This document shows, in pieces, positions 1 to 64,000 of a stretch of DNA of 64,000 nucleotides (position 1 is the first letter of the stretch; the number at the start of each line of letters is the position of its first letter). The notes under the pieces were generated by a model that saw only the letters and a program-made list of their open reading frames with translations, did no database searches and had not been told where the DNA came from. Made by a program: the position numbers and the translations under genes. The stretch comes from an uncultured Kangiella sp. (GTDB lineage: Bacteria > Pseudomonadota > Gammaproteobacteria > Enterobacterales > Kangiellaceae). The stretch spans positions 1-64,000 of the forward strand of contig CANMKR010000003.1 in the NCBI GenBank assembly GCA_947498625.1, read 5' to 3'.

Positions 1-73
1 CACTTCATTGATAATGCGATGCATTACCTATCAAGTGCCCACACAAATTGTCTTACAAACTTTTAAAGAACGT
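1..73 (-). promoter_or_regulatory. 16S rRNA leader of an rRNA operon (leftward, 16S gene beyond the edge)
   Basis: Read on the minus strand, 73-34 gives a boxA-like stretch (cgTTCTTTAAAA) followed by a segment ending in TTTGTGTGGGCACT. This is the conserved gammaproteobacterial pre-16S leader element (E. coli: TGCTCTTTAACA ... TCTGTGTGGGCACT). boxA recruits the Nus antitermination complex. With two promoters upstream, it shows that an rRNA operon runs out of the window to the left. The mature 16S gene itself is not inside the window. Confidence 0.85.
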
Positions 74-109
74 CTTGGCAAAGAACTTGCTTTGCTCAAG
101 TGGGCGCAC

Positions 110-137
110 ATTATATATCGCCCTTAATCTCTGTCAA
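110..137 (-). promoter_or_regulatory. rrn promoter P2 (core-proximal)
   Basis: On the minus strand there is a perfect TTGACA (137-132), a 16-bp spacer and a perfect TATAAT (115-110), followed by a GC-rich GTGCGCCC discriminator. An A/T-rich UP-like tract lies just upstream (138-180). A consensus -35/-10 with a 16-bp spacer and a GC-rich discriminator is typical of stringently controlled rRNA promoters. Confidence 0.85.
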
Positions 138-221
138 TCATTTTTGCTTATTTTTTATTAAAAAAAGCAATATATTTTTGATTGAGCTTTTTTTCTTGGC
201 TATGCCTCGAAAGAGATGCGC

Positions 222-249
222 ATTATAGGTAGTTTTAGTTAGCAGGCAA
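222..249 (-). promoter_or_regulatory. rrn promoter P1 (distal)
   Basis: On the minus strand there is TTGCCT (249-244), a 16-bp spacer, TATAAT (227-222), then a GCGCATC discriminator. A T/A-rich tract at about 255-295 lies upstream as a possible UP element. This promoter is 112 bp upstream of the second one, the tandem P1/P2 arrangement of rRNA operons. The rest of the gap to 440 shows no gene and no convincing terminator for the pssA transcript that ends at 441. Confidence 0.75.
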
Positions 250-440
250 GCCTTTTTTCATACTTTTTTAATATTTTTTTTTAACGCTTGTTTCAGTGAA
301 TAAAAAGCGAACAAAAAGTAGTGAAAAGCCAACTTTAGATTACTATTTCTAATCCAAAGCACCCGTGAATGCCTGTCGAAATAATGCTAAGGCAAAAAGG
401 CTAGTTTACAGATACTTAAAATGATAACAGAAACTACAAA

Positions 441-1247
441 TTATTCTGAAAGAGACTCACTTTCGCTCTCTATTTCAGAATCTTCTGTGTTCAATTTAGC
501 TTTTTTACGTTGTATTCGCTCTTCACGAATATCTTTGAGGTGCCAAAGAGTTAGTATCGGCCCAGATAAAGCATAGATACCAAAACCGATAAACAAGACT
601 TCTGGCGGGAAAGAAGCAATTAAGACAAATAGTAGCACCATTATAATGATACCCATAAAAGGTACCTTGCCTTTGGTGTTTGATCCTTTAAAACTTGAGT
701 AACGAAAATTACTCACCATTAATAAGCCTGTAACTATCGTCAATATACCTATATAGATACCATAGGGTTTAGGCTCCCAACTGTATTCTACGCCTAGCCA
801 AACTAAACCGGCTAAAATAGCTGCAGCCGAGGGACTTGCTAAACCTTGAAAATAGCGTTTATCGGCTGTTTCTACTTGAGTATTGAAGCGGGCCAGACGT
901 AAAGCCGCCGCTACTACATAAACAAAACTGGCTAGCCAGCCAAATTTGCCTAAATCCGACAAGGCCCAATTGTAAGCAACTAAAGCTGGGGCAATACCAA
1001 AAGAAACCATATCGGCCATAGAGTCGTATTCTGCGCCAAAGGCTGTTTGGGTATTGGTGATTCGAGCTATTCTGCCATCAAGTCCATCCATAATCATCGC
1101 AATGAAAATAGCGATTGCAGCATATTCGAAATGCCCTTGCATCGATGCCACCACCGCATAAAAACCCGCAAAAAGACCTGCCGTGGTTAATAAATTGGGA
1201 ATTAGGTATATCCCTCTATGTGAGGATAGGCGTTGACGCATTTTCAT
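441..1247 (-). CDS. pssA: CDP-diacylglycerol-serine O-phosphatidyltransferase
   Basis: This enzyme makes phosphatidylserine from CDP-diacylglycerol and serine in the inner membrane, the precursor of phosphatidylethanolamine. The 268-aa product has about seven hydrophobic segments. It carries the CDP-alcohol phosphotransferase signature D57-G-x2-A-R62-x8-G71-x3-D75-x3-D79 complete with all three aspartates. It belongs to the polytopic (Bacillus-type) PssA family, not the E. coli phospholipase-D-like form. The C-terminus is charged and Ser/Glu-rich. The first ATG is used, although a second Met at codon 3 is possible. It stands alone, next to the rRNA promoter region. Confidence 0.85.
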   Translation of the reverse strand: MKMRQRLSSHRGIYLIPNLLTTAGLFAGFYAVVASMQGHFEYAAIAIFIAMIMDGLDGRIARITNTQTAFGAEYDSMADMVSFGIAPALVAYNWALSDLGKFGWLASFVYVVAAALRLARFNTQVETADKRYFQGLASPSAAAILAGLVWLGVEYSWEPKPYGIYIGILTIVTGLLMVSNFRYSSFKGSNTKGKVPFMGIIIMVLLFVLIASFPPEVLFIGFGIYALSGPILTLWHLKDIREERIQRKKAKLNTEDSEIESESESLSE

Positions 1248-1426
1248 AAAAAGCTCTAATTTTGGAAGCTATACTATTGATATCAGTAGAATACCATATT
1301 AGTTAATTAGGTTTGAAGCACTTTCCATACGCATTTATTAATGGCATATTGGTTAAACATTTGACAGAACAGTTGTTTCTGGCAAGATAGCCGCAATTTA
1401 CGGGGCTCTAACAATTAAGAGTGGGC

Positions 1427-1717
1427 ATGAGCGCATTAAGTAATAAACGATTTATTATTAAAGGAATCACTGAAAACGGTGAAAAATTTCGACCAAGCGA
1501 TTGGGCGGAAAGAATGTGTGGCAACCTTTGCACCTTTAGAAATCGTCGAATGATGTATTCGCCACTGTTAAGGCCAGCAGTCATTGATGGGTGTAAATGT
1601 ATTATCATTAATGCTGCTTTATCAGAGACGAATCCTAACCTTTTTGAGCAGCTGTTTGAGTTTGCCAAGAAGAACAAGTTGAGCTTTACAGAAGAAGATA
1701 TTGAATCAGTCGCTTGA
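1427..1717 (+). CDS. DUF3579-family protein
   Basis: A 96-residue soluble protein of unknown function. It contains the family pattern ITENGEKFRPSDWAERMCG near the N-terminus and YSPLLRPAVIDGCKC in the middle, both typical of DUF3579, a small family in beta- and gammaproteobacteria. I start it at the ATG at 1427, which has AAGAG upstream; an in-frame GTG at 1421 would add two residues. It has no operon partner: the next gene begins 57 bp later with its own ribosome-binding site. No biochemical role is known to me. Confidence 0.7.
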   Translation: MSALSNKRFIIKGITENGEKFRPSDWAERMCGNLCTFRNRRMMYSPLLRPAVIDGCKCIIINAALSETNPNLFEQLFEFAKKNKLSFTEEDIESVA

Positions 1718-1774
1718 GTTATCAGGCACAAACTGTAAAAATGTCATTGATTTGTTTATTTAATAGGAAGAACC

Positions 1775-2239
1775 ATGTCAAAACTTAAATTATTTTTGCT
1801 TACCGCTATTACCGCGTTTGCAATGAACGCAGCAATTGCCGGTGAAGTTATCTATAAATGGAAAGATAGCAATGGCAATATTAAATATACCCAATCAAAA
1901 CCACCTTCAGGTATTGATTATGTCACTATTCGAAATAGAACTTCCACCAAAACCGACGCTGTGGAAACTGTTGTTACTAAGTCCGAAGTTGTCGATCCTG
2001 TGGCAGAAGAGCAAGATAAAGTTATCGCCGCACAAAATGCCGACAAAAATCGTGTGGATGCTATAAATGCTCAACGAGCTGAAAAGAACTGCATCATCTC
2101 TAAGAATAATCTTGAAGCTTTAAATAGAAGCACTCGTATTCAGATTGAAGAGAATGGCGAACGTCGTATGCTGACTGATGAAGAAAGAAACAAGCGATTA
2201 AAAGAAGCGCAAGATAATATTAATAAATTTTGCAAGTAA
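1775..2239 (+). CDS. DUF4124-domain exported protein
   Basis: A 154-aa protein with a signal peptide (cleavage likely after the alanine-rich AIAG near residue 23). The DUF4124 pattern EVIYKWKDSNGNIKYTQSKP follows directly. The rest is a charged, probably helical region rich in Lys, Glu and Asn with two cysteines (CIIS near 107 and a C-terminal FCK). DUF4124 proteins are periplasmic or envelope proteins of unknown function in gammaproteobacteria. A good ribosome-binding site (AGGAAGAACC) precedes the ATG. The transcript ends at a strong terminator shared with clpB. Confidence 0.75.
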   Translation: MSKLKLFLLTAITAFAMNAAIAGEVIYKWKDSNGNIKYTQSKPPSGIDYVTIRNRTSTKTDAVETVVTKSEVVDPVAEEQDKVIAAQNADKNRVDAINAQRAEKNCIISKNNLEALNRSTRIQIEENGERRMLTDEERNKRLKEAQDNINKFCK

Positions 2240-2250
2240 CGGTTTCATTT

Positions 2251-2282
2251 AAAAAAAGCGAGCAGTTAGCTCGCTTTTTTTA
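2251..2282. terminator. Bidirectional terminator between the DUF4124 gene and clpB
   Basis: AAAAAAAGCGAGC, loop AGTTA, GCTCGCTTTTTTT. The stem is flanked by A- and T-runs, so it works on both strands for the convergent genes. Confidence 0.9.
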
Positions 2283-2324
2283 TGGTTAGTTAGAAATATA
2301 AGTTAAAGGTGCTCGTTGACAGCG

Positions 2325-4892
2325 TTAGTTAAATCTAAAGTCACCATCGGTTAAGGTCACCTTTATCTCGGTTCCTTTAGCAAAATCACCATTCAAGAGC
2401 TTTTGCGCTAGTGAATTTTCAATATAGGATTGAATAGCACGCTTAAGAGGTCGAGCTCCATACACAGGGTCAAAGCCTAGATCCGTTAGATGATTCATAG
2501 CCTCTTCACTAAAGCTGACGCTTAAGCCAAGTTCATGAAGACGTTTATTTAAATTCGACAATTGTATATTAGCAATACTCTTCACTGCCGCCTTATCCAA
2601 ACTATGAAATACCACGGTTTCATCAATTCGGTTGATAAATTCTGGACGGAAGAAGCTACTCATAGCATCCAGTAACTGCGACTTTAAATCTGCACTCGAT
2701 GAATTTGGATCAAAATTTTGAATCAGATCTGAACCTAAATTTGAAGTCATCACTAGCACGGTATTTCTGAAATCTACCGTCCGCCCTTGGCTATCGGTTA
2801 AACGACCATCTTCCAAAACTTGCAATAAGATATTAAAAACATCAGCATGCGCTTTTTCTACCTCATCAAAAAGCACCACCGAATAAGGTTTTCTTCTCAC
2901 CGCTTCGGTTAAGTAACCACCCTCTTCGTAACCTACATAACCAGGAGGTGAACCAATTAACCTAGCCACTGCATGCTTTTCCATAAATTCAGACATATCG
3001 ATACGAATCATCGAATCTTCTGTATCAAACAAAAATTCAGCTAAGGATTTACAAAGTTCTGTTTTACCAACTCCCGTTGGCCCTAAGAATAAGAAAGAAC
3101 CATTCGGTCGATTAGGATCAGATAATCCTGCGCGAGAACGACGAACAGCATTGGAAACTGCTACTACTGCTTCGTCTTGCCCAACCACTCTTTGATGTAA
3201 ATAGGTTTCCATTTGCAGTAGCTTTTCTTTTTCTCCCTGCATCATTTTTGAAACAGGAATACCAGTCCATTTAGCGACCACTTCTGCGATTTCATGCTCG
3301 GTGACATTATTGCGAAGTAAAGTCATTTCCATATCTTTTGCTTCATCGACACTTGCCAATTTAGATTCAAGCTCTGGAATTAACCCATATTGAAGCTCTG
3401 ACATTTTGGCTAAATCACTGGCTCGTTGTGCCGCTTCAAGATCCGTTCTGGCTTTATCCAAATCAGCCTTAATACTTTGAGTGCCTTGTACTGCAGCTTT
3501 TTCAGCAGTCCAAACATCATTTAACTCAGCAAATTCTTTTTCCAGCTGGACTATTTCAGTTTCCAATTCATTTAAGCGTTGCTTTGAGCCTTCATCAGAT
3601 TCTTTTTTCAAAGCTTCCCGTTGAATTTTTAATTGAATCAAACGGCGCTCCAGTTTATCCATGACCTCTGGTTTAGAATCAATTTCCATTCGGATGCGAC
3701 TTGCAGCCTCGTCAATCAAATCAATAGCCTTATCAGGAAGTTGGCGATCCGTGATATAGCGTTGAGATAAACTAGTTGCCGCCACAATTGCCGGATCGGT
3801 AATTTCTACTCCATGATGCACTTCATAGCGCTCTTTCAAGCCGCGTAAAATGGCAATGGTATCTTCAGTAGTAGGCTCATCCACTAGAACTTTTTGGAAA
3901 CGCCTCTCTAAAGCCGCATCTTTTTCTACGTATTGCCGATACTCATCCAAAGTGGTTGCGCCAACGCAATGTAGCTCGCCACGAGCTAAGGCTGGTTTTA
4001 GCATATTCCCGGCATCCATTGCGCCTTCTGCCTTACCTGCACCTACCATGGTATGCAATTCATCTATAAATAAAATGATTTGTCCTTCTTGTTTTGACAA
4101 ATCTTTCAGCACGGCTTTTAAACGTTCTTCAAACTCGCCACGAAATTTTGCACCGGCTATTAAAGCACCCATATCCAAAGATAATACTTTTTTGTTTTTA
4201 ATACCTTCTGGGACTTCGCCATTAACGATACGCTGAGCCAACCCCTCTATGATGGCGGTTTTACCCACACCAGGCGCTCCAATCAATACCGGATTATTTT
4301 TACTACGGCGCTGCAACACTTGAATGCAACGTCTGATCTCGTCGTCACGCCCAATCACCGGATCTAACTTGCCACTTTCCGCTTGTTCCGTTAAATCAAT
4401 AGTGTACTTTTCAAGGGCTTGACGATTATCTTCGGCATTCGGGTCATTAACATTTTGGTCGCCTCGAACACGCTGGATAGCCTCTTCTAACAATTGGCTA
4501 GTGACTCCGTTATCTTTTAAAACTTTGCCAAGAGTTTTATCTCCAAGCGATGCTAATAAAAAAAGTTCCGAAGAAATATATTGATCATTTCTTTGTTGAG
4601 CTAATTTATCGCACACATTCAGTAAAGCGCCTAGACTTTGCGATACATGGACTTCACCCGGGGCACCGCTGACTTGAGGCAGCTTGGTTAGTTCCTGTTG
4701 CAAGCTATTAGCCAATGAATTGGGATGAACGCCAATTTGCGACAAGATCCCAACCACACTATTACCCTGCTGCTGTAACATGGCTAATAGTAAATGCACA
4801 GGCTCAATATATTGGTGGTCCTGCCCAACAGCTAACGACTGGGCATCTGATAAAGCATTTTGAAACTTACTGGTTAATTTATCCATTCTCAT
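2325..4892 (-). CDS. clpB: ATP-dependent disaggregase chaperone ClpB
   Basis: Hsp104/ClpB disaggregase, which rescues aggregated proteins together with DnaK. The product has an N-terminal Clp_N repeat domain and a first AAA+ module with Walker A GAPGVGKT near 205 and Walker B ILFIDELH near 276. A coiled-coil M-domain (about 400-520) marks it as ClpB and not ClpA. A second AAA+ module follows, with GPTGVGKT near 600 and the pore motif GYVGYEEGG. Length (855 aa) is normal. I start at the ATG at 4892 ([11 protein letters not shown], matching E. coli MRLDRLTNKFQ) because GGAG sits 7 nt upstream. An in-frame GTG at 4907 is the upstream alternative and overlaps that ribosome-binding site. Single gene behind a heat-shock-type promoter. 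Confidence 0.97.
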
Positions 4893-4950
4893 AATTTCGA
4901 TCTCCACATGAGAAATGCAAGCTTTGTACTTGCTTATATAACATGCTTAA

Positions 4951-4981
4951 TTTATGAGGGTAGATTAAACTAATTCAAGAG
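4951..4981 (-). promoter_or_regulatory. Sigma-32-type heat-shock promoter of clpB
   Basis: On the minus strand there is TATCCCTCTCTTGAA with core CTTGAA (4979-4974), about 13 bp, then CCCTCATAAA (4960-4951). This is close to the RpoH consensus TNTCNCCCTTGAA / CCCCATTTA. It lies about 60 bp upstream of the clpB ATG. A short inverted repeat (GCAAG ... CTTGC) lies in the leader. Confidence 0.75.
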
Positions 4982-5002
4982 AGGGATAATGAGTATGATC
5001 AA

Positions 5003-5719
5003 TTAAAGCTTGTTTCTATGACCCAGTAGCAACTCTCCCAGCCTTAACAAACTATCTTCTTCTGAAAAGAATTCATGACTAAGGTTAGAAAACTGCTGCA
5101 CTTGTGAATTTGAGCGCATAAAAAGTGGTTTGAAAACGCTTCCTTGTCCATTAACACCGGATAATCTTGCGACAAAAATTGGGACCTTGGAAAACTCTGC
5201 TAGCTTTTTAATACCAGGCTTAACTCGATAAGGCTCTTCATGATCTAGATGGATTTTCCCGTGAGGAAATAACGCTATAATTTCGCCTTTATCTAAAGCT
5301 CGTTTTGCTTGACGAAAAGCAATGTCAGCGCGACCAGTTCTATCTACCGGAATGCAACCAGCACCTTTAAATAGCCAATTGAGATACCAACGTTCATACT
5401 CTTCCTTGGCTATCATAAAACGGATCGGGCGATCGCAAGCCGCAATTAATAGAAAAGGATCAATCCCGGATAAATGATTAGAAATGACTAGCGCGCCACC
5501 TTCTTTGGGCAATTTAAAACACTGGCTATCAGCTTCAATCCCCATAAACTTCAGATTATGGAAATTATGACAATAATAGCGAAATACGCCGTCTATGTTA
5601 TTTAAAAAACTAGAACCCCAATCCACTTGGTTGTGCTTTTTGCCGAGAAAATTAAGTCGCAAAAGATAGACTATAAAAAATACACCGAGAGTCGTTAAGA
5701 TAATAGCGGTATAAGACAT
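5003..5719 (-). CDS. 1-acyl-glycerol-3-phosphate acyltransferase-like (PlsC family)
   Basis: A membrane-anchored acyltransferase of the LPLAT/PlsC family, 238 aa, with an N-terminal hydrophobic segment (about residues 4-20). Visible motifs are NHLSGID (the catalytic NHx4D-type block I), GCIPVDR (block II-like) and FPHGKI in place of the usual EGTRS block III. The family transfers acyl groups to lysophosphatidate or related glycerolipids; the exact substrate is not readable here. The stop codon of pgeF lies 1 bp upstream of this ATG, so the gene is surely cotranscribed with rluD-pgeF. Confidence 0.75.
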   Translation of the reverse strand: MSYTAIILTTLGVFFIVYLLRLNFLGKKHNQVDWGSSFLNNIDGVFRYYCHNFHNLKFMGIEADSQCFKLPKEGGALVISNHLSGIDPFLLIAACDRPIRFMIAKEEYERWYLNWLFKGAGCIPVDRTGRADIAFRQAKRALDKGEIIALFPHGKIHLDHEEPYRVKPGIKKLAEFSKVPIFVARLSGVNGQGSVFKPLFMRSNSQVQQFSNLSHEFFSEEDSLLRLGELLLGHRNKL

Positions 5720-5720
5720 T

Positions 5721-6446
5721 TTAACTTTCCATCCAAATCATTGAAGCCATCCGTCCGGTGACGCCATCACGACGATAAGAAAAGAAGTGTTCACCTTTTT
5801 CGTAGCTACACAATCCGCTTTGATAAACCTCAACCCCATATTGTGTTAGTTTCATTTCAGCTATTCCAGGTAAATCTGCCAAATATTTTTTATTAAAATT
5901 CTGTATAAAAAATTTCTCTGTTTTTGGCTCAGCTTTAAGGAAAAGATCCTTTACATCATGTCCTACTTCGAAGTGCTTTTGACTGATGGCAGGTCCAATC
6001 CAAGCCAGTAGTTGATCGGGTTTAGGGTATTTTTGAACCGCTTTTTCTAAAATACCATCCACTAAACCGCGCCAGCCAGCATGAACCGCAGCTACAAAGT
6101 CACCATTTTTCGAACACAGGAGAACAGGCAAGCAATCGGCTGTCATAACAACACAGGTTTGATTCGAGTTACGGGTAAAACTGGCATCAGCTTTAGTGCC
6201 AAACAGTGCAGGAGCAAACTCCACTACTACTGTTGAATGCGTTTGATTCAGCCATAAAGGCTCTACCGGATGCTTAGCGATTCTTTCCAAAGTATCTCGA
6301 TTGAGTCTGACATCTTTATCTAGATCGCCAACGTGCAGTGCTAAGTTTAAACTTGCATAGGGCGCGACACTGACTCCCGCTTTTCGAGTGGTTGAAATCG
6401 CTTTGATATTGTCTGGCGCAGGCCAATCAGGCTTTATCAATCTCAA
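5721..6446 (-). CDS. pgeF: Peptidoglycan editing factor / YfiH laccase-domain protein
   Basis: A YfiH family protein of 241 aa. Zn/Cu-binding residues typical of the family are visible in LNQTHS, TADCLPVLLC and AAVHAGWRGL (His-Cys-His), followed by AWIGPAIS. The family was first described as polyphenol oxidase or purine nucleoside-active. In E. coli it is linked to removing mis-incorporated L-serine precursors from peptidoglycan. It follows rluD by 5 bp, the usual rluD-yfiH pairing. Confidence 0.88.
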   Translation of the reverse strand: MRLIKPDWPAPDNIKAISTTRKAGVSVAPYASLNLALHVGDLDKDVRLNRDTLERIAKHPVEPLWLNQTHSTVVVEFAPALFGTKADASFTRNSNQTCVVMTADCLPVLLCSKNGDFVAAVHAGWRGLVDGILEKAVQKYPKPDQLLAWIGPAISQKHFEVGHDVKDLFLKAEPKTEKFFIQNFNKKYLADLPGIAEMKLTQYGVEVYQSGLCSYEKGEHFFSYRRDGVTGRMASMIWMES

Positions 6447-6451
6447 ACTTA

Positions 6452-7426
6452 CTATTCCTGACTTTCGTAAAAAGCCTTATTTTTTCTTAAAGCTACGAGT
6501 AGTTGTTGCATATCCTCAGGTAATTCCGCTTGCCACTCTATATAATCGCCTGTAGTTGGATGTTGTAGTCCGAGCAAGCAAGCATGCAGTGCTTGACGCC
6601 TAAAGCCCCCCATAATATCGCTCAGTTCAGAAGTAATTTGAGTTGGTGTACGATAACGACCGCCGTACAAAGGGTCACCAATAAGAGGAAACTTCAAATG
6701 TGCCATATGCACGCGAATTTGGTGAGTCCGGCCTGTTTCTAGACGCAACTTGATATAACTGTGATCTAAAAACTTTTCAACAACACGATAATGAGTTATC
6801 GCTCTTTTACCATCTGGCGTCACCGCCATAGAGGTACGTTTAGTCGGATGACGGCCAATCGGCGCATCAATGGTACTGCCTGAAACCATCACTCGATTAG
6901 TAACTGCATCGTATTCACGGGTGAATGCGCGGCGCTGTAATTGCTCAACTAAGTCCGTGTGTGCTGCAATGGTTTTGGCAACTACTAATAAACCGGTAGT
7001 TTCTTTATCCAAACGATGGATGATCCCGGCTCTTGGTAAATTTGCTAATTCAGGAGCATGATGTAATAAGGCATTCACTAGAGTACCATCTTTATTGCCA
7101 GCCCCAGGGTGAACCACTAAACCTGCTGGTTTGTTAATCACCAACAAATCATCATCCTCATAAGCAATATTGAGATCTATGGGTTGTGGTTTCCAGTCGC
7201 CTTCCACTTTTATTTCCGCATTAATCTCGATTTCTTCAAAGCCTTCCAGTTTTTGCTTGCTGGCAGTAATAACTTGCTCATTAACTTTGACATAGCCATT
7301 TTTGATCCAATCCTGGATTCTTGAACGCGAATACTCAGGAAATTCTTGTGCTAAAGCAAAATCTAAACGTTGCCCATAAACTTTTTCGTCAAATAGGTGT
7401 CTGATTTCAACAGATTGAGTGGTCAT
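6452..7426 (-). CDS. rluD: 23S rRNA pseudouridine(1911/1915/1917) synthase
   Basis: RluD makes the three pseudouridines in helix 69 of 23S rRNA, important for ribosome assembly. The 324-aa product has an N-terminal S4 RNA-binding domain (about residues 15-75). The RluA-family catalytic motif GIIHRLDKETTGLLV follows, with the catalytic Asp at about residue 140. Start is the ATG at 7426. It is transcribed divergently from bamD, its usual neighbour in gammaproteobacteria, and leads a short operon with pgeF and the PlsC-like gene. A TATAAT lies about 20 bp upstream of the start on the minus strand without a good -35. Confidence 0.93.
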   Translation of the reverse strand: MTTQSVEIRHLFDEKVYGQRLDFALAQEFPEYSRSRIQDWIKNGYVKVNEQVITASKQKLEGFEEIEINAEIKVEGDWKPQPIDLNIAYEDDDLLVINKPAGLVVHPGAGNKDGTLVNALLHHAPELANLPRAGIIHRLDKETTGLLVVAKTIAAHTDLVEQLQRRAFTREYDAVTNRVMVSGSTIDAPIGRHPTKRTSMAVTPDGKRAITHYRVVEKFLDHSYIKLRLETGRTHQIRVHMAHLKFPLIGDPLYGGRYRTPTQITSELSDIMGGFRRQALHACLLGLQHPTTGDYIEWQAELPEDMQQLLVALRKNKAFYESQE

Positions 7427-7505
7427 AGTGGTTACTCGTCGTAATTATAGGCGCTTAAACCAAAGCTAGTGCTCATTAGGCCAATGTAAATTCACGTAAT
7501 AAAGA

Positions 7506-7534
7506 TTGGCGTGACTGTCTAGCTCGGTTAGAAT
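7506..7534 (+). promoter_or_regulatory. Probable sigma-70 promoter of bamD
   Basis: TTGGCG (7506-7511), 17-bp spacer, TAGAAT (7529-7534), giving a start about 35 bp upstream of the bamD ATG. Confidence 0.5.
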
Positions 7535-7575
7535 GTGCCACATTGTAACAGGCTCTAATTAAACAGAAAATCTAT

Positions 7576-8340
7576 ATGCAAAAACAATTATTATTAATTT
7601 TGGCAATCGCAGGACTTTTTTTGGCTGGTTGTTCTTCGACTCCTAAATCAGAAGATAAAACTGAGGTTGAATCATTAACAGCACAAGAGTTAACCACTAA
7701 AGCAAAATCTGCTTTAAATGGTGGTAATTACACTAGAGCCATTGAGTTAATGGAAGAAATCGATACCCGTTATCCATTTGGTCGAATTTCTGAGCAAGTG
7801 AAGCTGGATCTTATTTTTGCCTACTTTAAGAAAGGTACTTACGATCAAGGGCAGTTACAAGCCGATCGCTTTATTCGCCAGCATCCTCAGCATAAAAGTT
7901 TAGATTATGTCTATTACATGAAAGGCATCATGTACTATGAACAAGAACGTGGTTTCTTGAAAGACTTGTTAAGCGCCGATATCCATAAGCGCGATACCAC
8001 TAACCTAAAGGCGGCGTTTGATAGTTTCCGTTCTTTAGTGCAAGTATACCCAGACAGTGATTATGCACCAGATGCTCGTCAACGCATGATTCAGGTTAAA
8101 AACTTATTGGCTCAACACGAATTACATATTGCTAAGTTTTATATGGCTAGAGACAGCTATGTAGGAGCCGCGAATCGTGCTAAGTACATTGTTGAAGCTT
8201 ATCCTAAATCGAGCTCAGTTCCACAGGCTTTAGAAATTTTAGTGAACTCTTATAAATTCTTAGATATCCCAGAATTATCAGAGCAATACCGTCGCGTACT
8301 TTTATTAAACTACCCAGGTTATGAATTAGCCGAGTTTTAA
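7576..8340 (+). CDS. bamD: Outer-membrane assembly lipoprotein BamD
   Basis: An essential BAM-complex lipoprotein (YfiO/ComL) that helps insert beta-barrel proteins into the outer membrane. The 254-aa precursor has a lipoprotein signal ending in the lipobox LAGC with Cys19. TPR-like repeats follow, with the recognisable ALNGGNYTRAIELMEEID, DQGQLQADRFIRQHPQH and VYYMKGIMYYEQ segments. Length is normal for the family. It is a single gene, divergent from rluD. Confidence 0.95.
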   Translation: MQKQLLLILAIAGLFLAGCSSTPKSEDKTEVESLTAQELTTKAKSALNGGNYTRAIELMEEIDTRYPFGRISEQVKLDLIFAYFKKGTYDQGQLQADRFIRQHPQHKSLDYVYYMKGIMYYEQERGFLKDLLSADIHKRDTTNLKAAFDSFRSLVQVYPDSDYAPDARQRMIQVKNLLAQHELHIAKFYMARDSYVGAANRAKYIVEAYPKSSSVPQALEILVNSYKFLDIPELSEQYRRVLLLNYPGYELAEF

Positions 8341-8354
8341 AGTTGCTTAATAAT

Positions 8355-8392
8355 AAAAAGGCGCTGACTTAATCAAAAGCAGCGCCTTTTTT
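8355..8392. terminator. Bidirectional terminator between bamD and glnB
   Basis: AAAAAGGCGCTG, 13-nt loop, CAGCGCCTTTTTT. It can serve both convergent genes. Confidence 0.88.
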
Positions 8393-8410
8393 ATTACAAG
8401 ATATTTAACT

Positions 8411-10395
<1,985 letters not shown>

Positions 10396-10539
10396 AGTTA
10401 AACTCAACAATAATTTTTGACTATTCTCCCTCAATTCTACATTTTTTCAATGAGTTATCCTATTATTCCTTGAAAAGATGCCAATATGTAATTACTCTCT
10501 GCATAGGAACTAAGATCGAGAAGTTATGGAGAAAGCTGC

Positions 10540-12114
10540 GTGAATGCACAAGATCAAAAACTGGAATTAGGTTGGCAATTTATGCGCTACTACAGCCTGA
10601 TAAGACTTGTGGTCGCTTTTTACTTTCTTATCAGTCCATTTGTTTTTGATCTTAACCCTGCTGAAGATGCATCTCAATTTTATAACAGCATAGCCATTAG
10701 CTACTTTATACTAGCGACTTTATTGCTGTTTATATCGCTTTCAGAAAAACGATTTAATACATTATCTATAGTCAAGCCGATGATTGATATTGGCTTTATT
10801 TCTTTACTGGCTTTTGCCAGCAATAGTGATACTGCTGGTTACGCCATTATTATGGCGACAGTCTCAGTTTTTGCCATACTACTGCTAAGACATCGTTTAG
10901 CACTGCTTTATGGCATCGTTGCAACTATAGCGCTAGTTATGGTCAAGACCTTAAAAGCCGATTCGATAACTGAATCTGATTACATGAACCTGTTCTTGCA
11001 AGCTTTTGCAATCCTTACCGTATCTCTTTTGGGTAATATGTTGGCTCGAAGATTAACTAACTACGAATCAGAAGCGATTGAGAACAGCTATTTAATTAGC
11101 GATATGCATCAACTTAATAGTAATATTATTAATAATATGAAGCGCGGCCTCATAGTAATCGATGAAAGTTATAAAGTACTTTATATCAACAAAATTGCTT
11201 GGTATTACATTGGCAATCCCTCATCTCCCACAGGAAAATACCTAAAGTTTTTGGTGCCAGAGCTAGCAGAACAATTAGAGAGTCTGCAATCTCAAGAACT
11301 AGAAGGTACTTTAATAAAGCTAAGCCCTTCAAGCCCAAGGCTACAGCCTAAATTTTCACGCTTAAAAAACGATAATAAAATTTTAATCACCCTTGAAGAC
11401 TATTCAAAGATTTCTAAAAAGATACAGCAAGCAAAGCTCGCTTCACTAGGTCAACTGACGGCCAGCATTGCGCATGAAATCCGCAACCCCTTAAGCGCCA
11501 TCAACCAAGCCAGTCAGATGTTTGATGAAATAGAGACGGCTAGTCAACAAGAAAAAGATTTACTTAGGATTATTCAACGCCAATCGAAACGGATTAATAA
11601 TATCATTGAGAATGTGCAGATGGTCTCTAAGCGCAAAACACCTTCTCGCCAAGAAGTCTATCTAGGGCGTTTTTTGGACAGCTTTGTGCACGAATTTAAG
11701 CTAGGTCTGAATCATACAGCTGAAATTTATATCAATCCTCTAGACGAAAATATTAAGGTGAAATTTGATCAAGGGCAGTTAAAACAAGTTCTATCCAACC
11801 TCATTGAAAATGGCTTGAAATACAGTTTTATAAACACAAAAAAATATAGCATTAATTTAAATGCAGAATATGACAAAAATAATAAAAATGTCTTTCTTGA
11901 CGTTATCGATCAAGGCGTAGGGATCCCTCTAGATCAAATGGAAAAAATATTTGAACCGTTTTATACCACCAATCATGATGGTACTGGCTTAGGCTTGTAC
12001 ATCTCTAGAGAATTATGTGAAGCCAACGGAGCGCAATTAGAACCTATACCTATTGCCTTTGGTGGCGCTTGTTTTAGAATTATTTTTGATGCCAATTATG
12101 AAATCTCCAATTAA
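10540..12114 (+). CDS. pilS: PilS-like sensor histidine kinase
   Basis: A membrane histidine kinase, 524 aa, resembling PilS, the sensor for type IV pilin expression. About six transmembrane segments occupy residues 18-170, followed by a PAS-like region and a HisKA domain with the phospho-acceptor His312 in SIAHEIRNPL. The ATPase domain shows the N box NLIENGLKYS, DQGVGIP and GTGLGLYIS, so it looks catalytically complete. Start is GTG at 10540 with GGAG 8 nt upstream. It overlaps the regulator gene downstream by 17 bp. No pilin gene is adjacent except a FimT-type pseudopilin after the regulator. Confidence 0.8.
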   Translation: MNAQDQKLELGWQFMRYYSLIRLVVAFYFLISPFVFDLNPAEDASQFYNSIAISYFILATLLLFISLSEKRFNTLSIVKPMIDIGFISLLAFASNSDTAGYAIIMATVSVFAILLLRHRLALLYGIVATIALVMVKTLKADSITESDYMNLFLQAFAILTVSLLGNMLARRLTNYESEAIENSYLISDMHQLNSNIINNMKRGLIVIDESYKVLYINKIAWYYIGNPSSPTGKYLKFLVPELAEQLESLQSQELEGTLIKLSPSSPRLQPKFSRLKNDNKILITLEDYSKISKKIQQAKLASLGQLTASIAHEIRNPLSAINQASQMFDEIETASQQEKDLLRIIQRQSKRINNIIENVQMVSKRKTPSRQEVYLGRFLDSFVHEFKLGLNHTAEIYINPLDENIKVKFDQGQLKQVLSNLIENGLKYSFINTKKYSINLNAEYDKNNKNVFLDVIDQGVGIPLDQMEKIFEPFYTTNHDGTGLGLYISRELCEANGAQLEPIPIAFGGACFRIIFDANYEISN

Positions 12115-13429
12115 AGATCCCAAAGTACTTATCATTGATGATGAAGCTGACATCCGTCATCTTTTGGCTATGAGTTTAGTACAGCTTAACATCGAAGTAG
12201 ATTGTGCAAAGGATGTCGCAGAAGGCATGAGGTATTTGCAAAAACAAAGCTACAACCTTTGCCTGACTGATATGAAACTACCTGACGGCAATGGCTTGTC
12301 CATTGTAGAACATTGTCATAAAAACCTGCCGCAGATGCCTATCGTAGTTATTACTGCATTTGGCAATACCGATACCGCCGTTAAGGCTATGAAACTTGGT
12401 GCTTTTGATTTTGTGGCTAAGCCTATCGAGTTAGTACAATTAAGACATCTGATTCAGAATGCTTTTAAATACAATGCAGAAGAAACCGCTGCAGAAAAAA
12501 TTTATCCTATTGATTTCTTCAACGGTTCCAGCACTGCTATTTCTAACTTTAGAGAGCAATTAAGTAAAATTAACAAATCCAATGCACCGGTGATTATTAA
12601 TGGCGCTAGCGGTACTGAAAAAGAAACGGTTGCTCAGTATATTCACGACCAAAGTTCGCGAGCAGAATATGAGGCTGTTCACCTTGATTGCAGTACCCAG
12701 CAGCAAGAAGAAATTGATCAATTACTATTTAAGACTTCGGATCCTGATAAAAACTTACTCATAAAGGCTCACCAAAGTAGCCTGATTATTAACAATGTAC
12801 ATCTGCTCAGCAAAGCTTCTCAGAAACGTTTATTGCAGGTGCTCGAAACAAAATCTTTAAAAATAAACGATGATAAAGAGCAAATTATAGATATTAGAGT
12901 ACTTGCCTGCTCATCGGAGAATCTTGATAAATATGTAGCGAGTTTGGAGTTAAGAGAAGATCTTTTTTTCAGGTTGGATGTACTTAGATTATCTATACCA
13001 TCGATATCGCAACGCTCGGAAGATTTTTCTGATCTGCTGAATTACTGTTTAAGCTCTTTATCCATAGATAAGACGCTCACTTCTAATGCAAGCGCTAAGC
13101 TAGAAAAATATGATTTTCCGTATAATTATCGTGAGCTTAGAAAAATCTTAATTAAAGCTAACCATCAGTCTGTAACTGAAGAAATTTCGCATGATGATCT
13201 AGACTTTAGCTACGCTAGTAATATTCAGGCTGCAAGTCAAAACCAAGCCGAATCATTTATTTCGTCACGCGGTGATTTAAGTTTAGATGAGTATGTTACA
13301 GAAATTGAACGTCATGAAATTCGCGCAGCACTTAATCAAACTCGTTGGAATCGTACAGAGGCCGCAAAATTACTGGGGATAAGCTTTAGAACTATTCGCT
13401 ACAAGATTAAGAAATTGGAAATAGAATAA
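12098..13429 (+). CDS. pilR: PilR-like response regulator with a degenerate sigma-54 activator domain
   Basis: An NtrC-family regulator paired with PilS, 443 aa from the ATG at 12098. The receiver domain (about 8-120) has the phospho-acceptor Asp58 in LTDMKLPDG and the usual Lys in VAKPIE. The central AAA+ domain is damaged. Walker A reads GASGTEKE (169-176) with Glu for Gly. Walker B ends in Asn-Asn (232-233) where Asp-Glu is needed. The GAFTGA sigma-54 contact loop is missing altogether. The arginine-finger segment LREDLFFRLDVLRL and the Fis-type helix-turn-helix (RWNRTEAAKLLGISFRTIRYK) are preserved. It can probably bind DNA and be phosphorylated, but it should not open sigma-54 promoters. 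The reading frame is uninterrupted. Confidence 0.8.
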   Translation: MKSPIKDPKVLIIDDEADIRHLLAMSLVQLNIEVDCAKDVAEGMRYLQKQSYNLCLTDMKLPDGNGLSIVEHCHKNLPQMPIVVITAFGNTDTAVKAMKLGAFDFVAKPIELVQLRHLIQNAFKYNAEETAAEKIYPIDFFNGSSTAISNFREQLSKINKSNAPVIINGASGTEKETVAQYIHDQSSRAEYEAVHLDCSTQQQEEIDQLLFKTSDPDKNLLIKAHQSSLIINNVHLLSKASQKRLLQVLETKSLKINDDKEQIIDIRVLACSSENLDKYVASLELREDLFFRLDVLRLSIPSISQRSEDFSDLLNYCLSSLSIDKTLTSNASAKLEKYDFPYNYRELRKILIKANHQSVTEEISHDDLDFSYASNIQAASQNQAESFISSRGDLSLDEYVTEIERHEIRAALNQTRWNRTEAAKLLGISFRTIRYKIKKLEIE

Positions 13430-13593
13430 TTTAGCTAAATCTTTGCTTTTCTTAAATAGAACCTCTTTACATTGCAGGCAAATAGCTGTCAATAACTTAA
13501 GAGATCTCCTACAAAGTATAGTGACTTAGCGACTGAATTACTCCATATAACTGAGCTATATTTAAAACTCTTTAATAAATCAAAGGATTGATT

Positions 13594-14091
13594 ATGACAA
13601 AGGGATTTACATTAATTGAGTTATTAGTTGGTTTATCTATATTCAGCGTAGCTGCCTATTTTGCAGCCCCAAGTCTACACAGGTTTATACAGAAGCAACA
13701 TCTGACTGCAGACATTTCAACCGTTTTAAGCTTAATGAACAGTGCGAAAAATGAAGCTATAAAAAGTAATACAAAGATCACCTTATGCGGAAAAAGCAAC
13801 ACTGTAGACTGTAGTAGGAATTGGCAAGAGCTAAAGGTTCAGTCGCCGATTAATAATCAATTACTTTATAGTGCAAAACTTACAGGGAATTACCGTTCTG
13901 TTATTTGGAGTAGTTTTCAACGCAAGGCGAGCTTGAAATTTAATGCACGTGGCTATACTGATCATCTCAATGGAAGTCTCTACTTTTGCCATACCAGCTA
14001 TCCAGAATTAAATCGAGTGATAAGAATCAGTAAATCTGGCCGAGCGACAATTTACTCTGATAAGAAATCCATAGGTAAACGCTGCGATTAG
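13594..14091 (+). CDS. Type IV pilin-like minor pseudopilin (GspH/FimT family)
   Basis: A 165-aa prepilin with the class III signal MTKG|FTLIELL: cleavage by prepilin peptidase after Gly4, and Glu at position +5. It has one N-terminal hydrophobic helix, then a GspH/FimT-like globular part with four cysteines (CGKS, DCSR, FCHT, and CD at the end) that could form disulfides. The start is the ATG at 13594 with AAAGGA 6 nt upstream. It follows pilR by 164 bp. The rest of a pseudopilin operon (pilV, pilW, pilX, pilE) is absent, so it is an isolated minor pilin gene. Confidence 0.8.
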   Translation: MTKGFTLIELLVGLSIFSVAAYFAAPSLHRFIQKQHLTADISTVLSLMNSAKNEAIKSNTKITLCGKSNTVDCSRNWQELKVQSPINNQLLYSAKLTGNYRSVIWSSFQRKASLKFNARGYTDHLNGSLYFCHTSYPELNRVIRISKSGRATIYSDKKSIGKRCD

Positions 14092-14131
14092 ACAAGTTAT
14101 CATTGTCATGTGTTAAACTGTTTATAAGCCT

Positions 14132-15517
14132 ATGAACAAAAATAATATTGTGACTGAAGTTATTAAACAAACAGAAATTATCGCTCAATCAGGATTGGAA
14201 TTACTGACCAATGATGAAGTTAAATTGCTCAGTAAAGATACTAATGGCGAGCAATACCTATTGCTAAAAAAATGTATTTTAGCGGTGCTAAATAGCGGCG
14301 AAGCTACTGATAACATTTATCACGTCCATAATCAGCTACCGGATTTTGATGTCGAGATCATACCTTTAAACAAAGGTCTTAAGCTTAAAATCTTCAATGC
14401 CCCTAAATCGGCATTTGTTGATAATAAGATGATTAGTGGACTACAAGAACAAGTCTTTAGCGTACTAAGAGATATTGTTTTTCTTAAGCAAGAACTAGAA
14501 TTTAACAGCCGAATTGATTTTAAAAGCTCCAAAGGCATCAGTAATGCCATTTTCCATATATTGCGCAATGCAAAAGCTTTGCAGGTCGGTGAAGAGCCCT
14601 CTATGGTAGTTTGCTGGGGTGGCCACTCCATACCAGAACACGAATATAAATACACCAAAGATGTCGGCTACCAGTTAGGGCTAAGAGGACTGAATGTTAT
14701 AACCGGATGTGGTATTGGAGCTATGAAAGGCCCAATGAAAGGAGCTTTAATTGGTCATACAAAACAGCGGATTTGTTCAGGACGTTATGTGGGAATAACA
14801 GAACCTGCAATTATTGCTGCAGAGTCTCCCAACCCCATAGTAAACGAACTAATTATTATGCCGGATATCGAAAAACGTTTAGAAGCATTCGTTCGGCTAG
14901 GTCATGGCATTATTGTTTTCCCCGGCGGCGCAGGAACTGCTGAAGAAATTTTGTATATATTAGGCTTATTGCTAGAGCCTAAAAATAAAGCCATCCCGTT
15001 TCCATTAATATTTACCGGTCCTAAAGAGTCGAAATCTTATTTTGAGGATATCGATAATTTCATTGCTCAAACGCTTGGTTCTGAAGCACAAGCGAAATAC
15101 CAAATTATTATTGATGAGCCTCATAAAGTAGCAAAGACGATTCAAACTGGCATCGCAGAAGTTAGAGAATACCGTAAGAGTAAGCAAGACGCTTACCACT
15201 ACAACTGGCAATTAACCATTGATTGGGATCTACAGGAAGAGTTCATACCCGATCATCAGAATATGGCAAAACTCAATCTAAGCACTAATCAAGCAGCACA
15301 TGAATTAGCGGCTAATTTAAGGAAAGCTTTTTCCGGTATAGTCGCTGGTAACATCAAAGAACAAGGAATTGAAGCTGTCAAACAATATGGCCCCTACCAG
15401 CTTTCTGGCGATAAAGAGATTATGAGTGAAATGGATAATTTACTTAAAAACTTCATTCAACAAGGAAGAATGAAACTAGAGCAAAAAGATTATAAACCTT
15501 GCTATCAGATCCAATAA
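14132..15517 (+). CDS. ppnN: Pyrimidine/purine 5'-nucleotide nucleosidase PpnN
   Basis: PpnN (YgdH) hydrolyses nucleoside monophosphates to base and ribose-5-phosphate and is stimulated by (p)ppGpp in E. coli. The 461-aa length fits. An N-terminal regulatory domain (about 1-140, with LKLKIFNAPKSAFVD) precedes the LOG/lysine-decarboxylase-like core. The core contains GCGIGAMKGPMKGA, the nucleotide site IEKRLEAFVRL and the signature FPGGAGTAEEI. A C-terminal helical domain (about 360-461) follows. Note that relA is also in this window (42110-44332). Confidence 0.92.
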   Translation: MNKNNIVTEVIKQTEIIAQSGLELLTNDEVKLLSKDTNGEQYLLLKKCILAVLNSGEATDNIYHVHNQLPDFDVEIIPLNKGLKLKIFNAPKSAFVDNKMISGLQEQVFSVLRDIVFLKQELEFNSRIDFKSSKGISNAIFHILRNAKALQVGEEPSMVVCWGGHSIPEHEYKYTKDVGYQLGLRGLNVITGCGIGAMKGPMKGALIGHTKQRICSGRYVGITEPAIIAAESPNPIVNELIIMPDIEKRLEAFVRLGHGIIVFPGGAGTAEEILYILGLLLEPKNKAIPFPLIFTGPKESKSYFEDIDNFIAQTLGSEAQAKYQIIIDEPHKVAKTIQTGIAEVREYRKSKQDAYHYNWQLTIDWDLQEEFIPDHQNMAKLNLSTNQAAHELAANLRKAFSGIVAGNIKEQGIEAVKQYGPYQLSGDKEIMSEMDNLLKNFIQQGRMKLEQKDYKPCYQIQ

Positions 15518-15554
15518 TCCAAAGATTCTGTCGTTTACAAATTTTATTCCCCAT

Positions 15555-15586
15555 AAAAAAAGCCGAGCAAATGCTCGGCTTTTTTA
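15555..15586. terminator. Bidirectional terminator between ppnN and etfA
   Basis: AAAAAAAGCCGAGC, loop AAAT, GCTCGGCTTTTTT. It is placed between convergent genes. Confidence 0.9.
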
Positions 15587-15600
15587 AGATTTAAGAAAGT

Positions 15601-16530
15601 TTACAGCGCGTCATTCAACTCTGGAATCACCTTAAATAAATCTGCAACCAAACCATAGTCAGCAACTTGGAAAATTGGCGCCTCTTCATCTTTGTTAATA
15701 GCCACAATGACTTTTGAGTCTTTCATACCTGCCAAATGCTGGATAGCGCCTGAAATGCCTACTGCGATATAAAGCTCAGGAGCAACAATCTTACCGGTTT
15801 GACCCACTTGGTAATCATTTGGTACAAAACCTGCATCCACCGCCGCACGAGAAGCCCCTACTGCAGCACCTAATTTATCCGCCAAAGCTTCTAACATGGC
15901 AAAATTCTCACCGGAACCCATACCGCGACCACCAGATACAATAACGCGAGCAGAAGTTAATTCCGGACGTTCGGATACAGTTAACTCTGCACCAACATAG
16001 CTTGAGGCTGCTGAAGCTTCTTTTGCTTCGATTGACTCAATAATCGCTGAACCCCCTTCTTCTGCTACAGCATCAAAGCCGGTAGCACGAACTGTAATAA
16101 CTTTTTTAGCGTCGTTTGACTTCACAGTCGCAATGGCATTACCTGCATAAACTGGGCGTTCAAACACGTCATCAGAATCAATAGCAGTAATCTCTGAAAT
16201 CTGTTGGACGTCCAACAAAGCTGCCACACGCGGCATAAAGTTCTTACCGAAAGTCGAAGCCGGAGCCAAGATATGAGTATAATCTTCGGCGATAGCAACA
16301 ACTAAACGATCTAAATCTTCTGCTAATAAATGAGCATAATGCTCTGCGTCTGCCAGCAAAACTTTACTCACGCCTTGGGCCTTTGTAATTTGCTCTGCAG
16401 CTGCTTGGCAATTATGACCTGCTACTAAAACCACGGTATCACCTGATAATTGGGTCGCAGCGGCAATAGTACTAAAGGTTGAAGCTTGAGCTTGCTGATT
16501 ATTATGTTCTGCAATTACTAAAGTCGTCAT
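15601..16530 (-). CDS. etfA: Electron transfer flavoprotein alpha subunit
   Basis: FAD-binding subunit of ETF, which collects electrons from acyl-CoA dehydrogenases and other flavoprotein dehydrogenases and passes them to ETF-QO. The 309-aa product has an N-terminal ETF domain. The C-terminal FAD-binding part contains [32 protein letters not shown] and the family signature region [20 protein letters not shown]. Its ATG directly abuts the stop codon of etfB, so the two are translationally coupled. Confidence 0.95.
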
Positions 16531-17280
16531 TTAGATCACCTTCGCATCATTTTTCAATTTATCTACTAACTCAGCAACTGTTTCAACTTTGATACCTTCT
16601 TGACGCGCTGGAGGATTAGCTACTTTCAAAGTTTCAGTGCGCGGAGCTATATCAACACCTAAATCAGCAACAGCAAGTTCTTCAAGCGGCTTACGCTTTG
16701 CTTTCATAATATTCGGTAAAGAAGCAAAACGAGGCTCATTCAAGCGTAAATCAGTAGTGACAATCGCAGGCATAGTTAATTCAACAGTCTCCAAACCACC
16801 ATCAATTTCACGGGTAACTTGTGCTTTACCATCAGCAACTTTAACTTCTGAAGCAAAAGTGCCCTGGCCCCAACCTAACAAGGCGCCAAGCATCTGACCG
16901 GTTTGGTTATTATCACTGTCAATCGACTGCTTACCAAGAAGTACCATTTGCGGCTCTTCTTTCTCAACAATATTTTTTAACACTTTTGCTACTGCTAATG
17001 ACTCTAATTCTTCATCAGATTTCACTAATACCGCTTTGTCAGCACCTAAAGCCAGAGCTGTTCGCAAGGTTTCCTGAGCTTGTTGTGGGCCTATACAAAC
17101 CGCAACAACTTCAGAAGCAACGCCCTGCTCTTTTAAACGAATCGCTTCTTCAACAGCAATTTCACAAAATGGATTCATCGACATTTTGACATTTGCAGTC
17201 TCAACACCGGTGTTATCAGCGTTAACACGAACCTTAACATTCGCATCAATCACACGTTTTATGGCAACTAGAATTTTCAT
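16531..17280 (-). CDS. etfB: Electron transfer flavoprotein beta subunit
   Basis: AMP-binding subunit of ETF, 249 aa from the ATG at 17280 ([12 protein letters not shown]), preceded by AGGG. The longer reading frame begins 34 codons earlier, which does not fit the family. Motifs are [30 protein letters not shown] and the signature [20 protein letters not shown]. The neighbourhood (etfB-etfA divergent from ETF-QO) implies fatty-acid or amino-acid oxidation feeding the quinone pool. Confidence 0.95.
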
Positions 17281-17489
17281 AAAAACCCTATCTATGTATA
17301 ATTCTTGGCAAAATAGACGACCTAGCCGACTATCTTTAGTAAAATAGGTCGCAATGGTGACCTTTTCAGGGCTTAAGGTCAATAGTTAAAGCCCATTTTT
17401 TAACTCATAACAGTGCTTTTTCAGCGCATTTAGCGCTCAATCAGTCACTTACTAAAAACTATTATTGATTAGCATTAAGAGGTGGTTTC

Positions 17490-19145
17490 GTGGAACGCGA
17501 ATTTATGGAGTTTGATGTAGTAATTGTTGGTGCAGGTCCTGCGGGTTTATCTGCTGCTATTCGCCTACGTCAGCTAGCCGAAGAGTCAGGACAAGACCTG
17601 ATGGTTTGTGTGGTAGAAAAAGGCTCAGAAGTCGGCGCGCACATATTATCTGGCGCGGTATTCGAACCTACAGCTTTGAATGAGCTGATACCTGACTGGC
17701 AAGATAAAGACGCGCCTTTAAATACTAAAGTCACTGGCGATCAAATTCATTTATTCCGTACTCAAGATAAAGGCATCAAGATCCCTAATTTCTTCGCCCC
17801 AAAAACCATGCATAATGATGGTAATTACATCATAAGTCTGGGTAATTTATGCCGTTGGTTAGCAGAACAGGCAGAAAGCCTTGGCGTGGAAATATTCCCT
17901 GGTTTTGCCGCTGCTGAAGTTCTATATAACGAGAATGGCTCCGTCAAAGGTATTGCTACAGGTGATATGGGGATTGGCCGAGATGGAGAGCAAAAAGACG
18001 GTTATATGCCAGGTATGGAGTTGCACGCCAAATACACTTTGTTTGCCGAAGGCTGTCGTGGTCATTTAGGCAAAGAGTTGATTGCTAAGTATGAGCTGGA
18101 TAAAGATAAAGAACCGCAACACTATGGCATCGGCATAAAAGAATTATGGAAAATCCCGGCTGAACAACACCAAGAAGGCCTAGTCGTTCATACCGCAGGC
18201 TGGCCTTTATCAGAGTCTGGATCTGCTGGCGGTGGTTTTTTATATCATATCGAAGATAATCAAGTTGTTGTGGGTCTAATTACTGATTTGTCTTATACCA
18301 ATCCACACGTTAGTCCTTTTGACGAATTCCAAAGGTATAAACACCAAGCAACCATTAAGCCCTTTTTAGAAGGTGGTGAGCGCATATCTTATGGTGCTAG
18401 AGCTATCACTAAAGGCGGTATTCAATCTCAGCCAAAAATGTCTTTCCCTGGCGGTTTATTAGTTGGGGATGATGCGGGCACTTTAAACTTTGCCAAAATC
18501 AAAGGTTCGCATACAGCCATGAAGTCTGGCATGGTTGCAGCTGAGACCGTTATTGACGCTATCAAAGCAGAAAGAGCCAATGATGATTTAGTTGAATATG
18601 CTAATAATTATCAAGCATCTTGGGCCTATAAAGAATTACACACTCAACGTAATTTTGGGCCAGCACAGCATAAATGGGGGAACTTGCTAGGTTCCGCATA
18701 TGTATTCATTGATTTGAATTTATTTAATGGCAAATTGCCTTGGACACTCAGCGATCCCAAGCCTGATCATGCTCAATTGAAATTAGCCAAAGACAGCAAG
18801 AAAATTAACTACCCAAAACCGGATGGAAAACTATCTTTTGATAAACTCTCGTCGGTATTTGTTTCAAACACCAATCATGAAGAGGATCAGCCAATACACT
18901 TAAAGCTTCAAGATAAAAATATTCCTATCGAAGTCAATCTTGATAAGTTTGATGAACCAGCTCAGCGTTACTGCCCAGCCGGTGTTTACGAAGTGGTTCG
19001 AGATGATAATGGCGAAAACCCTAACTTTGTGATCAATGCGCAAAACTGCGTTCACTGTAAAACTTGTGATATCAAAGATCCTTCACAAAATATCACTTGG
19101 GTAGTTCCTGAAGGCGCTGGCGGTCCAAACTACCCTAACATGTAA
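17490..19145 (+). CDS. Electron transfer flavoprotein-ubiquinone oxidoreductase
   Basis: ETF-QO, the inner-membrane-associated flavoprotein that passes electrons from ETF to ubiquinone. The 551-aa product starts with the FAD dinucleotide fold VVIVGAGPAGLSAAIRL. It has the second FAD motif LLVGDDAGTLNFAKIKG. It ends with the [4Fe-4S] binding region CPAGVYE ... NCVHCKTCDIKDP. Length and order match the mitochondrial ETFDH family. Start is GTG at 17490 with AAGAGGTGG upstream (MEREFMEFDVV); an ATG at 17505 is the alternative. It is divergent from etfBA across 209 bp that must hold both promoters. That gap contains an inverted repeat AGTTAA ... TTAACT but no clear consensus promoter. Confidence 0.95.
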   Translation: MEREFMEFDVVIVGAGPAGLSAAIRLRQLAEESGQDLMVCVVEKGSEVGAHILSGAVFEPTALNELIPDWQDKDAPLNTKVTGDQIHLFRTQDKGIKIPNFFAPKTMHNDGNYIISLGNLCRWLAEQAESLGVEIFPGFAAAEVLYNENGSVKGIATGDMGIGRDGEQKDGYMPGMELHAKYTLFAEGCRGHLGKELIAKYELDKDKEPQHYGIGIKELWKIPAEQHQEGLVVHTAGWPLSESGSAGGGFLYHIEDNQVVVGLITDLSYTNPHVSPFDEFQRYKHQATIKPFLEGGERISYGARAITKGGIQSQPKMSFPGGLLVGDDAGTLNFAKIKGSHTAMKSGMVAAETVIDAIKAERANDDLVEYANNYQASWAYKELHTQRNFGPAQHKWGNLLGSAYVFIDLNLFNGKLPWTLSDPKPDHAQLKLAKDSKKINYPKPDGKLSFDKLSSVFVSNTNHEEDQPIHLKLQDKNIPIEVNLDKFDEPAQRYCPAGVYEVVRDDNGENPNFVINAQNCVHCKTCDIKDPSQNITWVVPEGAGGPNYPNM

Positions 19146-19159
19146 TTCAATCAACAAAT

Positions 19160-19185
19160 AAAAAAGCGGCTAAAGCCGCTTTTTT
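19160..19185. terminator. Bidirectional terminator between the ETF-QO gene and nlpD
   Basis: AAAAAAGCGGC, loop TAAA, GCCGCTTTTTT. The end overlaps the stop codon of nlpD. Confidence 0.9.
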
Positions 19186-20167
19186 AACGTTTAGGCAAAT
19201 ACTTCAAAGGATCTGTTGGCTTGCCTTTGTAGCGTATTTCAAAGTGTAATCTAGGTGAGTCAGTATCTGAGCTGCCGAGTTCGGCAATTTTTTGGCCAGC
19301 TTTAATGATTTCATTTTCTTTTACATCAATACTTTTGTTGTGCGCATAAGCACTAATAAAGCTGTTGTTATGTTTTATGATCACTAAATTTCCATAGCCT
19401 CTTAAACCGCGCCCCGCGTAAACGACCCTGCCTGCGGCAGATGCCCTTACCGGATCGCCGACATTTCCAGCTATATCAATACCTTTTTTTCCAGTTCCAA
19501 CGAAGCTGCGTTCCACTTTTCCCATGTATGGCCATATCCAAAATTTTACCGGATTATTAGAATCAACCAATTTTGCTGACTGGCTATTGGAGGGTTTAGC
19601 TGGTGTTTGCGTTTTGGGCTTGGATACCACTTTGGGCGTTTCAGGCAACTTTGGGTTTGGTTTAGTATTTTCAGAAGCTGTTACGGGTTTATTGCTAGGT
19701 TTGTTTTTGACTTGATTGTTAGTTGTTGATGCTAGGGTTCTTCTAACAAATTGGGAACTAGTTTTAGGTTTTACCCCTGTGGCAACTTGCTTTGCAATAG
19801 ATTCTTGATAATTTCGAGCAGCAGCTATATCTAAGTTTTGTCCTATATTAATAAGGTAAGCCGAACTTATTCCATTAGATTCTGCTAAAGTTTGATAATC
19901 CAATCCAAAGCGAAAAGCTATCGAGTAAAGCGTATCGCCCGGCTGAACTTGGTAAACTTTAATGCTTTCATTTACAGCGGAATAGTCATCATTATCATTG
20001 ACATGCACTTTAGAGTTATTGGTATATCTTTCTTCAACGGCAGCTAAACGTTTGTTACCACAGCCTTGCAATAAATAAACAATAAACACAATCACCACTA
20101 ACCACAAAGCCCGAATAGCCGACTCTTTCAAAATTTGTGATAGTGGTTTAGGTTCTTTTTTATTCAT
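19184..20167 (-). CDS. nlpD: NlpD-type murein hydrolase activator lipoprotein
   Basis: An envelope lipoprotein that in E. coli activates the amidase AmiC for daughter-cell separation. The 327-aa product has an unusually long n-region before a hydrophobic stretch and a lipobox LLQGC (Cys36). A LysM domain follows (VYQVQPGDTLYSIAFRFG), then a Pro/Lys/Thr-rich linker and a C-terminal LytM/M23 domain. Zn ligands are degenerate (KKGIDIAG where active enzymes have HxGxD), as in E. coli NlpD, so it should activate and not hydrolyse. It is the last gene of the ispF-truD-surE-pcm-yqaA-nlpD run. rpoS, its usual downstream partner, is not here. Confidence 0.88.
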   Translation of the reverse strand: MNKKEPKPLSQILKESAIRALWLVVIVFIVYLLQGCGNKRLAAVEERYTNNSKVHVNDNDDYSAVNESIKVYQVQPGDTLYSIAFRFGLDYQTLAESNGISSAYLINIGQNLDIAAARNYQESIAKQVATGVKPKTSSQFVRRTLASTTNNQVKNKPSNKPVTASENTKPNPKLPETPKVVSKPKTQTPAKPSNSQSAKLVDSNNPVKFWIWPYMGKVERSFVGTGKKGIDIAGNVGDPVRASAAGRVVYAGRGLRGYGNLVIIKHNNSFISAYAHNKSIDVKENEIIKAGQKIAELGSSDTDSPRLHFEIRYKGKPTDPLKYLPKR

Positions 20168-20202
20168 ACAAACGGCCTAATCATATAACTTTCGACAATA
20201 GA

Positions 20203-20790
20203 TTAGCTAAAAAGTTGATATGCCACATAGGCTACAATCGCAAGGACCAAAACTGACCACCCTATGACTTCCATATACTTTCTTAAGTTTTGCTCCATAC
20301 TTTCACCACCCCATTTAGCAAAACCAGCGATAAGGAAAAACTGAGCAGCGCGACCGACAATCGAAGCAATCACAAATGGAACAAAAGCCATCTGCATCGC
20401 CCCGGCAGTTAAAGTTAAGATCTTATAAGGTATTGGTGAAAAGCCTGCTATTACTACAATCCAAATACCATAGGTCTCAAACCAACCTTCGGCTTTAACA
20501 ATTTTGTCTTGCCAGCTGAATTGCTCGATTAAAGGTGTTACTAGAGAATCGAAAGCGTAAAACCCTAAGAAATATGCAGCTATCCCACCTAACACTGAAA
20601 AGATAGTGGTTATCAACGCTAGCTTTAATGCATTATTTGGTTTGGCAAGAGCCATAGGCGCAAACATAATGGCTGTCGGAATAGGAAAGAATATCGACTC
20701 AATAAAGCTTACAAACCCTAAAATATAAACTGCATATTTATGTCTAGCCCACTTTAAGCACTTGTCGTATAAGCTAGTAAAAAGTTTCAA
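20203..20790 (-). CDS. yqaA: YqaA/DedA-like VTT-domain membrane protein
   Basis: A 195-aa inner-membrane protein with about five hydrophobic segments. It carries the VTT/SNARE-associated family hallmarks FFPIPTA and the re-entrant GFSPIPYKILTLTAGA, as in YqaA. DedA-superfamily members have been tied to lipid transport and membrane homeostasis, but no substrate can be assigned here. The start codon overlaps the pcm stop by 4 bp (ATGA), so it is translationally coupled to pcm, a frequent arrangement in gammaproteobacteria. Confidence 0.8.
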   Translation of the reverse strand: MKLFTSLYDKCLKWARHKYAVYILGFVSFIESIFFPIPTAIMFAPMALAKPNNALKLALITTIFSVLGGIAAYFLGFYAFDSLVTPLIEQFSWQDKIVKAEGWFETYGIWIVVIAGFSPIPYKILTLTAGAMQMAFVPFVIASIVGRAAQFFLIAGFAKWGGESMEQNLRKYMEVIGWSVLVLAIVAYVAYQLFS

Positions 20791-21455
20791 CGAGCGACTC
20801 CACCAACTAGCGGCACAAACTTCACCTTTTCAACAAAGGTCTTGCGGAATTTGTCGCCTTGTCTTTCCACTAAATACAATTCTTGTTCTGCTTCTTGAGT
20901 TCCCACTGGAATGATCATACGACCACCATCGGCCATTTGCAGTAATAGCTTCTCCGGGATTTGGGCAGGCGCGGCAGTAACAATAATCGCATCAAACGGC
21001 GCATTTTGTTGCCAGCCATTAAAACCATCCGCAAACAATAATTGGATATTGTGTAAATTTAAATTTGCTAGCGTTTTACGTGCTTTGATATGTAAATTAC
21101 GAATTCTTTCCACCGAAAAAACCGTTTTACAGGTTTTTGCCAAAACTGCAGTTTGATACCCACAACCGGTACCAATCTCAAGCACTTTATCACATGAACC
21201 TGTCTCCAACAGAATTTCGGTCATTCGCGCTACAGTATAGGGCTGAGATATGGTTTGCCCATCACCAATAGGTAGTGCCGTATTTTCATAGGCGCGATGC
21301 GATAAACCTTCATCAATAAATAAATGGCGCGGCGTTTCTTCCATGATTTTTAGCACATTTTGGTTTTGGATCCCCTCATCCATCAACCATTGGACCAGTC
21401 GACTTCGAGTTCTTTGGGAAGTCATACCAATGCCGGAAACTTGTGATGCATTCAT
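20787..21455 (-). CDS. pcm: Protein-L-isoaspartate O-methyltransferase
   Basis: Repairs isoaspartyl residues in damaged proteins using S-adenosylmethionine. The 222-aa product has the PCMT hallmarks: the substrate segment PIGDGQTISQPYTVARM, SAM motif I VLEIGTGCGYQTAVLA and the post-I FSVERI. DAIIVTAAPAQIPE and RMIIPVG complete the pattern. It follows surE by 12 bp, the conserved surE-pcm pairing. The first Met is used; a second in-frame Met lies at codon 11. Confidence 0.94.
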   Translation of the reverse strand: MNASQVSGIGMTSQRTRSRLVQWLMDEGIQNQNVLKIMEETPRHLFIDEGLSHRAYENTALPIGDGQTISQPYTVARMTEILLETGSCDKVLEIGTGCGYQTAVLAKTCKTVFSVERIRNLHIKARKTLANLNLHNIQLLFADGFNGWQQNAPFDAIIVTAAPAQIPEKLLLQMADGGRMIIPVGTQEAEQELYLVERQGDKFRKTFVEKVKFVPLVGGVAR

Positions 21456-21467
21456 ATTCGTGTCTTA

Positions 21468-22214
21468 TTAAAATTGTTTTAAGAAATCTTCAACTTCATC
21501 GAAGCTATTATATGCTGTTAAATCCACATTGATCGGCGTAATCGATACATAACCATTTTCCACTGCATGAAAGTCTGTGCCCTCTCCAACATCTTGACCT
21601 TCCGGCTGTGGACCAATCCAGTATATATCTCGACCTTTAGGATCTTTAGCTGGAATTATAGTATCAGCCCTATGACGATTTCCCAAGCGTGTCAGCTTAA
21701 ATCCCTTAATTTTTTCGAAGGGCAAATCCGGTACATTAATATTTATCACCCGATTTTTTGCCACCGGCTGCTCGATGAGCTTTTGAATAATGTTAATGGA
21801 TACTCTTGCCGCGGTTTCATAGTGGCTACAATGATGACCATTTAATGAAATCGCTACCGCAGTATAACCTAGTGCTCTTCCCTCCATCGCCGCAGCAATA
21901 GTCCCTGAATACAAGGCATCATCGCCTAGATTTGCCCCAGTGTTAATCCCCGCAACAACCATGTCAGGGGCCTGCTGCATCAAATGATGAGTACCAAGGT
22001 GTACACAGTCCGTGGGAGTACCGGTAACAGAGAAAAAACCGCGTTCCGTCTTTTGGGCTCGGATAGGTTGATCTAAAGTCAAGGAATTAGATGCTCCGCT
22101 ACGGTTACGATCAGGCGCGACTACCGTAACTTGTGCGATTTTGGATAAATGGTCATAAAGCTCATTTATTCCAGGGGCGAAGAAACCGTCATCATTACTT
22201 AATAATATGTTCAT
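21468..22214 (-). CDS. surE: 5'/3'-nucleotidase SurE
   Basis: A metal-dependent nucleoside-monophosphate phosphatase associated with stationary-phase survival. I start at the ATG at 22214, giving 248 aa that begin MNILLSNDDGFFAPG; the Asp-Asp pair binds metal. Other motifs are DRNRSGASNSLT, GTPTDCVH and VAGINTGANLGDDALYSGTIAAAMEG. The longer frame adds 16 residues without family support. The start lies 20 bp inside the 3' end of truD. Confidence 0.94.
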   Translation of the reverse strand: MNILLSNDDGFFAPGINELYDHLSKIAQVTVVAPDRNRSGASNSLTLDQPIRAQKTERGFFSVTGTPTDCVHLGTHHLMQQAPDMVVAGINTGANLGDDALYSGTIAAAMEGRALGYTAVAISLNGHHCSHYETAARVSINIIQKLIEQPVAKNRVININVPDLPFEKIKGFKLTRLGNRHRADTIIPAKDPKGRDIYWIGPQPEGQDVGEGTDFHAVENGYVSITPINVDLTAYNSFDEVEDFLKQF

Positions 22215-23316
22215 TGATTGTGATACCCACATCGTTTTCTGTTTCGACTTTATTATCGGCAATATTTATTTCAAGACTGTTTGTCTCGACATTTAAATTC
22301 ACTAGTTCACGTAAAAAACTAGTGGCAAAACTACCTTTTGGTAATTCAAAACTGAGAACCAATGTCTTTGGGTTTTCCCAGTCAAGCTTCAGATTCTGAG
22401 GAAACGCTCTTATAGAGCGACTGGCCATTGACAGACCTTTAGCAGCCAAATTATCAATAACGTCTTGATAATCGCTAAGCGATTGTTGTTCAAATTGATA
22501 AGCATCATCAGCATTTATCTCGCGCCCTCTACCGACTAAAGTAGCGCATGGATGAATATCATTAGCATAATAACGGGGGAGTTCTTGCCCTAGGTCTTTT
22601 ACAATAAAGCCGGACTCGGAGCCATCTAATTGAACATAATCACCTTGCAATAAGTTGCCAAACTGTCCTGCAGTAATTCTTTGCGACAACAGGTGATTAA
22701 AAATTGCTGAGCGCACTGATGAGAAAAGTATGCCCTGTAAATTACGATTCTTTAACCGCTTTTTACTTTTTAGTAAATCCAGACCACGGTTTAAATTGTC
22801 GCCATTGTGGCCAAAACGCTGTTCACCAAAATAGTTAGGAAAGCCTGTTTGCTCTATCTCGGATAGTTTACGCTCAAATTGTTTTTTATCGCCTTCAAAG
22901 TTTCTTAAAGTGATCACAAATTGATTAGACTTTACAGCGCCAACTCTAAGTTTTTTTCCATGACGGATAGAATCTAGAACAGTCACTTCATCATCATTAA
23001 GGCTTGCCCAGTCGATTTCTTGTAAGATGGGAAGTTGCACACTAAACCACTGCTTAGCCACTGCAAACCGATCTTTTTTCCCAGCATAACCAATGTCTAA
23101 AGGCTTCACCTGGGCAAAACGCCTTAATTTTTGGCAAACAATATCCGTATTGACGTTTCTTTTCTCAATGAATAATAAATGATGAGCACCTTCGCCAGAA
23201 GGTTCAAACCTTAGGTTTTCAGTAACCTGAAAGTCCTCCAGCTTTGAGCGAAACTGAGCATCTCCTGCCACTTCACCAGTAACTCGAGCCCAGTCATACA
23301 GTTTGAGTTCAGCCAT
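22195..23316 (-). CDS. truD: tRNA pseudouridine(13) synthase
   Basis: TruD modifies U13 in tRNA(Glu). From the ATG at 23316 the product is 373 aa. It has the TruD pattern IGYAGKKDRFAVAKQWFSV containing the catalytic Asp, FPNYFGEQRFGHNGDNL, the insertion (TRUD) domain in the middle and FELPKGSFATSFLRELVN near the end. The ATG overlaps the ispF stop as TAATG, which I use to choose the start over the 7-codon longer frame. Confidence 0.94.
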   Translation of the reverse strand: MAELKLYDWARVTGEVAGDAQFRSKLEDFQVTENLRFEPSGEGAHHLLFIEKRNVNTDIVCQKLRRFAQVKPLDIGYAGKKDRFAVAKQWFSVQLPILQEIDWASLNDDEVTVLDSIRHGKKLRVGAVKSNQFVITLRNFEGDKKQFERKLSEIEQTGFPNYFGEQRFGHNGDNLNRGLDLLKSKKRLKNRNLQGILFSSVRSAIFNHLLSQRITAGQFGNLLQGDYVQLDGSESGFIVKDLGQELPRYYANDIHPCATLVGRGREINADDAYQFEQQSLSDYQDVIDNLAAKGLSMASRSIRAFPQNLKLDWENPKTLVLSFELPKGSFATSFLRELVNLNVETNSLEINIADNKVETENDVGITINEHIIK

Positions 23317-23792
23317 TAGCTTTGTAGCAACAAACAAACAGCATGCACAGCTATCCCTTCATTGCGTCCTATAAAACCAAGTTTTTCAGTGGTGGTCGCT
23401 TTCACATTAACTTGATCAAAGTCAGCATCACAGATTGCCGATATCACGCCTCGCATTCCTTCAATTTTAGAGGCCATCTTTGGGGTTTGCGCGACAATCG
23501 TAACGTCCAAATTACCTAAGCAATAACCTTGCTCTGTCACTTGCTCCATAACCTTTGCCAACAAATCTTTACTATCAGCATTTTCGTAGGCTTTATCCGT
23601 ATCAGGAAAGTGATGCCCTATATCGCCTTTTGCAATAGCGCCTAACAAGGCATCGCAAACTGCATGTAATACCACATCGCCATCAGAGTGAGCCAGTAAA
23701 CCTTGCTCGTTTATAAACTCAACGCCAGCTAATATTAGCGGCTTATCACCGCCAAATTTATGCACATCATAGCCATGACCTATTCGAAACAT
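23316..23792 (-). CDS. ispF: 2-C-methyl-D-erythritol 2,4-cyclodiphosphate synthase
   Basis: Fifth enzyme of the MEP isoprenoid pathway, a trimeric zinc enzyme. The 158-aa product has the metal ligands in GYDVHKF (Asp-x-His) and the third His in the SDGDVVLHA segment. It also carries [11 protein letters not shown] and [13 protein letters not shown]. All are intact. Its usual partner ispD is 9 kb away (32987-33679). In between lie the whole his operon and amt-glnK. ispF begins only 20 bp after the hisD stop with no visible terminator, so it is probably read from the his transcript. Confidence 0.96.
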
Positions 23793-23812
23793 AGAACTTC
23801 CTAATCATTCAA

Positions 23813-25030
23813 TTAGCAAGATCTTACCTCTATACTCCTTTTATGCCAAACTAATTGCTCAGCCTCTGCTAGAGCATCAGCAATCGGCGCTAATATCTGC
23901 CGACCTTTATCCGTAACTTGCTGTACGGTTTGAACTTTTAAAAAGCTCGCGACGTTTAAGCCGCTTGAATATTTAGCGGTGCCCATAGTGGGCAAAGTGT
24001 GATTGGGCCCTGAGCAATAATCGCCAAAAGCCACAGCGCTGTTATCTCCAATAAAAATGGCGCCATAGCTCGTAAGCTGTTTCGATTCAATGCGCGTATC
24101 AGCCAATAATAAGTGCTCAGGGGCAAACTCATCGGAAAATTGAATCATATCTTGAGGATCGTTTGCAGACACTAAACAAATTTGATCTCTTACAAAGAGG
24201 CTCCATAAATATTCGTCAGCTTTTAACGAGCGATAAACCTCACCCAGTAAAGCCTGATTATCGGTCACAAACACGCTGTGCGCTTGCGGATCATGTTCGG
24301 CTTGTGCCGCCATATCTTTAACGATCCACTCAAGATTAGCCTCCTCTCCAGCTAAAATCAGCAACTCACTCGGACCCGCCGGTACGTCAATCGCTAACTG
24401 ACTCTGAAAATACTGCTTAGCCGCATTCACATATTGATTACCCGGCCCTACGATCATTTGCACAGGAGCAATCGACTTAAAGCCTAGCGCCATCGCCGAC
24501 ACAGCTTGAACACCACCAATTTTTATAAAGCTAGTAGCTCCCGCTAATGAGGCCGCGGCTAAAATTGCGGGATGATCCGATGGTGAGCATGCTACTCGCT
24601 CTTCGCATCCGGCCACCTTAGCTGGAATTAAGGTCATCAAAGCAGTGGATATCAATGGGAAACGACCACCAGGAATATAGGCACCAATTCGTTTAATTGC
24701 TTGATAGCAATAACCGTAGCTACCCGTTTCATCACTATAGCTTCTATCTGCTAACGACTCTTTTTGGAACTTACAGAATGCTTCAATTCGCTTCGCTGCC
24801 GCTTTAATCGCCTCAGCCAGCTTATCTTCAAGCTGATAAGATTCGAATGGCATTAACTCTATAAACTCTGGAACAAATCCATCGTAGCGCTTACTGAACT
24901 TAACGATAGATTCATCGCCGCCAAGCTCTATCTCTTTAATTAATTCATGAACAGCATGCAACCTTAAATTACTTTCATTAGTATTGGGTCTGCGCCAATT
25001 CTTAGTGGTATAAACGCCATTATCCAGCAT
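23813..25030 (-). CDS. hisD: Histidinol dehydrogenase
   Basis: Zinc enzyme that oxidises L-histidinol to histidine in two NAD+-dependent steps, the last step of the pathway. The 405-aa product has GAYIPGGRFPL, IVGPGNQYV, DVPAGPSELLI, the catalytic QAEHDPQAHSV, APEHLLL and the C-terminal GDYCSGPNHTLPT. The N-terminus is shorter than in E. coli (434 aa) because the first helices are reduced. ATG at 25030 has AGGAG 7 nt upstream and overlaps the hisA-hisIE stop by 11 bp. It is the last his gene of the operon. Confidence 0.95.
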   Translation of the reverse strand: MLDNGVYTTKNWRRPNTNESNLRLHAVHELIKEIELGGDESIVKFSKRYDGFVPEFIELMPFESYQLEDKLAEAIKAAAKRIEAFCKFQKESLADRSYSDETGSYGYCYQAIKRIGAYIPGGRFPLISTALMTLIPAKVAGCEERVACSPSDHPAILAAASLAGATSFIKIGGVQAVSAMALGFKSIAPVQMIVGPGNQYVNAAKQYFQSQLAIDVPAGPSELLILAGEEANLEWIVKDMAAQAEHDPQAHSVFVTDNQALLGEVYRSLKADEYLWSLFVRDQICLVSANDPQDMIQFSDEFAPEHLLLADTRIESKQLTSYGAIFIGDNSAVAFGDYCSGPNHTLPTMGTAKYSSGLNVASFLKVQTVQQVTDKGRQILAPIADALAEAEQLVWHKRSIEVRSC

Positions 25031-26258
25031 TACGAGCTCCTAGTTCATCAATGATATTTTGCGCGGATACGCCTTTGGCCTTGGCATTAACCAATGCAAA
25101 AAATAACAAATCTGCGGCCTCCCAACGCACATCGTCTTGCGACTGAGCTTCGATTAATTCCGCACACTCTTCATTCAATTTTTCAGCTTGCAATTGCACA
25201 TCATTAAAAAGTTTAGCGGTATATGATTTCTGCTCAGGTTGTTCAATACGGGTTTGTAATACCTTATCTAAAGTATTTAAATTAAACTTGGCAGCTTGTG
25301 AGGCAAAGCAGCTGTATCGCCCAAAATGGCAAGCATTACCAGTTTGCTTAACCTTAAATATTAAAGTATCGCCGTCACAGTCATAATCTACGTTTATTAG
25401 ATCTTGTGAATTGCCGCTAGTTAAACCTTTTTGCCATAACTCTTTTCTCGAACGACTATAATAAACACCTTTCTTTTTTACTAAAGCTGACCTTAAAGAC
25501 TCTCGAGATGAATATGCCAACATTAAAATACTAGCAGTCTCGTAATCTTGAACAATAGTTGGAATCAACTCACTTTTATTAAAGTCTAAGCATGCTTGTA
25601 AAGATTCCGCCAAGGTAATTTTATTAGTATATAAAGACATACCAATCTGGCTGTTAGCGCCCAGTGAGTTAATAAACTGTATATCCGAATAATCTGTAAT
25701 GCCGCCTGCAATAGTCACTGAGACATTAGAGCTTTCGATTATTTTTGATACTCTAGGTTTATCAATACCCTTTAATAAACCTTCTTTGTTAACTTGGGTG
25801 TATAAAAATTCAGAGCAATTTTTTTCTAATTCAGGAATTAAGTCCAAAACTTTTTGTTTAGACTTTTCTTTCCAGCCCTTAATTGCCCAATAATCATCAA
25901 AGGCATCAATCGCAAATATCAACTGTTGCTTAGGAAGTTTTTTAACAAAACTTTCTCGGCAATTAGTGCCAATGATGATTTTACTAGCGCCGCTTGATAA
26001 GTATTCTCGAGCAGTTTCATAGTCACGAATACCACCGCCGACACGGCACGGACGTTTTGCTAGCAACTGCTTAATGAGGGCTTTGTTATCGCCAGTACCT
26101 AAAGCTGCATTTAAATCAATAATCGCCACTTCACCATATAAGGAAAACTCTTCCAATAGTTCGAAAACATTATCCTTTTCTACGACTTTTTTATCAGGAT
26201 TACCCTGTTGTAACTGGACGGCTTTGCCATCCAATAAATCTATCGATGGGATTAACAT
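25020..26258 (-). CDS. hisA-hisIE: HisA-HisI-HisE trifunctional fusion
   Basis: A 412-aa protein joining three histidine enzymes in one frame. Residues 1-223 are HisA (ProFAR isomerase, a TIM barrel) with catalytic Asp7 in [10 protein letters not shown] and Asp118 in FAIDAFDD. Residues about 229-318 are HisI (phosphoribosyl-AMP cyclohydrolase) with YYSRSRKELWQKG, TSGN, DYDCDGDTL and ACHFGRYSCF. Residues about 326-412 are HisE (phosphoribosyl-ATP pyrophosphatase) with LQAEKLNEECAELIEA and WEAADLLFF. HisI-HisE fusion is common, but joining HisA in front is unusual. All catalytic residues look present. It overlaps hisF by 7 bp and hisD by 11 bp. Confidence 0.93.
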   Translation of the reverse strand: MLIPSIDLLDGKAVQLQQGNPDKKVVEKDNVFELLEEFSLYGEVAIIDLNAALGTGDNKALIKQLLAKRPCRVGGGIRDYETAREYLSSGASKIIIGTNCRESFVKKLPKQQLIFAIDAFDDYWAIKGWKEKSKQKVLDLIPELEKNCSEFLYTQVNKEGLLKGIDKPRVSKIIESSNVSVTIAGGITDYSDIQFINSLGANSQIGMSLYTNKITLAESLQACLDFNKSELIPTIVQDYETASILMLAYSSRESLRSALVKKKGVYYSRSRKELWQKGLTSGNSQDLINVDYDCDGDTLIFKVKQTGNACHFGRYSCFASQAAKFNLNTLDKVLQTRIEQPEQKSYTAKLFNDVQLQAEKLNEECAELIEAQSQDDVRWEAADLLFFALVNAKAKGVSAQNIIDELGARNAG

Positions 26259-27037
26259 ATCCTTACCTCAATGTTATTTTTCATAAGTTCATTTTTCACT
26301 TGCGACACAGTAATCTCTGCTCTATGGAACATTCCTGCCGCTAAAGCCGCATCACTACCAGCCTTGAAAGTATCTACAAAATGTTGAGCATTGGATGCTC
26401 CGCCAGATGCGATAATTTGAATCGAGGCATTGGCCGTTGCCTGTGCCAGTAATTCATTATCAAAACCCGTGCCTGTCCCATCCTTATGCATAGCAGTTAA
26501 TAGAATTTCACCAGCCCCTCTTGTCTCTATTTCATTAAACCAATCGAAGGCTTTCAAATTGGTTTTAGAATGGCCGCCATTAACGTAGACCTGATACTCT
26601 GCTCCAACTTTATTCACATCAACCGCAACTACTAAGCATTGAGAGCCAAACCCGTCGCTGATTTGATTAATCAGCTCGGGGTTATTAACGGCAGCTGAAT
26701 TTAGCGCAACTTTATCAGCACCTGCACCTAAAAACATTTTCACGTCTTCGTATGAATTTAAGCCACCACCAACAGTAAAGGGTATGGATAAATTTTTAGC
26801 CACCTGAGTTACCGTATCTAAGGCATTTTTTCGATTTTCTAATGTTGCCTTGATATCCAGGAAAACTATTTCATCCGCACCTTGCTCTTGGTAATTCAAG
26901 GCTAATTCAACCGGATCACCCATATCGGTTAAGCCTTTAAAATTTACGCCTTTAACCACCCTACCGTTAGCTACATCTAAACACACAATAACTCGAGATT
27001 TTAATCGGTCATTCAACCTGCTCTTTAACGTAAGCAT
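26252..27037 (-). CDS. hisF: Imidazole glycerol phosphate synthase, cyclase subunit
   Basis: TIM-barrel synthase subunit that closes the imidazole ring using ammonia from HisH. The 261-aa product has both catalytic aspartates, in [10 protein letters not shown] and VVAVDVNK. It also has [26 protein letters not shown] and the C-terminal EVRIC shared with E. coli HisF. It carries about ten extra N-terminal residues before the usual start position. The ORF overlaps hisH by 13 bp. GGAG lies 11 nt upstream. Confidence 0.94.
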
Positions 27038-27615
27038 CGTCTTAGGATCTCCTCGCCTTGTTTGCCTGATTTTTCTGGATGAAATTGAAATGCCGTCAAA
27101 CCCTTGCTAATAATAGAAGCCACAAAATCTTCGCCATAACTTACTTTAGAAGTGGCATTAACTGAGCTTTTAACTGCATAACTATTGACAAAATAAACGG
27201 ATTTATCATTCAAGTTTGAAGAGGATGATTGTAAAGAGCACCATCCAACCATCGGCTGCTTAGGACTATTAAGCTTTGTAACTTGGCCTTTGAGCAAACT
27301 AAGCCCAGCAATCCCTTCATCTTCTTCCGAAGACTCAAAGAAAATTTGCAAACCCACACAAATGCCAATGATTTTTTCACCCTTTAGATACCAAGACTTG
27401 ATAGCCTCTGATAAACCTGATTGATTAAGATTTTCCATCACGCTTCCAAAACGGCCTTGCCCTGGAATTAGTAACGTCTGGTAAATAGTGTCATCGAGTT
27501 GTTCTGCACTAGTCACTAACTCTGCTTCAACCTCGATCCTTTCGAGACAAGCAAATAAGCTAAATAAATTACCTGCGCCGGTATCAATAACCGCAACCTT
27601 TTTCAAAGGACTCAT
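27025..27615 (-). CDS. hisH: Imidazole glycerol phosphate synthase, glutaminase subunit
   Basis: Class I glutamine amidotransferase that feeds ammonia to HisF. The 196-aa product has the nucleophile in IGICVGLQIFFE and the His-Glu pair in FQFHPEKSG. The usual MGWN segment reads VGWC, a small deviation. Start overlaps the hisB stop (ATGA), so it is translationally coupled. Confidence 0.93.
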   Translation of the reverse strand: MSPLKKVAVIDTGAGNLFSLFACLERIEVEAELVTSAEQLDDTIYQTLLIPGQGRFGSVMENLNQSGLSEAIKSWYLKGEKIIGICVGLQIFFESSEEDEGIAGLSLLKGQVTKLNSPKQPMVGWCSLQSSSSNLNDKSVYFVNSYAVKSSVNATSKVSYGEDFVASIISKGLTAFQFHPEKSGKQGEEILRRCLR

Positions 27616-28190
27616 AAGATCCCCTTAGAACTATTATCCAGCGGATTCTCTTGTAAGGCTTCCTTTAGAGCAAAGGCTACCCCTTTGAACGCTGCTTCAA
27701 TCAAATGATGATTATTATCAAAGTACTCTGCTTTGATGTGTAAGCTGATTTGCGCATTGATAGCAAAGCTATAAAAGAAGTGCTTCCACATTTCCGTAGC
27801 GACATTTCCAACTTGCTCTCGAGTGAAAGGTAAATCACAAACGCTATAAGAACGGCCACAAATATCTACAGCAACCATTATCAAAGTTGCATCCATAGGT
27901 AAAAGCCGTTGTCCATAACGTTTAATTGAATTTTCAGCACGCCATGCTTGACTAAATGCCTGACCTAAACAAATGGCCACATCCTCAATTAAATGATGAT
28001 CATCCACCTCTATATCTCCACTAGCAACCAACTTTAAATCCCAACCTGAGTGCATCGCAAGTTGAGTTAGCATATGGTCAAAAAAGGCAAGCCCTGTATC
28101 GATTTCTAACAGTTGTTTCCCTTTGATATTAAGGCACAGTTGAATATCCGTTTCTTTAGTTTTTCTTTCAACATTAATTATTGAACTCAT
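27612..28190 (-). CDS. hisB: Imidazoleglycerol-phosphate dehydratase (monofunctional HisB)
   Basis: Manganese enzyme that dehydrates IGP to imidazole acetol phosphate. The 192-aa product covers only the dehydratase domain; the N-terminal histidinol-phosphatase domain of E. coli HisB is absent. Metal-binding repeats are visible: FFDHMLTQLAMHSGWD, VDDHHLIEDVAI and FDNNHHLIEAAFKG. The ATG overlaps the upstream stop by 4 bp. The missing phosphatase step is probably supplied by the HAD domain fused to HisC immediately upstream. Confidence 0.95.
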   Translation of the reverse strand: MSSIINVERKTKETDIQLCLNIKGKQLLEIDTGLAFFDHMLTQLAMHSGWDLKLVASGDIEVDDHHLIEDVAICLGQAFSQAWRAENSIKRYGQRLLPMDATLIMVAVDICGRSYSVCDLPFTREQVGNVATEMWKHFFYSFAINAQISLHIKAEYFDNNHHLIEAAFKGVAFALKEALQENPLDNSSKGIL

Positions 28191-29875
28191 AATAGATACT
28201 CCAGCTCATTCACATTGTTCAAAACTAAATCAGCACCGTATTGATAGAGATTATCATCACCAATACCTATCGCTATTGCGCCTGCTGATTTAGCCGCCTG
28301 CATATCATCAGGCGCATCGCCTAACATCCAGACTAAATTATTCTGATAGTAGCTTTTTGCTTTTTGAATACCTTCAGGGTTGGGTTTTGACTGCGCCACA
28401 TCGTCATCACTGATGAGCAAGGTATTTCGGATTTCCAATTGATTTAATCCCTGCTCGGCTTCTGATTTGGGTCGCCCCGTAACCACTGCAGTATTTAAAG
28501 ACTTGGCTTTTGAAATAAAAACTTTTTCTGATAACTTTTGTGATAAAAAGGCTGTCTCTTTTAGGTATAAACCTTTATTGCTGGTATCGCCTAAATAAAA
28601 CCTCTGAAACACTTGTGTTACCTGCTCAATGGAAGCTGCTTTTCCTTGCAAGCGGATTAACTCTTGAGCCAATAACCAATCATTATTAAATCCACCCTGC
28701 CCTCTAACTTTAAGCACGGCTTCTCTAGTAACCGTTTTACCAGTGAACTCCTGTACCGCTTTAATGATGCACTGGTCATAGCTGCTTGAAGTATCTATCA
28801 AGACTCCATCCATATCGAAACATACCAATTCAGGCTCTAAAGCTAACCTCAATGCTAACAATAATCTGTCCATATAAATTGGGATGCCAATACGTATAGC
28901 AGAAAATTCTTTTTCAGTAGAAAGGCCCGTTAAATCGTTTTTAATTTGGATATTAAATTGATTACAAGCGCTACTAATTAACTGAAGCTGCCTAGGATCG
29001 GCTTGAATTAATATGAAATTCGCTTGGCTATCATTAATAACCAATTCAAAATTGGTCAAATAATTCACCAGTTGCTGACGATTTTCCGAGATCTTTTTGC
29101 AGTAGTTTCTCACTTCTAATTTTGCTGCATCACTAAATGCTAACTGTGCTAATTGCTCGCTTGGACGTGAAATATTAAAAGGTAATGCTAAAGCTTTAAA
29201 AGTATTGATCATTAACTCTTGCCCCATTAAGTAACCCACTCGTATACCAGCTAAACCGTATGCTTTAGATAAAGTTCTTAGTATTAAAATATTCTCAAAC
29301 TCATTTAATAATTCAACGCACTGTTGTTCTTTCTCAGTGAATTCTATGTATGCAAAATCGATAAAAACATACGCCCGCTTTTCTTTCGCTTGCTGGCATA
29401 CGGCTTTTATTTGCTCATAACTAAAAGTTTCACCACTGGGATTGTTTGGACTGGTCAGAATTAATACTGAGTTTTCGTCTATAGCTTGAATTGCTTGCTC
29501 TAAATTAATACTCAAGTCTTCATTTGGCTCTATGAGAAGGCTATCTAGCTGCCAACTATCTTTACCTACCCAATATTGACTGAATGCTGGTAATGGTAAA
29601 ATAATTTGATAATTATTGAGCTTTGCCCACTTAAACATCAATTCAATAGCTTCATCACCGCCATTGGTCAGTAAAAGCTGCTGCTCATTAATACCCAAAC
29701 TTGTCGCCGCCCTTTGCTGTAAATTGGTTTTAGATGGATACTTCCATAAGCTCTCCAACTCCACATCAATGCCTGACAACCATAATGGCAAACTATCTGA
29801 GCGCTCATTAAAGTCGAGTTTTAACGCCTTCTTAGATTGGTAGTCTAGGCATTTATCTATATTAAGCTGCTTCAT
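28187..29875 (-). CDS. hisC: HisC-HAD fusion: histidinol-phosphate aminotransferase with a C-terminal phosphatase domain
   Basis: A 562-aa fusion. Residues 1-345 are a PLP-dependent HisC aminotransferase with TSPNNPSGE, FIDFAYIEF and the PLP lysine K204 in LRTLSKAYGLAGIRVGY. Residues 350-562 are a HAD family IA hydrolase with nucleophile Asp354 and Asp356 in FDMDGVLID, VTGRPK, Lys497 in SKPNP and GDAPDD (519-524). All four HAD motifs are intact. HAD proteins of a similar subfamily occur fused to or near his genes elsewhere, and HisB here lacks a phosphatase domain. I therefore infer histidinol-phosphate phosphatase, the step directly after HisC. The gene follows hisG by 10 bp. Confidence 0.9.
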   Translation of the reverse strand: MKQLNIDKCLDYQSKKALKLDFNERSDSLPLWLSGIDVELESLWKYPSKTNLQQRAATSLGINEQQLLLTNGGDEAIELMFKWAKLNNYQIILPLPAFSQYWVGKDSWQLDSLLIEPNEDLSINLEQAIQAIDENSVLILTSPNNPSGETFSYEQIKAVCQQAKEKRAYVFIDFAYIEFTEKEQQCVELLNEFENILILRTLSKAYGLAGIRVGYLMGQELMINTFKALALPFNISRPSEQLAQLAFSDAAKLEVRNYCKKISENRQQLVNYLTNFELVINDSQANFILIQADPRQLQLISSACNQFNIQIKNDLTGLSTEKEFSAIRIGIPIYMDRLLLALRLALEPELVCFDMDGVLIDTSSSYDQCIIKAVQEFTGKTVTREAVLKVRGQGGFNNDWLLAQELIRLQGKAASIEQVTQVFQRFYLGDTSNKGLYLKETAFLSQKLSEKVFISKAKSLNTAVVTGRPKSEAEQGLNQLEIRNTLLISDDDVAQSKPNPEGIQKAKSYYQNNLVWMLGDAPDDMQAAKSAGAIAIGIGDDNLYQYGADLVLNNVNELEYLL

Positions 29876-29885
29876 ACACTTCTCC

Positions 29886-30734
29886 CTAGAGCACCTTTCT
29901 TATTGGGGTTTCTAAAATATCAGTTGCACCTGCTGATATAAGCTTAGGCAATAAGTCCTTGGTCACTTTTCTTTCTATTGCGGCTTTAATAGCAAAACCA
30001 TCTCCTTTATAAAGCTTACTAACCGTTGGCGAGCGCATAGCTGGTAACAGCGACACAATAGCTTCAACATTGTCCTGTGTGCAGTTCATTTCGAGCAACA
30101 CTCGCTTACGGCCGTTCATCACCCCACGCATCAGCAGCAATAAATCATTAATTTGTTTTTTCTTTATAGGATCATTCATCACGGCTTTGTTGGCGATAAA
30201 TTGGGTGGAGCTTTCCATGGCTGTTCCTACAATTTTCAAACGATTTGCTCGAATGGTTGAGCCGGTACTGGTATTATCAATCACCATATCGGCATCTTCA
30301 GGCGGAAAAACTTCGGTAGCGCCATAGGCTCTGAAGAGTTTGTAACTTGCGCCAATAGAATCTAAATATTTAGCTGCTATCTTCTTATATTCCGATGCGA
30401 CTATAATTTCTCGCTGCTTAATTTCTTGCCAATCCCACTCTTCAGGAATACAAGAAACAATTTTCACCGGGTTAAAACCTAAATCTTCTAATACTTCAAC
30501 ATCAGCATCTTGCTCTACTATCCAGTCCATGCCGGCAAAGCCAATATCGTGTTGACCTAAAGCAACCATTTCTGGGATATTCTGGCTTTTCAATAATTTA
30601 ACCTCGATATCGCAACCATAGAGGCTCGGTCGATAATTTCGGCTATCACCAATTAAGGTTAAACCAATATCCGATAATAACTCTTCAACCTTGTTGTAAA
30701 GTTTTCCTTTTGGGATAACCATTTTCAATGTCAT
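29886..30734 (-). CDS. hisG: ATP phosphoribosyltransferase, long form
   Basis: First and feedback-regulated step of histidine synthesis. The 282-aa product is the long HisG form, with the catalytic periplasmic-binding-protein-like domains and a C-terminal ACT-like regulatory domain (about 210-282). It therefore needs no HisZ. Motifs are VIPKGKLYNKV, IGFAGMDWIV, the PRPP-binding ADMVIDNTSTGST and a C-terminal GATDILETPIRKVL. It is the first structural gene, directly after two tandem his attenuators. Confidence 0.95.
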   Translation of the reverse strand: MTLKMVIPKGKLYNKVEELLSDIGLTLIGDSRNYRPSLYGCDIEVKLLKSQNIPEMVALGQHDIGFAGMDWIVEQDADVEVLEDLGFNPVKIVSCIPEEWDWQEIKQREIIVASEYKKIAAKYLDSIGASYKLFRAYGATEVFPPEDADMVIDNTSTGSTIRANRLKIVGTAMESSTQFIANKAVMNDPIKKKQINDLLLLMRGVMNGRKRVLLEMNCTQDNVEAIVSLLPAMRSPTVSKLYKGDGFAIKAAIERKVTKDLLPKLISAGATDILETPIRKVL

Positions 30735-30765
30735 GTCTTTCTCTCCAGTTTTTTAAATTTGCAAA

Positions 30766-30804
30766 GAAAAACCCCGTTGACCTTACGGCGCAACGGGGTT
30801 TTTC
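30766..30804 (-). terminator. his attenuator terminator 2 (proximal to hisG)
   Basis: On the minus strand the stem is AAAAACCCCGTTG, an 11-nt loop, CAACGGGGTTTTT, an intrinsic terminator 32 bp before hisG. A CAACGG segment inside leader peptide 2 (near 30843) is complementary to CCGTTG of this stem. That complementarity would form the antiterminator when ribosomes stall on the His codons. Confidence 0.85.
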
Positions 30805-30827
30805 AAAATTCGTAATCTAGTTAAATA

Positions 30828-30896
30828 CTACCAATCCCACCGTTGCTTTAGCAAAGTGTGATGATGGTGATGAGTAGTATTTAGTTGATAGTTCAT
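30828..30896 (-). CDS. hisL: his operon leader peptide 2
   Basis: A 22-codon reading frame: MNYQLNTT, five consecutive histidines (CAT CAC CAT CAT CAC), then TLLKQRWDW and TAG. A 9-bp inverted repeat AAATACTAC ... GTAGTATTT surrounds the His codons, and TTGC-TAAA-GCAA lies within it, giving a pause hairpin. The terminator follows 24 bp later. This is a standard His-codon attenuator. The ribosome-binding site is weak (TTGAGA). Confidence 0.85.
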   Translation of the reverse strand: MNYQLNTTHHHHHTLLKQRWDW

Positions 30897-30920
30897 ATTT
30901 TCTCAATTTTCTTTAAACAT

Positions 30921-30949
30921 AAAAAAAGCCCCGCTATTTGCGGGGCTTT
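30921..30949 (-). terminator. his attenuator terminator 1 (distal)
   Basis: On the minus strand: AAAGCCCCGC, loop AAATA, GCGGGGCTTTTTTT, a strong intrinsic terminator. The GCGGGG at the end of leader peptide 1 is complementary to CCCCGC of this stem, which gives an antiterminator alternative. No gene lies between it and leader peptide 2. Confidence 0.88.
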
Positions 30950-30980
30950 AAAATTCTTAATTAGATTATTTTAAGCAATA

Positions 30981-31040
30981 TCACCCCGCCATCATGCTAG
31001 TATGATGGTGATGATGGTTTTGTGCTTTTAAAATAATCAT
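30981..31040 (-). CDS. hisL: his operon leader peptide 1
   Basis: A 19-codon reading frame: MIILKAQN, five consecutive histidines (CAT CAT CAC CAT CAT), TSMMAG, TGA. The CATCAT codons can pair with the two ATG codons (CATCAT-ACTAGC-ATGATG), giving the pause hairpin. No Shine-Dalgarno sequence is visible, and the predicted transcription start lies at or next to this ATG, so the leader message may be leaderless. Confidence 0.85.
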   Translation of the reverse strand: MIILKAQNHHHHHTSMMAG

Positions 31041-31046
31041 GTTGCT

Positions 31047-31075
31047 AATGTAATTAAGCTCATTGTTGTTGTCAA
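31047..31075 (-). promoter_or_regulatory. Probable his operon promoter
   Basis: On the minus strand: TTGACA (31075-31070), 17-bp spacer, TACATT (31052-31047). It is the best sigma-70 match between glnK and the leader peptides. No terminator is visible after glnK, so read-through from amt-glnK is also possible. Confidence 0.55.
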
Positions 31076-31119
31076 CGCTTATTTAAAATAATTCTTATAT
31101 AATTGTAACCATAGGTAAG

Positions 31120-31461
<342 letters not shown>

Positions 31462-31468
31462 TCACTCC

Positions 31469-32710
31469 CTAACCGTTGGTAAATTCTGGATAAGCTTCTA
31501 AGCCACACTCTTCAATATCAGCTCCACGATATTCATGCTCTTCATCTATACGGATGCCAATAGTTTTTTTGATCAAATACCAAGCAATAAAACTGGTGCT
31601 AAAAGTCCAGCTAATAATCACCACAATACCCACTAATTGGTTGATTAGGGTTACATCTGAATTAGTGTAAGCCACAGCCAATAACCCCCAGATACCGGCT
31701 ATACCATGTACTGAAATAGCACCTACCGGATCATCCACTTTGATTTTGTCAAAAAGGACAATGGATATCACGACTAACACACCGCCTATCAAGCCAATTG
31801 CTGCAGCCAACCAAGGGGATGTTGAAACAGGATCAGCTGTAATTGAAACTAATCCAGCCAAAGCGCCATTCAAGATCATCGTTAAATCAGCTTTGCCATA
31901 ACGCATTTTAGTCAGCAACAAGGCTCCAATAGCACCAGCGGCTGCGGCAGTATTGGTATTTAAAAGCACCAAGGCCACACTATTAGCACTAGATACGTCA
32001 GAAATTTTTAATACTGAGCCACCATTAAACCCAAACCAACCCATCCATAAAATCAATGTTCCTAGTGTTGCTAAGGGGATGTTAGCTCCAGGAAAAGCTT
32101 TAACTTCACCCTTTTTACCATACTTGCCTTTCCTTGGGCCTAATAACAATACGCCTGCAAATGCTGCAGTAGCGCCAAACAAATGGACCACTCCTGAACC
32201 TGCAAAGTCATAAAAGCCCTGTTGTTCTAAGAAACCTAAACCCCATTTCCAATAGCCCTGTATCGGATATATAAAAGCCGTAAGTATCACTGCAAAGATC
32301 AAGAATGACCAAAGTTTCATTCTCTCGGCAACGGCTCCTGAAACAATAGACATAGCGGTGGCCACAAAAACCAATTGAAAAAAGATATTAGCCATTTTGG
32401 AAAAAACCAATTTGCTATCAGTGGCAACTTGCTGGGAGCTATTATCTACAAAATCTACGCCTGATAATCCAGGCCACCAAGAATTTATTGCCGCCGAGGG
32501 ATACATCAGTTCGTATCCGATAAATAAATAAGTCAGGCTGGCAATTGAAAATAAAGCGATATTTTTTGTCAGTATTTCTACTGTATTTTTCGAACGGACT
32601 AGACCAGCCTCTAGCATTGTAAAGCCAGCGGTCATCCACATTACCAACACAGCAAAACTAAGAATATAAAAAGTGTTTAGAGCGTAACTAAGCCCAGTAA
32701 TAGCTTCCAT
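31469..32710 (-). CDS. amtB: Ammonium transporter
   Basis: An inner-membrane ammonium channel of the Amt/Rh family with about eleven hydrophobic segments. Pore histidines are visible in DFAGSGVVHLFGATAAFAG and ISVHGIAGIWG, and the N-terminal signature is WMTAGFTMLEAGLVR. I start at the ATG at 32710 (MEAITGLSYALNTFY, 413 aa) with GGGGATC upstream; an ATG at 32722 adds four residues. There is no cleavable signal peptide as in E. coli AmtB. The upstream region carries an NtrC-type site, consistent with nitrogen control. Confidence 0.93.
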   Translation of the reverse strand: MEAITGLSYALNTFYILSFAVLVMWMTAGFTMLEAGLVRSKNTVEILTKNIALFSIASLTYLFIGYELMYPSAAINSWWPGLSGVDFVDNSSQQVATDSKLVFSKMANIFFQLVFVATAMSIVSGAVAERMKLWSFLIFAVILTAFIYPIQGYWKWGLGFLEQQGFYDFAGSGVVHLFGATAAFAGVLLLGPRKGKYGKKGEVKAFPGANIPLATLGTLILWMGWFGFNGGSVLKISDVSSANSVALVLLNTNTAAAAGAIGALLLTKMRYGKADLTMILNGALAGLVSITADPVSTSPWLAAAIGLIGGVLVVISIVLFDKIKVDDPVGAISVHGIAGIWGLLAVAYTNSDVTLINQLVGIVVIISWTFSTSFIAWYLIKKTIGIRIDEEHEYRGADIEECGLEAYPEFTNG

Positions 32711-32746
32711 CAGGATCCCCATGTTTTGTTTTCATTATTTTTAACA

Positions 32747-32757
32747 TGGTCTGACCA
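32747..32757. promoter_or_regulatory. Perfect 11-bp palindrome upstream of amtB
   Basis: TGGTC-T-GACCA lies about 40 bp upstream of the amtB start. It could be an operator for an unidentified regulator. A sigma-54 -24/-12 element would be expected about here, but the -12 part does not match. Confidence 0.3.
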
Positions 32758-32786
32758 GCATTGGTAGTTAGTGGACTTACACTTGC

Positions 32787-32801
32787 GCACCTTTTTGGTG
32801 C
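32787..32801. promoter_or_regulatory. NtrC-type binding site upstream of amtB
   Basis: GCACC-TTTTT-GGTGC, a perfect inverted repeat matching the NtrC consensus core (TGCACC N5 GGTGCA). It lies about 80 bp upstream of the amtB start, where an enhancer site is expected. Confidence 0.6.
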
Positions 32802-32986
32802 AACGAGGGTTGATTGTAAAAGAGAGTTATAAAATTGCATATAAAGTGATAAAGGATTTTAGATAAACCTTAATGAATCGAATATAAACCGATCCTATTC
32901 TGGTATAAAAATACTAATATACGAAGGTAATCGTTAAACTTTTCGAACTTTGAGGACTGGTTTATAAGCTAAAATATAAACTCAGA

Positions 32987-33679
32987 CTAGCTAGCGAGGA
33001 TAACTGAGGCTAATAGCAGATCTTCCTGCTCAGTAATTTTGATGTTGCGACGAGAGCCCGTAACAAGAGCTGGACGATAACCTTGAGACTCCATGGCCGA
33101 GGATTCATCGGTAACCTCAAAACTATCAGCTAGAGCATGTTTGATACAGCTTTGTAAGTTTTTACAAGGAAAAAACTGAGGTGTTTGGGCTAACCATATT
33201 GCCTCACGCTTGATGGTTCTATCAATCGTTTGCGTCTTATCCACAAACTTGACGGTATCATAAGAAGGGACCGCTAATATAACTCCATCTGGGGAGGTAT
33301 CTCTAGCATGAAGCAGGTTATCAATGTGCAAAGTATATAAACATGGTCTAGCTGCATCATGTACCATCACCCAATCTTCAGCACCACCATTTTGCTGGAT
33401 ATACTCTAGCCCAGCCAGAACAGAATCTGCCCTTTCTTCGCCACCCGTTACTGTAACTATTTTTGGGTCTTTTGCCATTGATAGCTTATGCCAACGATCG
33501 TCATCAGGATGCAAAACTATAATAACTTTATGGATCTGAGGATGCTTAAGGAAATTACTAGCGCTATGCTCAAGGATAGTTTTGCTACCAATTTCAAGGT
33601 ATTGCTTAGGGATATCAGAACCCATTCGACTACCAATACCCGCTGCTGGAATAATCGCCCAGATATTGTTATGAACCAT
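32987..33679 (-). CDS. ispD: 2-C-methyl-D-erythritol 4-phosphate cytidylyltransferase
   Basis: Third enzyme of the MEP isoprenoid pathway. The 230-aa product has the CTP-binding loop PAAGIGSRMGSDIPKQY, the VHDAARPCL segment, RTIKREAIWLAQTPQFF and the terminal NIKITEQEDL. All are family hallmarks. It follows ftsB by 3 bp, the conserved ftsB-ispD pair. In most gammaproteobacteria ispF comes next; here a 264-bp gap and then amt-glnK and the his operon intervene. No terminator is visible downstream. Confidence 0.96.
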   Translation of the reverse strand: MVHNNIWAIIPAAGIGSRMGSDIPKQYLEIGSKTILEHSASNFLKHPQIHKVIIVLHPDDDRWHKLSMAKDPKIVTVTGGEERADSVLAGLEYIQQNGGAEDWVMVHDAARPCLYTLHIDNLLHARDTSPDGVILAVPSYDTVKFVDKTQTIDRTIKREAIWLAQTPQFFPCKNLQSCIKHALADSFEVTDESSAMESQGYRPALVTGSRRNIKITEQEDLLLASVILAS

Positions 33680-33682
33680 CGA

Positions 33683-33970
33683 TTATTGCTCTTCGTTTTG
33701 TGGGGCTAAGATACGAAAGAAAACTTCGCCTTCTTTGATCATACCAAGCTGGTAACGAGCACGCTCCTCTACCGAGTCAGTACCTTTTCGTAACCCTTTT
33801 ATCTCAGCCAACAACTTTTGATTGCGTTGTGAGAATTCTGCGTTTTTGATTTTTATCTCTTCAATTTTGTTGTGCTGCAACTGAATTTTTTGAAAAGAAG
33901 ACTGGCCGAACCAAATTCGGTATTGTAGTGATATAAAAATCACCAATAATATTGCAGCCATCCACTTCAT
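33683..33970 (-). CDS. ftsB: Cell division protein FtsB
   Basis: A small bitopic divisome protein, 95 aa, with an N-terminal transmembrane helix (about 4-20). A periplasmic leucine-zipper-like coiled coil follows (about 28-62), ending in the family pattern ERARYQLGMIKEGEVFFRI. It partners with FtsL and FtsQ to activate septal peptidoglycan synthesis. It lies between eno and ispD, the conserved place. Confidence 0.92.
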   Translation of the reverse strand: MKWMAAILLVIFISLQYRIWFGQSSFQKIQLQHNKIEEIKIKNAEFSQRNQKLLAEIKGLRKGTDSVEERARYQLGMIKEGEVFFRILAPQNEEQ

Positions 33971-34011
33971 AGTGCTTACTCTATCAAAAAAATTTCACTT
34001 ACAAAATAAAT

Positions 34012-34032
34012 AAGGGCTCAAAATGAGCCCTT
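34012..34032 (-). terminator. Hairpin between eno and ftsB
   Basis: AAGGGCTCA, AAA, TGAGCCCTT, followed on the minus strand by an interrupted T-tract (ATTTATTTT). It is probably a partial terminator after eno. Confidence 0.55.
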
Positions 34033-34035
34033 TAA

Positions 34036-35322
<1,287 letters not shown>

Positions 35323-35355
35323 TCAAGGATAAACAATAAACTAAGTACCAATATT

Positions 35356-36216
35356 TTAAATTAAATCGCCATCACCGAATTCAGTAATAGTGTCTTCAAC
35401 GAAACCAACTTTCTTTACAACTGCGTCTAACTCTTTCATCACCGTTAGCATTTCTTCAATGCGGTACATTGGGAAAGAATTTGGACCATCACATTTAGCA
35501 ATGGCTGGATCTGGGTGTGATTCCATAAAGACGCCCGATACACCTGCAGCAATTGCAGCACGAGTTAATACAGGAATCACCTCTCGTAAGCCGCCAGAAG
35601 AGGCACCTTGGCCGCCTGGCAATTGAGCCGAGTGGGTTGCATCATAAACAATGGGAACTCCCGATTCGCGCATGATAGACAAGGCGCGCATATCAGAAAC
35701 CAGATTGTTATAACCAAATGAAACGCCACGTTCGCAGATCATGATATTTTCATTACCCGTTTCCTTGGCCTTGTCTATGACATTTTTCATATCCCAAGGT
35801 GATAAGAATTGGCCTTTTTTGATATTAACGGGAATACCTGGCTCGCAAACTTTACGAATAAAATTGGTTTGACGACATAAAAATGCAGGCGTTTGCATCA
35901 CATCAACGACGTTCGCCACTTCATGCATTGGAGTATCTTCATGCACGTCCGTTAAGACCGCAACACCTACTTGATCTTTTACTTTTTGTAAAATATTCAG
36001 GCCATTTTCTAAACCTGGTCCGCGAAAACTTTTACTTGAGGAACGATTGGCCTTATCAAATGAAGATTTATAAATATAAGGAATTTCTAGTTTATCAGTT
36101 ATTTCTTTCATGTAGCCCGCTGTATCGATTGCTAACTGCTCGCTCTCGATAACACAGGGGCCACAGATCAAGAAAAACGGTTTATCTAGTCCAACTTCCC
36201 AATCCAATAACTTCAT
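35356..36216 (-). CDS. kdsA: 3-deoxy-8-phosphooctulonate synthase
   Basis: Condenses PEP and arabinose-5-phosphate to Kdo-8-phosphate for lipopolysaccharide core synthesis. The 286-aa product has [51 protein letters not shown] and [14 protein letters not shown]. These are typical KdsA motifs, and the KANRSS segment fits the metal-independent class. It lies between pyrG and eno, as in many gammaproteobacteria. Confidence 0.97.
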
Positions 36217-36243
36217 ATTACAACCTTGCTGTTAAGCACTATT

Positions 36244-37884
<1,641 letters not shown>

Positions 37885-37921
37885 TCAACCGATTATCGCT
37901 AAATTTATAAATACCAATAGC

Positions 37922-38027
37922 AAAACCGCCAAATAGTTCCAATAGCTTGGAAAGCCTTGTTATTAGCGGTTTTAACGAATTCTATTATTACAGTTTGGCT
38001 TGTATTGAGTCTATTAATCAAGCCAAA
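37922..38027 (-). promoter_or_regulatory. Structured 5' leader of pyrG, candidate cis-regulatory RNA
   Basis: Two stem-loops lie between the putative promoter and the pyrG start. The first is TTTGGCTTG (38027-38019 arm with 38002-37994), a 9-bp perfect stem with a 16-nt loop. The second has outer arms AAAACCGC and GCGGTTTT (37973-37966 with 37929-37922) enclosing a perfect inner hairpin TTCCAA-GCTA-TTGGAA (37952-37937). The second ends in four T residues. No reading frame of note lies in it. The function is unknown; pyrimidine-responsive control is an inference only. Confidence 0.4.
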
Positions 38028-38064
38028 TGTCATTGAGAAGAAAGGACTCTCAGGACGGGAAAAT

Positions 38065-38073
38065 ATTATAGCA
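38065..38073 (-). promoter_or_regulatory. Extended -10 promoter, probably for pyrG
   Basis: TGC-TATAAT on the minus strand, a consensus extended -10, about 190 bp upstream of the pyrG ATG. No good -35 is present. The remaining part of the 37876-38190 gap shows no gene. Confidence 0.5.
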
Positions 38074-38190
38074 AAAAGGTCCGATGATTGGCGAGGAGTT
38101 TTTTAACTCAGGTTGTTACATCAAATCTTCGAACAGCATTCATGCTTTTATTGTTAATTTCTATATATTGCAAACTTAGGATATTATGGC

Positions 38191-39202
38191 TTGGCAATCG
38201 GAGAATGCGATTTGGAATCAAGAAGTGTACACAAAAATGAGCAGGCGCTTGATTTTCGAGTGACCATAACGCTTGCGACTGCATTAACCGCGGTCGTTTT
38301 GATGCTACCGTTCTCGATAAATAATTTTTTACAAGGTCGTTATCAGATGGGGATAACTTCTACATTGATTGTAATTATTTTATTAGGGATAGCATGGCTA
38401 ATTAAAATAGAACGACTCAAGCCACTAGTTACTTCTTGTATCCTCATACCTTCAATATTAATCTTTCTATACCTTTCTATTCAAAACCAAGGAATTATTG
38501 GCATACTTTGGTCTTTCCCGGCATTATTATCTTTTTATACCATGTTACCCGAAAAGCACGCCTGGGTAGCTAATACTTTACTCTTTGCTTTGCTTAGTAT
38601 CCTTGTGTGGGGTCACTTCAGTTACGAGGTATCACTGCGTATCGGTTTTACCTTTGCTGCTACTAGCATTTTTTTCCATCATTTTTACCCGCGTGATTAC
38701 TACACAACAAGACAAATTAAAAAAAGCAGCAGTAACGGATCCATTAACAGGGGTACTCAACAGAACACTGCTAAGTCAAACCTTGAATCACCTAACCTCA
38801 CAATGCAGACGTTCGGATACTCCTCTATCATTCTTAACCATAGACATCGACCATTTTAAGAATATTAACGATGAATATGGGCATAGTGTGGGCGACTCAG
38901 TGTTAGAGTACTTAGGCTCATTGTTAAATAATTCGATCTGAAAGAGCGACTATGTATTTAGGCTTGGAGGAGAAGAGTTTTTAATCGCTTTGTATAATTC
39001 TAAGCAGCAGGACACCACTGTTTTTGCCGATAAGCTTAGAGTTAACATTGCTCAAAATTCTTACCTCAAAAACTATAGAGTTACAGTAAGCATAGGTGTT
39101 GCCAACCTAATTAATAATCAAGATTGGAAAACCTTACTCAAAGAAAGTGATGATAATCTTTATAAAGCCAAACAAACCGGCCGAAATAAAGTCGTAGGAT
39201 AA
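38191..39202 (+). pseudogene. Broken membrane diguanylate cyclase (GGDEF)
   Basis: The gene once encoded a protein with about six transmembrane segments followed by a GGDEF domain. The membrane part is in one frame up to a run of seven T (near 38670-38677). From there the homologous sequence (FSIIFTRVITTQQDKLKKAA, DPLTGVLNR, IDIDHFKNINDEYGH) continues in the next frame. That second frame is then cut by TGA at 38939, exactly where an Arg (CGA) would continue into RKSDYVFRLGGEEF. The GGEEF active site, SIGVAN and the final YKAKQTGRNKV follow in the same frame. One frameshift and one nonsense change indicate a recent pseudogene. The start is uncertain: TTG 38191 in frame, ATG 38186 out of frame. 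Confidence 0.85.
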
Positions 39203-39232
39203 GCGGTATATATTAAAGATACCAGCTTATCC
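39197..39232. terminator. Long hairpin between the broken GGDEF gene and the Hcp-like gene
   Basis: GGATAAGC-GGTAT, a 9-nt loop, ATACC-a-GCTTATCC, a 13-bp stem with one bulge. It overlaps the GGDEF stop codon. There is no T-run, so it may be a transcript-end structure between convergent genes and not a classical intrinsic terminator. Confidence 0.45.
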
Positions 39233-39241
39233 CACTAAAGA

Positions 39242-39745
39242 TTATTTACAACGATTTGGCCTAATGGTTGCACTTATTGGAGTCTCAAAACTGCCATCAT
39301 TTCTCTGACGCGAATACTTATAAGTCGCTTCTTCAAAACTAAAAGTGATACTTTCGGCTAAGCGACTCTCTCCACGAGTACCAGTACTGGCGACTGAAGT
39401 CATAGCAAGGTTTTTAAACTCAATTTGGATATAGGGAAAACTGATTTCACCGATGGTTCTGACTGTTAAAGTGGCATTAGGGTAAGCAGCGCCATTGACC
39501 TGCCCCATCAATAATTGTGGAGATGCCTTATCCGCACTTTTAACTAAGGAAATGTCCTGCACACAAGTCGATCGTCCCTCACTAAAAGCACCCCAAGACC
39601 ATGAAAGAATATCGATTTCATCTCGATGATTATCATTTAAACTTTCGCCTTCAACACCTTCGATTTTCAAAAACATATTATTGGCGTAAGCCGGTAATTG
39701 AACAGTAGCGGTAACAACTATCAAAAGAAACATTTTCTTTAACAT
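39242..39745 (-). CDS. Exported Hcp-family (type VI tube-like) protein
   Basis: A 167-aa protein with a clear Sec signal peptide (cleavage near AYA|NN, residue 21). An Hcp fold segment follows: MFLKIEGVEGESLNDNHRDEIDILSWSWGA. True type VI Hcp tube proteins lack a signal peptide and are encoded with tss genes; none are here. It ends with IRPNRCK and has one internal Cys, so a single disulfide is possible. Ribosome-binding site AAGGAG, 6-7 nt spacing. Exported Hcp-like proteins are known in environmental proteobacteria, but their role is unclear. Confidence 0.7.
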   Translation of the reverse strand: MLKKMFLLIVVTATVQLPAYANNMFLKIEGVEGESLNDNHRDEIDILSWSWGAFSEGRSTCVQDISLVKSADKASPQLLMGQVNGAAYPNATLTVRTIGEISFPYIQIEFKNLAMTSVASTGTRGESRLAESITFSFEEATYKYSRQRNDGSFETPISATIRPNRCK

Positions 39746-39867
39746 AACAAACTCCTTTTTCGCTAATTGACTATCCTAAAATACACCTGCTAAAGAAAAA
39801 TAACCACTGTCATTTTTTTTTACGAAAATAGAGGACGCAAGCTGACTTTAGGCTCCCTTCAACATTA

Positions 39868-40347
39868 TTAAAAAAACAATGACAGCTTGGTCAAGGAAGC
39901 AACAAAGGCTAAGCTTGATAAAATCATGGCAAGAAACATAATTGGCTTGAGGGTCTTTTTCCTAAAGGCCACTAAATTATTATTGCAAGAGTCCAATGCC
40001 TTTCGCTCTTCTCCAATGCGTTTAAAGGCATAAGCTTTTTCTTTAGGTCGACTACTGGAGCCTACTATAGAAGAGAATTCTTGATTTAGAATTTCTTTTT
40101 GTTTTAAGTAGCCACGCTTCAAATAGAGCAGCCATAAAGACCAACTGCAAAATGCCAAAAGAGCTATAAGACTCGCAATAAAAAGGGTTATAACTAAAGG
40201 GGAAACACCTAAACTAGGTATCAACTCTTGATTGGTAAGTAGATAAATTGCGACTGAAATTAAAACTGTCATCATAAGAAAAGGGAATAATCTAAAAGAG
40301 CTTTTCTTATGGTTGTCGATAGAGCGTATGGGTATGTTAACAGGCAT
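39868..40347 (-). CDS. Unknown membrane protein with three hydrophobic segments
   Basis: I do not recognise this 159-aa protein. Hydrophobic segments lie at about 22-39, 50-74 and 133-155. Between them is a charged cytoplasmic-type stretch with KEKAYAFKRIGEERKALDSCNN that is likely helical. There is no signal peptide cleavage site and no catalytic motif. It is separate from both neighbours (122 bp and 132 bp gaps) and on the same strand as msrA. The coding bias looks ordinary and the frame is uninterrupted. Confidence 0.6.
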   Translation of the reverse strand: MPVNIPIRSIDNHKKSSFRLFPFLMMTVLISVAIYLLTNQELIPSLGVSPLVITLFIASLIALLAFCSWSLWLLYLKRGYLKQKEILNQEFSSIVGSSSRPKEKAYAFKRIGEERKALDSCNNNLVAFRKKTLKPIMFLAMILSSLAFVASLTKLSLFF

Positions 40348-40479
40348 TAATTTTGCTTACGTTAAAGACGTCCTAATTTTTCAAGCAAAAAACTATCACA
40401 TAAGCTGTCAATCTGATCAACAGTCAACAAACTATGCTTCTGATAATGTCGAACAGTTTTATTTTTTTAGACTACTAAT

Positions 40480-41313
40480 TCATGTTTTATGCAATAAATG
40501 TTGCCACTCCAGATGCCGCTGCAAATACCTGACGGTATAAGAACAAACCGGCTTAACTTTTAATGTCATCTTTTCTATTTCCGCCAAAGTCATTTTCATC
40601 AGGACCGAACCATAGCCCTTTCCTCTTAACTCTACCGGGACTTGAGTGTAATCCAAAGATAGGTAATCGCCATGATGACTATAACGCAGTAAAGCGAATT
40701 GCTTGGGCTCTAACTCTACCAAAAACTGCTCTTTGTCGGCTTGATGAATCACTCTAGGTAATTCAATCGCTTCATCTTGCACAAGTTTATCCGCATGTTT
40801 TTGGCGAAGTTTTGCTAGTTTAGGCTCAATGACAATGGAACAATATCTATTTTCAGTATTTCGAAGATAATAGTCCTGATGATAGTCTTCTGCAGGATAA
40901 AAGGTTTCTAGCTCAACTAATTCGGTAACAATTGGCTTTTCAAATAATGACGATAACTCCTCTATTAATTGAGAAGCGGCTTGTTGCTGAGCTTCAGAAT
41001 GGTACAAAATGATTGAACGATACTGAGTTCCGATATCTGCACCTTGTCCATCGCGTTGAGTTGGGTTATGGCTAGTCATAAAAACTTCCAGTAACTCTTT
41101 ATAACTGATTATGCTCGAATCAAAACTCACTTGAATAACTTCAGCATGACCCGTCTCACCTGAGCATACACTATTATAATTAGGCTTAGGATCATTCCCT
41201 CCAGCATAACCAGAGATGACCTTAGAAACACCTTTTAGTTTTTGGATAACGGCTTCAACACACCAAAAGCAGCCACCACCGAAAGTTGCCAGTTGCAATG
41301 TATCTGTTTTCAT
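40480..41313 (-). CDS. msrA: MsrA-GNAT fusion: peptide methionine sulfoxide reductase with C-terminal acetyltransferase-like domain
   Basis: A 277-aa protein. Residues 1-175 are MsrA, which reduces methionine-S-sulfoxide in proteins. The active-site Cys15 is in GGGCFWCVEA, with GETGHAEVIQV, IGTQYRSIILYH and DYHQDYY following. Residues 187-274 are a small GNAT-like domain of the YjdJ/COG2388 type, with the acetyl-CoA loop ELRGKGYGSVLM and a characteristic C257-SYTVRYLQRH. This fusion is not standard for MsrA. The ATG overlaps the mazG stop by 4 bp, so the gene is in the relA-mazG operon. Confidence 0.85.
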   Translation of the reverse strand: MKTDTLQLATFGGGCFWCVEAVIQKLKGVSKVISGYAGGNDPKPNYNSVCSGETGHAEVIQVSFDSSIISYKELLEVFMTSHNPTQRDGQGADIGTQYRSIILYHSEAQQQAASQLIEELSSLFEKPIVTELVELETFYPAEDYHQDYYLRNTENRYCSIVIEPKLAKLRQKHADKLVQDEAIELPRVIHQADKEQFLVELEPKQFALLRYSHHGDYLSLDYTQVPVELRGKGYGSVLMKMTLAEIEKMTLKVKPVCSYTVRYLQRHLEWQHLLHKT

Positions 41314-42107
41314 TTCAAACGTCCTTTAGCTTCAAGCCATGCTGCTTCTAATGTATCAAGAGACGCCTTGCCCACCGATAAGTTACGTTTAGATAGAATT
41401 AACTCAAGTTCTCTAAAGCGCAGTTCAAATTTTTTATTCGACTTCCTTAATGCCGTCTCAGCATCAAATTGCAAATGACGGGATAAGTTCACTACCGCAA
41501 ACAATAAGTCACCAACTTCCTCTTCTGTATTGGCAAGATCTTTATTTGCAATGGCTTCTTTTAATTCAGTAATTTCTTCTTCGACCTTATCAAAAACACC
41601 GTCAATATTTTGCCAATCAAAACCATGGCGGCCAACTCGCTTCTGAATTTTTTGTGCTATAGAAAGAGATGGAAAGCCTTTTGGTAAGTGATCCAACAAG
41701 CTTTGATTAGCTGCATCTTTCTGTTGACGCTCTAATTGTTTTTGTTGTTCCCAGTTCCGCTTTAACTCTTTGTCTGAAATATATTCTTGCTCAGCAAAAA
41801 CATGCGGGTGTCGGCGCTCTAATTTCTCCGCCATTGTTCCGGCAATCGATTCAAAATCAAAACGTCCTTCTTCTTGCCCTATTTGAGCGTAAAATACCAC
41901 CTGGAATAGTAGATCACCCAGCTCACCATGTAACTCATCAAAATCGCCTTGTTCTATAGCATCTGCGACTTCATAAGCTTCTTCCAAAGTATAAGGCACG
42001 ATTGTTTTATAGGTCTGTTTACGATCCCATGGGCAACCTGTTTCAGGATCACGTAATGCTTGCATGATTTGCAATAGCCGTTGAGTATTTGGAAGCTTGT
42101 TATCCAT
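41310..42107 (-). CDS. mazG: Nucleoside triphosphate pyrophosphohydrolase
   Basis: MazG hydrolyses NTPs and dNTPs and in E. coli lowers (p)ppGpp during starvation. The 265-aa product has tandem MazG domains: CPWDRKQTYKTIVPYTLEEAYE with GELGDLLFQVVFYAQ, then FDKVEEEITELKEAI with EEVGDLLFAVVNLSRHL. I start at the ATG at 42107; a GTG three bases earlier would overlap the relA stop. It is the usual relA-mazG pair. Confidence 0.94.
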   Translation of the reverse strand: MDNKLPNTQRLLQIMQALRDPETGCPWDRKQTYKTIVPYTLEEAYEVADAIEQGDFDELHGELGDLLFQVVFYAQIGQEEGRFDFESIAGTMAEKLERRHPHVFAEQEYISDKELKRNWEQQKQLERQQKDAANQSLLDHLPKGFPSLSIAQKIQKRVGRHGFDWQNIDGVFDKVEEEITELKEAIANKDLANTEEEVGDLLFAVVNLSRHLQFDAETALRKSNKKFELRFRELELILSKRNLSVGKASLDTLEAAWLEAKGRLK

Positions 42108-42109
42108 CA

Positions 42110-44332
42110 CTAACCACGAAACCGCTTTACTTCAAAAATATTCGGTAATTGCTTTAACAAACTCAATATCCGCTGTAAGTCATCAGAGGCAGCTAATTCC
42201 ACTTCTAAATTGATATGCACTTGCTCTTTATTTTTGTGAGTAGTCATATCAGTAATAGCCGCACCTTCATTTGATAAAACTGTAGTAATGTCTTTTAATA
42301 AACCACGACGGTCAAAGGCGAGAATTCTTAAATCTACTGCATAAGTATTGGCTGAATCACCCTCCCAATTCACTTCAATAATCCGCTCTGGTTTTTGTTG
42401 CACCGCTTTTTTTGCATGCACACACTCTTTGCGATGAATAACAATTCCGCGGCCTTGCGTAATGTAACCAATAATTGATTCTCCAGGCACTGGTTTACAG
42501 CATTTGGCAATATTAGTTAACAAATCATCGACACCCGATACCGATATATCGGACATGGATTTACGCTTACTTTTCTTACGAATTGATGGCGAAATATCCT
42601 GCAACTTCTCTTCTTGCAGTGATTCTTTTTCAAACAATTCTCGTGCACGGTTTAACACCAGATTTATGCCTAAATCGCCAGTGCCAATTTTCGCTAACAA
42701 CTCAACTTCTGCAGCCAAATGTAACCGTGACGCCAGTTCAGAATAATCGGCATCTTTAATACCAATTCGTGACAACTCTTTTTCTAATAAAGCACGTCCG
42801 GCATTAGCATTGTCTTCTTTATTAAGCTTATTAAACCACTGATTAATTTTATGACGAGTTCTTGTGGCAGCGATATAACCATTGTAAGGCACCAACCAAT
42901 CACGACTTGGCGCTTCATCTTTTTTGGTCATAATTTCTATAACGTCACCGCCTTGAACTTGATAAGTTAAAGGAACAATCCGACCACTCACTTTTGCCCC
43001 GATGCAGCGGTGCCCCACAGAAGTATGCACCCGATAAGCAAAATCAATGGGTGTTGAGCCTGCTGGCAAATCCACAACCTTACCACCTGGAGTAAAAGTA
43101 AATACGCGATCTTCTGCAACCGAGGTTTGGAATTCATCCATTAATTCATCAGGATTGGCATCGGCCAATTCTGATTGCCACTCCAGCAGCTGACGCATCC
43201 AAGCAATCTTTTCATCGACCCCTGCTCTAGCTAGGTTCGCACCTTCTTTATATGCCCAATGCGCCGCAATACCTTTTTCTGCTTCCTCATGCATCTGGAA
43301 GGTTCGGATCTGAATTTCTAAAACCTTACCTTCAGGACCTAATACTGCTGTATGAATCGAGCTATAACCATTTTCTTTAGGAGTCGCTACGTAATCATCA
43401 AATTCTTTGGGGATATGTTGCCACTCGCCATGCACAATCCCGAGAGCGCCATAACAATCTTGGACTTTTTCCACTAGAATTCGAACTGCTCGAACATCAT
43501 AGATTTCTTCAAAAGGTAAATTCTTGCGCTGCATCTTCTTCCAGATGCTATAGATATGTTTTACCCGACCAGAAACTTCACCTTTAATATTTTCAGCTTT
43601 GATCTTATCCGTTAACAGCTGAATAACGTCTTCAATATACTTCTCTCGAGCAACTCGCTTTTCTTTTAAACTTTTAGCAATTTTTTTATAGGTCTCAGGC
43701 TCAAGATAACGAAAAGCAAAATCCTCTAACTCCCACTTTAACTGACCAATGCCCAAGCGATTGGCTAAAGGGGCAAAAATATTTTTAGTTTCTTTGGCAA
43801 AAGAAATTTGTAATTCTCGGCTGGAATTTTTGATATGGCGCAAAGAGATCACGCGATCCGCAAGCTTCAATAACACTACTCGTGCATCATCCACCATCGC
43901 CAACAACATCTTACGTAAGCTTTCTATTTGCTGTGAATCCTGCTCCGCGCCTGTTTCTTGCTGCAGACTACGGATAGCCTCCATCTGACCAGCACCCTGC
44001 ACTAAATCAGCAACGGCTTTACCAATTTTCTCTTTAATGGTTACCACTTTAATTGAATTAGATATTACTGCCGGTAGTAATATTGCTGCTATCAAAGTAT
44101 CTGAGTCAGCATTGAAATGAGTCAAAACCTCAGCCAACTCCAAGCCCGCCGCAAATGTATTCAACTTCAAGTTAGGAGTCTTAGCTACATTCCTCTGCGC
44201 TAACTCCACCGCCAAAGCCATCTTCTTATTGGCCTTGCCCGTTAACTCCAACTGGTTTAAAGCAAGCCAAGCCTCAAATTCAAACTCACCCTTCTCCACC
44301 AACTCAAAAATATCGTGATCTTTACGCTTCAT
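42110..44332 (-). CDS. relA: Ribosome-associated (p)ppGpp synthetase RelA
   Basis: Makes (p)ppGpp when uncharged tRNA enters the ribosome. The 740-aa product has an N-terminal hydrolase-like domain without the HD catalytic pair: ADSDTLIAAILLP replaces the HD-motif region of SpoT. It is therefore a monofunctional synthetase. The synthetase domain has SGRVKHIYSIWKKM, YDVRAVRILV, PKENGYSSIHTAV and EIQIRTFQMHEEAEKG. A TGS domain (FTPGGKVVDLPAGSTPIDFAY), a zinc-finger-like region (IAKCCKPVPGE) and a C-terminal ACT/RRM domain follow. Its normal neighbour rlmD is separated by an inserted plus-strand gene and a palindrome. Confidence 0.96.
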   Translation of the reverse strand: MKRKDHDIFELVEKGEFEFEAWLALNQLELTGKANKKMALAVELAQRNVAKTPNLKLNTFAAGLELAEVLTHFNADSDTLIAAILLPAVISNSIKVVTIKEKIGKAVADLVQGAGQMEAIRSLQQETGAEQDSQQIESLRKMLLAMVDDARVVLLKLADRVISLRHIKNSSRELQISFAKETKNIFAPLANRLGIGQLKWELEDFAFRYLEPETYKKIAKSLKEKRVAREKYIEDVIQLLTDKIKAENIKGEVSGRVKHIYSIWKKMQRKNLPFEEIYDVRAVRILVEKVQDCYGALGIVHGEWQHIPKEFDDYVATPKENGYSSIHTAVLGPEGKVLEIQIRTFQMHEEAEKGIAAHWAYKEGANLARAGVDEKIAWMRQLLEWQSELADANPDELMDEFQTSVAEDRVFTFTPGGKVVDLPAGSTPIDFAYRVHTSVGHRCIGAKVSGRIVPLTYQVQGGDVIEIMTKKDEAPSRDWLVPYNGYIAATRTRHKINQWFNKLNKEDNANAGRALLEKELSRIGIKDADYSELASRLHLAAEVELLAKIGTGDLGINLVLNRARELFEKESLQEEKLQDISPSIRKKSKRKSMSDISVSGVDDLLTNIAKCCKPVPGESIIGYITQGRGIVIHRKECVHAKKAVQQKPERIIEVNWEGDSANTYAVDLRILAFDRRGLLKDITTVLSNEGAAITDMTTHKNKEQVHINLEVELAASDDLQRILSLLKQLPNIFEVKRFRG

Positions 44333-44461
44333 CGCCTAAATAACTGTAATTATAGAAATGATTACTAGAACAGATGTTTTAACAAATAAATTAACCGTTG
44401 AATATATAAAAATGTAATAAGATAATATTACTTATAATTGAAATCATTATCTTTCAGAAAC

Positions 44462-44938
44462 ATGTATCGAAATACTGAGCTCACAATTAAGTTTTCATCT
44501 AATTTGAATATCAATGACATTCATCAGGCTTTGGCAATAGCACTCGAGTTTCCAGAGTTTTATGGAGCAAATTGGGATGCATTTAATGATTGCATCAACG
44601 ATGATAAGTTATCTAATCCACCTGAAACTTTGATTATAAAAGGGTGGGACCACTTTATTAACAAGTACCCTATCGATGCTAAGACTTTCACATCTACAAT
44701 ATCAAAGCGAAACGATACCAAAAAGCCAATGACAGTATTCGTGTCCCCAAGATCTTGCCCTTGCTGTAATCAGCTTACTTTATCCGACTGGATTGAAGGT
44801 TCGTATGAAATGTGCTCTATATGTGGGTGGGAGGATGATCCTGTTCAATCTAAGAACCCTACACTTAGAGGTGGAGCGAATACTAAGTCTCTCGAAGAAG
44901 CAAAAAAACACTGGAATAAAAAAAGTCATAAAAGCTAA
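44462..44938 (+). CDS. Barstar-like domain fused to CPCC cysteine-rich domain (putative immunity protein)
   Basis: A 158-aa protein from the ATG at 44462; an in-frame TTG at 44438 is possible. Residues about 5-95 look like barstar, the barnase inhibitor: FPEFYGANWDAFNDC at 30-44 matches the family's ribonuclease-binding helix. Residues 99-155 are a CPCC cysteine-rich domain with C99-P-C-C102 and C118-xx-C121-GWEDD, likely metal-binding, ending in GGANTKSLEEAKKHW. Both families occur as immunity proteins in polymorphic toxin systems. No toxin is adjacent. It is on the opposite strand inside the conserved rlmD-relA pair, which suggests insertion. Confidence 0.8.
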   Translation: MYRNTELTIKFSSNLNINDIHQALAIALEFPEFYGANWDAFNDCINDDKLSNPPETLIIKGWDHFINKYPIDAKTFTSTISKRNDTKKPMTVFVSPRSCPCCNQLTLSDWIEGSYEMCSICGWEDDPVQSKNPTLRGGANTKSLEEAKKHWNKKSHKS

Positions 44939-44961
44939 GTATAACTAGCCAAGAAAAGTCG

Positions 44962-45069
44962 ATAAATTTCTTCGAGTACAAGGCAGAAGTTGTTGATGAA
45001 GCGGAGGTTACCTTTAGGGTAATCGAGCATTCAACAACAGCTTCTAACGCAGTAATCGGAAAATTTAGC
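44962..45069. repeat. Approx. 108-bp imperfect palindrome at the rlmD 3' end
   Basis: Nested inverted arms run from TAAATTT at the left to AAATTTAG at the right. Inner arms are GCAGAAG/CTTCTAACGC, then TTGTTGA/TCAACAA, with an apex GGTTACC-TTTA-GGGTAATC. It extends into the stop codon of rlmD. It looks like a folded intergenic repeat (REP- or MITE-like) that may have come with the barstar-CPCC gene. It may also serve as the transcript end. Confidence 0.6.
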
Positions 45070-46399
45070 CCTTTTCAAATAGGGCGATGGATTCTGTATG
45101 GCTTGTATGCGGAAACATATCCATAACTCCCGCTTTCACTAATTTATACCCCTTTTCTTTCAACTCACCAGCATCTCTAGCCAAAGTAGCAGGATTACAA
45201 GAAACGTAAACAATCCGTTCTGGGTTAAAGCGCGCAATATTTTGCACCACATCCAATGCACCGCTTCTTGGCGGATCGATAAGGACTTTATTAAAGCCTT
45301 GTTGTGCCCAATCTTCACCAGTAAAGTCATCTTGCAAATTAGTGGCATAGAACTCCACATTATCTAAACCATTGTGCTTAGCATTCATACCGCCTCGTTC
45401 GACCATGGCATCAGACCCTTCTACACCAATAACATTTTTTGCAACTTTTGCTAATGGAATCGTGAAGTTACCCAGTCCACAGAATAGATCTAATATGCGG
45501 TCTTCATCTTTTGGCTCTAACCAATCAATCGCTTTTTTAACCATCTGTTGATTGATGCTGGCATTAACTTGGGTAAAATCCATTGGATGAAACAATAATT
45601 CCACTTCAAAGGCATCAATTTTATAGGATAACCACTCACGATCATCTGGCCCATATAGAAGGTGTACCGTATCAGGACCTTTAGGCTGCAGGTAAATATA
45701 CAAATTATGTTCTTGCCCAAAAGCTGTCCATAACTCTTTATCTTTGTCTGAGAGCTCTTCTAAATGACGAACCACCAGTGCAACTTGCTCATCACCCATA
45801 GCAACTTCAAGTTGCGCTGTTTTATTATTGGTATCCAGTTCGGAAATCATGTCACGTAGCGGACGAATGATTGCCCCGACTCTTTGGTCAAGTACTGCAC
45901 AAGATTCAATTTGGGCCAAGAAATTACTTTTCTTTTCACGAAAGCCTACTAATGCCCCGCCTTTTTTGGGAACAAATTTAACGCCTAAACGCGCTTTACG
46001 GCGATAACCTAAAACCTCAGCTTGCATGGGTTCTACAAGTTCATAATCCTCAGCGGCTCCAAAATGCTTTAGTTGCTCGACTAAGACTGATTGCTTGTGA
46101 GCAATTTGTGCGGGGTTGGCCATATGCTGCAAACTACAGCCACCACAGATTTCAGCATGAGCACAAGGCGGAGTGACGCGCTGACTAGATGCTTGATGAA
46201 TTTCAGTAGCAATGGCTTCGTCAAATTTGCCGCGTTTTTCTGTGTATATAAAGTCAACCTCTTCACCTAGCAATGCATTGTCAACAAAGGTGGTTTTACC
46301 ATCAATGGAACAGATACCGCGGCCTTCGTGGGAAAAAGCATGAATGTTAGCAGTTACGGGATCTTTGGGTAATGGTTTTCTGCGGCGACGTCTTGCCAT
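45065..46399 (-). CDS. rlmD: 23S rRNA (uracil(1939)-C(5))-methyltransferase
   Basis: RlmD (RumA) methylates U1939 of 23S rRNA. The 444-aa product has an N-terminal TRAM domain and iron-sulfur cysteines C79, C85 and C88 in PPCAHAEICGGCSL with a later Cys. The SAM-binding region reads ILDLFCGLGNFTIPLA, followed by DPPRSG and the catalytic Cys in VYVSCNPATLARD. The basic N-terminus (MARRRRRK) is notable. It follows the exonuclease gene by 34 bp and is divergent from the barA block, as in E. coli. Confidence 0.95.
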   Translation of the reverse strand: MARRRRRKPLPKDPVTANIHAFSHEGRGICSIDGKTTFVDNALLGEEVDFIYTEKRGKFDEAIATEIHQASSQRVTPPCAHAEICGGCSLQHMANPAQIAHKQSVLVEQLKHFGAAEDYELVEPMQAEVLGYRRKARLGVKFVPKKGGALVGFREKKSNFLAQIESCAVLDQRVGAIIRPLRDMISELDTNNKTAQLEVAMGDEQVALVVRHLEELSDKDKELWTAFGQEHNLYIYLQPKGPDTVHLLYGPDDREWLSYKIDAFEVELLFHPMDFTQVNASINQQMVKKAIDWLEPKDEDRILDLFCGLGNFTIPLAKVAKNVIGVEGSDAMVERGGMNAKHNGLDNVEFYATNLQDDFTGEDWAQQGFNKVLIDPPRSGALDVVQNIARFNPERIVYVSCNPATLARDAGELKEKGYKLVKAGVMDMFPHTSHTESIALFEKG

Positions 46400-46433
46400 A
46401 ATCTATCTCTGAATTATTAATGATGTTAAACGA

Positions 46434-47216
46434 TTATTTCCAAGCTTCTAAAAACTCTTTGAAATGGTCTTTATTGTCATGGTTAAGAGACTCTTCACGC
46501 AAATAATCTCTAAGCTTTTGCGTTTCCAGTTCATAATCGTCCATGCTTAAATTGCCGCGCATTATCTCAAAACGCAGATAAACAAGATAGGTATTTAATA
46601 CATCAGTTTCGCAATAATCTCGAATTGCTTTGATGTTTCCCTGGTTGTAGGTTTCCCAAACTTTAGCGCCACTCATGCCCATTTTGCCTGGATAACCTAA
46701 CATTGAAGCCAGTTTATCGAGCGGCGCATTAGCCCGGCCGTTATACAGTGCCAATAAATCCATTAAATCAGTATGCCTAGCTTGATAACGGTTCAGGTAG
46801 TTGTTCCACTTAAATTGACTATCAATCTCACCTTGATCCCAATACTTCTGGGCCACAACATTATGCTTCATGGCACGATAATGCAGCACAGGTAGATCAA
46901 AGCCAGAACCGTTCCATGACACTAGTGTTGGAGTGAAGCGCTCTATACCATCAAAAAAGCGTTGGATAATTTCTTTTTCATCAGCATTCTCATCACCTAA
47001 AGTCCAAACCTTGACCTTATCGCCATAGCGAAAAACGGCAGAAATAGCGACGACTTTATGCAAATACAAAGGCTGAAATGCGGTGCCCGATTGCTGGTAA
47101 CGCATATGCTCCATTGCTGAAACCACATCCTCATCAGACAGCCCCTCAAAATCATTAAGAACTCTGCCAGCTTCAAAGTCAGGAATCGTTTCAATATCGA
47201 ATACAAAAATGTTCAT
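46434..47216 (-). CDS. PolB-like 3'-5' exonuclease
   Basis: A DEDDy-type nuclease related to the proofreading domain of DNA polymerase B, 260 aa from the ATG at 47216 (MNIFVFDIETIPD). Exo I is FDIETIPD, Exo II SWNGSGFDLPVL and Exo III YCETDVLNTY, so all four metal-binding acidic residues and the tyrosine are present. The longer frame adds 14 residues without family support. Substrate and biological role are not known for this group. It is cotranscribed with rlmD and divergent from the periplasmic-binding-protein gene. Confidence 0.85.
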   Translation of the reverse strand: MNIFVFDIETIPDFEAGRVLNDFEGLSDEDVVSAMEHMRYQQSGTAFQPLYLHKVVAISAVFRYGDKVKVWTLGDENADEKEIIQRFFDGIERFTPTLVSWNGSGFDLPVLHYRAMKHNVVAQKYWDQGEIDSQFKWNNYLNRYQARHTDLMDLLALYNGRANAPLDKLASMLGYPGKMGMSGAKVWETYNQGNIKAIRDYCETDVLNTYLVYLRFEIMRGNLSMDDYELETQKLRDYLREESLNHDNKDHFKEFLEAWK

Positions 47217-47284
47217 ATGCTCAGCCTTATAGCGCACTTGCGTCCTTTTAGATTGCAAGGTAGATTAGGATACTAAATAAAAAT

Positions 47285-48385
47285 ATGACTAAATTCTACA
47301 CGAGTTTTAACCATTTGATTAGCGCTAAATACCCAAGCATTAAAGTTAAAAATGTTGCCTCTATAGTGCCAACATTATTTTCTTATTTGTTACTAGTTAC
47401 TGCTTGTATTTTTATTAGTGCTTTCGCTAAAGCCCGTGAGGCTCCTAATAAACTCGAATCATTACAAAGCTCATCAGAAACTACAATAGAGCAAGCTTTA
47501 GAGCCGCAAACGATAGAAATTCTTTGGCTTAGTAACGCTCTAATACCTGCTGAAGATTTAATTTTAAAAGGCTTTGAGTATAGTTTTGACACTGCCTATT
47601 TATTAAAGTTTGTTTCCCTTAAAGATCAAGCTGAGATACCTTTATTTTTATCCAACAATGATTACGATATTATTCTAGCTTCTGGCGATGCTGCCTGGGA
47701 TCTACTTGCGCAACTTGGCACCAAGACTAGAGCTATTGGTCTGGGTGTTAGTCAAAGTATACTATTTAAATACAGCAATAAATTAAAGGCTAACCAATTC
47801 TTATTAACCAAAGAACAGCCGCCAAATAGAATCTTTGCTTTTGTTGATTCGTTAGACTTGAAGCACGCGCAAGTGTCCGAGCTTTTCACTAAAGACCATC
47901 AAGCTCTCAGAAATAGCCAAATCAATGGAGCACAACAAATTGGCGTCCCCTATAAAGCCATTATAGCTGAAGCTGACACAAGCGTTATGAAAGTTATCAA
48001 CAGCGTGCACAATTGCTGCAGTATTCTTTATTTAAAACACTATGATTTCTTGAGCGATACTAGAAAACAGCAAGCTGCTTTATATGAGGGGTATCGCCGA
48101 AAAATTATTACCATAGGCGATCGACCTTATATGGTTTCTTTGGGCGCCAATTATGTGATTTACACACCAGAACATGAAATAGGAATTCAAGCCGTCAGTA
48201 TTGTTAAAAAACTCCAACAACAAGAGTCACAAGTCTCAATTCATTATCCACAAGAATTTGCTATTGATATTAATGCTAAATTAACTAATTTATTTGATAA
48301 AGGTAATAGAAAAATTTCTGTTGGAGTTTTAATTGATAAAATAAAAAATACTGAGAAAATCTTCGAACAGGAAACTAAATCGTGA
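47285..48385 (+). CDS. Periplasmic ABC-type substrate-binding-like protein coupled to barA
   Basis: A 366-aa protein with an N-terminal hydrophobic signal or anchor (about 29-47, ending ISAFAKA). It resembles the uncharacterised ABC substrate-binding group (TrpX/COG2984-like): IEILWLSNALIPAEDLILKGFEY, YDIILASGDAAWDLLAQ and AIGLGVSQS. No ABC permease or ATPase is nearby. Its stop overlaps the barA GTG start by 4 bp (GTGA), so the two are made together. The protein may present a ligand to the sensor domain of BarA. That role is inference. Confidence 0.65.
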   Translation: MTKFYTSFNHLISAKYPSIKVKNVASIVPTLFSYLLLVTACIFISAFAKAREAPNKLESLQSSSETTIEQALEPQTIEILWLSNALIPAEDLILKGFEYSFDTAYLLKFVSLKDQAEIPLFLSNNDYDIILASGDAAWDLLAQLGTKTRAIGLGVSQSILFKYSNKLKANQFLLTKEQPPNRIFAFVDSLDLKHAQVSELFTKDHQALRNSQINGAQQIGVPYKAIIAEADTSVMKVINSVHNCCSILYLKHYDFLSDTRKQQAALYEGYRRKIITIGDRPYMVSLGANYVIYTPEHEIGIQAVSIVKKLQQQESQVSIHYPQEFAIDINAKLTNLFDKGNRKISVGVLIDKIKNTEKIFEQETKS

Positions 48386-51213
48386 ACAAATGGAATGTAA
48401 GCACTAGGATTTTTGTTTTAGCTATTGTCCCAACTATCCTTATAGCTTTATTACTCAGTATATTTTTTGTTAATAGCTACTCTAAAACGAGTAATCTATC
48501 TCTCTCACAAAGAGCATACAGTGTAACTGCTAATTTAGCGGCTAGTAGCGAGTTTGATATTGTCAGTCAAAACTTTATTAATCTACAAAAAAGTGCTCAA
48601 CAGGCTATGCAGGCAGATAGTGATATAGAGCTTATAGTAATTTACGATTCCAATAGTCGCATAATAACCTCTGTAGGCTCCACAGCTATTCTAGATAATT
48701 TACCTATATTTGAACCGGGTAATTTTAATAGCGAATCTATTAATCAACAAGGCAATATTAATGTTGTTTCGCAAGAGTTTTTTCAAGGTTATTTATATAG
48801 CACAACCATCAACAGCTACTTTATAGACCCGCACGAACAGTGGAAACCTAAAGGGGCCAATTTAATCGAATCAGATCAAATCCTTGGTTATCTAGTAGTC
48901 TATTTTAGTCAAGAGGCTATTTTAAGCTCACAAATTAAAGTTTTAATCGGCTCCTTAGCTATTATTTTTCTAGGCTTACTTCTTAGTATTAAACTCGCGC
49001 AAAAAACTTCAAGCAGCGTCATTCAACCTATTGAGAACATGACCAGTGGAGTTAACCGTATTAAAGAAGGTTTTTTAAACACCCGCATATCGACTGATAC
49101 CAGTTCAGAATTAAAGCGCCTAGAACAAGGAATTAATACTATGGCGCAAAGACTTGAACATAATCAGGAAGAACTTAAAACCGCAGTAAAACAAGCCACT
49201 ACCGATCTACAAGACACTCTTGAAACGCTTGAAGTTAATAATTTGGAGCTTGATTTAGCTAGAAAGCAAGCTCTAGAAGCTAGCCGTATTAAGACTGAGT
49301 TTCTTGCCAACATGGGACATGAAATACGTACACCAATGAACGGTGTGATTGGCTTTACCGACTTACTATTAAAAACTCAGCTTAACAACAAACAAAAAGA
49401 CTTTTTATTAGACATTAAACGCTCAGCAGGTAATTTACTGTCAATCATTGATGATATCTTAGATTACTCAAAAATCGAAGCAGGAAAAATGTCGTTAGAA
49501 CGCTACCCTTTTGATTTAAGAGAGTGTGTAGACGATGTCTTTAGTATGCTCGGGCCAAAGGCCAATAAAAAAGGACTTGAGTTAATATCACTCATCTATT
49601 CAGATATTCCAAGTTCATTACTAGGCGATCCGATCCGAATCAAACAAATCATTACCAACTTAATTGGTAATGCCATTAAATTCACTCAATCGGGTTGCAT
49701 TGAATTACATGCAGAAATTGAGTCAGAATTGGAACATGAGCTCACTCTAAAAATTCAAGTCAAAGACACTGGAATAGGCATGAGTGTAGAACAGCAAAAT
49801 TCTTTGTTTAAAGCATTTAACCAAGCTGATGCGAGCACCAAAAGAATATTTGGAGGCACAGGCTTAGGTTTGGTGATATCTAAATCATTGGTTGAAAAAA
49901 TGGGCGGTGAAATCAATGTGGAAAGCACCGCTGATGCAGGCTCAAACTTTTGGTTTACTCTCAAGTGCATGGCTTCTGAATCTTCTCAAGAAAAAGAAAT
50001 TGGTTCACAAGTTTTAGCCCATAATTCAGCATTAGTATTTGACCCTCACTCTTCGGTCAGACTTTCAATGATACAGATGCTAGAAGATTTGAACATGTCA
50101 GTGACTAGCTTTGAAACTATTGAAGACTTGATAACTGAGGTAGAGCTTTGCAAAGCGAATCAAAAAAGTATTGAGATTATTATCGTTGGCGGTCAAGCCT
50201 TCAAACGAAGAAAAGCACAACTGGAACACCTTTGCTCACAAGCAAATGAAATTAGCTGTCCGGTCATCACCTTTAGCACTTCTGCCGAACCATCAGCACT
50301 TGATCAACTGCAACAACTTGGGGTTAGCAGAACTTTAAGAAAACCTTTAACTCACCGAAATTTATACAATGTTCTATTAGAAACCTTACGCGATAAAGAT
50401 CTTAACTCTACAGATTCACTGGAAAATTTAGACCTCAGTGTGCTATCCAATCTTTATGTTTTGGCGGTTGATGACAATCCCGCAAATTTACGTTTAGTCG
50501 ATATTTTATTAACAGATTTAGGCGTTAATGTGGATATTGCAGAAGACGGTATGCAGGCGATTTCTCTCAGCAAAGATAAAGTTTATGATCTAATTTTGAT
50601 GGATATACAGATGCCAGAAATTGATGGCATAGAAGCCTCTAGAACCATTAAGGCCAACAACACCAATGCTAAAACACCCATAGTCGCATTAACCGCACAT
50701 GCCATGGCAAATGAAAAAGAGCAGCTTATCGAAGCTGGCATGGCTGATTATATGACCAAACCTGTTTCTGAAAGTGATTTGGTAAAAATCCTTCTAAAAT
50801 GGACTCATAGTATAAATCTAGATACTAATTTAGAAGAAGAGAAGTCGCAAAATCTTGAAACCACTTTGGATTGGAAGCTCAGTCTTAAGCTTGCTAACAA
50901 TAATAGTAAGTTGGCTACCGATATGTTGAAGATGCTGGTGGAGTCCAATTTTGAAACCAGTAAAACTATTCATGCTGCGTTTCAAGCTCAAGAGTTTGAA
51001 AATCTGTTGCATCAAGTGCATAAATTACATGGTGCCAGTTGTTACTTAGGTACCCCTAAACTCAAAAGAATTAGCTCGAATTACGAAACCAAATTAAAGA
51101 AGCAACAATTCAATTCGATAGAAAATATCCATAATGAACTGTTATTAGAGCTCGAGAAAATAAACCAAGAAGCAGTTCCTTACATTACCGACAAAGTAAT
51201 CAATAATGGCTAG
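48382..51213 (+). CDS. barA: BarA-type hybrid sensor histidine kinase
   Basis: Top of the BarA-UvrY/GacS-GacA pathway that controls CsrA-binding small RNAs. The 943-aa product has two transmembrane segments (about 10-29 and 193-212) flanking a periplasmic sensor region, a HAMP domain and HisKA with His313 in NMGHEIRTPMNG. The ATPase domain has LIGNAIKFTQ, KDTGIGM and FGGTGLGLVIS. A pseudo-receiver follows (about 535-655, no phospho-Asp), then a true receiver with Asp741 in LILMDIQMPEIDG and a C-terminal HPt with His880 in VHKLHGASCYLG. Start is GTG at 48382. It lies upstream of the rlmD-relA-mazG block as in E. coli. Confidence 0.93.
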   Translation: MNKWNVSTRIFVLAIVPTILIALLLSIFFVNSYSKTSNLSLSQRAYSVTANLAASSEFDIVSQNFINLQKSAQQAMQADSDIELIVIYDSNSRIITSVGSTAILDNLPIFEPGNFNSESINQQGNINVVSQEFFQGYLYSTTINSYFIDPHEQWKPKGANLIESDQILGYLVVYFSQEAILSSQIKVLIGSLAIIFLGLLLSIKLAQKTSSSVIQPIENMTSGVNRIKEGFLNTRISTDTSSELKRLEQGINTMAQRLEHNQEELKTAVKQATTDLQDTLETLEVNNLELDLARKQALEASRIKTEFLANMGHEIRTPMNGVIGFTDLLLKTQLNNKQKDFLLDIKRSAGNLLSIIDDILDYSKIEAGKMSLERYPFDLRECVDDVFSMLGPKANKKGLELISLIYSDIPSSLLGDPIRIKQIITNLIGNAIKFTQSGCIELHAEIESELEHELTLKIQVKDTGIGMSVEQQNSLFKAFNQADASTKRIFGGTGLGLVISKSLVEKMGGEINVESTADAGSNFWFTLKCMASESSQEKEIGSQVLAHNSALVFDPHSSVRLSMIQMLEDLNMSVTSFETIEDLITEVELCKANQKSIEIIIVGGQAFKRRKAQLEHLCSQANEISCPVITFSTSAEPSALDQLQQLGVSRTLRKPLTHRNLYNVLLETLRDKDLNSTDSLENLDLSVLSNLYVLAVDDNPANLRLVDILLTDLGVNVDIAEDGMQAISLSKDKVYDLILMDIQMPEIDGIEASRTIKANNTNAKTPIVALTAHAMANEKEQLIEAGMADYMTKPVSESDLVKILLKWTHSINLDTNLEEEKSQNLETTLDWKLSLKLANNNSKLATDMLKMLVESNFETSKTIHAAFQAQEFENLLHQVHKLHGASCYLGTPKLKRISSNYETKLKKQQFNSIENIHNELLLELEKINQEAVPYITDKVINNG

Positions 51214-51216
51214 CAG

Positions 51217-52590
51217 CTAAAGCTCTGTAATTTGGATACTTTGTTGAGAACGATTTTTAATATCGTCAGTTGTTTCCAAACACAACTTTTCGAGTTCAGC
51301 TACCGACACATCTCCAACAAGCACATTAGAGTCGTCAACAGCTTTGATGTTAGTTGCCAATATTGACCGTTCCACTTGATACTTAGGATCTATATCAATC
51401 TGTACTTTATGATAATTTGGCGTGTAACCAAAATACCGCTTTAGTCCATTGTCTAATATCAATGAGGAGCTTTCCCACAAAACCTCTACCGTCTGATTTA
51501 TTTGGTTGCTTAACTCACGATGTTTTAACTTTGCTGCTAGCTGATGCAACTTTTTACTACGTTGTTTTTTAGTATCCTTATCGATTTTATTTGGTAATCG
51601 TGAGGCCTTAGTTCCTTCTCTATCCGAGTAGCTAAAAATATGCATATGGCCAAAAGGCTGAGTTTCTACAAACTCTAAGGTCTGAGCAAATTCCTCTTCA
51701 GTTTCACCAGGGAAGCCCACAATCACATCAGTCGTAATATTGAAATTATGTACGTACTGTCTTGCCTCATTCACCAGCTCAGCAAAAGATTCTGTTTTAC
51801 AACGACGAGACATTCTTTTTAGAACGGAATTAGCACCACTTTGAATGGGTAAATGCATGTGTGGCATCAAACGTGTATCTTTGAACAACTCAAAAAAGCC
51901 CTCGCCTAAATCCCAAGGCTCGACCGAGGCAAAGCGAATTCGCGGTATTCTGGTCTTGGCTAAAATTGTTTCAACCAGTTCATACAAACTCGAGCCTATA
52001 TCAGAGCCATAACCACCCACATGGACTCCAGCTAATACTATTTCCGGGACACCTTGCTGATGCAATTGATTAATTTCATCAATTAAATCATCTATAGTGC
52101 GGCTTCTTTCTTCACCTCTTGCTACTGTCACAATGCAATAGGTACAGCGATAACGGCAACCATCTTGAATTTTTATAAAAGCTCTTTCGCGATTACGAGT
52201 AAAAAGTGAACTTTCCCCAGGCTCAGTGGCAAATTCGGGCATCACCGGCATTTCTAATAACTCATGAACCCTGTCTACTAAAACTTCTTTATCACTATTA
52301 TCAACGATTAAGTCGACTCCCATGATTTTCTCAAGTTCCTGCGGTTCAAGTGAAGCATAACAACCGGTAACCACTAACCGAGCGCTTGGGTTGTTGCGAT
52401 GAAATTTTCGAATGGTTTGTCTTGATTTACGCGCAGCCTCCGACGTAACTGCACAAGTATTTAAAACCACTAAATCAGCCTCGGCGGACTCACTTTCTAC
52501 GGAATAACCTTTTGCTTGGAATGTCTGCGCCCAGTTTTGAAGTTCGGCCTCATTTAACCGGCAACCCAGTGAGCTTAAGTGGACTTTCAT
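51217..52590 (-). CDS. mtaB: tRNA t6A37 methylthiotransferase MtaB-like radical SAM enzyme
   Basis: Adds the methylthio group to t6A37 in tRNA. The 457-aa product has an N-terminal UPF0004 domain with three [4Fe-4S] Cys (LGCRLNEAE, LNTCAVTSEA, VTGCYAS). The radical SAM core has CRYRCTYCIV, then ITTDVIVGFPGETEEEF, HMHIFSYSDREGTKA and a C-terminal TRAM-like domain. The LGCRLN and CAVT signatures fit MtaB better than MiaB or RimO. It ends 3 bp from the barA stop, convergent and without a clear terminator. Confidence 0.88.
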   Translation of the reverse strand: MKVHLSSLGCRLNEAELQNWAQTFQAKGYSVESESAEADLVVLNTCAVTSEAARKSRQTIRKFHRNNPSARLVVTGCYASLEPQELEKIMGVDLIVDNSDKEVLVDRVHELLEMPVMPEFATEPGESSLFTRNRERAFIKIQDGCRYRCTYCIVTVARGEERSRTIDDLIDEINQLHQQGVPEIVLAGVHVGGYGSDIGSSLYELVETILAKTRIPRIRFASVEPWDLGEGFFELFKDTRLMPHMHLPIQSGANSVLKRMSRRCKTESFAELVNEARQYVHNFNITTDVIVGFPGETEEEFAQTLEFVETQPFGHMHIFSYSDREGTKASRLPNKIDKDTKKQRSKKLHQLAAKLKHRELSNQINQTVEVLWESSSLILDNGLKRYFGYTPNYHKVQIDIDPKYQVERSILATNIKAVDDSNVLVGDVSVAELEKLCLETTDDIKNRSQQSIQITEL

Positions 52591-52680
52591 GGCATTACAA
52601 TAAATTTAGAAGTTGCATGGGCATGATTATAACATTCATGCCAGCTGGCTGACATCCAAAACCTATAACTTGGCACAATA

Positions 52681-52706
52681 AAAAAAGCGCTCAAAGGCGC
52701 TTTTTA
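52681..52706. terminator. Terminator after mscS
   Basis: AAAAAGCGC, TCAAAG, GCGCTTTTT. On the minus strand it closes the mscS transcript before mtaB. Confidence 0.85.
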
Positions 52707-52727
52707 TTCTAAAAGCTGCTAAACAGA

Positions 52728-53564
52728 CTATTCGACACGGTGAAGATGTAAGTCGGTTTGCGGATATGGAATGGAAATATTAGCAGCATCAAGAGCTTTC
52801 TTGATGGCTTCTAAATTATCAAAATAAATACCCCAATAATCAGAAACATCCGACCAAACTCGCAAAGTGAAATTTACCGAGCTATCGGCTAATTCTGAAA
52901 CTGCAATAAATGGCGCAGGATCTTTATGAACTCGCTCATCTTTTGTAATGACACCCAGAATAACTTGCTTAGCTTCATCAATATCATCGTTATAGCCAAT
53001 ACCAATAGTAAAATCAACACGGCGTGTACCTTGATTACTGAAGTTGACGATAGAATTAGTTGAAATTGGCGAGTTAGGAATAATGATGGTTTTATTATCA
53101 GGGGTTAATAATACTGTGTTAAAGATCTGGATTTCCTCAACTTTGCCCACATGACCTTGCGCTTCAATCACATCACCAACTTTATAAGGACGGAATATTA
53201 ATAACATTACCCCACCAGCAAAGTTTTGCAAAGTACCTGATAAAGCCATACCAATAGCTAAGCCAGCGCCACCTAAAATCGCAACGAAGGAAGTCATCTG
53301 CACGCCCAGCATGGTCACAACCGTTACAACCAATAGGATTTTTAATACCATCCCCGTTAAGCTAAGTAGAAAGCGCTCTAAAGTTTTATCAAAATTTTTC
53401 TTGGCAAATAGTCGCTTCATGGCTCCCATAACCATTCTTATAATGATCAAGCCAATGATAAAGACCACAATAGCACCTGCTAGTTTCGGCGCATATTCAA
53501 GTCCTAAATCATAAGCTTTAGTGGCTAAAGCACTTATTTCTTTAGTATCAACGGGCAAACTCAT
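52728..53564 (-). CDS. mscS: Small-conductance mechanosensitive channel
   Basis: A heptameric inner-membrane channel that opens under osmotic downshock. The 278-aa product has three transmembrane segments, the third a pore helix rich in Gly and Ala (ILGGAGLAIGMALSGTLQNFAGG). The cytoplasmic beta domain begins FRPYKVGDVIE, with TPDNKTIIIPN and VNFSNQGTRRVD. Length and order match E. coli MscS (286 aa). Strong ribosome-binding site AAAGGAG, 6-7 nt spacing. Single gene. Confidence 0.93.
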   Translation of the reverse strand: MSLPVDTKEISALATKAYDLGLEYAPKLAGAIVVFIIGLIIIRMVMGAMKRLFAKKNFDKTLERFLLSLTGMVLKILLVVTVVTMLGVQMTSFVAILGGAGLAIGMALSGTLQNFAGGVMLLIFRPYKVGDVIEAQGHVGKVEEIQIFNTVLLTPDNKTIIIPNSPISTNSIVNFSNQGTRRVDFTIGIGYNDDIDEAKQVILGVITKDERVHKDPAPFIAVSELADSSVNFTLRVWSDVSDYWGIYFDNLEAIKKALDAANISIPYPQTDLHLHRVE

Positions 53565-53719
53565 TTTTTTCTCCTTTTTTCAGTCAAACTAAATTGTAAA
53601 GTGTTAAAGAATTCCAAGCAATTGAACATTGATTATTTTACAGTGTTTTAAACTGATGCTTATAAATTTATCAATATACATGCTAGTATTTGGCTATTAT
53701 AGACTTCAGGAACTCTATT

Positions 53720-54112
53720 ATGCGCTACGTTATTTTAGTAACAAGTTTAATCCTATGCGGCTGTACTTCCGTCAGTCCCAATAAAGTTGATGCCAAGTTG
53801 GCGTCATGGCAAGGCAGTAATATTTCCACCTTGATACAGATCTGGGGTTTGCCTACTACCGAAAGAGAAATTCAGGGGATGAAATACGCCGAATGGAACA
53901 GTAAAGAGGTATCCAATCGTCCTTCAATAAACCTTGGGATTGGCGGCTTTGGCAGCAGAATTTTTGGTAGCATTGGCACTACACTTTTTGGTGGTCGCAA
54001 AGAATCGCATTGCTTAGTTCAAGTCGCTTATGATTCGCAAGGCCAAGTGAAAACTTCTAGTTGGAAAGGTGATCCTGATACTTGCTACGACTCTATTCCC
54101 GAAAAAGAATAG
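53720..54112 (+). CDS. Small lipoprotein of unknown function
   Basis: A 130-aa protein from the ATG at 53720 (AGGA 8 nt upstream), with lipoprotein signal MRYVILVTSLILCGCTS and lipobox Cys near residue 15. The mature part has a WGLPTTEREIQGMKYAEW segment reminiscent of the BamE/SmpA-like lipoprotein fold. A Gly-rich patch (GIGGFGSRIFGSIGTTLFGG) and two more Cys near the C-terminus follow. I do not recognise a named family. It ends 11 bp from the convergent recJ. Confidence 0.65.
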   Translation: MRYVILVTSLILCGCTSVSPNKVDAKLASWQGSNISTLIQIWGLPTTEREIQGMKYAEWNSKEVSNRPSINLGIGGFGSRIFGSIGTTLFGGRKESHCLVQVAYDSQGQVKTSSWKGDPDTCYDSIPEKE

Positions 54113-54123
54113 TCTTTTAGTTT

Positions 54124-55839
54124 CTAAGAAACTTTTTCAATAAAAGTAATAATCAGTTGCAGCTCGGGTTGCGCAAAATAGTCATTAATGTCTAATTGGT
54201 AAGCTACCCTTATGCGATTGGCTTTCTCTTGCCATTCGCTAGGTTCAACTCTAAAAGCGATAGCAGAAATTGGTTGCTTTAGTTGCTCACTGGATAAAGT
54301 GAGCTTCAAATGGTTTTGCCCCACAATTCTCTGATTTAAGACATCAAAAATGCCGTGAAAAACTGGCTCTGGAAATCCTTGTCCAAAGGGTCCAATAGAT
54401 TCTAAATCCTCCACGGATTGAATATTTAGCTCGGAAGCCAATAATTCACCGTCAGATTCTATAGTATTTTCTATCAATTCACCGGCTAATAAGGTTTTAA
54501 CAGCACCATCGAAAGCTTGCTTAAATTGCTCCAGCTTGGGCTTTTCAATACTCAAACCCGCAGCCATTGCATGGCCGCCAAATTTATTAATCAAATCAGG
54601 ATGCTGGGCATCCACTAATGCTAGTGCATCGCGAATGTGAACTTGTTTAACCGAACGAGCAGAGCCTTTTAAAACTGTCGCTGACTCATCGGCAAAGACA
54701 ATACAGGGTTTATTGATTTTATCTTTGACTCTTGAGGCTAATAACCCCACCACACCTTGGTGCCAATGGGATTGATATAGGCAAATTGATTGTTTGTTAG
54801 TAACTTCAAGCTTTTGTTCCGCAAGGATCTGTTGTGCATCTTGTTGCATATCCGTTTCAACTTCTTGACGGTCGCTATTCAGGCTATGTAATATTTGCGC
54901 ATACTCATTAGCAATATTTTTATCCGACGCCAATAAACACTCAATCCCTAAACTCATATCATCTAGCCGCCCTGCGGCATTTAACCTTGGGCCAACTGCA
55001 AATCCTAAATCAGAACTTTTGACTTTAGAGAGTTTGCGTTTAGTTAAAGCTAACAATTCCGATATCCCGGGTCGACATTTACCCGAACGGATTAAGCGCA
55101 AACCTTGCTTCACCAGAATACGATTATTTTCATCAAGAGGGACCAAGTCCGCAACTGTTCCCAAAGCAACCAAATCAAGGTAGTGAGCAAGATTAGGTTC
55201 TGCTCTTGTATCATTGAACCAATTTTGCTCTCGTAAATATTTTCTAAGTGCTAGTAACACATAAAATAAAACGCCGACACCAGCTAAATTTTTACTGGCA
55301 AACTGATCACCTGGTTGATTAGGATTTACGATAGCATCAGCATTTGGCAACTGCTCGCCTGCTAAATGATGATCAGTGACTAAAACCTTGATTCCTAATG
55401 CTTTGGCTTTTACTACCCCAGCAATGCTGGAGATCCCATTATCAACGGTAATAATGAGATCAGGTTTTTTTGTGCTTGCAAGCTCGACCAGCTCTGGAGA
55501 CAGACCATAGCCATAATCGAATCTATTAGGGACTAAATAATCCACGTGGCTAGCACCAAAACGCTCAAGCACTAATTTACACAAGGTTGCACTAGTAGCT
55601 CCATCAGCATCAAAATCACCAACAATTAAGATATTTCGATTGTTGCTAATTGCCGCAAAAAGCAAAGCTACCGCTTTATCGATATCTTTTAAGTCTGTAA
55701 AAGGCAAAAGTTTAGCTAGCCCATAATCCAATGTCTGCTCTGGATTAAGATTTCGATTAGCGAGTATCCGTTGAGTAAGCGTAAGTTGCTGCTCTTGCTC
55801 AGAATATTTGGACTGTCGAACTCTAATAGTTTTATTCAT
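54124..55839 (-). CDS. recJ: Single-stranded-DNA-specific 5'-3' exonuclease RecJ
   Basis: A 5'-3' ssDNA exonuclease of recombination and mismatch repair. The 571-aa product has the DHH phosphoesterase motifs LIVGDFDADGATS, IITVDNGISS, VTDHHLAGE and NLAGVGVLFY. The DHHA1 region reads KGSARSVKQVHIRDAL ... FGGHAMAAGLSIE, and a C-terminal OB-like domain follows. Manganese ligands are intact. It is part of the conserved xerD-dsbC-recJ region, though here an amidohydrolase and an Mth938-domain gene are interposed between recJ and dsbC. Confidence 0.95.
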   Translation of the reverse strand: MNKTIRVRQSKYSEQEQQLTLTQRILANRNLNPEQTLDYGLAKLLPFTDLKDIDKAVALLFAAISNNRNILIVGDFDADGATSATLCKLVLERFGASHVDYLVPNRFDYGYGLSPELVELASTKKPDLIITVDNGISSIAGVVKAKALGIKVLVTDHHLAGEQLPNADAIVNPNQPGDQFASKNLAGVGVLFYVLLALRKYLREQNWFNDTRAEPNLAHYLDLVALGTVADLVPLDENNRILVKQGLRLIRSGKCRPGISELLALTKRKLSKVKSSDLGFAVGPRLNAAGRLDDMSLGIECLLASDKNIANEYAQILHSLNSDRQEVETDMQQDAQQILAEQKLEVTNKQSICLYQSHWHQGVVGLLASRVKDKINKPCIVFADESATVLKGSARSVKQVHIRDALALVDAQHPDLINKFGGHAMAAGLSIEKPKLEQFKQAFDGAVKTLLAGELIENTIESDGELLASELNIQSVEDLESIGPFGQGFPEPVFHGIFDVLNQRIVGQNHLKLTLSSEQLKQPISAIAFRVEPSEWQEKANRIRVAYQLDINDYFAQPELQLIITFIEKVS

Positions 55840-55849
55840 ACATTAAGAA

Positions 55850-57067
55850 CTAAAAAAATGCTTTGGTTTCAAATACTTTAGAAGAAAAACGGTGACCATT
55901 AGAACTTAATAAACGTTTAACTGCAAAATCAAAAAGCAAAGCATTGTATTGACGTATCATATTTAAATCTTGCAACCATTTTTTATCTAGTAATTGATTC
56001 TTAATTAAGCGCCGTATAGAAATTAAAGGCATCACCGCTGGCAACGGATAATCGCTACCGTTTAATAGTCTCGAGTGCCAATCAGTATTCTCCAATAAGA
56101 ATTTAAGCTTTCTTGGCTGACGATTAATTTGCAGAATTGCTGAAATCTCACCATACAAACTCTGCGGATATTCACTCATCATCCGAGTGAACAAATCAAA
56201 ACTATCAGTCATGCTTAATCGTAAGCTATCCAAATCCTGATTCTTACCAAGGCTAGCACAATGCGCCACTACAACTTTAACGCCATTATCTAATGCGGTT
56301 CTAAGCCTTAAAGGATTGCCCAGTTCTTGCGTGTCTGAGCCTTGAACCGCTTTTTCTGTACCTGCATGACAAATTAATGGAATATCCAACTGTTCCAGTT
56401 TTTTGTAAAAAGCCACACATCGATCTGACATAGGATCCATATTTTGCGCCGGCGGCAACCACTTGACAGCCCGAGCACCCTGCTCTTTGGCTTTTTCTAA
56501 TTCATCAATGGCATCTGAACGATAAGGATGAATCGATGCTACCCATTCAAACTGCTCCGGAGATTCACTAGCGAGCTTTGCCGAATATTCATTAGGTACA
56601 TAAAAGGTGCTCAAATTTTTATTTGGCAGGCCATTACTACCATAGTGATAATCGAAAGCAAAGAGCATAGTTTTAAAGCCTTTTGGCATATCGTCAACCA
56701 AAAGCTTTAGCCTACTAAGAAAAGCCGTATCGGCTTGCTCTGTACTACCGATACAAGAGGCATTTAAATAAAATTTGAATTGAGCTAATTGCACAGGATG
56801 AAAGCGAGATTGCATTTTCGGATTAACCCAAATACCCGAACCAGACTCACCCAACCCTACGGTATGCACATGACAATCCCAAACTTTATTGGGCTCTACT
56901 CCCTGCCATATTGCTTGCCATAGTTCTAGTTGCTTAAGCTCTTCTGGTAATGTTTCAAAACACGGATTTTTTATAAACCCATCCCAGTAGTCACGGCTTA
57001 GCCAATAACCTATCCCACCGGCAACTCCTAAACCAGCCAATCCTTTGAGTAGTCTTCTTCTTTTCAT
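55850..57067 (-). CDS. Exported amidohydrolase-family (TIM-barrel) protein with twin-arginine signal
   Basis: A 405-aa protein whose N-terminus MKRRRLLKGLAGLGVAGG resembles a twin-arginine or membrane-anchoring signal. The rest is an Amidohydro_2-like metal-dependent hydrolase with metal ligands in VWDCHVHTVG, LICHAGTEK, VVVAHCASLG and NGSDYPLPA. Together these give the His-x-His, His, His, Asp set. The substrate is unknown; relatives include ACMSD-like decarboxylases and lactonases. It ends 10 bp upstream of the recJ start on the same strand, so it is probably cotranscribed with recJ. Confidence 0.7.
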   Translation of the reverse strand: MKRRRLLKGLAGLGVAGGIGYWLSRDYWDGFIKNPCFETLPEELKQLELWQAIWQGVEPNKVWDCHVHTVGLGESGSGIWVNPKMQSRFHPVQLAQFKFYLNASCIGSTEQADTAFLSRLKLLVDDMPKGFKTMLFAFDYHYGSNGLPNKNLSTFYVPNEYSAKLASESPEQFEWVASIHPYRSDAIDELEKAKEQGARAVKWLPPAQNMDPMSDRCVAFYKKLEQLDIPLICHAGTEKAVQGSDTQELGNPLRLRTALDNGVKVVVAHCASLGKNQDLDSLRLSMTDSFDLFTRMMSEYPQSLYGEISAILQINRQPRKLKFLLENTDWHSRLLNGSDYPLPAVMPLISIRRLIKNQLLDKKWLQDLNMIRQYNALLFDFAVKRLLSSNGHRFSSKVFETKAFF

Positions 57068-57124
57068 TTGCTTATATCTTGTTATGATTAAGTTAAGATT
57101 GGCACAAGCAATTTAAATATTCCA

Positions 57125-57493
57125 GTGGAAATATCAGTAGATAATTCAAAACATTCAATTCAAGTTCACTCCTACGATAATGGCAAAATTGTTATTAATG
57201 GCGTTTCTTACTCAGTGCCAATTGCAATCAACGCGGAAGAGATAGTAACCAATAGCGCTATTACTGCCATCAAGGATATGAGTATTAAGGATTTAAAAAG
57301 CTTAGGTTTTTCCGATTATGAGGTCGTGCTGCTGGGCACTGGAGAGACTTTGATATTTCCAGATTGGGAGTTGATAGAAGAGGCGCAATGCATGGGCACG
57401 CCTTTAGAAATAATGAACACAGGGGCAGCTTGCAGAACCTTCGCCATACTGGCTGGCGAAGGTCGTAAAGTTCTTGCTATTTTGCAGCCTTAA
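57125..57493 (+). CDS. Mth938-domain (DUF498/NDUFAF3-like) protein
   Basis: A 122-aa protein of the Mth938 family, whose eukaryotic member NDUFAF3 helps assemble complex I. Recognisable segments are KIVINGVSYSVPIAI, VVLLGTGETLIFP and MNTGAACRTFAILAGEGRKVLAIL. The only start is GTG at 57125 with a weak ribosome-binding site. The bacterial role is not known. It is divergent from the amidohydrolase gene and convergent with dsbC (9-bp gap). Confidence 0.8.
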   Translation: MEISVDNSKHSIQVHSYDNGKIVINGVSYSVPIAINAEEIVTNSAITAIKDMSIKDLKSLGFSDYEVVLLGTGETLIFPDWELIEEAQCMGTPLEIMNTGAACRTFAILAGEGRKVLAILQP

Positions 57494-57502
57494 TTCGATT
57501 TT

Positions 57503-58264
57503 CTATTTACTAGCTTGAGCTTTAGCTTTCATATTATCAAGACGCTGAATTAAAACTTCTGCTGGTTGATAACCACCAATTAAATCACCATTTTCTAAAA
57601 TAATACTCGGAGTACCACCTAAACCGAATTTACGAACCAGTTTCATATGCTCTGCAATAGGATTGTCACAGCTTGCTTTATTAAACTTTTGCTTGATCTT
57701 GGCATTAGTCATTGCCACCTGACGATCAGCAGAGCACCAAATACCTTCTAACTTTTGTGCGGCCGACGACTGTAAACCTGCGCGGGGAAAAGCCAGATAA
57801 CGCAGAGTTATCCCACGATCTAAATAGTCTTGGCGCTCGCGATGCAGCTTTCGACAATAGCCACAATCAATATCGGTAAAGATGGATATGATATGCTTTT
57901 CATTAGGCGCTTTAAAAACCACCATATCTTTTTCTTCTAGCTTAGCGATATCAGTTTTACGCATTGGCGACTTTAAATTATTCCACTGTGCCTTTTGATA
58001 GTTGTTCAGGTTTACTCGAGTTTCTAAGTCAATTGCAGTGCCTTGAATAAAAAAGCGACCATCCTTAGATAAATAAATCAATTCTCCGTCCGCTTCCACT
58101 GCATAAAAACCAGGTATTTTACTTTCTTCCATCAAAGTAATATTGAGGCTTGGAAAGCGCTGCTTCATTAATTCTTTAATTTTTGTTTTATCGAGTTCTG
58201 CAGCAACGGAGTTGAAACTTGCAGTCATTAATAAAGCTGTTACCAGCATCAATACTTTTTTCAT
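57503..58264 (-). CDS. dsbC: Periplasmic thiol:disulfide isomerase DsbC
   Basis: Corrects wrong disulfide bonds in the periplasm. From the ATG at 58264 (MKKVLMLVTALL) the 253-aa precursor has a signal peptide cut near VAA|EL. An N-terminal dimerisation domain with YAVEADGELIYLSKDGRF follows, then a thioredoxin-fold domain with the active site DIDCGYCRKLH, the CSADRQ segment and the cis-proline region GGTPSIILENGDLIGGY. Four or more Cys as in E. coli DsbC. It is downstream of xerD. Confidence 0.93.
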   Translation of the reverse strand: MKKVLMLVTALLMTASFNSVAAELDKTKIKELMKQRFPSLNITLMEESKIPGFYAVEADGELIYLSKDGRFFIQGTAIDLETRVNLNNYQKAQWNNLKSPMRKTDIAKLEEKDMVVFKAPNEKHIISIFTDIDCGYCRKLHRERQDYLDRGITLRYLAFPRAGLQSSAAQKLEGIWCSADRQVAMTNAKIKQKFNKASCDNPIAEHMKLVRKFGLGGTPSIILENGDLIGGYQPAEVLIQRLDNMKAKAQASK

Positions 58265-58350
58265 TTTACCAACCAACTATTTTAAAAAAAAATTACTTAT
58301 CAGTTTAAACCTTAGACTGTAAAGATCTAATGATGTTACTAAGCATTCAC

Positions 58351-58375
58351 AAAATATCACTCTGCAAGAGTGATA
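58351..58375 (-). terminator. Terminator downstream of xerD
   Basis: TATCACTCT-TGC-AGAGTGATA followed on the minus strand by TTTT. A second, overlapping hairpin AGCCT ... AGGCT (58374-58392) lies just upstream. The remaining part of the 58277-58491 gap holds no gene; it must contain the dsbC promoter. Confidence 0.7.
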
Positions 58376-58491
58376 GCCTAAATATGAGGCTATTCTATGC
58401 CTTTTACATCAATTTCGAGTGAAGTTTACACAAAATTTACAAGCAATAACAATAGCTAAAGTCTATAGCAAGATAGTCCACTCTCAGCATC

Positions 58492-59382
58492 TTAGCCTCT
58501 GGGATGATGGGCAGAATGTAGCTGTTTTAAGCGCTCTTTAGCGACATGAGTATAGATTTGGGTAGTCGAGAGGTCACTATGACCTAATAACATCTGTAAG
58601 GTTCTCAAATCCGCCCCATGATTTAATAAATGGGTTGCGAATGCATGCCTTAGCGTATGAGGTGATATCGGCTTATTAAAGCCTGCCTGACTCGCGTAAA
58701 ATTTGATCCTATGCCAAAAAGTCTGGCGAGTCATTTGCTGTCCCCGATTACTGAGAAACAAAACATCGATCACTTTCCCTTTGGCTAACTCCGTGCGACC
58801 AGCTCGAATATAAGACAAGATCGCCTCTAGAGCCACTTCTCCCATGGGCACCAAACGCTCTTTATTACCTTTACCGACGACCCTTATCACGCCCTGTTGA
58901 AAACCAATTTGATTAATTTCTACAGAAATGAGCTCAGTTATACGTAAGCCGCTGGAATATAGTAATTCAAGCATAGCTTTGTCTCGCAAGCCCATAGCAG
59001 TATCTAAATCTGGCTGTTGCAACAAATTGTCGATATCTTCTTCACTAATAGACTTGGGCACTGGCGGTTGAATTTTTGGGCTGTCAATGTGCAGTGTAGG
59101 ATCTTCTGTTATGACATTATTTTGCATCAAATAACGATAAAATTTTCGTGCAGAGGATAAAAACCGTGCTGTAGAGCGACTATTAAAGCCTTGCTTATAC
59201 CTAGTAGCTAAATATTTTTGCAAATCTACTCTGTTAACATCGACCAAAAGAGTTTGATGGGGCGCAAGCCATTGAGAGAACTTTTTCAAATCACTACGGT
59301 AGCTGGCAAGCGTGGCATCTGATAATCCTTGCTCCATCCAGATTTGATCACAAAATTGTTCTATAATCTCTATATCGCTCAT
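58492..59382 (-). CDS. xerD: Site-specific tyrosine recombinase XerD
   Basis: Works with XerC at dif to resolve chromosome dimers under FtsK control. The 296-aa product has the N-terminal core-binding domain and the catalytic tyrosine-recombinase set. Arg is in SGLRITELIS, Lys in VVGKGNKERLVP, His-x-x-Arg in SPHTLRHAFATHLL and His and Tyr in LGHSDLSTTQIYTHV. Length and the dsbC-recJ neighbourhood identify the housekeeping protein and not a mobile-element integrase. Confidence 0.95.
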   Translation of the reverse strand: MSDIEIIEQFCDQIWMEQGLSDATLASYRSDLKKFSQWLAPHQTLLVDVNRVDLQKYLATRYKQGFNSRSTARFLSSARKFYRYLMQNNVITEDPTLHIDSPKIQPPVPKSISEEDIDNLLQQPDLDTAMGLRDKAMLELLYSSGLRITELISVEINQIGFQQGVIRVVGKGNKERLVPMGEVALEAILSYIRAGRTELAKGKVIDVLFLSNRGQQMTRQTFWHRIKFYASQAGFNKPISPHTLRHAFATHLLNHGADLRTLQMLLGHSDLSTTQIYTHVAKERLKQLHSAHHPRG

Positions 59383-59397
59383 GGCTTTATTGCTGAA

Positions 59398-60612
59398 ATG
59401 GCTCCCATTAAATTACTCAGTTTATTTGGTATTTGTATCTTAACTGCATGCTCTGATAATACGGATAAAATAGAAAAATATATAGCTAATAATACCCATA
59501 AAATTAATTCTATATCTCCAGACGATAATGACTTTCATGACTTAGTTAAACTGGGTAATGTCATTGGTAATAAGCGAGTAGTTCTATTGGGTGAACAAGA
59601 TCATGGAGATGCAAATACTTTTCTTGCAAAAACTAGATTGATTAGATATCTACATTCAAAAAAAGGTTTCACTCGAATATTATTTGAAGAAGATTTTTCT
59701 AGTTTACTGCTTCATGACTTAAATAATTTACACAACCCAACCGACCGGATAACTAATACTCTTGATGACTATTGGCTTAAATGTAAAAGCTTTCTACCAA
59801 TGATCGAATACTTTAATCATACCTTCAAAAGCTCTAACCCAATTATCTATTCCGGTATGGACATCTATATAGATGGGAAAGTCCCCACAAAATTACTAGA
59901 GCTAGAATTAAACAAAGTAATAGATTCAAATCCTGCAATAGAGCTAGAGACTTTGTTTAAAGATATAGTCAAATTCTATGAATATTCGAGCAAACGTAAA
60001 TTAGGGACTTTAGGTCGAGCACACATTGAAAAGCTATACTCGGAACTCAACCAATCAATCAATAAGATTCAACTGAACAGGTTTCAAGAGCAAATAATCA
60101 AAAACATTCAAGCCTATATGAGTTCGTTATTAGCTGATTACGGCGCAACTATAAGAGATTTGCAAATGGCCAAAAATGTACTTTGGTATATGGATAATTA
60201 TCCTGAAGAGAAGTTTATTATCTGGACCGCCAATACTCATGCAGCTAAAAATGCCTGGGAAATGATTACCGGCGAATATGGTCGAAGACGCTCAATGGGA
60301 GAACATTTGGCTAAGAGTATACCCAATGATTTATATTCTATTGGCACTGTCTCTTATGATGGTAATTTTGGAAGAATCAATCAATCATTAAAGCAAATTA
60401 AAGCGCCACCTAGTGCTAGCCTAGATCATTGGCTTAAAAAAAATAACTTTAATTACGCATTTATAGATTTCAGTTTATTTAACTCTGAAATAAAAAACTA
60501 CCCTTCGATGTACAATGCTAAAGGGCTTAGCCACAATTTAGAAAGAGGTCAATGGCATAATATATTTGACGGGATTCTTTATGTTGAACAAATGAAGTCC
60601 TGCCTGAATTAA
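59398..60612 (+). CDS. Erythromycin-esterase-like lipoprotein
   Basis: A 404-aa protein from the ATG at 59398 (MAPIKLLSLFGICILTACSD) with a lipoprotein signal and lipobox LTAC (Cys18). The body fits the erythromycin esterase (EreA/PF05139) superfamily: GEQDHGDANTF, ILFEEDFS, YSGMDIY, WTANTHAAKNA and RSMGEHLA. Together these carry the Glu and His catalytic positions. Family members include macrolide esterases and succinoglycan-related proteins. With a lipid anchor and no resistance context, macrolide hydrolysis here is unproven. It starts 15 bp from the xerD start, so its promoter must lie inside xerD. It is AT-richer than xerD. Confidence 0.75.
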   Translation: MAPIKLLSLFGICILTACSDNTDKIEKYIANNTHKINSISPDDNDFHDLVKLGNVIGNKRVVLLGEQDHGDANTFLAKTRLIRYLHSKKGFTRILFEEDFSSLLLHDLNNLHNPTDRITNTLDDYWLKCKSFLPMIEYFNHTFKSSNPIIYSGMDIYIDGKVPTKLLELELNKVIDSNPAIELETLFKDIVKFYEYSSKRKLGTLGRAHIEKLYSELNQSINKIQLNRFQEQIIKNIQAYMSSLLADYGATIRDLQMAKNVLWYMDNYPEEKFIIWTANTHAAKNAWEMITGEYGRRRSMGEHLAKSIPNDLYSIGTVSYDGNFGRINQSLKQIKAPPSASLDHWLKKNNFNYAFIDFSLFNSEIKNYPSMYNAKGLSHNLERGQWHNIFDGILYVEQMKSCLN

Positions 60613-60620
60613 CAGGCAGG
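60599..60620 (+). terminator. Terminator overlapping the stop codon of the esterase-like gene
   Basis: CCTGCCTG, AATTAA, CAGGCAGG, followed by GATATTTATTTT. The perfect 8-bp stem includes the stop codon in its loop. Confidence 0.7.
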
Positions 60621-60625
60621 GATAT

Positions 60626-61660
60626 TTATTTTACTGGAAAATATAGGTGAGTAATTAAGTCTTTCTCTGCAGTAACACCAGGATCAGAAATGTATTGTTC
60701 CCAAACGTTACCGTTCATTTCTAAGCCATTGTCCATCACATATTTAGCAAGCTTTTCGTATGACGATGACATACTCATATAAGAACCAATATGTACCAAT
60801 TTAACCGCCTTTCCCGAATAAGATTGTTTAAACTTTATTTCACTCGAATCATCAACTTCAGCAGGAATGTCAATTGGCATGGCAGCCTCAAACGCCCAAA
60901 AACCTTCTTCTGGACTACCTCCAGTGGTAATGGCTAATGGTGGTCCTGCAAAATTTAATTGCTTCTCTGCCATAAAGCCAACCAATTTGGCGTAATCTTG
61001 CGCCATTGCTTGCGAAATTTTATCGGCGTCAAAATCCACCTTATTGCTAACATATAGTAGCGCTTGCGCATCAACTGTAACGACTTCAGGTTTTTGCTCA
61101 ATACTATTCTCTTGCATAGCTTGTTCCGCTTGTTTAGGTAATGACTCTACTTTGGCCTTTAAATTCTTGAGTCCAGCTTCGTACATATCGCCAACGAACG
61201 AATCGATCATTAAGCCCATATACTTATCTATGGGACCATTAAGGTCAACTTTAAAACTCCAAGTGACTTTAGTGCCATCATCGACAGGTGCCAATTCATA
61301 AGATGCATAAGCCGGCGGCTGACCGTCAAATATTAATTTTAATTGAATATTTTGATAAGGATTCGATTCAATAATTTCTTGAGTCCCCTTACCCGTTTTT
61401 TCCCCTTCCCATGCCAACTTACCGCCGACGCCTATTTCAGGGCCTGAAAATTCATACTTGCCTTCTGGTTCTAGTTCAAACCAAGGTGACCATTCATTAA
61501 AGTTTTTCGCATTATTTAGATAGTCAAAAACCTGAGCAGAAGATGATTTAATCACCGTAGAGCGATTAATAGTCGCTTCCTTAGGCAAGAAGAAGCTCAC
61601 CACAAATAAAATGCCAATAACAATAGCAAAAAACATTAATAATTTTCTTAAAAAAGCCAT
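60626..61660 (-). CDS. Membrane-anchored SRPBCC (START-like) + GyrI-like domain protein
   Basis: A 344-aa protein from the ATG at 61660 (MAFLRKLLMFF). It has an N-terminal transmembrane anchor (about 7-26), then an SRPBCC/polyketide-cyclase-like domain (about 32-180: RSTVIKSSSAQVFDYLNNAKNFNEWSPW). A C-terminal GyrI-like effector-binding domain (about 195-344) ends with the pattern KLVHIGSYMSMSSSYEKLAKY and DLITHLYFPVK. Both halves are small-molecule-binding folds. No ligand can be inferred. It is a single gene. Confidence 0.78.
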   Translation of the reverse strand: MAFLRKLLMFFAIVIGILFVVSFFLPKEATINRSTVIKSSSAQVFDYLNNAKNFNEWSPWFELEPEGKYEFSGPEIGVGGKLAWEGEKTGKGTQEIIESNPYQNIQLKLIFDGQPPAYASYELAPVDDGTKVTWSFKVDLNGPIDKYMGLMIDSFVGDMYEAGLKNLKAKVESLPKQAEQAMQENSIEQKPEVVTVDAQALLYVSNKVDFDADKISQAMAQDYAKLVGFMAEKQLNFAGPPLAITTGGSPEEGFWAFEAAMPIDIPAEVDDSSEIKFKQSYSGKAVKLVHIGSYMSMSSSYEKLAKYVMDNGLEMNGNVWEQYISDPGVTAEKDLITHLYFPVK

Positions 61661-61732
61661 GATAGATTCCCCCAATCACATAAAAGCTTTAAAGCCATAT
61701 GCTACCTAAATTTAATTAATAACACCATTATT

Positions 61733-61758
61733 AAAAAGGCCGCCTTTTGGCAGCCTTT
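61733..61758 (-). terminator. Terminator after the proximal barrel gene
   Basis: On the minus strand AAAGGCTGCC, AAAA, GGCGGCCTTTTT, with one G-U pair in the stem. Confidence 0.75.
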
Positions 61759-61778
61759 AGTCGATAAATGTATCAACT

Positions 61779-62363
61779 CTAGAAATCAAATCTTGCTGAA
61801 ATACCATAAATATTGACATCGCTTTCAAAACTAGCTTTCAATCCTAAAGACAAGGTGTTGGTTAAATAATAACGCCCTTCCAGGTTAATAAAAGTAGAAG
61901 AATTATCTAGGTTAAAATACTGAGCATTGATGCCCCATTCAAATTCAGGTGTTGCAAAACCTCGAAAACCAACTAATAGATTTGCACCCGAATCATCGAT
62001 TAAGTTTGCTTGGCCAAAACCACTAGCATCAACATCCGAGCTGGCGTAACCCAACTCAGCAATAAAATCGATATTGCTAGCCATTGGCATATGGTAGCCC
62101 GCGTTAATGGTCGTCAAATCAAAATCTAAATCAACACCATTTTCATCGCCACTAGAACGCAAAGTATCAAGCTTTATATACCACTCTGGTAAAATGCTAA
62201 ATGAGCCACCTAAATTAATTCCATCAAGATCAAATGAAACAGAGTTAAAATCTACATCCACCTGATTCCAGCCAGCAGTGAAGTAATCATAACCAACATC
62301 TTTTGCTGAAGCGGCACTAGCAAAGACGCTAGCCAACAATAAGGTTATTAGTTTTTTAGCCAT
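61779..62363 (-). CDS. Small outer-membrane beta-barrel protein, copy A
   Basis: A 194-aa precursor with a signal peptide (cleavage near ASA|KD). The alternating pattern and the C-terminal YGISARFDF (terminal Phe) mark it as an eight-stranded outer-membrane barrel of the OmpA/OmpW/opacity-like kind. It is close to copy B along the whole length (WYIKLDTLRSSGDE, GVDLDFDLTTINAGYHM, FINLEGRYYLTN). Ribosome-binding site AGAGGA and a TATAAT upstream on the minus strand. The function is not known. Confidence 0.75.
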   Translation of the reverse strand: MAKKLITLLLASVFASAASAKDVGYDYFTAGWNQVDVDFNSVSFDLDGINLGGSFSILPEWYIKLDTLRSSGDENGVDLDFDLTTINAGYHMPMASNIDFIAELGYASSDVDASGFGQANLIDDSGANLLVGFRGFATPEFEWGINAQYFNLDNSSTFINLEGRYYLTNTLSLGLKASFESDVNIYGISARFDF

Positions 62364-62445
62364 TTTATATTCCTCTCTAAATTATATGGTCAAGCCATCT
62401 AAACTTTAGCACAGAAGACTATTGCTAAACTTGAACCTAAGTAAC

Positions 62446-62475
62446 AAAAAAAGCAGCCCGTAGGCTGCTTTATTG
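62446..62475 (-). terminator. Terminator after barrel copy B
   Basis: AAAAAAAGCAGCC, CGTA, GGCTGCTTTATT. It is almost identical to the terminator at 63152-63180. Confidence 0.88.
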
Positions 62476-62488
62476 ACATCTAAGAAAA

Positions 62489-63067
62489 TTAAAAATCAAA
62501 GCGAGCATTGATTCCATAGATATTGATGTCGCTTTCAAAACTACCACGAACGCCTAATGAAAAGCTATCAGTGAAATAATAACGCCCTTCAAGATTGATA
62601 AAGGTCGCTGACTCGTCCAAATCAGCATATTGAACATTCAAGCCCCATTCAAAATTGTCTGTAGCTAAACCTCTAAACCCTAATACTAAATTAGCACCAG
62701 AGTCATCACTAGACTCACTACCAAACTGAGTACTAAATTCTGCGTCAGCTCCAACGTAACCTAATTCCGCAATAAAATCGACGCCATTTGACATAGTCAT
62801 ATGGTAACCAAAGTTTACAGTAGTTAAGTCAAAATCCACATCCACACCAGACTCATCACCACTTGAGCGCAAGGTATCTAATTTTACATACCAATCAGGT
62901 GACAAACTAAAAGATGCACCAACATTGAAACCATCTAGATCAAATGATGTGCCGTCAAGATCTACTTGATTATAACCAATGGTAAAATTATCGTAACTTA
63001 AGTCATTTGCAGAAACGGAACCAGTAAAAGCCGCAGCTACTAATAAAGTGATTAATTTTTTTGTCAT
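62489..63067 (-). CDS. Small outer-membrane beta-barrel protein, copy B
   Basis: A 192-aa precursor, signal peptide cut near VSA|ND, then a barrel with terminal INARFDF. It is a tandem paralog of copy A. Copy B differs mainly in an insertion in the VGADAEFSTQFGSESSDDSG loop, which probably faces outward. Ribosome-binding site AGAGGA 7 nt upstream and an extended -10 (TGT-TATAAT) at 63103-63095. Each copy has its own promoter and terminator, so they can be regulated separately. Confidence 0.75.
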   Translation of the reverse strand: MTKKLITLLVAAAFTGSVSANDLSYDNFTIGYNQVDLDGTSFDLDGFNVGASFSLSPDWYVKLDTLRSSGDESGVDVDFDLTTVNFGYHMTMSNGVDFIAELGYVGADAEFSTQFGSESSDDSGANLVLGFRGLATDNFEWGLNVQYADLDESATFINLEGRYYFTDSFSLGVRGSFESDINIYGINARFDF

Positions 63068-63094
63068 AATGTTTTCCTCTCTGTTATTGATGTA

Positions 63095-63103
63095 ATTATA
63101 ACA
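63095..63103 (-). promoter_or_regulatory. Extended -10 promoter of barrel copy B
   Basis: TGT-TATAAT on the minus strand, about 28 bp upstream of the ATG. The -35 is poor. Confidence 0.5.
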
Positions 63104-63151
63104 AAGCTACTTTATCATAATCTAGGGATATTAAAAGTTAACGGATGTAAC

Positions 63152-63180
63152 AAAAAAAGCAGCCCGTAGGCTGCTTTTTC
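63152..63180 (-). terminator. Terminator after rplS
   Basis: AAAAAAAGCAGCC, CGTA, GGCTGCTTTTTC. It closes the ribosomal operon on the minus strand. Confidence 0.9.
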
Positions 63181-63200
63181 TTAAGATCAAAATAAGAGTT

Positions 63201-63563
63201 TTATTTCTTCTTATTCTTCAGATCCAATTTTTCTTTAATACGTGCAGATTTACCTGAACGCTCACGCAAGTAGTAGATTTTCGCTTGGCGAACATCACCA
63301 CGGCGCTTAACAGTAATACTGTCAACTAATGGGCTGTAGGTCTGGAATGTACGCTCTACGCCTACACCAGAAGAAATTTTACGTACTGTGAACGCAGAGT
63401 TAAGTCCACGGTTACGTTTAGCAATTACAACGCCTTCAAAAGCCTGTAAACGCTCACGGTCACCTTCTTTAACTTTAACTTGAATTACAACAGTGTCACC
63501 CGCGCCGAAAGTCGGGATTTCTTTTGTCATTTGTTCAGCTTCTAACTGATCGATAATGTTCAT
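63201..63563 (-). CDS. rplS: 50S ribosomal protein L19
   Basis: A large-subunit protein at the 30S-50S interface. The 120-aa product starts at the ATG at 63563 ([12 protein letters not shown]) with GAGGAG 7 nt upstream; the longer frame begins 11 codons before. Motifs are [42 protein letters not shown] and [18 protein letters not shown]. It is downstream of trmD, the standard rpsP-rimM-trmD-rplS order. Confidence 0.98.
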
Positions 63564-63637
63564 GGCTGTGCTCCTCACTTGAGCTCTACTTTTCAATAGA
63601 ATAAAAACTAATAAATATGGTGATGAATTAAAGTTTA

Positions 63638-64000
63638 TTACTCGAGTTCATCGATAAATTCTTGCAACAAAGTCTGCTGTTCTTCGTTTAACTCAACGCC
63701 TTGCAACAAATCTTTGCGTCTTACCCAAGTCCTGCCCAGAGATTGCTTCAGCCTCCAGCGACGAATTTTCTCGTGGTCACCGGTTAGCAATATGTTTGGA
63801 ACCTGTTTGCCCTCAAAGCTTTCAGGGCGCGTATAGTGCGGATGATCCAATAAACTTACCCCATCGCCACTAAACGAATCCTCAACCGCCGACTGTTCAT
63901 GCCCGAGCACCTCAGGCATTACGCGAACAACCGCGTCGATTACGGCCATAGCCGCAACTTCCCCTCCACTAAGAACAAAATCTCCTAGCGATATTTCTTG
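63638..64000 (-). CDS. trmD: tRNA (guanine(37)-N1)-methyltransferase, partial (N-terminus beyond the right edge)
   Basis: C-terminal 120 codons of TrmD, which makes m1G37 in tRNAs reading CNN codons and prevents frameshifting. The frame is open to the window edge. It includes [18 protein letters not shown] (the trefoil-knot SAM-binding stretch), [13 protein letters not shown], the [20 protein letters not shown] segment and [19 protein letters not shown]. The remaining N-terminal half lies outside the window. Confidence 0.96.

Follow-up and report, generated by a model that had tools for sequence, protein, structure and literature searches.

The DNA analysed here is a stretch of 64,000 nucleotides from an uncultured Kangiella sp., referred to below as the window. 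Its minus strand carries, in order, one sigma-70-like promoter (P1), leader 1, terminator 1, leader 2, terminator 2 and hisG (Table 1). A preliminary description of this DNA had assigned the promoter, both leaders, both terminators and hisG to this strand, and each was found at the position given there. Pfam domains indicate that hisG is followed on its 3' side by a hisC-HAD fusion, hisB, hisH, hisF, a hisA-hisI-hisE fusion and hisD; only gene order and fold family distinguish hisH from hisF. The HisC-type aminotransferase (28187-29875, minus strand) is fused with a HAD_2 phosphatase domain, which is possibly a histidinol-phosphate phosphatase. HisA, HisI and HisE form a triple fusion (25020-26258, minus strand), and the operon ends with hisD. 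The HisG of the window shares about 27% identity with most of the HisG proteins of the order, and a HisG match at E 1e-60 or better was obtained in one of 274 genomes of the class, that of the window itself. The genes amtB and glnB (31120-32722, minus strand) lie directly upstream of P1 on the same strand, and a simple scan of 29500-32000 found no terminator-like site between them and P1.

Table 1. Features of the his leader region in the window.
Feature	Position	Strand	Detail or basis
Promoter P1, TTGACA-17 nt-TACATT	31047..31075	-	TTGACA 31075-31070, TACATT 31052-31047
Leader peptide 1, MIILKAQNHHHHHTSMMAG, stop included	30981..31040	-	His codons 31016-31002, five consecutive
Unit 1 1:2 hairpin (no-ribosome state)	30964..31038	-	Fold and coupled variation
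Antiterminator segment 1, GCGGGGU	30983..30989	-	Pairs with 30946-30940
Terminator 1, stem-loop and T tract	30921..30949	-	Simple scan and fold
Leader peptide 2, MNYQLNTTHHHHHTLLKQRWDW, stop included	30828..30896	-	His codons 30872-30858, five consecutive
Unit 2 1:2 hairpin (no-ribosome state)	30822..30883	-	Fold and coupled variation
Antiterminator segment 2, GCAACGG(U)GG	30837..30846	-	Pairs with 30798-30790
Terminator 2, stem-loop and T tract	30766..30804	-	Fold; missed by simple scan
hisG, first gene of the operon	29886..30734	-	Pfam HisG match

The double His run ahead of hisG had been put forward as a pattern to look for in related genomes. hisG was found in 19 of the 20 genomes of the genus Kangiella, and both leaders and both terminators precede it in 19/19 of these loci. 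Outside the genus, the Kangiella family had one leader in all 17 hisG loci (L020-L036); in two of them (L034 and L036) the His leader has spaced His codons (IHQTHRH) and no run. Six loci from families f4, f13 and f14 also had one leader, and when sister genera and nearby families were pooled, one unit was present in 23/23 loci examined. For the rest of the order we examined 54 loci, drawn from the 179 of 197 order genomes with a hisG match; 47 had one leader, 7 had none and none had two.

The tandem arrangement is also present in the family of Marinicella meishanensis. A scan of named genomes for two His runs flanking a T run returned at least 119 matches, and a HisG-like start followed four of the 119 listed, three in Kangiella and one in Marinicella meishanensis; the gaps of this pattern fit 6/19 Kangiella loci, so the scan is incomplete and biased. 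ORF length was measured for the other 115 listed matches, and five were inspected. We then searched 33 genomes of the Marinicella family. HisG was matched in 30 of them, and in 26 it was of the Kangiella type. Among the 25 usable loci, 15 were tandem and 10 were single. Two loci were dropped, namely L278 of genome G302, with hisG divided between contigs, and L282, for which no start was found. Three further loci (L279-L281) carry a distant type of HisG without a leader. L275, whose contig starts within terminator 1, was nonetheless scored as tandem. In L274 leader 2 was missed by the filter and read by eye, and the T tract of its terminator 2 is broken; a second hit in L269, located upstream of the promoter, was left out of the count.

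Each unit can adopt the alternatives of a leader-peptide attenuator, namely a 1:2 hairpin, an antiterminator and a terminator. When the window units were folded alone, the z-score was -6.3 for unit 1 and -7.7 for unit 2, and 0/200 shuffles were equally stable in either case. A terminator search found a hairpin with a T tract for all 38 Kangiella units. The simple scan of 29500-32000 detected terminator 1 and missed terminator 2, and the promoter-like and terminator-like sites that it returned were no commoner there than in shuffles. In the best fold without a ribosome, both window units form a long 1:2 hairpin, which runs from the start of the leader to past its stop codon, and then the terminator. 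In 37 of the 38 Kangiella units the no-ribosome fold contained 19 or more 1:2 pairs; the exception was unit 2 of L008, with 3 pairs only.

The capture fold was modelled with a ribosome halted where the His run ends and RNA polymerase just beyond the 5' arm of the terminator. In this stalled-ribosome state of the window, GCGGGGU pairs with GCCCCGC in unit 1, and GCAACGG(U)GG pairs with CCCCGUUGC in unit 2. The complementary segments pointed out in the preliminary description (GCGGGG/CCCCGC and CAACGG/CCGTTG) are real and correspond to these predicted antiterminator arms. The leader captured at least 0.7 of the terminator 5' arm in 38/38 Kangiella units, a level that individual shuffled leaders also reached in 37-38% of cases. 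As a group, the native leaders captured a mean share of 0.96 (unit 1) and 0.91 (unit 2), compared with top group means of 0.70 and 0.73 among 100 shuffled sets. Taken one by one, antiterminator complementarity exceeded that of shuffles (p<0.05) in 19/19 Kangiella loci for unit 2 and in 7/19 for unit 1.

The pairing of the 1:2 hairpin was better than in shuffles, locus by locus, in 9/19 Kangiella for unit 1 and 8/19 for unit 2. Native 1:2 combinations were also compared with combinations swapped between species. They paired at -11.3 versus -8.4 kcal/mol in unit 1 and at -10.7 versus -8.0 kcal/mol in unit 2, with permutation p values of 1e-4 and 2e-4, respectively, from a permutation that ignores relatedness. 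Because the native combinations are better than the swapped ones, these results suggest that the two sides of the hairpin vary together.

The His codons are kept in both leaders. Across the 38 Kangiella units, leader 1 has 4-6 His codons and leader 2 has 3-6, and CAT and CAC interchange in most His columns. Histidine is thus kept while its codons mix, which suggests that selection acts on the amino acid and not on the DNA. The Shine-Dalgarno pairing of leader 2 is weak, with a mean of -2.6 kcal/mol versus -6.9 kcal/mol for hisG, and it barely beats shuffles (p 0.07). This weakness would suit a histidine response that comes from one unit only, where sensing falls to unit 1 and unit 2, being poorly translated, is either a plain terminator or in decay, or with the roles exchanged. 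It would likewise suit such a response that unit 2 is missing from the sister genera and from the Marinicella-family singles, which retain the unit 1 type. However, an untranslated unit has no need of His codons, and unit 2 has kept its His run, together with coupled 1:2 variation, in 19/19 Kangiella loci; it is also unit 2 that has the stronger antiterminator complementarity there. We therefore consider it unlikely that only one of the two units responds, and favour two sensing units. These units may not be fully independent in the window species, because antiterminator 1 pairs almost equally well with terminator 2 (-15.0) and with its own terminator (-15.5). In most species antiterminator 1 prefers its own terminator; the two pairings are about equal in L001-L003, L005 and L018.

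The position of P1 bears on how the two units are connected. The -10 element ends 6 nt upstream of ATG1 in the window, and the corresponding distance is 6-8 nt in 19/19 Kangiella loci and 7 nt in four tandem Marinicella-family loci. Leader 1 is predicted to be leaderless because of this short distance. P1 scored above shuffles (p<0.05) in 16/19 Kangiella (the exceptions being L003, L005 and L018) and in all four tandem Marinicella-family loci. Promoters of single units were patchy, with 10/26 above shuffles at p<0.05. The upstream neighbours vary by species, for instance glnB in L001 and another coding end in L003 (read by eye), and P1, the two units and hisG remain linked despite these differing neighbours. 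In the window, any readthrough from amtB and glnB would reach unit 1 with no leaderless start.

If each attenuator had a promoter of its own, the units would be alternative to one another and not serial. Single sites of moderate score do precede leader 2 in some species (L003 and L013, p about 0.1), but the best sites differ among species, and the promoter score before leader 2 exceeded shuffles (p<0.05) in 0/23 loci, comprising 19 Kangiella and 4 Marinicella-family tandems. Additionally, the spacer in the window is 24 nt, so that a -35 element would fall inside the terminator. Two promoters thus seem very improbable to us. With leader 1 predicted to be leaderless and the region ahead of unit 2 lacking any standout promoter-like site, serial action of the two units is the likeliest arrangement. 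What the sequences contain is one promoter, with a predicted start site, two complete units and one operon. The anatomy of the locus, the kept His codons, the conserved antiterminator and 1:2 pairing and the lack of a standout second promoter make two his attenuators in series, as originally suggested, the best reading.

The two units do not look like recent copies of one another. A recent tandem duplication in Kangiella was considered and rejected, as models of unit 1 and unit 2 scored the other unit at means of 19.0 and 11.2 bits versus 97.0 and 102.1 bits for their own. The unit 1 model scored the single units of the sister genera and family f4 at 35.9 bits. Thus, the Kangiella units are less alike than unit 1 and the single unit of a sister genus, in agreement with the earlier view that the pair is not a recent copying artefact. 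Conversely, a model built from the sister-genus and f4 singles gave 36.1 bits for unit 1 and 18.3 bits for unit 2, and this better fit to unit 1 suggests that unit 2 is probably the added unit. Unit 2 weakly resembles the units of families f13 and f14 (21.0 bits versus 7.7 bits for unit 1), which is too little to name a source.

We placed the tandem and single labels on a HisG tree of 67 rows, where they need six changes, five of them forced by well-supported branches. The presence of the tandem in both Kangiella and the Marinicella family fits one gain with five losses. The branch that joins these two groups is weakly supported at 90/67 (94/81 in a smaller tree) and sets Kangiella apart from the other members of its family; two gains or a transfer of the operon are therefore possible. 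In all 10 Marinicella-family singles, the unit 1 model gave a higher score than the unit 2 model did. The fit to unit 1 was clear for five of them (L182, L263, L264, L265 and L269), and the margin was just 2.4-7.4 bits for the others (L183, L184, L267, L271 and L276). One single, L182, stands beside the tandem L180 in the HisG tree with a support of 100/99. The tail of L182 matches the sequence that follows terminator 2 of L180 (z 10.2); it does not match the stretch following terminator 1 (z -1.2). This match suggests that unit 2 was most likely deleted between the two terminators in L182. The same tail test gave z values of 4.1 for L269 and 4.7 for L265, where the end of the unit had been placed too early, and no signal for L263 (z 0.2) and L264 (z -0.7).

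Attenuation of the his and trp operons is a textbook example of a switch. Each Kangiella unit resembles the his attenuator of E. coli and Salmonella (hisL; Rfam RF00514) in having a His-rich leader peptide, alternative folds and an intrinsic terminator before hisG. However, hisL is one unit, whereas Kangiella has two, with a simpler layout of 1:2, 2:3 and 3:4 pairings and a leader 1 that is predicted to be leaderless. RF00514 scored units 1 and 2 at 28.4 and 27.2 bits, below its gathering cut-off of 49, and the Phe, Trp and Leu leader families scored unit 1 at 33.7, 30.3 and 29.3 bits, all under their cut-offs. On four classical his loci, RF00514 passed two (118.1 and 74.9 bits) and failed two. 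No Rfam match at gathering was obtained in the window, nor in four of the five relatives of this type that were scanned (L011, L026, L178 and L184). In the fifth, L004, positions 835-972 (minus strand) match the TwoAYGGAY RNA (RF01731; 44.9 bits versus a gathering of 43), which is unrelated.

Serial control elements have been described in other leaders. The mgtCBR leader of Salmonella is described as having tandem attenuators that respond additively to different signals, ATP and proline, and it has been called a singular example (PMC3641672). It is like the Kangiella locus in having two leader ORFs in one leader RNA and one operon; in Kangiella, unlike that description, a His run and a separate terminator are present in both units (PMC3641672). 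Tandem T-boxes and riboswitches for one ligand are likewise two serial sensors of one signal, and a pseudo-cooperative, digital-like response has been proposed for them (PMC9413887, PMC12452182). They are described as binding tRNA or a ligand directly, whereas the sensor in Kangiella would be a translating ribosome (PMC9413887, PMC12452182). The rimP leader of several Gammaproteobacteria is reported to have a second, upstream terminator with a potential antiterminator, and thus two tandem terminators in one leader; the part of that account available to us names no amino-acid leader peptide, unlike the Kangiella units (PMC2965389). For the his and trp attenuators, the main text of a model of leak and sensitivity mentions neither tandem nor series arrangements (PMC1183508). 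In the open-licence literature, outside which most subscription papers lie, we found no case of two serial leader-peptide attenuators for one amino acid. Each unit is like a his attenuator, and what is new is that two stand in series and are kept through a genus. Vitreschak and colleagues reportedly made a comparative study of proteobacterial attenuators in 2004, which could include a tandem case.

Based on these comparisons, we propose a model of how the leader region controls the operon. We believe that it very probably contains two complete ribosome-mediated attenuators, both reading charged His-tRNA, in series between one promoter and hisG. RNA polymerase would start at or beside the AUG of leader 1, and leader 1 would be translated as a leaderless message. 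When His-tRNA is charged, the ribosome would reach the stop codon and mask the antiterminator segment, which would allow terminator 1 to form and transcription to end. Conversely, when His-tRNA is scarce, the ribosome would stall on the His run, and the freed segment would capture the 5' arm of terminator 1. Polymerase that reads through unit 1 would then go on to unit 2 and face the same test at terminator 2, with leader 2 translated by a second ribosome. If no ribosome is present, each 1:2 hairpin would form and termination would be the default.

Transcription of hisG would thus be approximately the product of two readthrough chances, with less leak, a steeper response and a lower ceiling. 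As the units stand in series order, repression would be multiplied if both sites terminate independently. A second unit may also sharpen the response to charged His-tRNA, as the preliminary description had proposed. More tentatively, the locus could be a two-stage attenuator for a single amino acid, in which the first stage depends on a leaderless-initiating ribosome and the second on an internally initiating one; we regard this as a serious possibility without expecting it to hold. If it did, opening of the operon would require two separate ribosomes, each encountering a shortage of charged His-tRNA. The response would then be digital-like without a protein regulator, and close relatives with one unit would be natural controls.

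The predicted leaderless start, found in 19/19 Kangiella, has a parallel in the trpL attenuator of Sinorhizobium meliloti, whose transcript is described as starting at the leader ATG (PMC7298713). That attenuator is single and reads Trp, whereas the Kangiella locus would read His and has a second, non-leaderless unit (PMC7298713). The leaderless trpL RNA and its peptide are a precedent for action in trans (PMC7298713), and by analogy the terminated transcript of unit 1, or its peptide, might act in the same way. Such a role would be compatible with a series attenuator. However, peptide 1 varies freely across species except in the His run and pairing segments, and we think a trans role improbable, if anything slightly more so than a response from one unit only.

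Series attenuators for the same amino acid would let evolution tune leak and steepness through the number of copies. Additionally, the existence of close relatives with one and with two units makes the effect of the second unit testable on natural sequences. A separate feature was noted in six of the single-leader loci of the Kangiella family (L020, L021, L023, L026, L028 and L031). In these loci, TATACAAC is present in the his promoter region upstream of hisG, and a TATATACAA-like or TCTATACAA-like motif lies farther upstream, near another gene. Together, TATACAAC and the upstream motif could be a candidate repressor site.
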